A stretch of 36,693 nucleotides of DNA from Ardenticatenales bacterium. GTDB lineage: Bacteria > Chloroflexota > Anaerolineae > Epilineales > Epilineaceae. The stretch spans positions 1 to 36,693 of the forward strand of contig JADYYS010000047.1 of the NCBI GenBank assembly GCA_020853525.1. The letters are read 5' to 3'. Of this stretch, positions 1-36,693 are shown piece by piece (positions within the stretch are counted from its first letter, which is position 1; each line of letters opens with the position of its first letter). Both the position numbers and the translations under genes were made by a program. A model generated the notes under the pieces. The model was not told the DNA's origin, did not search any database, and saw nothing but the letters and a program-made list of their open reading frames with translations.

Positions 1-43
1 CGCCTTCGCGGGCACCCAGAAGTCCGAAGCGCCCGCGAAGGCG
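1..43. repeat. Perfect 13-bp inverted repeat (hairpin)
   Basis: CGCCTTCGCGGGC at 1-13 pairs perfectly with GCCCGCGAAGGCG at 31-43 around a 17-nt loop. It lies downstream of the minus-strand lamin-tail gene. There is no T-run visible, so it could be either a dispersed palindromic repeat of the CGCCTTCGCGGG type or part of a terminator region. Confidence 0.6.
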
Positions 44-62
44 GGCGCAATGGCCGAAGGCC

Positions 63-92
63 ACCAGCCGGCCAGCTTTAGCTGCCGGTGGT
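63..92 (-). terminator. Possible terminator hairpin after lamin-tail gene
   Basis: An imperfect hairpin with CCGGC-CAGC on the left and GCTG-CCGG on the right around TTTA lies about 35 bp beyond the stop of the minus-strand lamin-tail gene. It has a single bulge and no clear U-tract, so the terminator role is inferred from position only. Confidence 0.3.
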
Positions 93-124
93 TCGTCGTC
101 CGCAAATCGAGATGTGACGGGGTA

Positions 125-3067
125 CTAATACTCCGCCACTGGATACGCTCGGGGTGCTCCCGATGGCCCGCTTCGTCGAGGCCGGGGCGACACGACGTCG
201 TTCGACCGCGAAGCCACGTTCGGCACCCTGATGAGGTCGGCCGCGCTGCGCGGCAGCACGCGGTACCCGCCCTCCCACGGTGCCCGCGCCGTGGACTGCG
301 CCGCGACGCCGACGACCGTCAGCCAGCGGCCCCGCGCCCAGCGTTGGCGCCCGATACCGGCCGAGCGCAGCAGGACGACCCGCGCCGGACCGCTCCCGTC
401 GTCAAGTGTGACGCTCGTGGCGCCGTAGCTGATCTGCCGCCCGCGCAGCCGCACGAGCCGCCCCTCGACGGCCTCGCCGATGCTCCCGGTGGCGATGTCC
501 GACGGCGGCACCGGGCCGCCCACGCCGTCCCACCATGCATCTTCCGGCCGGGCCAGCACGATCTGCCGCTCACCGCGGTAGTCGGCCAGGCGGCCGATCG
601 CCGACACCGGCTCGCCGACGCCGAACGATTTGAGGACGCGGTCGGCGGGCGCCAGGTAGACTCGTATGCCGCCGCTCTCGTCGCCAAGGTAGAACGTCCG
701 ACCGGCCAGCACGTTCGGCGCCGCCGTCACGCGGCCATGCACGACGACGCGTGTCCCGCGGCGCATGGCGCGCAGCGCAGCCATCGGCGCCGGCAGCGCA
801 ATCGGCGCCGCCGGCGCCCGCGCCGAGCCGCGCGTTCCGCTCGATCCGTGCGCGCCCCTGCCGCCGCGCCGGTCGGCCGCGCGACGCTCCCGGGCCAGGT
901 CGCCGGCATGTCGCTCGCCCGGTTCCAGCGCACGGTTGGGCTGGCCGGGCGTCACGGCCATGGCGGACGACCACCCGCCCGTGCCGTCCGCCGTCCGGCC
1001 CCATGACCGGTCATAGCCAGGTGTCGACGACCAGCTGAAGCTGTCCGCGACGGTGCCGTCCGGCCGGACGAGCTGCACGGTGTCGCCGCCGTTGTCAAAG
1101 GCGATGCCGGAAGCCGCCCGGTGGACGACAAGGAACCCGTGCGGATCGACGGCGTCGTTGTCGCCGAACCGGTACGCCCAGCCGCGGATGCTCGCTCGGG
1201 CGTCCTGCAACCGCCAACCGTCCAGTCGAGCGCGGTACGGCGAGGCGTTGAACAGCTCGACCCATTCGTCGGTGTGCGCCGCCGTCCCGTCCGCGTCCCA
1301 GTCGACCTCGGAGGGCGCGGGGAGGATCTCGTTGAGGGTCAGCGCGGGCGGCCCGTCGTGCACGTTGCCGGCCCGGCCGGGCGACGGATCGGGTTGGGCG
1401 CGCCAATCCGACGCGCTGTCCGTGTCGATGCCGCTCGGCAAGCGCTCGACCGTCAGGCCGGGACCGACGAGCGGCACGGATGGGTCGAATGCGTCGAGGT
1501 TGTCACCGTAGCTGACGGCGTCCGCCACCTCGATCGTCGGTGACCTCAGTCGGACGATGTCGCCCCTGTTGCCGAGCCCGCCGCCGATCCGCCCATCGCC
1601 GACGACGATGCGGGGTCCGGTGAAGGCGGGGGGCAGCCGTGAGACGGCGTCCGGACCGCCGATGATCGCGAAGCCGCCGGGCTCGACCGTGACGGCCGGC
1701 AGCGGGTCCCACGCGCCGCGATCGCCGATCGCCCAGCCCCCGAGTCCGGCGGCGGTTGCGGAGCGATTGTGGATCTCGACCCATTCTTCGGCCGCATCAT
1801 TTCCGCTGGCCTCGGGGTCGAACATCACCTCGCTGATGAGGAACGGGAGGTAGAGCGTCGCGGTGGCGGTCGCGGCGGGCGACGGCACGGCCGGCCCGCC
1901 CGGCACGGCCGTGCCGACGGGCGGCTCCATGGTCGCGGAGCCGCCGGCGGTCGCACTCGGGCCGGGCACGCTCGTCGACGCGCCGGCTGTCGGTGCAACG
2001 GGGGTGGCCCGGATGCCCGTGGCCCCGTTGGTCCGGCCGGGAGACGGGTTCAACCGATCCGTCCAACCGCCCGTCCCGTCCGGGTCGCGCGCCCAGCCGG
2101 CATCCGGGGCGCTGGCGCCGAAGTCGATCACGTCGGCCTGAGCGCCGTCCGGCCGGACGAGACGGGCGCTGTCGCCGCCGTTGTTCAGCGACAGGCCGGT
2201 CTCGCGCTTGAAGAAGACACGGTGCCCGCGGGCCGGCACGACGGCGTCTTCGAGGATGCGGTGGGCGGCGGAGCCGCCGTCGGCGATGTCATCGAGCAGC
2301 CACCCACGCAGGTTCAGATCGTTGGTGCCGACGTTGACCACCTCCACCCACTCATCCTCCCCGTTCGCCGTTCCGTCGCCGTCCCAGTCGATGCCGTGCG
2401 GCGCGGCCAGCACCTCGTTCAGGCGCACGTCCGCGTCCGCCGGCACCACCGGTGCGCCGGCCACCGTCGCCGTCGCTTGCGGCGAGGCATCGGTGGCCGG
2501 CGCTCCCGGCGAGGGCGTGGCCTGCACGACCCAGTCGGCCGCCACGTTGGAGTCCGTGCCCGCGGGCACCCGCTCCAGGCTGCTGCCGCCCGGCGCCGCC
2601 GGGGCCGGCGGATCGAACGCGCTGGTGTTGTCTCCCCAGCTGAGTGCGTCGATCACCGACCCGGCGCCGTCGGCCAGCTGCAGCCCGTCGCCGCTGTTGC
2701 CCAGACCATTGCCGATACGGGACACGGTGACCCGCTCCCCCGGCGCGTCCGGATAACGCTCGGCGAAGCGCGCACCGGCGACCACAATGTAGCCGCCGGG
2801 CGCGATCGTGATCTCAGGCAGCACGGTCATGGCGCGGGCGTCCGACAGGCGCCAGCCCCCCAGCGCGACCCCTTCCGGCCCCGGGTTGAAGAGCTCGACC
2901 CATTCGAAGTCGGTCTCGGTCCCCGCCGCCACCGGGTTCGCCTGCACCTCGTTGATCACGATCGACCCTTGCGCCGACCGCATCGTGTGTGCCGCCAAAC
3001 CCTGTGGTGTCGAAGCGAGCCAAATCGAAAGGCCGATCCCAAGCCCGAGCGTGCGCAACCGTTCCAT
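125..3067 (-). CDS. Secreted multi-lamin-tail-domain protein with C-terminal OB-fold
   Basis: A 980-residue predicted exported protein. The N-terminus has a signal peptide ending near LAAH (about residues 1-27). Four lamin-tail (LTD) repeats follow, each opening with an (L/V)NE(V/I) or ISEVMFDP motif and carrying EWVE(L/V/I).N and GW.(L/I).D signatures: roughly residues 35-190, 212-345, 410-565 and 575-715. Two of them contain a DWDxDGT loop like a calcium-binding segment. P/T/A-rich linkers separate the repeats. The region at about 790-880 (VVVHGRVTAAP, FYLGDESGGIRVYL) resembles the OB-fold-like domain often paired with LTDs. The start is supported by AGGAGG 7 nt upstream. LTD proteins are usually cell-surface or extracellular; a role in adhesion or extracellular nucleic-acid binding is inference. 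The end reads cleanly to a TAG stop. Confidence 0.85.
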   Translation of the reverse strand: MERLRTLGLGIGLSIWLASTPQGLAAHTMRSAQGSIVINEVQANPVAAGTETDFEWVELFNPGPEGVALGGWRLSDARAMTVLPEITIAPGGYIVVAGARFAERYPDAPGERVTVSRIGNGLGNSGDGLQLADGAGSVIDALSWGDNTSAFDPPAPAAPGGSSLERVPAGTDSNVAADWVVQATPSPGAPATDASPQATATVAGAPVVPADADVRLNEVLAAPHGIDWDGDGTANGEDEWVEVVNVGTNDLNLRGWLLDDIADGGSAAHRILEDAVVPARGHRVFFKRETGLSLNNGGDSARLVRPDGAQADVIDFGASAPDAGWARDPDGTGGWTDRLNPSPGRTNGATGIRATPVAPTAGASTSVPGPSATAGGSATMEPPVGTAVPGGPAVPSPAATATATLYLPFLISEVMFDPEASGNDAAEEWVEIHNRSATAAGLGGWAIGDRGAWDPLPAVTVEPGGFAIIGGPDAVSRLPPAFTGPRIVVGDGRIGGGLGNRGDIVRLRSPTIEVADAVSYGDNLDAFDPSVPLVGPGLTVERLPSGIDTDSASDWRAQPDPSPGRAGNVHDGPPALTLNEILPAPSEVDWDADGTAAHTDEWVELFNASPYRARLDGWRLQDARASIRGWAYRFGDNDAVDPHGFLVVHRAASGIAFDNGGDTVQLVRPDGTVADSFSWSSTPGYDRSWGRTADGTGGWSSAMAVTPGQPNRALEPGERHAGDLARERRAADRRGGRGAHGSSGTRGSARAPAAPIALPAPMAALRAMRRGTRVVVHGRVTAAPNVLAGRTFYLGDESGGIRVYLAPADRVLKSFGVGEPVSAIGRLADYRGERQIVLARPEDAWWDGVGGPVPPSDIATGSIGEAVEGRLVRLRGRQISYGATSVTLDDGSGPARVVLLRSAGIGRQRWARGRWLTVVGVAAQSTARAPWEGGYRVLPRSAADLIRVPNVASRSNDVVSPRPRRSGPSGAPRAYPVAEY

Positions 3068-3446
3068 CGCCCTTCCTCCTGAGCTTCGTCGAGGCGCTGC
3101 CGGCTGCGAAAGGGAGGTTGCCCTCGATTCCCATCGCCACAGTCCGACAACCGCGTGGCCAGCAGCGTACGGTGCGCGGCGCCCCGCCGGAAGGGCGGCA
3201 CGGACAGCATCGCGACAAGGTGCGCGACAAGGTGGGCGACAAGGTGGGCGACACCCATTGCGACAGCGCGCTGACAGGCCGACGACAGCGCGGTCAGCGT
3301 GGCGTCAGCACGGCGGCGGGCGGCGGCGAGCATGCGGGCCGGCCTGGGACCGCCGGGCGTCAAGCGGTCAGCGTGAGGTGCGGGTATGCTGTGAACCAGA
3401 TGTGCGGGCTACGAAATGTTCCGCACCGACCTGAGGAGAACGAACG
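3068..3446. other. Divergent intergenic region with 12-bp tandem repeat
   Basis: This 379-bp stretch separates the minus-strand lamin-tail gene from the plus-strand small secreted gene and must hold both promoters. I see no convincing gene. It holds strong ribosome binding sites at both ends (CCTCCT at 3075-3080 for the minus gene, GAGGAG at 3433-3438 for the plus gene) and the 12-bp tandem repeat listed separately. No clear -10/-35 pair stands out. Confidence 0.6.
3213..3252. repeat. 12-bp tandem repeat, about 3.3 copies
   Basis: Units of CGACAAGGTGSG occupy 3213-3224, 3225-3236 and 3237-3248, and a fourth partial unit starts CGAC. It is intergenic between two divergent genes. It matches in period, though not in sequence, the 12-bp repeats at 8226 and 32321. 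Confidence 0.85.
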
Positions 3447-3929
3447 ATGCGCCGCTTGTGGATGACCGCCTTCCTGACCGCCGCCGCCTTCACCGCCCAC
3501 ACGACCGCCGCCCATGCAGATGCCGGCCTGCGCGAGTACAAGGAAGCCATGCGGCCGTTCACGCCGGTCATCGCCGCTTGGACCGCGGAAGCCCAGTCGT
3601 TCGGCGACGCCGCGCTGACGAAGCCCGAGCTCGTCTGCAAGCCCGAAATCGCCGAGATGGCCCGCCGAGGCGGCTCGATCGCCATCGACGTTGCCGGCAC
3701 CGCCGCCCCCGATGCGCTCGCGATGGCGCACGTCGATCTCGCCAACGCGTTCGTCGAGATGTCCTATGCGCTCGACCATGCTTGCGGCGCCGCCGACCCG
3801 CTCGCCCGCACGCTCGCTCCGTCCGTCGTGAAGGCGCAGCGCGCCCTCGGCGCCATCCGCCGCTTCGTGGACGACGGCATCGCGCCGATCGAGCTGCCCT
3901 CCCCTGGGCCCGCGCACGAGACGAACTGA
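3447..3929 (+). CDS. Small secreted protein of unknown function
   Basis: A 160-residue protein with a clear signal peptide (charged MRR, hydrophobic stretch, cleavage near AHA-DA at about residue 25). The mature part is alanine-rich and probably helical, with two cysteines (about residues 64 and 112) that could form one disulfide. I do not recognise a family. The start is fixed by GAGGAG 8 nt upstream of the ATG. A strong hairpin at 3990-4024 follows, so it is probably a single-gene transcript. Its divergent neighbour is also an exported protein. Confidence 0.75.
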   Translation: MRRLWMTAFLTAAAFTAHTTAAHADAGLREYKEAMRPFTPVIAAWTAEAQSFGDAALTKPELVCKPEIAEMARRGGSIAIDVAGTAAPDALAMAHVDLANAFVEMSYALDHACGAADPLARTLAPSVVKAQRALGAIRRFVDDGIAPIELPSPGPAHETN

Positions 3930-3989
3930 CCTGCTGCATGACCCCGCGCGCCGCCGGCGACCGGCGCGAAGGAACCCACAGTCCGGACC

Positions 3990-4024
3990 CGACGATGGGG
4001 GCGTGGTGAACGCCCCCATCGTCG
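3990..4024 (+). terminator. Perfect 14-bp stem hairpin
   Basis: CGACGATGGGGGCG (3990-4003) pairs perfectly with CGCCCCCATCGTCG (4011-4024) around a 7-nt loop, 60 bp after the stop of the small secreted gene. There is no following T-run, as is common in GC-rich genomes. It also argues against any start codon inside it for the next gene. Confidence 0.6.
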
Positions 4025-4107
4025 CGTGTCCCACCGGCATGACGGTTGCTGTAGGATTCATCTCGTTCGCAACCCGTTCCGAACGCTCCACCACCCCTGG
4101 AAGCCCG

Positions 4108-5415
4108 ATGTCCTCGAACGCTTGGAAGGCCGCCCTCATCGCCGGCTCGGTGCTGGCGACCCTCGGCCGTCCGGTCCTCGCCCAGCCCACCGCACCGCCC
4201 GCCGGCACGCCGCCGGCCGGCGACGGCACCCCCACGGCGCTGCCCGGCGAGCCGATCGCGATCGGCGCCGCAGTGCCGCTCGGCCTCGTCGTGCCGGACA
4301 GCGAGGTGGTGTACGGTCCGACGCTTTACGGATTCGACACCGCGGAGTTCGTGGCCGAGGCCGGCGGCTACCTGGCGGGTTACAGCGAGCCGGTGGGCGG
4401 TGAGGTCCTCACCGGAGCGGCCATCGTCGAGCGCGTCGCCAACGCCTACAGCGTCGGGCCGCGCGTGCTGCTCACGCTCATCGAACAGCGCAGCGGCTGG
4501 CTGCGCGCGACGAGCCCGGCGGAGCGCACCTATCCCCTCGGCGGCGCCGTGCCCGGGCTCTACAACGGGCTGCTCGAGGCCGCCGACGCGCTGAACGCCG
4601 GCTATTACGGCCGGCGCTTCGAGAGCCGCGACACGCTGCTGCTCAAGGATGGCCGGACGGTGCGCGTCGGGTCCGAGGTTAACGCGGGCAGCTTCGCCGT
4701 GCTCGGCGTGCTGTCGTCCGACGTCGCCGCCGCCGACTGGCCGGCGCTGGCCGCGCCGAGCCGGTTCTGGACGACATGGACGATGCTGTTCGGTGACGAG
4801 CCGCTCTACTTCAACAACACCCCGGTCCGAGCGGACGAGATGCCGCCGTTCCCGCTCCGCCTGCCGTTTGCCGACGGCACGGTGTGGTACTTCGTCCAGG
4901 GCCCGGCCAGCCCGCGCGGCCGGGGCGGTCCGCGGGCCGCCGTGTCGTTCGCGCCGCCGCCGAGCGGCCCGGCCGGCTGCACGCCGTCCGCCGAATGGGT
5001 CGTCGCGGCCGCCGACGGCACGGTGACGCACAGCGACGGCATGAGCGTGGTCATCGCCGGTGCCGTCGACGGTTTCGCCGGCATCGGTTGGAGCGTGACG
5101 TACCACCATCTGGCGCCGCAGGAGCGGGTAGCCGCCGGCACGAACGTCGACGTCGGCGAACCGATCGGCCACCCATCGTGCGATGGCGGGTCGGATTCGA
5201 TGACGCGCGTGTCGCTGGCGCGGCGATTCAACGGCGAATGGGTGCCGTCCGACCTGCCCGCTGCCCCGCTGCAGTTGGACGGCTGGGCGGCGTTGCCCGG
5301 CGCGCTGCCCGGTGACGGCACGCTCATCCGCTCCGACGCCGCCGCACGGCAGGCCGCCATGCAGAAGGTCGACGCCCTGAACGGGATCGTCGCCGGATTG
5401 GGCGGCCGGCCGTGA
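4108..5415 (+). CDS. LasA/M23-like secreted protein with apparently degenerate zinc site
   Basis: A 435-residue exported protein. The ATG at 4108 is chosen because it gives a signal peptide (MSSNAWKAALIAGSVLA...VLAQ); an upstream in-frame start would begin inside a hairpin. The layout matches LasA-type M23 proteins seen in Chloroflexota: an N-terminal region with a VGPRVLLTLIEQRSGWL segment like a lytic-transglycosylase-type helix, then a C-terminal lysostaphin-like barrel with ADGTVWYFVQGP, TYHHLAP and GEPIGHPSCDGG. In related proteins the segment after WYF is GGPHG...ALDF and supplies His and Asp zinc ligands; here it reads QGPASPRG...AVSF, so both look replaced, while His in YHHL remains. 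Peptidoglycan binding without hydrolysis is therefore possible. Its stop overlaps the next start (GTGA), implying translational coupling. Confidence 0.7.
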   Translation: MSSNAWKAALIAGSVLATLGRPVLAQPTAPPAGTPPAGDGTPTALPGEPIAIGAAVPLGLVVPDSEVVYGPTLYGFDTAEFVAEAGGYLAGYSEPVGGEVLTGAAIVERVANAYSVGPRVLLTLIEQRSGWLRATSPAERTYPLGGAVPGLYNGLLEAADALNAGYYGRRFESRDTLLLKDGRTVRVGSEVNAGSFAVLGVLSSDVAAADWPALAAPSRFWTTWTMLFGDEPLYFNNTPVRADEMPPFPLRLPFADGTVWYFVQGPASPRGRGGPRAAVSFAPPPSGPAGCTPSAEWVVAAADGTVTHSDGMSVVIAGAVDGFAGIGWSVTYHHLAPQERVAAGTNVDVGEPIGHPSCDGGSDSMTRVSLARRFNGEWVPSDLPAAPLQLDGWAALPGALPGDGTLIRSDAAARQAAMQKVDALNGIVAGLGGRP

Positions 5416-6551
5416 TCCTGCAGTACTGGCAGCGCTTCCGCCGCATCTGGCTGGGCATCTTCGCCCTGTTGGCGATGCTCGGGGTCGGGATCAGCTTGCT
5501 CAACCAGGGCACGTTCGAGGTCTTCAATCCGACGTGCGACGCGCGCCCGAACTACGATCCGGGTGTCGACCCGACCGTGCAGGCCAAGCTGAACTACCTG
5601 TATGACAACGGCCTGCTCTACTGCGCCGAGCCCAAAGTGCCGTTCCGCGGGCTGCGCGGCCCGATCTATTGGGGCAGCGACGGGATGTCGGCGCTGCTGT
5701 TCTTCCAGGCGGACAGCTTGGCGGGCGTCGGCATCGTCACCTACCTCTACAACGACACGTACCGCGTCGGACCGCCCGGCGACAGCCCGCCCTATTCCTA
5801 CGGCGAGCTGCGCGCCGGCCGGCCCGCCCTCGTCAACCAGGCGCCGGACGGCGCGACAACGTACTTCTACCGCCGCGACGGTGCGCCGCTGAACAGCGAC
5901 GCCGTGGTGAACCTCTCGATCGACGGGCCGGCGCAGCCCCGCACGCCCGCCCCGGTCGGCGGCCGAAGCGTCTGGCGCGATGTCGACCGGATCATCGCCA
6001 CGCTCCGCGGCACGAGCCCCACGAAGCTGAACGCCGGCACGGCGCGCTCCACCGTGGCGCTCACCTTCCTGAGCGAGCGTTGGCGCAGCGGCGTCCGGCG
6101 CGCCGGGGTCGAGCCGTTCATCGACGAGGACGGTACGCCGTCCGTTCTCCGGCTGCGCGACGCCCAGTTGGACGGGACGCTGCCCGCCGAGCCGTTCGTG
6201 TTCCAGCGCTCCAGCGGCGCGTTCGGCCAGAGCCTCTGGGTGGCCAACGTCGTCACGACGACGGTTCCGGCGCTCGTGATCGCGCCGACCGGCGTGCCAA
6301 GCGGAGCGGCCGTTACGACCGGCGGTACGACCGGCGGTACGGCCGGCGCCGCCGACGCGCGCGAAACGGTCCTCCCGATCAGCACGAGCATCTGGCAATC
6401 CGCCGCGATGCTCGTGCCGCTGGCGGTCTTCGCGTTCGACCCGCTGCCCGTCCCGGCCGGCACGCCGCTCGAGGCCCGCTTCTGGGCCGACGGAACGCGC
6501 CTCGGCGACGGCGCGCCGCCCGACCGCGTCTGGCCGGTCACGTTCCCGTGA
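5412..6551 (+). CDS. Single-pass membrane-anchored protein, unknown function
   Basis: A 379-residue protein beginning with GTG that overlaps the preceding stop by 4 nt. A short basic N-terminus (RFRR) is followed by one hydrophobic segment at about residues 12-31 (IWLGIFALLAMLGVGISLL), so a type II anchor or uncleaved signal is likely with the rest outside. The body has aromatic-rich strands (YLYDNGLLYC, ALLFFQADSL, GIVTYLYNDTYRVG) and two cysteines that might pair. Near residues 300-315 there is a T/G-rich linker made by a 12-bp tandem repeat, followed by a beta-rich C-terminus. I do not recognise a family. Its coupling on both sides, to a LasA-like protein and an IMPase-family enzyme, suggests an envelope role; that is inference. 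Confidence 0.7.
   Translation: MILQYWQRFRRIWLGIFALLAMLGVGISLLNQGTFEVFNPTCDARPNYDPGVDPTVQAKLNYLYDNGLLYCAEPKVPFRGLRGPIYWGSDGMSALLFFQADSLAGVGIVTYLYNDTYRVGPPGDSPPYSYGELRAGRPALVNQAPDGATTYFYRRDGAPLNSDAVVNLSIDGPAQPRTPAPVGGRSVWRDVDRIIATLRGTSPTKLNAGTARSTVALTFLSERWRSGVRRAGVEPFIDEDGTPSVLRLRDAQLDGTLPAEPFVFQRSSGAFGQSLWVANVVTTTVPALVIAPTGVPSGAAVTTGGTTGGTAGAADARETVLPISTSIWQSAAMLVPLAVFAFDPLPVPAGTPLEARFWADGTRLGDGAPPDRVWPVTFP
6311..6346. repeat. In-frame 12-bp tandem repeat, three copies
   Basis: Units CGTTACGACCGG, CGGTACGACCGG and CGGTACGGCCGG lie head to tail inside the membrane-protein gene and encode a TTGGTTGGT-type linker. The period equals one turn of four codons, so copy number can change without shifting the frame. 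Confidence 0.8.
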
Positions 6552-7432
6552 GCGCAGCACCGCCCGAGCTGCGCCTGGCGGCCGAGGAGATCGCTCGCCA
6601 GGCGGGTGCGATCGTCCGAACGTTCTACGAACAGGGCTTCGCGATCGACCACAAGGGCGATGTCGGCAACGTCGTGACGGACGCGGATCGGGCCAGCGAG
6701 GCGCATATCGTGGCGGCGCTTCGAGCGCGCTATCCGGCGCACGCGATCGTGGCCGAGGAAGGCAGCGGCGTGGAGGGCGGGGACGGCGGGAATGGTCGGG
6801 ACGGCGGCGACGGTGGAGGCGAGGACGATCCGACGGTCACGTGGCTCGTCGATCCGCTGGACGGCACGAACAACTTCGCCCATGGCTTCCCGGTCTTCGC
6901 CGTTACGCTGGCGGCGGTCGTCGGCGGCCGCGTGCTGGCCGGCGCGACATACGATCCGCTGCGCGACGAGATGTACAGCGCCCATCGCGGCGGCGGCGCC
7001 ACGCTGAACGGGCGTCCGATGGCGGTGTCCGGCACGCGCCGGCTGGCGGCGGCGCTCGTCGGCACGGGCTTCGCGTACGACAAGTCGACAACCGTCGACA
7101 ACAACCTGGCCGAGGTCGTCACGCTGGTGCCGCTCGTGCGCGGCCTGCGCCGCGCCGGTGCGTGCGCGCTCGACCTGGCGTGGGTGGCGGCCGGGCGCCT
7201 GGACGCGTTCTGGGAGCGAGGCCCGCAGGCCTGGGACATGGCGGCCGGGGTCCTTCTCGTGACCGAGGCGGGTGGGACCGTGACCGGCCATCGCGGCGAA
7301 CCGCTCGACCTCGACGGCGGCCGCATCGTGGCCACGAACACGCACCTCCATCCGGTCATCCTCGAGCGACTGGCCGCGGCGCGCATCCTGATCGGACTTC
7401 TGCCGCAGCCGGCACCGGCCGTGGCCGTATGA
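6548..7432 (+). CDS. Inositol-monophosphatase family phosphatase
   Basis: A 294-residue Mg-dependent phosphatase. GTG at 6548 overlaps the preceding TGA and gives the normal family length. Family motifs are intact: VVTDADRASE (about 41-50), the metal-binding EE of AEEGSG (about 69), DPLDGTNNF (about 102-110, metal and phosphate site) and WDMAAG (about 229-234, second metal aspartate). Members hydrolyse inositol-1-phosphate, histidinol phosphate or related sugar/nucleotide phosphates; sequence alone does not fix the substrate. An odd Gly/Asp-rich insert (about residues 76-96) splits the usual GEE-to-DPLDG spacing, as if a low-complexity repeat expanded there. The next gene starts within its stop (ATGA). 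Confidence 0.88.
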   Translation: MSAAPPELRLAAEEIARQAGAIVRTFYEQGFAIDHKGDVGNVVTDADRASEAHIVAALRARYPAHAIVAEEGSGVEGGDGGNGRDGGDGGGEDDPTVTWLVDPLDGTNNFAHGFPVFAVTLAAVVGGRVLAGATYDPLRDEMYSAHRGGGATLNGRPMAVSGTRRLAAALVGTGFAYDKSTTVDNNLAEVVTLVPLVRGLRRAGACALDLAWVAAGRLDAFWERGPQAWDMAAGVLLVTEAGGTVTGHRGEPLDLDGGRIVATNTHLHPVILERLAAARILIGLLPQPAPAVAV

Positions 7433-8229
7433 CCGCCGCCGCCGGCTTCCTGTCCGTCCTGACGCACGCCGGCATCGCGCACGATCACTGGGCGGGCGGC
7501 GCCGAGTCGGCGCATCCCGCGAGCCTCCCGCCGCACCGCCTGATCGTCGCCGACGATCCGGCGGCGTTCGCGCACGTGACCGGCGCCACGGTCGTCGTCG
7601 TCCCGCTCGGTACGGCCGCCGGCGCGCCGCGGTTCGCGGTGGCGATGGCGGGCGAGGTGCCGAGCGCGGTGTTGGTCGAAGTGGCGGCGATCGAGGCGCG
7701 GAGCGCGCGTGATCGGCCGCTGGCGCCGGTCAGCGCCGATGTCGGGCGGCTGCTCCACCTCGTGTGCCGCGCCCGCCGCGCCCGCAGCGTCCTCGACATC
7801 GGTTCCGGCGCCGGCACCGCCACGCTCTGGCTGGCGGCCGGCGTTCGCCAGCCGGGCGGCCGCGTCGTGGCGATCGAAAAGGACTCGGCGCGGCGATCGC
7901 TGGCCGTCGCCGCCGTGGCGCGGGCCGGTATGAAGGCCTTCGTCGACGTCCAGATGGGCGACGCGGATCGGCTGCTCGACCGCCTCCCAGGCCGCTTCGA
8001 CCTCGTCCTGCTCGACGAAACCGCCGAAGCGCGCGAAGGGCACTTGCTGGCGCTGTTCGAGGGCGCGTTCCTGTCGCCCCGGGCGCTCCTCTTCTCGCAC
8101 GGCGGCCTCGCCGAACCCGTCGCCCTGGCGCGGACGCACGCCCACCTGCAGGTGCTGCCCGAGATCGTCGCCACGACGTCGCTCGGCATCGGCGCCGGGC
8201 TGTTCGTGGCGGTCACCGCCCCCGCCTGA
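7429..8229 (+). CDS. SAM-dependent O-methyltransferase-like protein
   Basis: A 266-residue class I methyltransferase. The ATG overlaps the upstream TGA by 4 nt. The SAM-binding core begins with motif I (VLDIGSGAGTATLWLA, about residues 121-136), then the acidic strand-2 end RVVAIEKD, an aspartate-containing MGDADRLLDRLP, and FDLVLLDET as motif IV. This order is that of O-methyltransferase family 3 / Methyltransf_24 proteins. The N-terminal 100 residues are an accessory region without a recognised motif. The stop codon lies inside a 12-bp tandem repeat. Being between an IMPase-family enzyme and an O-antigen-ligase-like protein suggests action on a glycan or small envelope precursor, but no substrate is evident. 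Confidence 0.75.
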   Translation: MTAAAGFLSVLTHAGIAHDHWAGGAESAHPASLPPHRLIVADDPAAFAHVTGATVVVVPLGTAAGAPRFAVAMAGEVPSAVLVEVAAIEARSARDRPLAPVSADVGRLLHLVCRARRARSVLDIGSGAGTATLWLAAGVRQPGGRVVAIEKDSARRSLAVAAVARAGMKAFVDVQMGDADRLLDRLPGRFDLVLLDETAEAREGHLLALFEGAFLSPRALLFSHGGLAEPVALARTHAHLQVLPEIVATTSLGIGAGLFVAVTAPA

Positions 8230-8261
8230 TCCTGCACCTGATCCTGCGCCTGATCCTGCTG
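8226..8261. repeat. 12-bp tandem repeat spanning a stop codon, three copies
   Basis: CCTGATCCTGCA, CCTGATCCTGCG and CCTGATCCTGCT lie at 8226-8237, 8238-8249 and 8250-8261. Because the unit is 12 bp, each copy carries TGA in the reading frame of the methyltransferase, giving three consecutive in-frame stops just before the next gene. Confidence 0.9.
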
Positions 8262-8276
8262 CGAGGCCGGCCCCCG

Positions 8277-11200
8277 TTGTCCCGCGCGCGCGCCGTCGTC
8301 GAGTCGATCGCCCTCACCGCCGTGCTCGTGCTGCCGTGGTACGTGGCGGTGTTCACCGAGCGCGTGTTCGAAGCCGAGAAGATGGCGGCGCTGCGGGCGC
8401 TCGCCCTGCCGGCGGCCGCAGCATGCATCGCCTACGGCGCGGCGTCCGGCCGGCGCGCGCGGCTCGCCGCGCGCTGGCGCACGACGCCCGCGGCAGCGCG
8501 CGGCCTGGCGGCGGCCGCTGCCCTGTTCTGGCTGGCCGAGGGGGTGGCGACGCTCACGTCGCGCGCACCGCACGTCAGCGTGCTCGGGAGCTACGACCGC
8601 GGCTTCGGCTGGCTGTCGACGACGGCGCTCGCCGTGCTGGCCGCCGGTGCGGCCGGCATCGCGGCGCGGCCGGGCGGCGGCCGGCGGCTGGCGTCGTTCA
8701 TCGGCGCCTCGATCCTGCCGCCCGCCCTGTACGGCATCGGCCAGCGCTTCGGCGCCGACCCGCTGCCGTGGTTCGGAGACGTCGTCACCCGCGTTTCAGG
8801 CTCCGCCGGCGCCAGCGTCATGCTCGGGGCGCACATCGCGCTGGCGCTGCCGTTCGCGCTCTGGGCGACGGCGTCGGCGTACGGGGCGGCGACGGTCGCC
8901 GAGGCGCGGCTGACGGATCGTTCGGCGGACGGCTCGACGGACGGCTCGACGGACGGCGCCCCGAATCACATCACGGACCAGCTCCGCCTGGCCGCGTGGC
9001 TGCTCATCGACGCGGCAGCGCTCGTCGCGCTCGTCCTCTCGGGCAGCCGCGGTCCCGCCCTGGCGGGGGCGGGCGCCCTCGGCATCACGGTCCTCGTCGT
9101 CGCGGCGCGCGCCGGGCAGCGCCGCCTGGCGATCGGCGCGGCAACCGTGGGCATCGTCGCTCTTGCCGCCATCGGCGCGTTGAACCGCCGGCCGGCCGCG
9201 TTCGGTCCGATCGCCCAACTGCCGCTCGTCGGCCGGCTGGCGTTCGCCCTCGACCCCGACAAGAGCACGACGCGCGTTCGGCTGCGGCTGTGGGAGGGCT
9301 CCGTCGCGGCGATCGGCGATCTGGACGCACGGACGCTCGTCGGGACCGGCCCGGAGACGATGCCGCTGACGTGGGCGACCCACTACCCGAGCATCCTGGC
9401 GTACGACGAGCCGCGCGGCTGGGTCCCCGACCGCGCCCACAACCTCTGGCTCGACCGCCTCCTCACGACGGGCGCGCTCGGCGCCGCGTCGCTGCTGGCG
9501 CTGATCGTCGCCGCGCTCGTCGCCGCCCTCGACGGCCTCGGCCTCGTCGCCGGCCGGCGCGGTGCGGCGGCGGCGGTCGCGACGTGGCTCGGGGCGGCGG
9601 CGGGAGCGGCGGCCGCCGCGCGCATCGCCGACGGCGGCTGGCGGTTGGCGGCGCCGGCGTTCGGGCTCGGGCTCGTGGGCGGGCTGGCCGTTTGGCTTGC
9701 GTTCGTCGCGATCCGACGCCCGCCCTTGAACGACCTGTCGCACCCCTCGCCCAATGCCGGGGGAGGGGTCGACGCGCGCCGGCGCGACGGGGGCGGGGGC
9801 CTTCCCGGACTACCCATCGCCGCCGTCGCGACGCTGACCGCCTTCGTCGTCGAGACGCAGGTCGGCTTCGTCGTGACGCCGACGGCGATCGTGCTCTGGC
9901 TGACGGTGGGGGCGCTCGTCGGGGCGGCGATGGGTGGGGGGCCGGAGGAACGGGCGGCAGACGCGCCAACGATCGGGGACGGGGCGTTTGCCGCCGCGCT
10001 GGTCGCCGTCACCGGCCTGTTCGACTTCGGTCGCAGCGGCCTCGTCGGGTCGGGCGCGCCGGGCGCGCTGGTGCTCGTCGGCCTGGCAAGCGGCGTCGTC
10101 GGTGCGGCAGTCGGCGGCGGGCGGCCGGGCGACGATCGACGGGCGCGAGCCACGCGCGGGGGTGCGACCGGACGGAGCCGGGACTGGGTCCGCATCGGCG
10201 TCGTGATCGCCGCCGCGGCGGTCGCGCACCGGCTGGCGCTGCGGCTCGGCACGGACGGGCCGTCCGACGCGGTGCCGGCGGCGGCGGCGACGGTGGGCGT
10301 CTGGGCGCTGGCGGTCGGAGGGCTCGTCGGGCTTCACACCGGCGCGCGCGGCGAGGAACGTCGCGGGTCGGCGCCGGCGACCGCCGTCGTCGCCGTTGCG
10401 ATCGCTGTCGCCGGCGCCATCGCGATCACGATGGCGACCGGCATCGCGCTTTCGACGACCGTTGCGGATGCGGCGTACAAGGAAGGCCGTTCGGCGTGGG
10501 AGGCGGCCGTGCCGGCGTGGCGCGAGCGGGGCGACGGCGGGCGGGCGGAGGCGCTGCTGGACGGGGCCGTGGAGCGCTACCGGCTGGCGGGGGCGCTGGC
10601 GCCGTGGGAGGCGCGCTACCGGCTGGCGCTCGGGATGGCGGAGGATGTGCGGGGGGATCTGCTGACGGAGGTGCTGACGGGTGAGCTCGAGCGCAGCGGG
10701 CGGGCGGATGCGACGGACGAGTACGCGGACGTCGACGTCGATGCAGACGTCGATGGCGTCGGGCCGTCGGTCGCCGACCTCGCGGAGCGCCGCGACGCGG
10801 CGTTCGATCGCGCCATGGCCGCCTTCGCGACCGCCCAACGGCTCGCGCCCGGCGATCCGGTCGCCCTGCTCGCGAAGGCCCGCGGACTCCGCCTCTGGGG
10901 CGACGTGACGCGCGAACCGACGCGCCGCGCCGCGCGCCTCGCGCTGGCGCGCGCGGCATACGCGGCGGTTCGGTCGTCGGCGCCGAACTGGCCGGAGGTG
11001 CGGAGCGAGGCGGCGACGGTCGAGCTCCTGGACGGCGACGTCAAGGCCGCCCGCGCGCTGGCCGAGCAGGCGCTGGCGCTGGACGGCTTCTACTACCAGG
11101 GCTGGAAGACGATCGCCCAGGCCCGGCTGGCCGACGCGGACCCGGCCGGTGCGGCCGAGGCATGGGCGCACTACTTCGACGACCCGCGCAACGCCGGCGA

Positions 11201-11456
11201 CGTGGCCGCGCTCCGCGCGTACGCGGCGGCGCAGCTGCAGGCGGGCGACGCGACCGGCGCGCTCGACACCGCGCAGGCCGTCGTCCGGCTGGCGCCCGAC
11301 GACGCGCGGGCGTGGGCCGACCTGGCCGTGCTGCGCGACCGCGCGGGCGACCGGCGCGGGGCGATCGAGGCGGCGGAGCGGGCGGCGGGGCTCAGCCCGG
11401 CGGATGCCGGGATTCGGCAATGGTTGGACGGCCTCAGCGCGCCGGAACGCCCCTGA
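8277..11456 (+). CDS. O-antigen ligase-like membrane protein with C-terminal TPR repeats
   Basis: About 1059 residues if TTG 8277 is the start; GAGG lies 12 nt upstream and the first hydrophobic helix follows soon after, but the frame is open further upstream. Multiple membrane helices surround a Wzy_C/O-antigen-ligase core: RVRLRLWEGSVAAI (about residue 334) and the loop VPDRAHNLWLDRLLTTGALG (about 384-403) are the family's conserved Arg and His-Asn positions. More helices follow. From about residue 760 the protein is soluble, with TPR helices (ALLDGAVERYRLAGALAPWEARY, ALAEQALALDGFYYQGWKTIAQARLA, ALDTAQAVVRLAPDDARAWADLAVLRDRAGD). Such proteins polymerise or transfer lipid-linked glycans, or glycosylate proteins. 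Insertions include an in-frame palindrome at 9742-9769 and an Asp/Val repeat near 10720. It overlaps the convergent Kelch gene by 23 bp. Confidence 0.8.
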   Translation: MSRARAVVESIALTAVLVLPWYVAVFTERVFEAEKMAALRALALPAAAACIAYGAASGRRARLAARWRTTPAAARGLAAAAALFWLAEGVATLTSRAPHVSVLGSYDRGFGWLSTTALAVLAAGAAGIAARPGGGRRLASFIGASILPPALYGIGQRFGADPLPWFGDVVTRVSGSAGASVMLGAHIALALPFALWATASAYGAATVAEARLTDRSADGSTDGSTDGAPNHITDQLRLAAWLLIDAAALVALVLSGSRGPALAGAGALGITVLVVAARAGQRRLAIGAATVGIVALAAIGALNRRPAAFGPIAQLPLVGRLAFALDPDKSTTRVRLRLWEGSVAAIGDLDARTLVGTGPETMPLTWATHYPSILAYDEPRGWVPDRAHNLWLDRLLTTGALGAASLLALIVAALVAALDGLGLVAGRRGAAAAVATWLGAAAGAAAAARIADGGWRLAAPAFGLGLVGGLAVWLAFVAIRRPPLNDLSHPSPNAGGGVDARRRDGGGGLPGLPIAAVATLTAFVVETQVGFVVTPTAIVLWLTVGALVGAAMGGGPEERAADAPTIGDGAFAAALVAVTGLFDFGRSGLVGSGAPGALVLVGLASGVVGAAVGGGRPGDDRRARATRGGATGRSRDWVRIGVVIAAAAVAHRLALRLGTDGPSDAVPAAAATVGVWALAVGGLVGLHTGARGEERRGSAPATAVVAVAIAVAGAIAITMATGIALSTTVADAAYKEGRSAWEAAVPAWRERGDGGRAEALLDGAVERYRLAGALAPWEARYRLALGMAEDVRGDLLTEVLTGELERSGRADATDEYADVDVDADVDGVGPSVADLAERRDAAFDRAMAAFATAQRLAPGDPVALLAKARGLRLWGDVTREPTRRAARLALARAAYAAVRSSAPNWPEVRSEAATVELLDGDVKAARALAEQALALDGFYYQGWKTIAQARLADADPAGAAEAWAHYFDDPRNAGDVAALRAYAAAQLQAGDATGALDTAQAVVRLAPDDARAWADLAVLRDRAGDRRGAIEAAERAAGLSPADAGIRQWLDGLSAPERP
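8928..8960. repeat. In-frame 12-bp tandem repeat
   Basis: GACGGCTCGACG occurs at 8928-8939 and 8940-8951, followed by a partial third copy GACGGCGCC. It encodes a DGSTDGSTDG linker between two membrane segments of the O-antigen-ligase-like protein. Confidence 0.8.
9742..9769. repeat. Palindromic repeat element inside coding sequence
   Basis: ACCCCTCGCCC (9742-9752) pairs with GGGGGAGGGGT (9759-9769) around AATGCC with one mismatch. It encodes HPSPNAGGG within the O-antigen-ligase-like protein. CCCTC...GAGGG hairpins of this form are a common dispersed repeat in many GC-rich bacteria; assignment as a mobile repeat is inference. Confidence 0.55.
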
Positions 11457-13137
11457 ACGTCGACGGCAGGTAGATCTTGCCGCCCACCGGCGGCGGCACG
11501 TCCGTCGGGGTCACAAGGATTGCGAGGGCGAAGTCCCGGACGGGCTGCGCGGCCAGCTGGGCGGCGGTCACGGCGAACGACTGCGGCGCGTAGCCGACGG
11601 CCGAGACCGAGATCCGATCGATCAACGGCACGTACTGCGCCGGGACGAGGAGGCTGTAGCGCCCGTCGGCGTCGGTGACGGCCGAGAACGGCTGGCGCGG
11701 CACGGACAGGCCGACGGCCACCGTCGCACCCGGCACGGGACTGCCGTCGGCGGCGATCGTGACGCGACCCGTGACGGTCAGGTCGGCGGGCACGGGCGTC
11801 CCGACGGGCGTTTGCGTGCGCCCCGGCTCCGGCGTGTCCGTTTCCGCGGGTTCGGATGTGTTCGTCCTGGTCGGCGCACCGGTCGGGGCGACGGTCGCGC
11901 CTCTCGTCGGGGTGGCCGTCGGGACGACCGTGCCGCCGGTGCACAGCAGCCCCCATGCCTCGCGCTTGGACGAGCCGTTGGACTCGCCGCCGTAGAACAC
12001 GGCCATGTCGCCGGCCTCGGTGTCGCTGGCGGCACCGGCCAGGTAGGCGAGGCCGAGCGGCGCCGTGCCGGTGGGTGTGACGGGCTTCCACGCAGGCGGG
12101 TCGACGGAGAGGTCGAGCACGGCCATGTCGTCGAGGGCGTCGCTGCCGTTGCGCGAGCCGCCGTAGATCACCATCCAGCGCAGGCCGGGCAGGTAGACGG
12201 CGGCGTGGTCGAAGCGGCGGCCCGGCACGCGGCCGGTGGGCGTGACGGACTGCCACTTGGCGCCGTTCCAGTCGGACGACAGGTCGAGCGACCAGACGTC
12301 GTTGCGGCCCGTCCGGTAGTCCGTCGTGCCGCCGAAGACGATCATCCGCTTGCCGGCCGCGTCGTAGACGGCCGAGTGCCCGAAGCGGGCGATCGGCGAA
12401 CCGGGCAAGTCGGTGCTCGTCCATGTCATCGGCGACGCGCCGAGGTGCAGCACGTTCAGCACCTTCACGGCGGTCCGCGTCTCCGTGCCGGTCCGGCCGC
12501 CGAACAGGACCATCGCGTCGCCTTCCGGCCAGTAGACGGCCGAGGCATCCGTCAGCGGGCCGACGTCCGTGGGCAGCGCGACCCACGTGCCCGTGCTGCC
12601 GCTGAGCGTGAGCACCGCGCCGTTCTTCACGACGCCCTGCGGCGCGAGCGTCTCCAGCCGCCCGTCCGCGCGCCCGCCCGCCGTGAGCGGTGAGCGCCAC
12701 GTGAACGTGCCGCCGCCCGAGAGACTGTCGATCCCGCCGTACGTGACGACCTGCGCTCCGCTCTCCGCGCGGCGGGTGACGGCCATGTGCTCGCCCCGCT
12801 TGCCCGGCGAGGCGCCCGAGGCCGTCACGGTCTCCCACAAGCCGTCGGGGCTGGTGATCGAGAGGTCGAGCAGCGCGACGTCGTCCTTGACCTCGCCGCT
12901 GCCGCGGTCGTTGCGGATCCCGCCGTACGTGAGGACGCCGCGGCCGGGCACCGGGACGAGGACGTGGTTGCTGATCTCGTCGCCCCGCGAGAGGCGCTGC
13001 CACTCGCACGCGGCGCCCTGCGCCAGCGGCGCGGCGGTGGTCCGAATCGCCCCCTGTGCGGCGGCGACGACGCCGAGGAGCGTTGCCAGCGCGACAAGTC
13101 CGACGCCCGATGTGCGACGATCGTCGGTACGGAACAT
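11434..13137 (-). CDS. Secreted Kelch-repeat protein with C-terminal carboxypeptidase-regulatory-like domain
   Basis: 567 residues from the ATG at 13137, chosen because AGGGAG lies 7-8 nt upstream and a signal peptide follows (MFRTDDRRTSGVGLVALATLLGVV); the longer open frame upstream lacks features. The mature protein has Kelch/galactose-oxidase-like blades, each with a GG doublet: VLTYGGIRND, QVVTYGGIDS, MVLFGGRTG, MIVFGGTTDY, MVIYGGSRNG and MAVFYGGESN. A P/T/E-rich spacer follows. The last 90 residues (VTGRVTIAADGSPVPGATV...TDADGRYSLLV) match the beta-sandwich of carboxypeptidase-regulatory domains. Extracellular binding or carbohydrate recognition is plausible. The gene converges on the O-antigen-ligase-like gene with overlapping 3' ends. 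Confidence 0.82.
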   Translation of the reverse strand: MFRTDDRRTSGVGLVALATLLGVVAAAQGAIRTTAAPLAQGAACEWQRLSRGDEISNHVLVPVPGRGVLTYGGIRNDRGSGEVKDDVALLDLSITSPDGLWETVTASGASPGKRGEHMAVTRRAESGAQVVTYGGIDSLSGGGTFTWRSPLTAGGRADGRLETLAPQGVVKNGAVLTLSGSTGTWVALPTDVGPLTDASAVYWPEGDAMVLFGGRTGTETRTAVKVLNVLHLGASPMTWTSTDLPGSPIARFGHSAVYDAAGKRMIVFGGTTDYRTGRNDVWSLDLSSDWNGAKWQSVTPTGRVPGRRFDHAAVYLPGLRWMVIYGGSRNGSDALDDMAVLDLSVDPPAWKPVTPTGTAPLGLAYLAGAASDTEAGDMAVFYGGESNGSSKREAWGLLCTGGTVVPTATPTRGATVAPTGAPTRTNTSEPAETDTPEPGRTQTPVGTPVPADLTVTGRVTIAADGSPVPGATVAVGLSVPRQPFSAVTDADGRYSLLVPAQYVPLIDRISVSAVGYAPQSFAVTAAQLAAQPVRDFALAILVTPTDVPPPVGGKIYLPSTFRGVPAR

Positions 13138-13209
13138 GGCACGCTCCCTTGCCTGGACCGGCTCGCGAATCGGCGAGGTGGATCGACGAGATAGTATATC
13201 CTCCCGGAG

Positions 13210-14007
13210 ATGGGCTGTAAACCACTTCCCCGGCGCTCCGCATGGCCCCGGCACACCCCATGGCCCGCCCTCGTCGCCAGCGCCGTCGTCCTTGCCGCCG
13301 CCGCCCTCGCGCTGCGCTCCTTCGCCGCCCACGATCCGCTGCGGCGCAGCTGGCGCGCGATCGAGGGGCGGACCTACACCATGCGCGGCGAGTCGCGCGT
13401 CCAGCGCGGCGCGGTCACGACACGCTTTCGCGTCGCCGGCACAGGGGATGGCGCAGGGCGGCTTGCGATCGACATCGCCCCGACGAGCGCCGACGTCGCT
13501 TCCGACCCCGCGGTCGGAGCCACGGCCGTGACCACCGCGACCGCCACGACCTCCGTCACCGCCGGGACCAGCGTCACCGCGGCGTACACGATCGACGGCC
13601 CGACCGTCGTCGCGCGCGATGGCGTCACGATTCCGCTGCGGGCGCTCGGCGCGCGCCTTCCGGTCGGCGATCCGCTCGTCCTGCTGGCCACCGCCCATGC
13701 CCCGCGCGCCGGCGCGCTCGAGCTCATCGGCGATCGACCGTGCCGGCGGGTCGACTTCGTCGTGGGCGCACGGGCGTATGGGACGTGGTGGGAGGCGCAT
13801 CCGGCCTACCTGCCGGTGAACGCGAACGCGGGGGGGCTCTGGACGTTCGAGGGCGAGGGGACGGCCTGGATCGATCCGGTGACGGAGCGGCCGTGCCGGA
13901 TCGCGGCGGCGGTGCGGCTGCCGCGGGTGGTGGACGACTCGGCGGGGCGGGGCGCGGTCGACTGGACGTACGCGTGGGGGGATGATCGCCGTCGCGATCA
14001 GCGGTGA
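13210..14007 (+). CDS. Membrane-anchored or secreted protein of unknown function
   Basis: 265 residues. An N-terminal positively charged stretch and one hydrophobic helix (WPALVASAVVLAAAALAL, about 18-36) indicate export or membrane anchoring. The remainder is beta-rich (TYTMRGESRVQRGAVTTRFRVAG, LWTFEGEGTAWIDP) with an Ala/Thr/Val low-complexity stretch at about residues 100-120. The general look resembles lipoprotein-carrier or outer-layer beta proteins, but no family is recognised. GGAG sits immediately before the ATG, and a TATA-like stretch (TAGTATATCC) lies only about 15 bp upstream, so the transcript leader would be very short. It diverges from the Kelch gene across a 72-bp gap. Confidence 0.65.
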   Translation: MGCKPLPRRSAWPRHTPWPALVASAVVLAAAALALRSFAAHDPLRRSWRAIEGRTYTMRGESRVQRGAVTTRFRVAGTGDGAGRLAIDIAPTSADVASDPAVGATAVTTATATTSVTAGTSVTAAYTIDGPTVVARDGVTIPLRALGARLPVGDPLVLLATAHAPRAGALELIGDRPCRRVDFVVGARAYGTWWEAHPAYLPVNANAGGLWTFEGEGTAWIDPVTERPCRIAAAVRLPRVVDDSAGRGAVDWTYAWGDDRRRDQR

Positions 14008-14130
14008 CCGGCAACGGTTGCCGCGCCCCCCCTCGTCTGACTATCATCCCAACCGAACGACGTTCCCCTGCCCGGGTCCGTCCGGCATTCCGTTGGTCGG
14101 GGAGCATCGAATCGAGGAGGGGAGCCCATC

Positions 14131-14796
14131 ATGCGCACGCACCCGCAGGACCTGCAGGTGATGAACACGCCCGAACTGCGCGCCCGCCGCGCCCGCCGCC
14201 GCACATGGCTCGCCGCCGCCGCCGCGACGGCCCTCGCCGCCGGGCTGGCCGGCGGTTGGACGACGCGCGACGTCGAAGCCCACGCGCCGCTGCAGCGCTA
14301 CTACCCGCCCTATCCGCGCAACCCCTATCCCCCGTCGTATCCTCCGTATCCGTGCTATCAGTGTCCGCCGGGGTACATCTACTACCCCAGCGGCTGCGCG
14401 ACGCCTTTCGCGCCGCCGCCGCCCGAGATGACGACGCTGCCGATCCCGCCCGGCGTGACGATGCCGCCCCCGCCGATCGGCACGCCCGCCACGGCGACCG
14501 CACCGGTGCCGCCGGCACCCCCGCCCGGCGCGGGGATCCCGACGCCGACGCCCGGCGGCGCAGCGGCCGGGATCGAGTACAAGGTCTGCCCGCAGAAGCA
14601 GTACGACATCCCGAAGGTCATCCAGGACCAGGCGATGGCCGAGCCGTGGACGATCTACGGCTATGGGATGAAGCGCAACCCGAACGTGCCGTACCACCCG
14701 CTCTACAACAGCTATCGCCACTGGCTCTCGACGCAGAACATGAACATGCCCTACAGCGTCTGCAACCCGGCGATCTGGAAGGCGGGCTGCCCGTAA
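14131..14796 (+). CDS. Proline/tyrosine-rich secreted protein
   Basis: 221 residues with AGGAGG about 10 nt before the ATG. An RRARRRTW basic patch precedes one hydrophobic segment (LAAAAATALAAGLAGGW), indicating export; the twin arginines are not in a full Tat consensus. The mature part opens with a Pro/Tyr-rich tract (RYYPPYPRNPYPPSYPPYPCY), then a P/T/A linker, then a folded-looking C-terminal region with KVCPQKQYDIPKVIQDQAMAEPW and four cysteines overall that could cross-link. I do not recognise a family; a cell-wall or surface structural role is inference. The next gene begins about 70 bp downstream. Confidence 0.75.
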   Translation: MRTHPQDLQVMNTPELRARRARRRTWLAAAAATALAAGLAGGWTTRDVEAHAPLQRYYPPYPRNPYPPSYPPYPCYQCPPGYIYYPSGCATPFAPPPPEMTTLPIPPGVTMPPPPIGTPATATAPVPPAPPPGAGIPTPTPGGAAAGIEYKVCPQKQYDIPKVIQDQAMAEPWTIYGYGMKRNPNVPYHPLYNSYRHWLSTQNMNMPYSVCNPAIWKAGCP

Positions 14797-14867
14797 CCGG
14801 ATCGTCCGCTGCGCCGATTGCGACGACTGCGCTCGCCGCGCCGCCCCTCGGCGCCGGGAGCGCGGTC

Positions 14868-15782
14868 GTGGCGATCGGCGGCAACGCGCTCGAGCGCGCC
14901 GCGGGCGACGACGCATGGCAGCTGGCGCGCGCCACGGCCGATCGTCTGGCCGACCTGGTGGCCGACGGCGCGCGGCTCGTCGTCACGCACGGCAACGGCC
15001 CGCAGGTCGGTCGGGCGCTCCGGCGGGCCAGCATGGCGGAAGCCGAGATCGAGCCGCTGCCGATGGCGATCGCGGTGGCGCAGACGCAGGGCGAGATCGG
15101 TTTCCAGCTCGTGCGGAGCCTGGCGGATGCCCTCGCGGCGCGCGGGATCGAGCGTCCGGTCGCAGCGATCATCACCCAGGTGCTCGTCGATGCGGACGAT
15201 CCGGCGTTCACGGCCCCCGACAAGCCGATCGGCGAATGGATGAGCGAGGAACGGTCGCGGCGGATGGCGCGGGTGCGGGGTTGGCAGTTCATCCATGACC
15301 CGGCGCGCGGCTGGCGGCGGATCGTCGCCTCGCCCGAGCCGCGGGCGATCCTCGAGCTGCCGTTGATCCGCGCGCTCGTCGACGGCGGCGCGGTCGTCGT
15401 GGCGGCCGGGGGCGGCGGGGTGCCGGTGGTCCGTGGGGCGGACGGTCGGTTCGACGGCGTGCCGGCGGTGATCGACAAGGACCTGACGTCGGCGCTGTTG
15501 GCGACGGGGCTCGGTGCGGAGAGGCTGTTCATCGTGACCGGCGTGGCCAAGGTGGCGCTGGACTACGGCACGCCGGACGAGCGGCCGCTCGATCGGCTGA
15601 CGGCGGGCGAGGCGGCGGCGCATCTGGCGGCCGGCCAGTTCCCGCCGGGGTCGATGGGGCCGAAGATCGAGGCGGCGGTGTCCTTCGTCGCCCGCGGCGG
15701 GGGGGCGACGGCGACGATCACGGATATCGAGCACATCGCGGGGGCGTGGCGGTGGGAGGCGGGGACGCATGTGGTGGGGTGA
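14868..15782 (+). CDS. arcC: Carbamate kinase
   Basis: About 304 residues from GTG 14868, which has GGGAG 7 nt upstream and gives the family-typical N-terminus AIGGNALERA. Family motifs are in order: GGNAL, THGNGPQVG (about 43-51), QTQGEIGFQL, DKPIGEWM, VVAAGGGGVPV, VIDKDLTSALLA and MGPKIEAAV near the C-terminus. The enzyme makes ATP and carbamate from carbamoyl phosphate and ADP in the cytoplasm. The usual partners (arginine deiminase, catabolic ornithine transcarbamylase) are absent here, so it may serve purine or allantoin catabolism or be a lone copy. The frame is open upstream of 14868, but no better start is seen. The next gene's start overlaps its 3' end by 14 bp. Confidence 0.9.
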   Translation: MAIGGNALERAAGDDAWQLARATADRLADLVADGARLVVTHGNGPQVGRALRRASMAEAEIEPLPMAIAVAQTQGEIGFQLVRSLADALAARGIERPVAAIITQVLVDADDPAFTAPDKPIGEWMSEERSRRMARVRGWQFIHDPARGWRRIVASPEPRAILELPLIRALVDGGAVVVAAGGGGVPVVRGADGRFDGVPAVIDKDLTSALLATGLGAERLFIVTGVAKVALDYGTPDERPLDRLTAGEAAAHLAAGQFPPGSMGPKIEAAVSFVARGGGATATITDIEHIAGAWRWEAGTHVVG

Positions 15783-16773
15783 GGGTCTTGACCACCCAAC
15801 GCGGCTCGGCCATCATCGGCATCCTGTGACCCTCTTGCCTGCCCATCAGAGTCGCCGCACCAATGTACGCTGCGCCTTGGCGCGCGCCGCGGCGGCGCTG
15901 TTCATCTGCGCGACGCTGGCCGCTTGTACGTCCCCCGCCGCCGACGACCTGCGCGCCCAGCGTCCCGACGCCGCCCCCGCGATCGAGGTCGAGGGGGCGG
16001 TCGACGTGGGCGGCGCGCCGGCCTTCGTCGACGACGCCCCGACGGCCCCCGCCGCGATGCCGGACGCGGGCTCGGCGGCAGCCGAGCGGGACGACACGGG
16101 CTGGCGCGAGGTGGAGAGCGGCATCGTGACGCGGGTGATGGCGGCGCGGGATGGGGCCGGCACGATCGTCGACCGGCCGTTCATCGTGCGCGTCGATCCG
16201 GCGACCCAGCCGTTCGACGTCGCCTATCGGCCGGGGACGCCGCAGTCGCTGGCCGCCTGGCAGGCCGAGACCGGGGCGACGGTCGTCGTGAACGGGGGCT
16301 ACTTCACCGAGGAGAACGTGGCCACCGGGCTGATCGTCGCGGGCGGCATCCCGAGCGGGGCGAGCTACGGCGACTTCGCCGGCATGTTCGCCGTGACGGA
16401 CGCCGGGCCCGAGGTGCGCTGGCTGGCCGAGCGGCCGTTCGATCCCGCCGAGGCGCTGACCGCCGCGGTCCAGTCGTTCCCGATCCTCGTCCGGCCCGAC
16501 GGGACGGCGGCCTACCCCGAGGACAACGGCGAGGCGGCCCGGCGGACGGTCATCGGGCAGGATCGCGCCGGGCGGATCGTGCTGATCGTCATGCCGCTGG
16601 GTGGGTTCTCCTTGCACGCGCTGTCCGAGTGGCTGGCCGCGGCGGTCGAGCTCGACCTGCGGATCGCGTTCAACCTGGATGGCGGGGCGTCGAGCGGGCT
16701 GCTCATGGCCGACGGGTCGGGCGAGCCGGCGCTCGTCGGCGTGCCGGCGGTGATCCTGGTGGGAGGACGATGA
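15769..16773 (+). CDS. Lipoprotein with phosphodiester glycosidase (NAGPA-like) domain
   Basis: Up to 334 residues. The ATG at 15769 has GGAGG 9-10 nt upstream but gives a long pre-signal segment; in-frame GTG 15826 would give a more usual signal peptide, so the start is uncertain. The hydrophobic stretch ends in a lipobox (ATLAAC), predicting lipid anchoring outside the membrane. The C-terminal two thirds match the phosphodiester glycosidase fold of N-acetylglucosamine-1-phosphodiester alpha-N-acetylglucosaminidase relatives: VVVNGGYFTEEN, RRTVIGQDRAGRIVLIV, and the signature AFNLDGGASSGLL near the end. Members cleave sugar phosphodiesters in cell-wall or glycan substrates. The stop overlaps the next start (ATGA). 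Confidence 0.8.
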   Translation: MWWGEGLDHPTRLGHHRHPVTLLPAHQSRRTNVRCALARAAAALFICATLAACTSPAADDLRAQRPDAAPAIEVEGAVDVGGAPAFVDDAPTAPAAMPDAGSAAAERDDTGWREVESGIVTRVMAARDGAGTIVDRPFIVRVDPATQPFDVAYRPGTPQSLAAWQAETGATVVVNGGYFTEENVATGLIVAGGIPSGASYGDFAGMFAVTDAGPEVRWLAERPFDPAEALTAAVQSFPILVRPDGTAAYPEDNGEAARRTVIGQDRAGRIVLIVMPLGGFSLHALSEWLAAAVELDLRIAFNLDGGASSGLLMADGSGEPALVGVPAVILVGGR

Positions 16774-18008
16774 TGGGAATGGGGATGGGGACGATGATGG
16801 GGACGCGGATGCGGATGCGGTCGATGATGCGGCGGCCGCGGACGGGGCGGGCGATCACGAACGTCGTTCACGCCGGGATCGTGATTGCGGCGGCGCTCGT
16901 CGCCGCCGCCTGGACAGGTGCCCGCGCGGACGCGGCGCCGGCCGACGCTATCGCGAAGTTCGCGAACGTCGCGCACAGCGCGGACAGCGCGGACAGCGCG
17001 AGCATCGCCGACATCACGGCCGCTGATCAAGCGGTCAGGCCGCAGGCGTGGCTGCCGATCGGGCTGCACGGCGGGGACTTCGGTCCACCGCCGGTCGCGG
17101 TGACGCTGACCCCATCCCCGACCGCCACGGCCTCCCCGAACCTGACCGGCACGGCCACGAACGACGCGCCCACGTCGACGCCGACGACGGCCGCGACGCC
17201 CACCGCCACACCTCGCTCCGGCTACAGCGAGCCGCTGACGGATCGCCCTTCCCTCGACGATCTGAAGACCGGCTACAGCGCCGCGCGCTGGTACGAGACA
17301 ATGCTCGAGATCCTCCGGCGGCGCTACCCGACCGGGCACCACATCGTCACGCAGCTCGACGACAGCAAGGGCAAGGCGACGCTCTGGACGAGCGGCCGGA
17401 CCGGGACGTTCGACGACCTCGTGCGCAGCATGGAGCTGGCGGTGCACGAGATGAACCACCAGCTGGGCTTCCAGGAAGGGTTCATCCCGACGATCGGCAA
17501 GAAGCACTTCTACGAGGTCCGCGCGGACCTCCGGGTGACGGTCGACGTCGTGCCGACGTACGCCCGCAGCGAGATCGCGCAGTTCATCACCGGGCCGCTC
17601 GAGAACCAGTACAAGAGCACCTACCTGACCGGCCAGTCCGGCACGCAGGGGTTCTTCAACCTGCTGGACGAGTTCAACGCCTACACCCACTCGATGTTCA
17701 CCGGCTACGGCCTGCACGACCTCTTCCCTCCGAACCAGCGCGTGAGCCATCGCGACGGCCTGGTGACGATGATGCTCTACGTCGAGCTCTACCTGCGCCA
17801 GGCTCGTACGAAGCACCCGGCCGACTACGCCGCGCTGCGGGCCGACCCGGCGGTGCGCGACCTCGTCAAGCTGCTCTGGGACCGCGCGAACTTCATCCTC
17901 GACGAGACCGAGGACATCCGCGGGCTGGCGCTGAACGCGGCGGCGGTGGAGGCGGAGATGCGGAAGGCGGAGCTGTGGGGGGAGGTCGAGCGGTACGTGG
18001 CGCCGTGA
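16770..18008 (+). CDS. Secreted zinc metalloprotease-like protein (HEMNH)
   Basis: Up to 412 residues. GGGAGG at 16761 precedes overlapping candidate ATGs; the N-terminus (MMGMGMGTMM...MRMRSMMRRP) has many in-frame ATGs, so the true start is unclear. A signal sequence follows (VVHAGIVIAAALVAAAW) and then a P/T-rich linker. The catalytic-looking domain holds AVHEMNHQLGFQEG, an HExxH zinc motif with His226, Glu227 and His230, and a possible third ligand Glu301 in LLDEFNAYTH. This is the gluzincin-like arrangement, but I cannot name the family. It is probably extracytoplasmic. It is coupled to the glycosidase lipoprotein upstream through a 4-nt overlap, so the two may work together on the envelope. 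Confidence 0.72.
   Translation: MMGMGMGTMMGTRMRMRSMMRRPRTGRAITNVVHAGIVIAAALVAAAWTGARADAAPADAIAKFANVAHSADSADSASIADITAADQAVRPQAWLPIGLHGGDFGPPPVAVTLTPSPTATASPNLTGTATNDAPTSTPTTAATPTATPRSGYSEPLTDRPSLDDLKTGYSAARWYETMLEILRRRYPTGHHIVTQLDDSKGKATLWTSGRTGTFDDLVRSMELAVHEMNHQLGFQEGFIPTIGKKHFYEVRADLRVTVDVVPTYARSEIAQFITGPLENQYKSTYLTGQSGTQGFFNLLDEFNAYTHSMFTGYGLHDLFPPNQRVSHRDGLVTMMLYVELYLRQARTKHPADYAALRADPAVRDLVKLLWDRANFILDETEDIRGLALNAAAVEAEMRKAELWGEVERYVAP
16773..16835. repeat. ATGGGG/GCGGAT-type short tandem repeats at a gene start
   Basis: Runs of ATGGGG/ATGGGA and GCGGAT units create about ten in-frame ATG codons within the first 23 codons of the metalloprotease gene, several close to the same Shine-Dalgarno sequence. 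Confidence 0.6.
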
Positions 18009-18060
18009 CGGGTGCCACTTCGATGCCGCCACGGCCCGACCGTACCATCGGACCGGGCGA

Positions 18061-18696
18061 TCACCCGTCCGCCGTCTCGCCGCGCAGCGCCCGGTAGTCC
18101 GCCAGCGACGCCGTGATGACCTCCGCCGCCCGGTCCCGCCCGTACGTCTCCTGGATCGCGATGACCGGCGCCTCGCCCGGCACGAGCTTGTACGTGCTGA
18201 AGTAGTGCCGCAGCCGTTCGACGAGGATCGGCGGCAGGTCGGCGATGTCCGCTGCGCCGCCCCACACCAGGTCGTTCTCGAGGACGGCGATGATCTTGTC
18301 GTCCGCCTCGCCGTGGTCGAGGAGCTGCAGGCCGCCGACGACCCGCGCCGGGACGATGATCTCGGAGCGGGCGATCGGCCGTTCGCTGAGCACGCAGATG
18401 TCCAGCGGATCGCCGTCGCCGCGCTCGGCGCCGGGGCAGAGATCGCGGACCGCATCGCCGCAGTACGTTTGCGGCACGAAGCCGTACAACGCGGGCGCGT
18501 ACGATGCGCCGCGCTGCGGGCGGTCCACGCGCAGGTAGCCGGACGCCTTGTCGACCTCGTACTTGATCAGGTCGAAGGGCGTGATCTCGATGTAGGCGTT
18601 CACGTGGAGCGGCAGGTCGCGGCCGGGGGGAAGGCCGTGCCAGGGGTGGGGGCGGTGGGGGGAGAACGGGAGGGGCGTGGGCATGGGGGTGGGCAT
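18061..18696 (-). CDS. ppa: Inorganic pyrophosphatase, soluble class I
   Basis: 211 residues; hydrolyses pyrophosphate to phosphate in the cytoplasm. Family I signatures are clear: [16 protein letters not shown] (about 44-59), [14 protein letters not shown], and the metal-binding [10 protein letters not shown] (about 93-102), then [14 protein letters not shown]. Length is slightly above the usual 170-180 residues because of a Pro-rich N-terminal extension ([18 protein letters not shown]) that may be partly untranslated; ATG codons at residues 1 and 5 are both possible. It diverges from a secreted Kelch gene across 142 bp. The DPLDI variant of the usual DPLDV is conservative, so activity is expected. 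Confidence 0.93.
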
Positions 18697-18774
18697 GGGA
18701 TGACCTGTCGTGGATCGGCGTCGGACGATGGTATGGCGGGGCCGAGGTCGACGCCAAGGTTTGGCCGTCGATTA

Positions 18775-18798
18775 CCGGCCGGCCGACCGGCCGGCCGA
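18775..18798. repeat. 12-bp tandem duplication in a divergent promoter region
   Basis: CCGGCCGGCCGA is repeated exactly at 18775-18786 and 18787-18798 between the pyrophosphatase and Kelch genes. Each unit is itself largely self-complementary. Confidence 0.8.
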
Positions 18799-18838
18799 CT
18801 CGCTTGCCGACGCGCACGAGGCCGCCTATCGTCCCGCC

Positions 18839-20101
18839 ATGACCACCGTGCATCGACACGTTCTCGCCGCCGCGGCCCTCGGGGCGATGGGCGCGCTCGC
18901 CGTCCTGACCGAATCGCACGCGCCGACGCGCGCACCGGAGGCGGTCGTCGGCGGGGCGCGCGAGGCGGCCCTGCGACCGCCCTCCGCCGGTGTGGCGGGC
19001 GCCGACAGCGCGACGGCCGGCGCGTGGTCCACCGGCGCGCCGATCCCGGTGCGGATCGCCGAGATCGCGGGCACCAGGTTGGGCCGATCGATCTACGTCG
19101 GCGGCGGGTTCACGCCGCCGGGCGCGTCGATCGGGCGCTGGTTCGGCCGCTACGACACGACCGATGACGCCTGGGAAGTGCTGGCCGAGCTGCCAACGGC
19201 GGTCCACCACCCGATGATGGCCGCAGCGGACGGGCGGGTCTGGTCTGCGGGCGGCTACACGGGCGGCCTCAACCACGCCTCGGCCACGCGCAGATTGGAC
19301 GCGTACGACCCGGCAACGGGAGCCTGGACGGCGATGGCGGACATGCCGGGGCGGCGGGCGGCAGGGTTCATGGTCGTGCTCGCCGCCGACCTTGAAGGGG
19401 CCAACGCAGGTGCGTCCGACGATGCCGTCGATGGCGCGCGCCAAGGTGCGATCAGCGGTGCGCTCTACGTCGTCGGCGGGATCGGCGACGCCGAGGACCG
19501 GATGTGGCGCTATGACGTCGTCGCCGGGACGTGGGCCGACCTGCCCGGCCCGACGCCGCGCGAGCACCTTGGGGCGGCGGCTGCCGGCGGCAAGATCTAC
19601 GTCGTGGCCGGGCGTGGCTTCGGCCGCGGGATCGTCGGCACGCTCGAGGCGTATGATCCCGCGACGGGCGCCTGGACACGCCTCCCCGACATGCCCGGCG
19701 CGTGCGGCGGCTGCACGGCGGCGGCGACGGCCGACGGGCGGATCCACGTGACGGGCGGCGAGGGCGGCGGGCGGACATACAACGACCACTACGTCTACGA
19801 CCCGGCCGCCGGCACGTGGTCCGTCGAGGCGCCGATTCCGACGGCGCGGCACGGGCTGGCATCGGCGGGTGTGGGGGAGCGGTTCTACGCGATCGGGGGC
19901 GGGTTGAAGGAGGGGTTGGACTATTCCACGGTGGTGGAGTGGTGGGCGCCCGAAGGCGGCGGGATGGCTACGGCGACGGCGGGGGCGACGTCGGAGGCGA
20001 CGGTCACGACGATAGCGACGGCCACGACGGGAGCGACGGCAACGACGGGGGCAGCGCGGGGGGCGCTTCCGTTCGTGCTCGCCATCGACGACGGTTCGTG
20101 A
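18839..20101 (+). CDS. Secreted Kelch-repeat protein
   Basis: 420 residues from ATG 18839, chosen because a signal peptide begins there (MTTVHRHVLAAAALGAMGALAVL). Kelch blades carry GG doublets and aromatic/W signatures: IYVGGGF...YDTTDDAWEVLAELP, VWSAGGYTGG...YDPATGAWTAMADMP, LYVVGGIGD...YDVVAGTWADLPGP, IYVVAGRG...YDPATGAWTRLPDMP, IHVTGGEGG...YDPAAGTWSVEAPIP and FYAIGGGL, giving about six blades of a beta-propeller. The Ala/Thr-rich C-terminal tail contains an 18-bp repeat and ends hydrophobic (LPFVLAI), perhaps a sorting signal. It is the second exported Kelch protein in the window. The RAYT gene starts 16 bp after its stop. Confidence 0.85.
   Translation: MTTVHRHVLAAAALGAMGALAVLTESHAPTRAPEAVVGGAREAALRPPSAGVAGADSATAGAWSTGAPIPVRIAEIAGTRLGRSIYVGGGFTPPGASIGRWFGRYDTTDDAWEVLAELPTAVHHPMMAAADGRVWSAGGYTGGLNHASATRRLDAYDPATGAWTAMADMPGRRAAGFMVVLAADLEGANAGASDDAVDGARQGAISGALYVVGGIGDAEDRMWRYDVVAGTWADLPGPTPREHLGAAAAGGKIYVVAGRGFGRGIVGTLEAYDPATGAWTRLPDMPGACGGCTAAATADGRIHVTGGEGGGRTYNDHYVYDPAAGTWSVEAPIPTARHGLASAGVGERFYAIGGGLKEGLDYSTVVEWWAPEGGGMATATAGATSEATVTTIATATTGATATTGAARGALPFVLAIDDGS
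20015..20050. repeat. In-frame 18-bp tandem duplication
   Basis: GCGACGGCCACGACGGGA and GCGACGGCAACGACGGGG are adjacent and encode the Ala-Thr-rich tail of the Kelch protein. Confidence 0.7.
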
Positions 20102-20117
20102 GGGATCGTGACGGACC

Positions 20118-20849
20118 GTGACGATCGTGGCTGATGCCGGTCCGCTGCGAGGCGACGAGACGCGGCGCGACCGCCGGTCGATCCGGCTGGCGCGGTACGA
20201 CTACGCGCGGCCGGGGGCGTACTTCGTGACGGTGGTGGCGGCGGGGCGGGAGTGGGTGTTTGGGGAGGTGGTGGGTGGGGTGATGCGGTTGAGCCCCATT
20301 GGCGAGATCGTGCGGACCTGTTGGGCCGCGATCCCGGATCACCACCCAAGCGCAACCCTCGACGCCCACGTCATCATGCCCAACCACATCCACGGGATCC
20401 TGATTCTAGGTGGTGTAGGGGCACGGCATGCCGTGCCCATCGTTGACCCCGCCGCCAACCCCCGCCACCACGCAACCGCGTCGGGATCGGACGCCGGGGG
20501 CGATGATGTGCCCGATGCGTGGGCACGGCATGCCGTGCCCCTACACGGCGGGGGTGGCGACATCGGACGGAAATGGGCGTCGGACGACGGGGCGGCGGGT
20601 GGCAGTGAACGGTTCGGGCGGCCGGCGATGGGGACGCTTCCGACGGTCGTTCGATCGTTCAAGGCGGCTTCGACGCGGCAGGTCAACGCGCTGCGTGTAG
20701 CCCCTGGCAGCCCCGTCTGGCAACGCAACTACTATGAACACGTCATCCGCACCGATGAATCCCTCCACCGCATCCGCCAGTACATCGCCGACAATCCGCT
20801 GAAGTGGGATCTCGACCGGCTGAACGGTCTGGCGAAGGGCTCGCACTGA
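20118..20849 (+). CDS. REP-associated tyrosine transposase (RAYT, Y1/IS200-like) with internal REP pair
   Basis: 243 residues from GTG 20118. RAYT hallmarks are present: LARYDYARPGAYFVTVVA at the N-terminus, the metal-binding HUH motif in MPNHIHGILIL (His-Ile-His), and NYYEHVIRTDESLHRIRQYIADNP, whose tyrosine is the likely nucleophile. Such enzymes cut and join single-stranded REP palindromes and are usually domesticated. Unusually, about 45 residues between the HUH motif and GTLPTVVRSFKAASTRQVN are encoded by a segment holding two inverted copies of a GTAG-flanked 20-bp palindrome, which adds ARHAVP twice. The insertion falls in a loop that varies in the family and keeps the frame. The stop overlaps the following GNAT start (TGATG). 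Confidence 0.9.
   Translation: MTIVADAGPLRGDETRRDRRSIRLARYDYARPGAYFVTVVAAGREWVFGEVVGGVMRLSPIGEIVRTCWAAIPDHHPSATLDAHVIMPNHIHGILILGGVGARHAVPIVDPAANPRHHATASGSDAGGDDVPDAWARHAVPLHGGGGDIGRKWASDDGAAGGSERFGRPAMGTLPTVVRSFKAASTRQVNALRVAPGSPVWQRNYYEHVIRTDESLHRIRQYIADNPLKWDLDRLNGLAKGSH
20415..20438 (+). repeat. REP-like element, GTAG plus perfect 20-bp palindrome (copy 1)
   Basis: GTAG (20415-20418) is followed at once by the perfect palindrome GGGCACGGCATGCCGTGCCC (20419-20438). The foot tetranucleotide GTAG next to a palindrome is the standard REP layout recognised by RAYTs. Confidence 0.85.
20521..20544 (-). repeat. REP-like element, inverted copy 2
   Basis: The same 20-bp palindrome lies at 20521-20540, followed by CTAC (20541-20544), so this copy is inverted relative to copy 1. 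The two copies bracket 82 bp, giving a 130-bp REPIN-like unit inside the RAYT reading frame. Confidence 0.85.
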
Positions 20850-21475
20850 TGCCGCATGCGACATCGTATCCGGCCGTTCGCATCACGGACGCCGCCGCCG
20901 CCGACCTGCCGGCGATCCTCGCCCTCAACGCGTCCAACGTCCCCCACGTCGGCCCGATCGACGCGCCGAAGCTGGAGCGCCTGCACGGCGAGGCGTTCGC
21001 GCTGCGGGTGGCGCGGGTCGTTGGGGACGATCGCGACATGCGCGACGTGCGCGATGGTCGCGACGACGGCAACGATTACGACGGCGACGATCACGACGGC
21101 GGCGCGGGCGGGCCGATCGTCGCCTTCTTCCTGGCGATGGTGGAGACGGCCGAATACGAGAGCCTGAACTTCCGCTGGTTCGTCGAGCGCTATCCGCGGT
21201 TCACGTACGTCGACCGCATCGCCGTGGCCGAGGGGTACCGCGGGCTCGGGATCGGACGGCGGTTGTACGCGGACGTCGAGGCGCTGGCGCGCGGGCGCGG
21301 GCGCGGGACGGGCGATGGCGCGATCGCCGAATGGCTGACGTGCGAGGTGAACATCGCGCCGCCGAACCCGGGGTCGATGGCGTTCCACGAGCGGCTGGGG
21401 TTCGTGGGCGTCGGGGAGCGGTGGGACGCGGGTGGGGGGACGGGGGTGCGGATGCTGGCGAAGGCGGTGCGGTAG
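20849..21475 (+). CDS. GNAT-family N-acetyltransferase
   Basis: 208 residues from ATG 20849, which shares one base with the RAYT stop (TGATG). The GNAT fold is shown by the N-terminal RITDAAAADLPAILALN segment, the strand YVDRIAVAEGYRGLGIGRRLY (motif A with the R-G-x-G-x-G acetyl-CoA loop), EVNIAPPNPGSMAFHERLGFVGVG (motif B) and a closing strand. Substrate is unknown. A striking Asp/Gly/Arg insert (DDRDMRDVRDGRDDGND..., about residues 56-88) interrupts the region before the fourth strand (IVAFFLAMVE), made by short repeats of GCGAC/GACGAC type. The coupling to a transposase is unusual; co-transcription is inferred from spacing. Confidence 0.82.
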   Translation: MPHATSYPAVRITDAAAADLPAILALNASNVPHVGPIDAPKLERLHGEAFALRVARVVGDDRDMRDVRDGRDDGNDYDGDDHDGGAGGPIVAFFLAMVETAEYESLNFRWFVERYPRFTYVDRIAVAEGYRGLGIGRRLYADVEALARGRGRGTGDGAIAEWLTCEVNIAPPNPGSMAFHERLGFVGVGERWDAGGGTGVRMLAKAVR

Positions 21476-21493
21476 TCGCCGGACCGTTGCGGG

Positions 21494-22117
21494 TCAGTCG
21501 TGACGGGCGAGCACCCAGCCCAGCGCGGCGAAGAGGAGCATCCAACCCGTGATCGCCAGCCGGGCGGCGACGAACGGCCCGAACATCGCCGGGAACATCG
21601 GGACGAAGACGTAGATGCCCAGCGCGAGCGGCAGGTAGCGGGCCCAGCCCTGCCATCGTCCCGACCGCACGGCGGCGATGCCCGCGGCGACGAGCCCGAC
21701 GCCGGCCATCGTCGAGGCGATGCCGTAGGCGGTGTCGAGCGGCGCAAGCTGGGCGCTGCCCATCTCGGCCTCGGCGGCGGTGATCGCCCAGACCTCGGCA
21801 CCGGTGAGGACGACGAGGCCGGCGACGGCGACGTAGAGGCCGAGGCGTCCGTAGCGGGCCGACCCGAGCGCGCCGCCGGCCGGGAGCGCGAGGAGGCCAA
21901 GGATCAGGCCGACGTGCTGGACGGCGAACCAGGCCTGGATCACCTGGTGGCCGGTGGTATCCAGCGGGTAGCTGAAGCGTTCCGGCCCGACGACCGGCGG
22001 GACGACGGCCAGGTAGATCCCGGACGCCGCGCCCAGGATCCCGGCCCAGAGGCAGATCCGGCCGTACAAACGGATGCGCGACACGGACGGCGAACCTGTG
22101 GCAAGCTCAGTGACCAT
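21494..22117 (-). CDS. Multi-pass membrane protein, unknown function
   Basis: 207 residues with AGGAGG about 6 nt before the ATG. About six hydrophobic helices are visible: CLWAGILGAASGIYLAVV, WFAVQHVGLILGLLALPAGG, LGLYVAVAGLVVLTGAEVWAI, AYGIASTMAGVGLVAAGIAAV, YLPLALGIYVFVPMFPAMF and LAITGWMLLFAALGWVL. No transport or enzymatic motif is recognised. It diverges from a TetR regulator across an 80-bp gap containing a palindromic operator, so it is probably repressed by that regulator. A role in export or membrane stress is inference. Confidence 0.78.
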   Translation of the reverse strand: MVTELATGSPSVSRIRLYGRICLWAGILGAASGIYLAVVPPVVGPERFSYPLDTTGHQVIQAWFAVQHVGLILGLLALPAGGALGSARYGRLGLYVAVAGLVVLTGAEVWAITAAEAEMGSAQLAPLDTAYGIASTMAGVGLVAAGIAAVRSGRWQGWARYLPLALGIYVFVPMFPAMFGPFVAARLAITGWMLLFAALGWVLARHD

Positions 22118-22141
22118 GAAGACCTCCTGTTGGGGCGACGC

Positions 22142-22183
22142 TTGCAGCGAATGCCGTAGCGATACACTAGAGTCACGCTCTAG
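22142..22183 (+). promoter_or_regulatory. TetR promoter with palindromic operator
   Basis: A candidate -35 TTGCAG (22142-22147) and -10 TACACT (22163-22168) are 15 bp apart. The -10 runs into CTAGAG-TCACG-CTCTAG (22167-22172 and 22178-22183), a perfect 6-bp inverted repeat with 5-bp spacer. Position between a divergent membrane gene and a TetR gene suggests autoregulation; the binding itself is inferred. Confidence 0.55.
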
Positions 22184-22197
22184 CGAACGACGGGAGT

Positions 22198-22842
22198 ATG
22201 AGCCGCGTGATCCGTGAGGTCAAGGGGGCGTCGCGCCGGGACAAGGCAGCGGCGACGCGGCTGAAGATCCTGCGCGCCGCCCACGACGAGTTCGTCGAGA
22301 ACGGCTACCACGGCGCGACGATCGCCGCCGTCGCCCGACGGGCCGGCGTCGCGCCGCAGACGGTGTACTTCACGTTCCACACGAAGCCGGCGCTGATCAG
22401 CGCCGTGATCGACATGGCCGTGATGGGCGAGGACGAGCCGACGATCCCGCAGGCGACCGATTGGTGGGCCGCGATGGCGGCCGCACCGGCGGCGGACGAG
22501 GCGCTGCGGATCTTCGTCCGCGGCACCGGCCCGCTCTTCGCCCGCGCCAGCCGGATCTCCGAGATCCTCCGCGCCGCCGCCCTCACGGACGAAGAGGTCC
22601 GCCGCACGCACGATCACCACGAGGGGCTGCGCCGGGCCGGGTTCCGCGAGGTCGTCGACCTCCTGGCCGACAAGGGCCGGCTGCGGTCCGGGCTGGATGC
22701 GGAGAGCGCCACGGACGTGCTCCTCACGCTGCTGGGCGACACGACGTACTATGGCTTCACGGTGGAGCGGGGGTGGAGCCACGAGCGGGTGATGGGGTGG
22801 TGGGAGGGGGTGTTGCCGAGGGTGTTGTTGGAAGAGGAGTGA
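22198..22842 (+). CDS. TetR/AcrR-family transcriptional regulator
   Basis: 214 residues. The N-terminal DNA-binding domain is typical: RLKILRAAHDEFVENGYHGATIAAVARRAGVAPQTVYFTFHTKPALISAV, with the helix-turn-helix at about residues 40-60. The C-terminal ligand-binding region is less conserved, as usual. GGGAG lies only 1 nt from ATG 22198, so the in-frame GTG at 22207 is a possible alternative start. It diverges from the membrane-protein gene and very probably controls it and itself through the CTAGAG/CTCTAG operator in its promoter. Confidence 0.88.
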   Translation: MSRVIREVKGASRRDKAAATRLKILRAAHDEFVENGYHGATIAAVARRAGVAPQTVYFTFHTKPALISAVIDMAVMGEDEPTIPQATDWWAAMAAAPAADEALRIFVRGTGPLFARASRISEILRAAALTDEEVRRTHDHHEGLRRAGFREVVDLLADKGRLRSGLDAESATDVLLTLLGDTTYYGFTVERGWSHERVMGWWEGVLPRVLLEEE

Positions 22843-22914
22843 GCGGGGCGAGGGAGTCGGGGCGGCGGCTAGGCGGCCGGCGGTGATCGACGATAGAGGC
22901 CCTGATCCGGACGA

Positions 22915-24078
22915 TCAGTACGGCTCCGTGCCTTCGTTGAGGATCGTCACGTACTGGTGATAGGTGTAGATTCGATTGCGCTTGCCGCCGGTCAGCTCGC
23001 GCGCGATGCCCAAGTGCGTCAGGACCTTCATGCCTGCCGACGCGGCCGGAAAGGACAGTCCGCTCTGCGTTACCACGGCCGTGAGGCTGGTCAGCGCCCG
23101 TTCGCAGAGCACGGCGTGAACCCGCAGCGCAGAACTGGCGGCCCGACCGGTCTGGTGGATTGCGTTGCGGTCCTGGTCGAACAATGCGACCAAGCGCCGC
23201 GCGGTGGCGACCGCGCCTTCCGCGGTGTCCTTCACGCCCTGCAGGAAGAAGTCGATCCATGTCTCCCAGTCGCCGTGCTCCCGAACGGCGTCGAGGAGGC
23301 GATAGTACTCCGAGCGGTGCGTCTTGAAATGGAGGCTGAGGTAGAGGAGGGGGTGACGGAGGATGCCGGCCTGACAGAGGAACAGGGTGATGAGCAGGCG
23401 TCCGACGCGCCCGTTGCCGTCCAGGAAGGGATGAATCGTCTCGAACTGGACATGGGCCAGGCCGGCCTTGACCAGGATGGGCAATGGCGTGGTCTCGTCG
23501 TTGAGGAACAGCTCGAGTTGGCCCATGCACTCGGCCACCGCATGGGGCGGCGGCGGCACGAAGTGGGCCATGCCGGGTCGCGGCCCACCGATCCAGTTCT
23601 GTGACCGGCGAAACTCGCCCGGGTGCTTCGTGCTGCCTCGACCGCTGGACAAGAGGATCTCATGGATCTCCTTGAGCAGGCGATTGGAGAGCGGGAAGCC
23701 GGCTGCCAGGCGATCCATGCCGTGCTGGAGCGCGGCCACGTAGTTCGAGACCTCAACGACATCGTCCATCGGCACGCCCGGCGCCGAATCGAGCTCGAAC
23801 AGAAGCAGGTTGGAGAGCGATGACTGCGTCCCCTCGATCTGCGACGACAGGACGGCTTCCTTGCGCACATAGGCGTACAGCAACAAGTGAGGGTCCGGAA
23901 GCAGGGAGGCGATGCTGTCGAGCCGACCGAGAGCCAGAACCGCACGTTCCAGCAGCACCTGTCGCGATCCGTCGAGGGACAGGTGCGGCTTCGGTGGCAG
24001 AGGGTGGGGAACGAATGCCCGCACGGGCTCCCCGCTGACCGTGGTGACTTCGTATGTGCCGGTTGCGGTGCGCTTCAT
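22915..24078 (-). CDS. Fic-domain protein (predicted AMP-transferase)
   Basis: 387 residues. A Fic_N-type N-terminal region contains the inhibitory-helix motif SSQIEGTQSS (about 78-87, with Glu82 in the position that blocks ATP in class II Fic proteins). The Fic core has the full catalytic motif HPFLDGNGRVGR (about 216-227), with the catalytic His and phosphate-binding Gly-Asn-Gly-Arg. The C-terminal region (LTSLTAVVTQSGLSFPAASAGMKVLTHLGIARELTGGKRNRIYTY) looks like a winged helix, common in this subfamily. Such proteins modify target hydroxyls with AMP from ATP; the partner is unknown. It converges with the TetR gene and lies at the left edge of the accessory region. Confidence 0.92.
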   Translation of the reverse strand: MKRTATGTYEVTTVSGEPVRAFVPHPLPPKPHLSLDGSRQVLLERAVLALGRLDSIASLLPDPHLLLYAYVRKEAVLSSQIEGTQSSLSNLLLFELDSAPGVPMDDVVEVSNYVAALQHGMDRLAAGFPLSNRLLKEIHEILLSSGRGSTKHPGEFRRSQNWIGGPRPGMAHFVPPPPHAVAECMGQLELFLNDETTPLPILVKAGLAHVQFETIHPFLDGNGRVGRLLITLFLCQAGILRHPLLYLSLHFKTHRSEYYRLLDAVREHGDWETWIDFFLQGVKDTAEGAVATARRLVALFDQDRNAIHQTGRAASSALRVHAVLCERALTSLTAVVTQSGLSFPAASAGMKVLTHLGIARELTGGKRNRIYTYHQYVTILNEGTEPY

Positions 24079-24181
24079 CGGCCTGTCGCTTCTTGCTTTA
24101 GCGTCTTATTCAGTGTTGCTTGATTGAAGGATGAGCTATTCAGCGATCAGGGGTCAAGTCTTAGTAACGAACGGCGTCGTG

Positions 24182-25249
24182 TCACCGCCCCGATCGCGCC
24201 AACCCCTCCCGCACCAGCGGCACCACCTGCGTGGCATAGAGCTCGATGGACCGGAGCATCGCCTCGTGCGGCAGCGTGCCGGCGCTGTACTTCATGTCGA
24301 AGCGCGAGAGGCCGAGCGCCGTGGCGGTCCGGGCGATCTTCGCCGCCACGGTCTCCGGCGCGCCGACGCACAGCGCACCCTGCGGCCCGGCCATCTGCTC
24401 GAAGGCGCCGCGCGTCAGCGGGGGCCAGCCGCGCTCCCGGCCGATCCGGGTGTACATCGGCCCGAAGTGCGGCCAGAGTTCGTCGCGGGCCTGCTGATCC
24501 GTCTCGGCCACGTGGCCCGGCGAGTGCGCGCCGATCGGCAGGGGCGGGCGGCCGAGCTCGGCCAGGGCGTCGCGGTAATACCGGGCGTAGGGCGCGAAGG
24601 ACAGCGGGTCGCCGCCGATGATCGCCAGCATGAGCGGCATGCCGTACCGCGCCGCGCGCATCACGGATGCCGGCGTGCCGCCCACGCCCATCCACGTCCG
24701 CAGCCGGCCGCCCTCGGTTGGCGGGAAGACGCGCTGGTCCGACAGCGGGGCGCGGGTGGTGCCGCGCCACGTGACCGGGCCTTCCTTCAGCAGCTCCGCG
24801 AAGAGCGCGAGGCGGTCCTCGAATAGCTCCTCGTAGCGGTCCAGCTCGAACCCGAACAGCGGGAACGACTCCGTGAACGAGCCCCGGCCGATGATCACCT
24901 CCGCCCGGCCACTCGATACTGCGTCCAGCGTGCTGAAGCGCTGGAAGACCCTCACCGGATCGTCCGAGCTGAGCACGGTCACGGCCGAGCCCAGCCGGAT
25001 GCGGCTCGTGCGGCCGGCGATCGCCGCGAGGACGACCTCGGGCGCGGAGACGGCGAAGTCCGCGCGGTGGTGCTCGCCGACGCCGAAGAAGTCGAGCCCG
25101 AGGCGGTCGGCGAGCTCGGCTTCGGTGACGATGTTGCGGAGGACGGCGGCGGGGGGGAGGGGCGTGCCGTCGGGGGCGAGGGTGATGTCGCCGAAGGTGC
25201 TGAGGCCCAGTTCGATGGGGGTTGAGGGGGTGGGGTGGGGGTCGGGCAT
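24182..25249 (-). CDS. LLM-class flavin-dependent oxidoreductase
   Basis: 355 residues from ATG 25249, chosen for AAGGA about 10 nt upstream and for family length; an upstream in-frame start would add a Pro/His-rich leader. It is a luciferase-like (TIM-barrel, FMN or F420) monooxygenase: IELGLSTFGDIT at the N-terminus, ADRLGLDFFGVGEHHRADF, LGSAVTVLSSDDPVRVFQRFSTLDAVSSGRAEVIIGRGS, and a C-terminal VGAPETVAAKIARTATALGLSRFDMKYSAG typical of the family. The substrate is not evident. It diverges from the DUF4143 ATPase gene. Confidence 0.88.
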   Translation of the reverse strand: MPDPHPTPSTPIELGLSTFGDITLAPDGTPLPPAAVLRNIVTEAELADRLGLDFFGVGEHHRADFAVSAPEVVLAAIAGRTSRIRLGSAVTVLSSDDPVRVFQRFSTLDAVSSGRAEVIIGRGSFTESFPLFGFELDRYEELFEDRLALFAELLKEGPVTWRGTTRAPLSDQRVFPPTEGGRLRTWMGVGGTPASVMRAARYGMPLMLAIIGGDPLSFAPYARYYRDALAELGRPPLPIGAHSPGHVAETDQQARDELWPHFGPMYTRIGRERGWPPLTRGAFEQMAGPQGALCVGAPETVAAKIARTATALGLSRFDMKYSAGTLPHEAMLRSIELYATQVVPLVREGLARSGR

Positions 25250-25384
25250 GGGAGCGTGGTCCTTGGGGCACGGGTGGGGAGATGATCGTACCGCGAGGGG
25301 CTGGCCGTGCACACTCGCGAGCGTTGGGAGGATGAGGCTGCGCGGCACGACCGGGCGACGATTCCTTCGGTGCCGTCACCTCAG

Positions 25385-25421
25385 CCCTGAAAATCCTCCC
25401 TTGACTGTCGGATTTTCAGGG
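25385..25421. promoter_or_regulatory. Perfect 12-bp inverted repeat upstream of DUF4143 ATPase
   Basis: CCCTGAAAATCC (25385-25396) and GGATTTTCAGGG (25410-25421) are exact inverted copies around a 13-nt spacer, ending 13 bp before the ATPase ATG. It is distinctly AT-rich for this genome. It may be an operator or a recognition site for the ATPase system; a terminator is unlikely because it precedes the gene. Confidence 0.6.
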
Positions 25422-25434
25422 ATAACATGATGCC

Positions 25435-26592
25435 ATGCTCCCTCGCCCCACCGCCGCCGCCCGCATCCGCGCCGCCTTCCGCGTCCACCCGTGCACCGCG
25501 CTACTCGGGCCGCGCCAGTGCGGCAAGACCACGCTCGCGCGCCAGATCGCGGCCGAGGAGTCGACGAGCACGTACTTCGACCTCGAGGACCCGCGCGACC
25601 TCGGCGCGCTGGCGGCGCCGATGACGGTGCTCGAGCGGCTGTCCGGACTCGTCGTGATCGATGAGGTGCAGCGGGAGCCGGAGCTGCTGGAAGTGCTGCG
25701 CGTGCTCGTGGACCGCGTCGACAATCCCGCGCGCTTCCTGATCCTCGGGTCGGCGTCGCCGCACCTCGTCAAGGGTGCGTCGGAGTCGCTGGCGGGGCGG
25801 ATCGGGTTCGTCGACTTGGCCGGGTTCGACCTCACCGAGGTGCGCGCGGACGACCTGTCCACCCTCTGGCTGCGCGGCGGCTTCCCGCGCGCGTTCCTCG
25901 CCCACGACGACGCGGCCAGCATGGCGTGGCGCGCCGACTTCATCCGGACGTTCCTGGAGCGTGACATCCCCCAGCTCGGCATCACCGTGCCGAGCGAGAC
26001 GCTGCGCCGCTTCTGGACGATGATCGCCCACTTCCACGGCCAGGTCTGGAACGCCGCCGAACTGGCCCGCTCGCTCGGTTCGGGCGAAGGCGCGGCGCGG
26101 CGGTACCTGGATATCCTCGCCGGCTCCTATATGGTGCGCGTCCTGCCGCCGTGGTTCGAGAACATCGCCAAGCGGCAGGTCCGCTCCCCGAAGGTCTACT
26201 TGCGCGACACCGGGCTCCTCCACGCGCTGCTGCAGCTCACGACCCTGGGCGACGTTCAGACCCACCCCAAGCTCGGCGCCTCTTGGGAAGGGTTCGCGCT
26301 CGAACAAGTCGTCCGGCTCCTCGACACGCGCGACGCGTACTTCTGGGCCAGCCATTCCGGCGCCGAGCTCGACCTGCTCGTCTTCGTCCGCGGCCGGCGG
26401 TACGGGTTCGAGTTCAAGTTCGCCGACGCGCCGCGCGCGACGCGGGCGATGCATGTCGCCCGGGCCGACTTGCGGTTGGAGCACCTGTGGGTGGTGTACC
26501 CGGGGCCGCGGGCGTATGAACTTGGTGAGGGGATGTCCGTTGTGCCGGCGGCGTCCATCGCCAGCGTCGTGCGCGGGCTCGTCGACAGGTAA
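25435..26592 (+). CDS. AAA_14/DUF4143 ATPase
   Basis: 385 residues. Walker A GPRQCGKTT (about 25-33) and Walker B LVVIDEVQ identify the AAA_14 P-loop domain. The second half is DUF4143: DLSTLWLRGGFPRAFLA, RADFIRTFLERDIPQLGI, a winged-helix segment (LRRFWTMIAHFHGQVWNAAELARSLG...ARRYLDIL), SPKVYLRDTGLLHALL, WEGFALEQVV, and a PD-(D/E)xK-like ending GAELDLLVFVRGRRYGFEFKFAD. These ATPases are widespread and poorly understood. No Shine-Dalgarno is visible before the ATG, and a TAACAT-like -10 lies about 7 bp upstream, so translation may be leaderless. A perfect inverted repeat precedes it. The next gene follows 12 bp after the stop. Confidence 0.9.
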   Translation: MLPRPTAAARIRAAFRVHPCTALLGPRQCGKTTLARQIAAEESTSTYFDLEDPRDLGALAAPMTVLERLSGLVVIDEVQREPELLEVLRVLVDRVDNPARFLILGSASPHLVKGASESLAGRIGFVDLAGFDLTEVRADDLSTLWLRGGFPRAFLAHDDAASMAWRADFIRTFLERDIPQLGITVPSETLRRFWTMIAHFHGQVWNAAELARSLGSGEGAARRYLDILAGSYMVRVLPPWFENIAKRQVRSPKVYLRDTGLLHALLQLTTLGDVQTHPKLGASWEGFALEQVVRLLDTRDAYFWASHSGAELDLLVFVRGRRYGFEFKFADAPRATRAMHVARADLRLEHLWVVYPGPRAYELGEGMSVVPAASIASVVRGLVDR

Positions 26593-26604
26593 CGGGAGGC
26601 AGTG

Positions 26605-27861
26605 ATGACGCAGAGCCAGTTCGCCGCACCGCTTCTGATCCGCAGCGGCCGCACGACCACGCTCCAGCGCGTGTCGTTCGGTGATCGCCAGTACGATGAA
26701 GGGTGGCTGCAGAAGCTCCTGTTCGAACACCCGCAGCTGCTGCCGATCGCCGAAATCGAGCCTTGGTTCGACATGCCGTTGCCCGTCGCGCGCGAGCTGC
26801 CAACAGCGGCGGGTCCGCTCGACCTTCTGTACGTGAACGCGCGTGGCTATCTGACGCTTGTCGAGACGAAGCTCTGGCGGAACCCGCAGGCCCGGCGCGA
26901 GGTCGTGGGCCAGCTCATCGACTACGCCAAGGAGATCGCCCGCTGGTCCTACGGCGACCTCGTCGAGGCGATTCGGGCGGCGGCTCCGGGGCGCTTCGAA
27001 GCCGGCGTCGATCCGTTGGTGAGCCTTGCTCGCGACGCCGGGCCCGATTTCGACGAGCGCGATTTCGTGGACAGCGTCCAGCGCGGGCTGCGGCGCGGGC
27101 AGTTCCTGCTGCTCATCGTCGGCGACGGGATCCGCGAAGAGGTCGTCCAAATCACGGACTACCTCCAGAGCACGCCGTCACTCGGGTTCACGCTTGGCTT
27201 GGTTGAGCTTGCCCTGTTCACAACGGGCGACGAGCCGGATGCGGGGATGTACGTCCAACCGCGCACACTGGCCAAGACGGAGTTGCTCACACGCGCGGTC
27301 GTCGAGATCAAGGTGGCGGTGAGGCCGGAGGACATCGTGGTCACGCTGCCATCCGAGGCACAGCCGGCGGCGCGGGTGCGGCGGCCGATCACCGAGGAGG
27401 AGTTCCTGGGGCGGTTGGCAGAGAGCGCTTCGGCGGGGGTCGTGGAGTTCGTCCGGTGGGCGCTTGCCGCGGCAGAGGATGCGCGGCCGGGGATCGTCGT
27501 TCGTTGGGGCCAGGGTGGTCCGATGGTCAAGTACGGCGACCCCATGACGGGAAAGGATTTCACGCTCTGCGGGTTCGGGACGGCCGCCACGTTGACGAAC
27601 ACGGAGTGGATGCGCGGGCGCTGCCGCGAGCTCAGCCTGCCCGACAGCTTGTGGGAACAGCAGCTGGCAGGGCTGGCCGGCTTGTTCAGAGGCGGCGGCA
27701 TCAAGACGTATTACGACAAGTACGGAGATCCCTGGAGCTACGTGGTCGTCCACGACAAGAAGTCGCCGCCGCTCGAGGATTTGGTGTCACAGCGTGAGGC
27801 GTGGTTGGACGTGATTACGGGGACGGTGGACGGGATTCGGGAGGCTACGGAGCGGTTGTGA
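26605..27861 (+). CDS. PD-(D/E)xK nuclease-like protein
   Basis: 418 residues from ATG 26605, which is 5 nt after GGGAGG; a GTG one codon earlier is less well spaced. The N-terminal part carries a nuclease-type motif: GPLDLLYVNARGYLTLVETKLWRNPQARREVVGQLIDYAKEIA, with Asp73, Glu87 and Lys89 forming D-x13-ExK, followed by a Q-x-x-x-Y helix as in many restriction-like folds. The C-terminal half (GIVVRWGQGGPMVKYGDP, TYYDKYGDPWSYVVV) is unrecognised and may recognise substrate. It lies 12 bp after the DUF4143 ATPase and is very probably in its transcript, next to a type I restriction locus. Confidence 0.7.
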   Translation: MTQSQFAAPLLIRSGRTTTLQRVSFGDRQYDEGWLQKLLFEHPQLLPIAEIEPWFDMPLPVARELPTAAGPLDLLYVNARGYLTLVETKLWRNPQARREVVGQLIDYAKEIARWSYGDLVEAIRAAAPGRFEAGVDPLVSLARDAGPDFDERDFVDSVQRGLRRGQFLLLIVGDGIREEVVQITDYLQSTPSLGFTLGLVELALFTTGDEPDAGMYVQPRTLAKTELLTRAVVEIKVAVRPEDIVVTLPSEAQPAARVRRPITEEEFLGRLAESASAGVVEFVRWALAAAEDARPGIVVRWGQGGPMVKYGDPMTGKDFTLCGFGTAATLTNTEWMRGRCRELSLPDSLWEQQLAGLAGLFRGGGIKTYYDKYGDPWSYVVVHDKKSPPLEDLVSQREAWLDVITGTVDGIREATERL

Positions 27862-27891
27862 GATGCGGCCTCGCGCGTTACCTCACGCGGC

Positions 27892-28243
27892 TCATGATGG
27901 GGCGCTGCCGGTCGATGCATCCGTTGGCCGATCGGCAGGCTGCGGCGAGGCGAACGCTGGTCCCAGCCGGGTTGCCGCTGTTCCTGCCTCGTAGGTAAGG
28001 TCGAACATCGTGTCCGTCATCCACCGTCGAAACGCGTCGTTAGCGCCGAACTGCTTGAACAGTTCCGTGTCGTCCTGCATCATGCTCACGATGACGCGAC
28101 CGAGCGTCGTGTCGTGTTCGATTCGTGCGTTTGGGCGGTCGGAGTTGGCCCTGGGCGTTGCGGTTGCCGGGGCGGTCGGTCCAATCGCCGAGGTACGCGT
28201 AGCCGAGGTTGTCGCGCAGGAGGCGGATGACGTTACGCTCGGT
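27892..28243 (-). pseudogene. Remnant of a type I restriction subunit (HsdR) with most of the gene deleted
   Basis: Two HsdR fragments lie about 10 bp apart and in different frames. At 28157-28243 the N-terminal motif ERNVIRLLRDNLGYAYLGDWTDRPGNRN is that of the HsdR N-terminus. At about 27985-28146 follows the HsdR C-terminus: RIEHDTTLGRVIVSMMQDD, ELFKQFGANDAFRRWMTDTMFDLTYEA, aligning with the end of the intact HsdR in this window (HDQALGRVMQLLLTDDTQVYKQFVENDSFHRLVSDMVY). All motor and nuclease domains between are missing. The N-terminal type differs from the intact HsdR here, so this derives from another system. The C-terminal piece then runs open to a stop at 27892. Confidence 0.72.
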
Positions 28244-28378
28244 GGCGGCTGTGGTCGACAGCAGTCCTCGGCGTACCATGTCAGAGACTACGGCGCCGAC
28301 CGTCGCGCCTCGCTGTCGGGCAAGGGCTCGGGCGGCGTACAGGACGTCGTCGTCGATCATCAGCGTTGTGCGCGCCAT
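28040..28378 (-). CDS. Ribbon-helix-helix (VapB-like) antitoxin ORF fused to HsdR stub
   Basis: 112 residues, starting 7 bp after the PIN-like toxin stop. Residues 1-42 (MARTTLMIDDDVLYAARALA...VGAVVSDMVRRGLLS) match short VapB-type ribbon-helix-helix antitoxins, with the basic-strand RTTLMIDDDV and two helices for dimerisation and DNA binding. The usual toxin-binding tail is replaced from about residue 46 by the N-terminus of an HsdR (ERNVIRLLRDNLGYAYLGDW), after which the frame runs into unrelated sequence to a stop. The fusion is in frame and may have arisen at the shared ERN segment. Whether the DNA-binding part is still made or functional is unknown. Confidence 0.6.
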   Translation of the reverse strand: MARTTLMIDDDVLYAARALARQRGATVGAVVSDMVRRGLLSTTAATERNVIRLLRDNLGYAYLGDWTDRPGNRNAQGQLRPPKRTNRTRHDARSRHREHDAGRHGTVQAVRR

Positions 28379-28385
28379 GATTCGA

Positions 28386-28775
28386 TCACTGCCCTTGCTG
28401 TTCCCGCACGCGGATGTGCACTCGCCCGCGCTGCCGCCTTGCGACGATGAGGAACGGTGGCGTAACGTCTGGGTGCGATGTCATCAGCGCCGACAGGCTT
28501 GCGGTGGTGAACTCGGGCAAGAGATGCCCTGGCCGGAGGTAGATGATCCCGACGTAAGGCACGTGGTCGGCGATGGCCAAGCGGCCAAAGTCGCTGTCAT
28601 GGGTAAGGATGACGCGGTTTTCAGCAACGGAGAGGCGCATCAGGTCAACGTCCGCGGCACCGATGAGGCCGCTGCTTACAACGTGCCGTACGTCACATCC
28701 GGTGGCCGACAGGTGGGCTGCGACGTCCGGATGGATGTTCTCGTCGGCCAGGAACGCCGCCGCCCGCAGGTTCAC
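28386..28775 (-). CDS. PIN-like toxin, DUF5615 (Mut7-C-type)
   Basis: 129 residues from GTG 28775, overlapping the DUF433 stop by 4 nt. Features of DUF5615 PIN-like nucleases are clear: FLADENIHPDVAAHL at the N-terminus with an acidic metal ligand, GCDVRHVVSSGLIGAADVDLMRLSVAENRVILTHDSDFGRLA with the T-x-D-x-D-F signature, and VGIIYLRPGHL. These are toxins of VapC45-like modules, acting as ribonucleases. Its partner is the DUF433 antitoxin immediately upstream in the same operon. It sits directly downstream of a type I restriction operon, a common setting for such pairs. Confidence 0.85.
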   Translation of the reverse strand: MNLRAAAFLADENIHPDVAAHLSATGCDVRHVVSSGLIGAADVDLMRLSVAENRVILTHDSDFGRLAIADHVPYVGIIYLRPGHLLPEFTTASLSALMTSHPDVTPPFLIVARRQRGRVHIRVREQQGQ

Positions 28776-29002
28776 GCCGTGACGTCAGCTGTCAGGTACA
28801 GGTCGTTCGTCATCGAGCTGGCCGCGAACCGCATGGCCTCCTCGATGTCCTCGGACTTGAGGTGCGGATACGCCTTGAGGATATCGTCGCGCGATGCGCC
28901 GGAGGCAAACAGGTCCAAGAGGAAGTCGACGCTGATCCGCGTGCCGCGGATGCATGGCTTGCCGCCCAAGACTTCTGGCCGGGTGACGATCCGCTCGAAC
29001 AT
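28772..29002 (-). CDS. DUF433 antitoxin
   Basis: 76 residues with AGGAGG about 7 nt before the ATG. The sequence FERIVTRPEVLGGKPCIRGTRISVDFLLDLFASGASRDDILKAYPHLKSEDIEEAMRFA is a textbook DUF433 (VapB45-like) protein: GGKPCIRGTRI is the family signature and the rest forms a helix-turn-helix. It neutralises the DUF5615 toxin and probably represses the operon. The stop overlaps the toxin start. A 246-bp gap after the HsdR stop, with a hairpin, suggests it has its own promoter. Confidence 0.9.
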   Translation of the reverse strand: MFERIVTRPEVLGGKPCIRGTRISVDFLLDLFASGASRDDILKAYPHLKSEDIEEAMRFAASSMTNDLYLTADVTA

Positions 29003-29203
29003 GGCAGGCCTCCTCTGCAGACTCTCTTAACGGGCCAACTGTACCAGCGGTCCAGATGTTCTGCCAGACAAGGAGTGCCCCAGGCAGCCGGCAGGAGCTG
29101 CGCCCGTGGCTACATCCGATCGCGTCCGGGAAGGGCAGACGATCGAGCCCTAGGTCTTCGCGTCACCGCTATGCTTCGTTGACCGCCGCTGGTCCTCAGC
29201 CTG

Positions 29204-29228
29204 AACTGCCGCGAAATCCGCGGTAGTT
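29204..29228 (-). terminator. Hairpin after HsdR
   Basis: AACTGCCGCG (29204-29213) and CGCGGTAGTT (29219-29228) form a 10-bp stem with one G-U pair and a 5-nt loop, 20 bp beyond the HsdR stop on the minus strand. No T-run follows, so termination is likely but unproven. The rest of the 29003-29248 gap shows no gene. Confidence 0.5.
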
Positions 29229-29248
29229 GCCGCACGTGAGTCCCTCGT

Positions 29249-32200
29249 TCACGGGTTCGTGATCGCATAGACCATATCGCTGACCAAGCGATGGAACGAG
29301 TCGTTCTCGACGAACTGCTTGTAGACCTGCGTGTCATCCGTCAGCAGCAGCTGCATGACCCTGCCGAGGGCCTGGTCGTGCGCCATGCGCGCGGTGTGCG
29401 GCGTGTTTTCTTTCGCGTTCTGATATGCCCTGTCGGCGGCGACCTGCGGCGCGATGTCATCGCGGATACGCTTGGCGACACGGTCGGTGTCGGTGAACAG
29501 CGTGCCGAATTGATCGTTGAACGTCTTGAGGATGTTGCTCAGGCGATCCATCTCGGCCTCGGGCCTGTGGCCGCCTGCGTCCGTCGGAACGGGGGCGATC
29601 TCCGCGTCCGTATCCGCGAGGGCGATCTTCATCACCGCCTGCTTCTCGACGCGGTAGCTGTCCATGTCGATGGCGTCCAGGATGCCGACGGCGAGATCCG
29701 GCTCCCTCGGCGCGGGCAGCTTTGGGGTCAGGAGGTTCAGGAAGATCGAGAGCTTCTCCCATTCCGCATTGCTGTAGGAGATCACCGATGACAGGAAGTC
29801 GTAGGTGCGGCAGAACACCTTGGCCTTCGACTTGAAGTCGACCTGGCCGTCCTCGTCCAGGCTGTCGACGTAGACCGCCACGCACGCGTCGAGGATTGGG
29901 TCGAGCTTGTCGCGGTCGGCGCCGTCGAGGAACAAGGCCACCACCTGGTGCACCGGCTCCGGCGAGTACACCTGCGCCGCGTCCAGCGCCGCCTTCAGAT
30001 CGTGCAGCTTGTTGGGATCGGTCTCTTCGGCGAGCAGCGTCGTGCGGTAGTAGTCCTGGAAGGCGAAGGTGATCGCCTCGGCGTTGTTCTGGAAGTCCAA
30101 CACGAAGCAGTCGTGCTTCTGCGGGTGCGCGCGGTTGAGCCGCGACAGGGTCTGCACGGCCTTGATGCCGGCGAGCGGCTTGTCCACGTACATCGTGTGC
30201 AGGAGCGGCTCGTCGTAGCCGGTTTGGAACTTGTCAGCACAGATGAGGAAGCGGTACGGGTCGTTCTGAATGTTGTCGGCGATGTCGGCGCTCGCGAACC
30301 CGTTGAGCGACGACTCGCTGACCTTCGTTCCGCCGTACTCGTGTTCGCCGGAGAAGGCGACGATAGCCTGGTACGGGCTCTTGCGCTCCACCAGGTACGC
30401 TCGGAAGGCGTGGTAATACTGGATCGCCCGCTCGATGCCGCTGGTGACCACCATCGCCCGCGCCTGCCCGCCGATCTTGCCGGCAGCCAGCACCTGCTCG
30501 TGGAAGTGATCCACCATGATCTCGGCCTTGAGCCGGATCGCGTGGTCGTGACTCTCGACATAGCGGCGGAGCTTCTTCTTGGCCCGCTTCGTGTCGAACT
30601 CCGGGTCATCGTCGGTCTTCTTGATCAGCCTGTAGTAGCTGTCCACCGGCGTGTAGGCCTTCAGCACGTCGAGGATGAAGCCCTCCTCGATCGCCTGCTT
30701 CATGGTGTAGCTGTGGAAGGGTCGGTGCTTGATCGCGCCCTCGGCGTCGGGCGGCAGCGGTTCGCCGAACATCTCGAGCGTCTTGTTCTTGGGCGTGGCG
30801 GTGAAGGCGAAGTAGCTGGCGTTGGTAAGCATCTTGCGCGCCGCCATGCGCCTGGCGAGGGCCTCGTTCACGGTGTCCTCGGGATCGGGACCGTCGTCGC
30901 CGCCATCAGCCGGGGCGCCGAGCGCCTGGCTCATCGCCGCCGAGGTCTTGCCGCCTTGGCTGGAGTGCGCCTCGTCGATGATGATGGCGAAGGTCCGGCT
31001 GGCCTCGGTGGCGATCTCGTCGAGGATGAACGGAAACTTCTGCACGGTCGAGACGATGATCTTCTTGCCGTCGTGAATGAACTTGCGCAGGTCACCGGAG
31101 CGTTCAGCGTGACCCACGGTCGCGCCGACCTGCATGAACTGCTTGATGGTCGTCTGGATCTGGTGGTCGAGGAGGCGCCGGTCGGTGACGACGATGACGG
31201 AGTCGAAGACCTCGCGGCTTGCCGGATCGCCGTCGCGCTTCAAGCCGATGAGCTGATGCGCCAGCCACGCGATGGAGTTCGACTTGCCGCTGCCCGCCGA
31301 GTGCTGAATCAGGTAGCGTTTGCCCGCACCGTGCGCGCGCACGTCGGCCAGCGCCTGCCGCACGACGCCGAGCTGGTGGTAGCGGGGCCACACCTGCTTG
31401 CGCTTCTTCTTGCCGGTGCGCGGGTCCTTCTCCTCGACGATCTGCGCGTAGTTCTCCAGGATGTCGGTCAGTCCAGCCGGGGTGAGCACCGCTTTCCAGA
31501 GGTAGTCGGGCTTGAGACCGAGCGGGTTGGGCGGGTTGCCGGCACCGTCGTGGTAGCCCTTGTTGAAGGGCAGGAACCACGAGCCCTTGCCGCGCAGCTC
31601 GGTGCACATCTCCACCTCGCTGTCGTCCACCGCGAAGTGCACCACGCAGCGCCCGAACTCGAACAGCCGCTCGCGCGGGTCGCGGTCGCGCTTGTACTGT
31701 TCGATGGCGTCCTCGACGGCCTGCTTGGTGAGGCTGTTCTTCAGCTCGAAGGTGGCGATGGGCAGGCCGTTGATGAACAGGCCCAGGTCGAGCGCGCGGC
31801 GCGTCTCGTCCATGCTGTAGGCGAGCTGGCGCGTGATCGAGAAGCGGTTCTGCGCGTGCAGCGCCTCGGCCTTGGCGTTGCCGGGCGACGGCGTGCCGTA
31901 GAACAGATCGAAGTGCACCGGCCCGTGGTCAACGCCCTTGCGCAGCACGTCGATGACGCCGCGCTTGCCGATCTCCGCCGAGAGGCGGGCGAGGAACTTG
32001 AGGCGGTTGATGTCCCTGGCGTCGCCCGCATCGGCCAGTGCCAGCTTCGTGAACGCCTCGGGCTGGGTGGCGCGCAGGAAGGCGAAGAGCTGCGGCACAT
32101 CGAGCGCGTGGGCGCGGTCGTAGTCCTTGGCGCTGCCCGCGGTGTAGCCGGTGCCGCCGTACGGCGGCGGTCGTTCGGCGACGCGGTTCGGCGTGACGGC

Positions 32201-32272
32201 GAGACCGTCCTCGCCGGTCATGTGGCGCATGATGAGCGATTCGAGGCCCTTCTCGGTGGTGTCGGTGGTCAT
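29249..32272 (-). CDS. hsdR: Type I restriction enzyme R subunit
   Basis: About 1007 residues from ATG 32272 (MTTDTTEKGLESLIM, a usual HsdR opening); an in-frame GTG at 32302 is an alternative with AGGGG nearby. The nuclease domain has the PD-(D/E)xK set in LDLGLFINGLPIATFELKNSLT (Asp162, Glu176, Lys178) and a Q-x-x-x-Y helix. The translocase has Walker A HSAGSGKSNSIAWLAHQL, DEAH box IIDEAHSSQ, FAFTATPKNKTLEMF and the RecA2 motifs GYDEPLLHTMYVDKPL and QTLSRLNRAH. The C-terminal helical part ends in VYKQFVENDSFHRLVSDMVY. It is full length with no frameshift. With HsdM and HsdS it cuts unmodified DNA. It is separated from AlbA_2 upstream by about 190 bp containing three 12-bp repeats. Confidence 0.95.
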   Translation of the reverse strand: MTTDTTEKGLESLIMRHMTGEDGLAVTPNRVAERPPPYGGTGYTAGSAKDYDRAHALDVPQLFAFLRATQPEAFTKLALADAGDARDINRLKFLARLSAEIGKRGVIDVLRKGVDHGPVHFDLFYGTPSPGNAKAEALHAQNRFSITRQLAYSMDETRRALDLGLFINGLPIATFELKNSLTKQAVEDAIEQYKRDRDPRERLFEFGRCVVHFAVDDSEVEMCTELRGKGSWFLPFNKGYHDGAGNPPNPLGLKPDYLWKAVLTPAGLTDILENYAQIVEEKDPRTGKKKRKQVWPRYHQLGVVRQALADVRAHGAGKRYLIQHSAGSGKSNSIAWLAHQLIGLKRDGDPASREVFDSVIVVTDRRLLDHQIQTTIKQFMQVGATVGHAERSGDLRKFIHDGKKIIVSTVQKFPFILDEIATEASRTFAIIIDEAHSSQGGKTSAAMSQALGAPADGGDDGPDPEDTVNEALARRMAARKMLTNASYFAFTATPKNKTLEMFGEPLPPDAEGAIKHRPFHSYTMKQAIEEGFILDVLKAYTPVDSYYRLIKKTDDDPEFDTKRAKKKLRRYVESHDHAIRLKAEIMVDHFHEQVLAAGKIGGQARAMVVTSGIERAIQYYHAFRAYLVERKSPYQAIVAFSGEHEYGGTKVSESSLNGFASADIADNIQNDPYRFLICADKFQTGYDEPLLHTMYVDKPLAGIKAVQTLSRLNRAHPQKHDCFVLDFQNNAEAITFAFQDYYRTTLLAEETDPNKLHDLKAALDAAQVYSPEPVHQVVALFLDGADRDKLDPILDACVAVYVDSLDEDGQVDFKSKAKVFCRTYDFLSSVISYSNAEWEKLSIFLNLLTPKLPAPREPDLAVGILDAIDMDSYRVEKQAVMKIALADTDAEIAPVPTDAGGHRPEAEMDRLSNILKTFNDQFGTLFTDTDRVAKRIRDDIAPQVAADRAYQNAKENTPHTARMAHDQALGRVMQLLLTDDTQVYKQFVENDSFHRLVSDMVYAITNP

Positions 32273-32320
32273 GCCAAACCGGAGGTTGCTTGTCCGGGGC
32301 ACTGGCCCCTGGAGGGGATA

Positions 32321-32356
32321 CCTTTACTCAGTCCTTTACTAAAACCTTTACTACGA
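32321..32356 (-). repeat. 12-bp iterons upstream of hsdR, three copies
   Basis: On the plus strand CCTTTACT is repeated at exact 12-bp steps: 32321, 32333 and 32345, with variable four-base spacers (on the coding strand AGTAAAGG). They lie about 50-85 bp before the HsdR start in an AT-richer patch. Fixed core plus variable spacer looks like a protein-binding array, or a tandem repeat that has diverged. Confidence 0.75.
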
Positions 32357-32465
32357 GACCCAGTCACCACGAGGTCTAGTAAAGACTCAAGTCCCTGCCT
32401 TCTCGCGACTCCTGGCCACACCTCGGCCATAGACGTGCGCCTCTGGAACCGATTCCACGACCTGG

Positions 32466-34151
32466 TCATGTTGAGCCCCGTTCAGCGTTCGTCCCGGCCC
32501 GCACCCATTGGGGCTGCCCCCGCGTGCCACGGTTGTCGATCCGCCCGGATCGGCGAAGCTCCTGCAGAAGGTTGCTAACTCTCCTAAGTTTCTGCTCCTC
32601 CGTGAGGCGATCAGGGAGCTTTGGCAGAAGAAGCTGATCGACATCCTCGCGCCCCACTGGTCCATGCTCACGCAATAGGGCCAGGATCAGATCTAGATAG
32701 TACTGCTTGTCGAAGCCCCGCTCGCGGATGTGTCGGCCCGCGTCGCCGGCCGCCCTGGCGATGGACCCCGCGACCATGAGATTCGGATAGCGACCCTCGA
32801 CCAGGCCGGCAGACTTCAGGCTGTGGTGATCGTCCCGGCCGATGCGCTGCCCCTTCTGCACCCGGTCGAGGAGCATGACCTGCCCGAGGAGGAGATCGGT
32901 CCTCTCCATCAGGAGCCGGGTGTAGCGCTCGTCGACGATTCGGCCCGGGATGCTCACGGCGACGTGCCCCACTTGGGTCAGGTCATAGTCAGGAAGCGGG
33001 AACGCACGCCGCCGCTGCGTCTCGAACATGCGCTTGATCCCGCCGCCCTGGGTGTCGATCAGGTTCAGCTCGACCATCGCGTCGGCCAGGAAGGCGTTGC
33101 GGTAGATCGCCTGCGGCGCGTCCTGCCGGATCACCGCCGCCAGGTCGCCCGGCAAGAAGTCGCCGACGTTCGTCATGAGCACTCGATCGGGGAACTCGAC
33201 CACGACAATGCGCCCGTGCCGTCGGTAGTCCTGGTGCGCGATGGCGTTGTGTAGACCCTCGCGGATCACCCACGGGTCATACTGGGTCAATTCCTGAGGG
33301 AAGAGCGTCCCGCTCGGCAACGCGCGCACCATGAGGTTGCGGATCCGCTTCAAGAGGCGATCACCGGCGAGTAGGAACGGCGGCCCGAGGTGCTCGTAGT
33401 CCAACTCGCGGTTGTCCGCATCTTTCAGAATCCACGAGATCTTGGCCACCGCGGGCGTCAGCAGCGTGGTCGACTCGCCGCGCCCCAGCAACAGCAGCGC
33501 AGCATTTGTCACGGCGCCTTGCCTCAGGACCCTGGCCTTGTTCAGGAAGGTGAGGTCGTCCCACGCGGCCACCTCGCTGACCTGGCCCGGGTGCTTGACG
33601 ACGAACTGCTCGCGGGCCTTGGCCACGGCTTGCGGATCGAGGTCGGCCAGGCTCGCTCCTTCGCAGATTTCCGCCGACCAGTCTGTGCCGCGCGTCCAGA
33701 GCACACGCGCCTTCTCCGGCTGCCTGTTCAGTTCGGTCTTGCTGGTGCCGACGCGCACCCAGGCCGTCCCGTAGAAGCTGACGGGTTGATCCCGCGCCGG
33801 GCCAATCTCGAAGAGCACCATGCGACCGTCCGGGTGATCGACAACGGACACGTCGATTCCCGTGTTCGGACGCAGCCCTGCCCCAAGCCACGGCAGCAGG
33901 TCTTGATTCCCCTTGCCCTTGATGACGTATGGATTGAAGCGCGTACCGACAACATCGTGGGTGTCGTTGTCGATGCCGAAGACCAGATATCCTCGAGCCT
34001 GGCTCGCAAGACACGCGGCATTGGCCAGTGCGGAAAGATACTCACCGAGGGCTTGCGGTTCGCAGTGGTTGCGCTTGAACTCGAGCCACTCCGTCTCCGT
34101 CGGCAGAGCACGAAGGCGATCGATGAGCGAGATGCGGTCGTCGGCGCTCAT
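32466..34151 (-). CDS. AlbA_2/Schlafen-type ATP-binding regulator in restriction operon
   Basis: 561 residues; ATG overlaps the HsdS stop (ATGA). The N-terminal AlbA_2 domain (ETEWLEFKRNHCEPQALGEYLSALANAACL...GYLVFGIDNDTHDVVGT) is the Schlafen-like nucleic-acid-binding fold. The middle holds a GHKL ATPase-like segment (VIREGLHNAIAHQDYRRHGRIVVVEFPDRVLMTNVGDF, then DTQGGGIKRMF), together typical of COG2865-type proteins. The C-terminus (LREHGPVGREDVDQLLLPKLPD...KLRRVSNLLQELRRSGRIDNRG) is a winged helix. Such genes are often embedded in type I restriction loci, where they may regulate expression or act as an extra defence effector. Its role here is inferred from position. Confidence 0.88.
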   Translation of the reverse strand: MSADDRISLIDRLRALPTETEWLEFKRNHCEPQALGEYLSALANAACLASQARGYLVFGIDNDTHDVVGTRFNPYVIKGKGNQDLLPWLGAGLRPNTGIDVSVVDHPDGRMVLFEIGPARDQPVSFYGTAWVRVGTSKTELNRQPEKARVLWTRGTDWSAEICEGASLADLDPQAVAKAREQFVVKHPGQVSEVAAWDDLTFLNKARVLRQGAVTNAALLLLGRGESTTLLTPAVAKISWILKDADNRELDYEHLGPPFLLAGDRLLKRIRNLMVRALPSGTLFPQELTQYDPWVIREGLHNAIAHQDYRRHGRIVVVEFPDRVLMTNVGDFLPGDLAAVIRQDAPQAIYRNAFLADAMVELNLIDTQGGGIKRMFETQRRRAFPLPDYDLTQVGHVAVSIPGRIVDERYTRLLMERTDLLLGQVMLLDRVQKGQRIGRDDHHSLKSAGLVEGRYPNLMVAGSIARAAGDAGRHIRERGFDKQYYLDLILALLREHGPVGREDVDQLLLPKLPDRLTEEQKLRRVSNLLQELRRSGRIDNRGTRGQPQWVRAGTNAERGST

Positions 34152-35554
34152 GCTGCGGGATCCTCGTCAGCGGCTTCGGGATCGAGGCTCAGGTCGGTGT
34201 CGTCCTCGACGGTGTCGGGCGCGGCTTCGTCGGGCAGACGCGCCGCCGCCTCGCGCACATCGAGCTTGCCGGTCACGACGTCGGCGACGAGGCGGGTGCG
34301 GTATTCGCGGAGGAGGTCGATCTCGCGTTCGAGGCGGGAGATGGCGGTGTTCAGCGTCTGGGTTTCGCGTTCTGCGTGCTCGACGATCGCGACTTGCTCC
34401 GAGAGTGGTGGAACGACAGAACGAACGTTATAGAAGTTCTGGTTAGAGAGATTCTGAAGTCCAACGGTCATGCCGTTAGAGCAGCCAGCGTAAATCGCCC
34501 TATAGGCATGCGTGTGGAACAGCAGTTCGAAGTACTTGGAGTGCATCTGCCGCAAAGGCGCAAAGACCCCGTAGTGGAACGACACTATCCCGCGAAGAGT
34601 TGCAGCGAAGAACACGCCAAGGTGAGCCTTGAATCGATTCAACACTAGGTCGCCGGGCAGAGTGACCTTCCAGTTGTCGAAAGACGCGGTCTGGAGCGAT
34701 CGTTCTCGCATGTCTCTAGTCGCAACCAAGCCGTCCCGCTGTGATAACGACAATTGCGTCTCCGACGCGCCATTGTGTGGTCGGATGTGTTCCTTGAAGA
34801 TCCGCTGATTCAAAGGTGTATCCCAATGCTGCGGAATGTCCCCAAGCCAGGGGATGCCGGATGGCCTGAGGGGGACGGAGGGGTCGAGGCCGCGGGTGAC
34901 GGCGCGGTGGATGATGGCCTGCTTCTGCTCGTTGAGCAGCGCGATCACCTTGCGTTTTGCGCGGATCGCGCGGTCTAGGCGGGCGTTGGACCAGTCTAGG
35001 AAGCGGACGATGGCGGCTTGCTCGGGCACAGGCGGAAAAGGAAAGAGAAGATTCTTGAGCTCATCGGGATAAATGTGCTTGACCGTAGTCCCGCGACCCA
35101 TCGTCGCCTTCTGATTCGCTGAAGGACGACAGTCCATCACGTAGCCAAGAAACGGTGCATGCACGGGGACAGTCGGTCGCAGGATGATTACATCGCCTCC
35201 GCAGACAGCCGTGCCCTCAATGAGGTTGACAGCTGACTTACCTATCTCCTCCAAAGTTTCACCCGAGGCAGCGAAGAGAACATCGCCGTAGTGAAGCTGC
35301 GTGTAGTTCGAGGCGCGATCCGGGTGAATGAACGCCTTTGGCTTCCGGACGAAGAAGTTATGTGTCGTATAGAGCTCGCCGTACCGCACGCAGGGCACGC
35401 CGGCCGACAACGCATCTTCCTTGGTGCCACCGCCGCCTTTGTGTAGCGACCCGATGTGTCTCGGCTTCCGAACGTCCCAATGCCCCGGCACCTGCCCGAG
35501 CCACGGCAGCCCCGACTCCTGGTACTCCGCATACGGCTTGATGTCGGCGATCAT
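34148..35554 (-). CDS. hsdS: Type I restriction enzyme specificity subunit
   Basis: 468 residues with two target-recognition domains and two conserved helical spacers. Each half opens with the same phrase, ESGLPWLGQVPGHWD (about residue 13) and PSGIPWLGDIPQHWD (about residue 230), and each ends in an EQ(A/V)AIV helix segment (PPVPEQAAIVRFLDWSNARLDRAI and PPLSEQVAIVEHAERETQTLN). The recognition domains are visibly less GC-rich than the spacers, as expected for swapped modules. An acidic tail (VEDDTDLSLDPEAADEDPAA) is unusual. The start overlaps the stop of the DUF1524 protein and the end overlaps AlbA_2, so all three are translationally coupled. It should direct HsdM/HsdR to a bipartite DNA site. 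Confidence 0.95.
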   Translation of the reverse strand: MIADIKPYAEYQESGLPWLGQVPGHWDVRKPRHIGSLHKGGGGTKEDALSAGVPCVRYGELYTTHNFFVRKPKAFIHPDRASNYTQLHYGDVLFAASGETLEEIGKSAVNLIEGTAVCGGDVIILRPTVPVHAPFLGYVMDCRPSANQKATMGRGTTVKHIYPDELKNLLFPFPPVPEQAAIVRFLDWSNARLDRAIRAKRKVIALLNEQKQAIIHRAVTRGLDPSVPLRPSGIPWLGDIPQHWDTPLNQRIFKEHIRPHNGASETQLSLSQRDGLVATRDMRERSLQTASFDNWKVTLPGDLVLNRFKAHLGVFFAATLRGIVSFHYGVFAPLRQMHSKYFELLFHTHAYRAIYAGCSNGMTVGLQNLSNQNFYNVRSVVPPLSEQVAIVEHAERETQTLNTAISRLEREIDLLREYRTRLVADVVTGKLDVREAAARLPDEAAPDTVEDDTDLSLDPEAADEDPAA

Positions 35555-36693
35555 GCCTGGCCTCCGTCGCCCATCTGGCGCTCGTAGGATTGGCGCACCA
35601 GGCCCATGACGTAGGGCAGTTCATCCAGCGCCGTGAGACCGATCTCGGCATCTCCGTTACCCCATCGGCCCATACTGGTCACGTCTCGGCATAACCCTCT
35701 TGGATCGTTGACCTCGGCGAAGGTCATATTGAAGGTGAGGACCAGCCGTTTGGCCTGTGGCACGACGTCCACGAAGTTCGTCTCGGCCTTGTAGGCCACA
35801 TACAACTTCTTGAACTCCTCGGTGACGCACGGGTCGAGCGCGAGCACCTCCTTGCGGAAGGCCTCGAATACACCGCGCATTCCGCCAGTCAGTAGGTGCG
35901 GATGGGCGTCGATTGTGTAACCGCCAGTCGAGGGGGCCTTCTCCGGCTGATAGACGGCTAGCGCTCCGGCATCGAGCTTTGGCGCGTTCCACACCCCTAG
36001 TGCCTGATCGGCCAGCCTTCCGGCGCGTTCCTGAATCGCGGCTTCGTTCCACGCGTCGAGCTGGCCAAGCCCGGCATTGAGCTTGAGCGGGCTTTCATTG
36101 AAGCCGCCCGCCATGTCGCGTTTCTCGGCGAAGGGGCGGTCGCTGTACTCGGCGTTGTAGCCGGTGAGCGTGAGGTTGCCGAGGGTGTGCAGCCACTGCT
36201 GCTGTACGCGCTGCCATTCCCCACCGAGCGCCTCCCGCCACGCCGCTGACAAGTCGGGGTTCTGCGGCAGGATGTGCTCGATGGTGTACTCGTCCACCCG
36301 CACGCGCTCCTTGCGGCCGTGGTTCTCCAGCCGGCGCAGCCAGTAGGTGCGGCTCCTGAAGTTGTAGAGATCGCGAGTCTGCAGGTCGCGGCGGAACTCG
36401 TCGTCGCTGGGGAAGCGTCGGTACGAAGGCAACATGAGGAAATGCGCCTGGATGCTCTCGAGGTAGCGATCCTTCTTCAGCACCTTGCTGAAAGTGGCGA
36501 AGGTCTTGTTCATCGAGTTCGTGGGGATGGTGCAGATGGCGCGGCGGAACACATACGCCTCCACCAGCCGCACCGCGGCCGCGAAGTCGGCGGCGCTGAA
36601 CGCGCCGCTGGTGTAGTCGTGATACAGCTCGAGCAGGAACGGGTAGGCGACATCCACCTTCAGCTCGCGCAGGTCGTGAAAGGCGAGGCTGAG
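35551..36693 (-). CDS. GmrSD-like DUF262/DUF1524/DUF5655 protein (5' end beyond the window)
   Basis: The frame is open to the right edge, so the N-terminus is missing; the GTG near 36657 is internal. The visible 380 residues start in the helical region that follows a DUF262 (GmrS, NTP-binding ParB-like) domain. Next is DUF1524, a His-Asn-His nuclease: EYTIEHILPQN, then LHTLGNLTLTGYNAEYSDRPFAEKR with the conserved GN-LTL and K positions. The C-terminal 90 residues (FKKLYVAYKAETNFVDVVPQAKRLVLTFNM...VMGLVRQSYERQ) match DUF5655. This is the layout of type IV, modification-dependent restriction enzymes. It overlaps HsdS by 4 nt, placing it inside the type I operon. Confidence 0.88.
   Translation of the reverse strand, partial: LSLAFHDLRELKVDVAYPFLLELYHDYTSGAFSAADFAAAVRLVEAYVFRRAICTIPTNSMNKTFATFSKVLKKDRYLESIQAHFLMLPSYRRFPSDDEFRRDLQTRDLYNFRSRTYWLRRLENHGRKERVRVDEYTIEHILPQNPDLSAAWREALGGEWQRVQQQWLHTLGNLTLTGYNAEYSDRPFAEKRDMAGGFNESPLKLNAGLGQLDAWNEAAIQERAGRLADQALGVWNAPKLDAGALAVYQPEKAPSTGGYTIDAHPHLLTGGMRGVFEAFRKEVLALDPCVTEEFKKLYVAYKAETNFVDVVPQAKRLVLTFNMTFAEVNDPRGLCRDVTSMGRWGNGDAEIGLTALDELPYVMGLVRQSYERQMGDGGQA

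Follow-up and report, generated by a model that had tools for sequence, protein, structure and literature searches.

A REP-associated tyrosine transposase gene with a REPIN-form pair, probably of its cognate REP, in its own reading frame

The stretch of DNA that was analysed (the window, 36,693 nt) contains an open reading frame encoding a REP-associated tyrosine transposase (RAYT, or TnpAREP), and a pair of REPs lies within this frame (Table 1). Enzymes of this kind are small "domesticated transposases" and are presumed to disperse REPs, which are hairpin repeats of the DNA. The preliminary description had called the gene a RAYT, and the structure search agrees. The protein matched the NCBIfam model NF047646 (REP_Tyr_transpos) at 64.2 bits (E 1e-17), which is below the cut-off of 80, and the match came in two stretches, probably because the loop that holds the REPs splits it. 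The score against Pfam Y1_Tnp was 15.3, with a cut-off of 23. The protein is under both cut-offs apparently because of the loop, and automatic annotation may miss such genes. A phmmer search of the protein against PDB gave no match. The top PDB match by Foldseek was 4er8 (probability 1.00, E 5.3e-5), the complex of E. coli TnpAREP with a REP hairpin. The two proteins share the HUH motif and the single tyrosine, but the chain in 4er8 has 165 residues and is without the long loop, whereas the window RAYT has 243.

In an alignment of 26 sequences, H90 and H92 of the HUH motif, Y222 and N226 were all invariant, and the HUH motif and the tyrosine region are intact, as first described. By analogy, Y222 is predicted to be the catalytic residue, a single tyrosine with an asparagine at +4. 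Y115 and N119 in E. coli TnpAREP have the same spacing.

Table 1. Coordinates of the RAYT gene and of the features within it (window positions)
Feature	Position	Strand	Remarks
RAYT / TnpAREP gene	20118..20849	+	open frame, 243 aa, GTG start
HUH motif MPNHIHG (residues 87-93; H90, H92)	20376..20396	+	H90/H92 invariant in 26-sequence alignment
First REP, GTAG + 20-bp palindrome	20415..20438	+	read V-G-A-R-H-A-V-P
Variable loop between beta3 (HUH strand) and alphaC, residues about 100-165	20415..20613	+	predicted disordered
REPIN spacer, 82 bp	20439..20520		coding; by eye not obviously like the spacers within the genome's other pairs
Second REP, inverted, palindrome + CTAC (GTAG on - strand)	20521..20544	-	read W-A-R-H-A-V-P-L
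Conserved WQRNYYEHVI block	20718..20747	+	W201, Q202, R203 and Y205 invariant in 26-sequence alignment
Predicted catalytic Y222	20781..20783	+	invariant column in 26-sequence alignment; catalysis by analogy
N226, four residues after Y222	20793-20795	+	invariant in 26-sequence alignment

The palindrome GGGCACGGCATGCCGTGCCC, perfect over 20 bp, is present as exact copies at 20419-20438 and 20521-20540, and its tags face outward, with GTAG at 20415-20418 on the forward strand and CTAC at 20541-20544. The two tagged copies are therefore inverted with 82 bp between them, in the REPIN form that had been reported. From GTAG to CTAC (20415-20544) the pair covers 130 bp, or about 43 codons, in line with the earlier figure of a 45-residue insert. 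The frame remains open across both palindromes, each of which is read as ARHAVP, and the statement that it survives and gains two such peptides stands. Chance was rejected as the source of the palindromes, as none of 100 dinucleotide shuffles gave two matches with up to 3 mismatches. No further GTAGGGGC was found in the 36,693-nt window, so that the RAYT has internal REPs and is without a flanking copy of the same family.

The AlphaFold2 model of the protein had pLDDT values below 50 at residues 100-165 and of 78-98 in most core blocks. The predicted disorder falls between a strand at 90-97 and a helix at 174-192. The best reading of this model is that the loop is outside the conserved core and disordered, and that in-frame REPs would be tolerated there.

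The genome of 4.27 Mb, examined with pattern searches and in retrieved stretches, contained 71 copies of the GGGCACGGCATGCCGTGCCC palindrome (up to 2 mismatches), 58 of them with an exact GTAG tag. Pairing was analysed on 70 fetched copies. Thirty of these form 15 outward-facing pairs with exact tags and spacers of 28-258 bp; in the remaining pairs the tags are altered (the shortest spacer being 26 bp) or the copies are turned inward, and some 27 copies stand alone. The palindrome is thus repeated, singly and in pairs, well beyond the RAYT gene, as the preliminary description would lead one to expect. The spacers vary widely in length and sequence while nearly every copy of the 20-bp palindrome is the same, a pattern indicative of homogenisation or of strong selection on the palindrome. 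As in the REPINs of Bertels and Rainey (2011, PMC3116915), two REPs are inverted with GTAG outward and many copies occur in the genome; the elements described here differ in that spacers of 26-258 bp accompany near-identical palindromes and that one copy is inside the RAYT itself. Two other REP families, GTAGGGGCGACGCATGCGT and GTAGGGGCGAAGCAATTGC, have many copies in this genome, where no RAYT carrying either was seen.

A codon-usage test placed the same REP in frame within ten other genes of the genome, so that the RAYT is one of eleven and intragenic REPs are common here; a restriction of intragenic REPs to the RAYT is ruled out. By their Pfam names the ten are carB, dnaE, an asparagine synthase, a homoserine dehydrogenase, a Wzt-type ABC protein, three PMT/PMT_2-type mannosyltransferases, a membrane protein with a PTPS_related domain and an ECF/ABC gene. 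The carB copy is in the linker ahead of the oligomerisation domain, and in carB, dnaE and asparagine synthase (L075, L079 and L076, respectively) the REP is read as GARHAVP. Intragenic REPs are known from other species, including the Rickettsia palindromic elements (PMC3733652). The likeness is that palindromic repeats stand in frame in unrelated genes; the difference is that the host genes here include the presumed mobilising enzyme, an association that recurs across phyla.

Among the complete RAYT frames of same-class relatives, most hold a palindromic REP after the HUH motif, each with its own sequence. A tagged palindromic REP was present in the loop between the HUH motif and the tyrosine in 56 of 73 parsed RAYTs from many phyla, and absent in 17. 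These counts are lower bounds, as some longer stems (e.g. that of L112) escaped a detection that relied on a fixed tag window. The homologues were ranked by how closely they resemble the window RAYT, and members with the loop may be over-represented among them. Four RAYTs are found in this genome, two of which (C8 and C59) have no tagged REP in the loop. An insert unique to the window RAYT is ruled out by these counts, and the homologues do not show the insert as ancestral and non-palindromic. The view that RAYTs normally have REPs around them, and that nesting is unusual, does not fit this subclass.

Quentin et al. (2018, PMC6006769) described an internal REP as unique to TnpAREP subclass 2.4, whose members include RAYT group 4 of Bertels. 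The window RAYT resembles the subclass as presented in that text in its variable loop between beta3 and alphaC and in its in-frame REP between HUH and Y, and relatives have GTAG...CTAC double-foot REPs. The nested REPIN is real, but its kind is known from that account. Many of the homologue REPs are a single 28-bp double foot that starts 5-9 residues past the HUH motif, the form found in most relatives, whereas the window RAYT has, at the same site, the dimer form, an inverted pair in REPIN form whose spacer is 82 bp. The same text suggests that double-foot REPs may arise from inverted dimers via central deletion. In two RAYT remnants, L110 (around 1637-1664; G011:C66) and L211 (around 1225-1250; G007:C292), the break is at the internal REP. 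One is a 3′ half only that starts at the REP, and the other a 5′ half only that ends just past it, as if the REP were a breakpoint.

The internal REPs might be the result of passive insertion, in which REPs land anywhere and survive only in frame in tolerant loops, with no link between RAYT and REP. In keeping with this, ten further genes here have the REP in frame and intragenic REPs occur in other species (PMC3733652), and tolerance alone explains part of the pattern. However, the distribution along the 73 RAYTs is uneven, with 4.58 tagged palindromes per kb in the loop, 0.10 in the N-terminal half, 0.96 in the C-terminal part, 1.21 in the 5′ flank and 0.25 in the 3′ flank. Between the loop and the N-terminal half, the density thus differs about 46-fold in favour of the loop (binomial p about 3e-22). 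Passive insertion also does not account for a palindrome type that tracks the RAYT core, or for REPs that are found only inside their RAYT, and it is already disfavoured; we consider it unlikely.

The first of these associations was measured over 53 RAYTs, with the loop left out of the core-protein distance. The distance between palindrome half-sites correlated with the distance between core proteins (Mantel r = 0.33, 0 of 2000 permutations, n = 53), a test in which vertical inheritance and joint horizontal transfer would look alike. In the RAYT tree, which was built on few columns, palindrome types follow clades, and the GGTTCGCGAACC clade spans Cyanobacteriota, Chloroflexota, Myxococcota and Planctomycetota. 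The nearest neighbours of the window RAYT in the tree (L142 and L183) have different palindromes, and the placement of the window RAYT is not strongly supported (94/85), so that its REP may at some stage have been exchanged for another. This counts against a cognate REP, as do the RAYTs without a tagged REP in the loop.

The same palindrome is read as VGARHAVP in the window RAYT and as VGARHAVPL in L157, as GRGTACRAPT in L131 and L145, as RRGTACRAPT in L112 and as RGTACRAP in G023. One palindrome is thus used in two reading frames among RAYTs, and what recurs is the DNA. Selection of ARHAVP as a protein motif would agree with the use of this frame in 10 of the 11 genes with in-frame copies in this genome. 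However, in related RAYTs the palindrome is either translated as RGTACRAP or wholly different, a TAG on the tagged side closes one of the two other frames, and the loop is predicted by AlphaFold2 to be disordered. With two frames in use, selection at the peptide level was rejected, and we regard it as extremely improbable.

Some REPs were confined to their RAYT. The second RAYT of this genome (L098, G000:C6:41734-42462) embeds GTAGGGGCGAAGCATCCGC, and all 3 exact copies of this sequence in the 4.27 Mb, together with one copy with 2 mismatches, are inside that gene. The gene has two REPIN-like pairs of this REP; the first follows the HUH motif, and the second is between alphaC and the WQRNYY block. 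In the relative G023, the exact 24-mer was found only inside a RAYT, and so was a GTAGGGGCGGGTCT-type REP. Across 15 relatives, 2 of the 8 loci of the 24-mer family were within RAYT genes or remnants, where fewer than 0.01 were expected. These results suggest that a RAYT could arrive with its own REP and seed a population. Taken together, a palindrome type that tracks the core, the use of two frames and REPs found only in RAYTs suggest that the internal REP is the cognate REP of its RAYT and is maintained as DNA.

Hairpin control of IS200-type transposases is known, and the nested REPIN could act as an mRNA hairpin or as a binding site for the RAYT that keeps its expression low. The RNA from 20400 to 20560 does fold into the large hairpin that had been proposed (-100.4 kcal/mol, z = -4.5, none of 200 shuffles as stable), and the same stretch as single-stranded DNA gave z = -6.0. 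However, a stable hairpin is the automatic outcome of nesting any palindrome, and the site is between HUH and Y and not in the 5′ UTR or at the start codon, so that it is no obvious control point. Autoregulation is compatible with a cognate REP and does not exclude it, but as the explanation of the nested pair we find it quite improbable, somewhat more so than passive insertion.

The explanation that we consider probable is that the gene is a subclass 2.4-like RAYT, as judged from its loop insertion and internal REP, which carries its cognate REP in a tolerant loop. The REP pair sits in the loop that joins the HUH strand to helix alphaC, and the palindrome would be kept as DNA, being the repeat that is dispersed in about 70 genomic copies. 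The proposed cognate substrate of the RAYT is single-stranded DNA with GTAGGGGCACGGCATGCCGTGCCC. With the gene and the REP on one stretch of DNA, the RAYT could bring its substrate along when it moves from one genome to another, and new REPs may be seeded from the internal copy through single-strand cleavage at GTAG. A dedicated regulatory role would not be needed. A broader proposal, possible but rather doubtful at present, is that RAYTs of the subclass 2.4 type are self-contained seeders, in which the internal REP is a conserved functional part that co-evolves with DNA specificity and founds a REP population after horizontal transfer.

What this analysis adds to the 2018 description is a count over many phyla, the reading of one palindrome in two frames, the correlation of palindrome type with the enzyme core and the REPs confined to RAYTs; some of this may already be contained in that work (PMC6006769). 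An apparent oddity is removed, in that RAYTs of this group usually have an internal REP. For each such RAYT, the likely cognate REP, otherwise difficult to assign, can be read from the internal palindrome. Genomes that have a REP only inside a RAYT make the origin of REP populations testable, and if RAYTs of this type are indeed seeders, such genomes would represent the founding stage.
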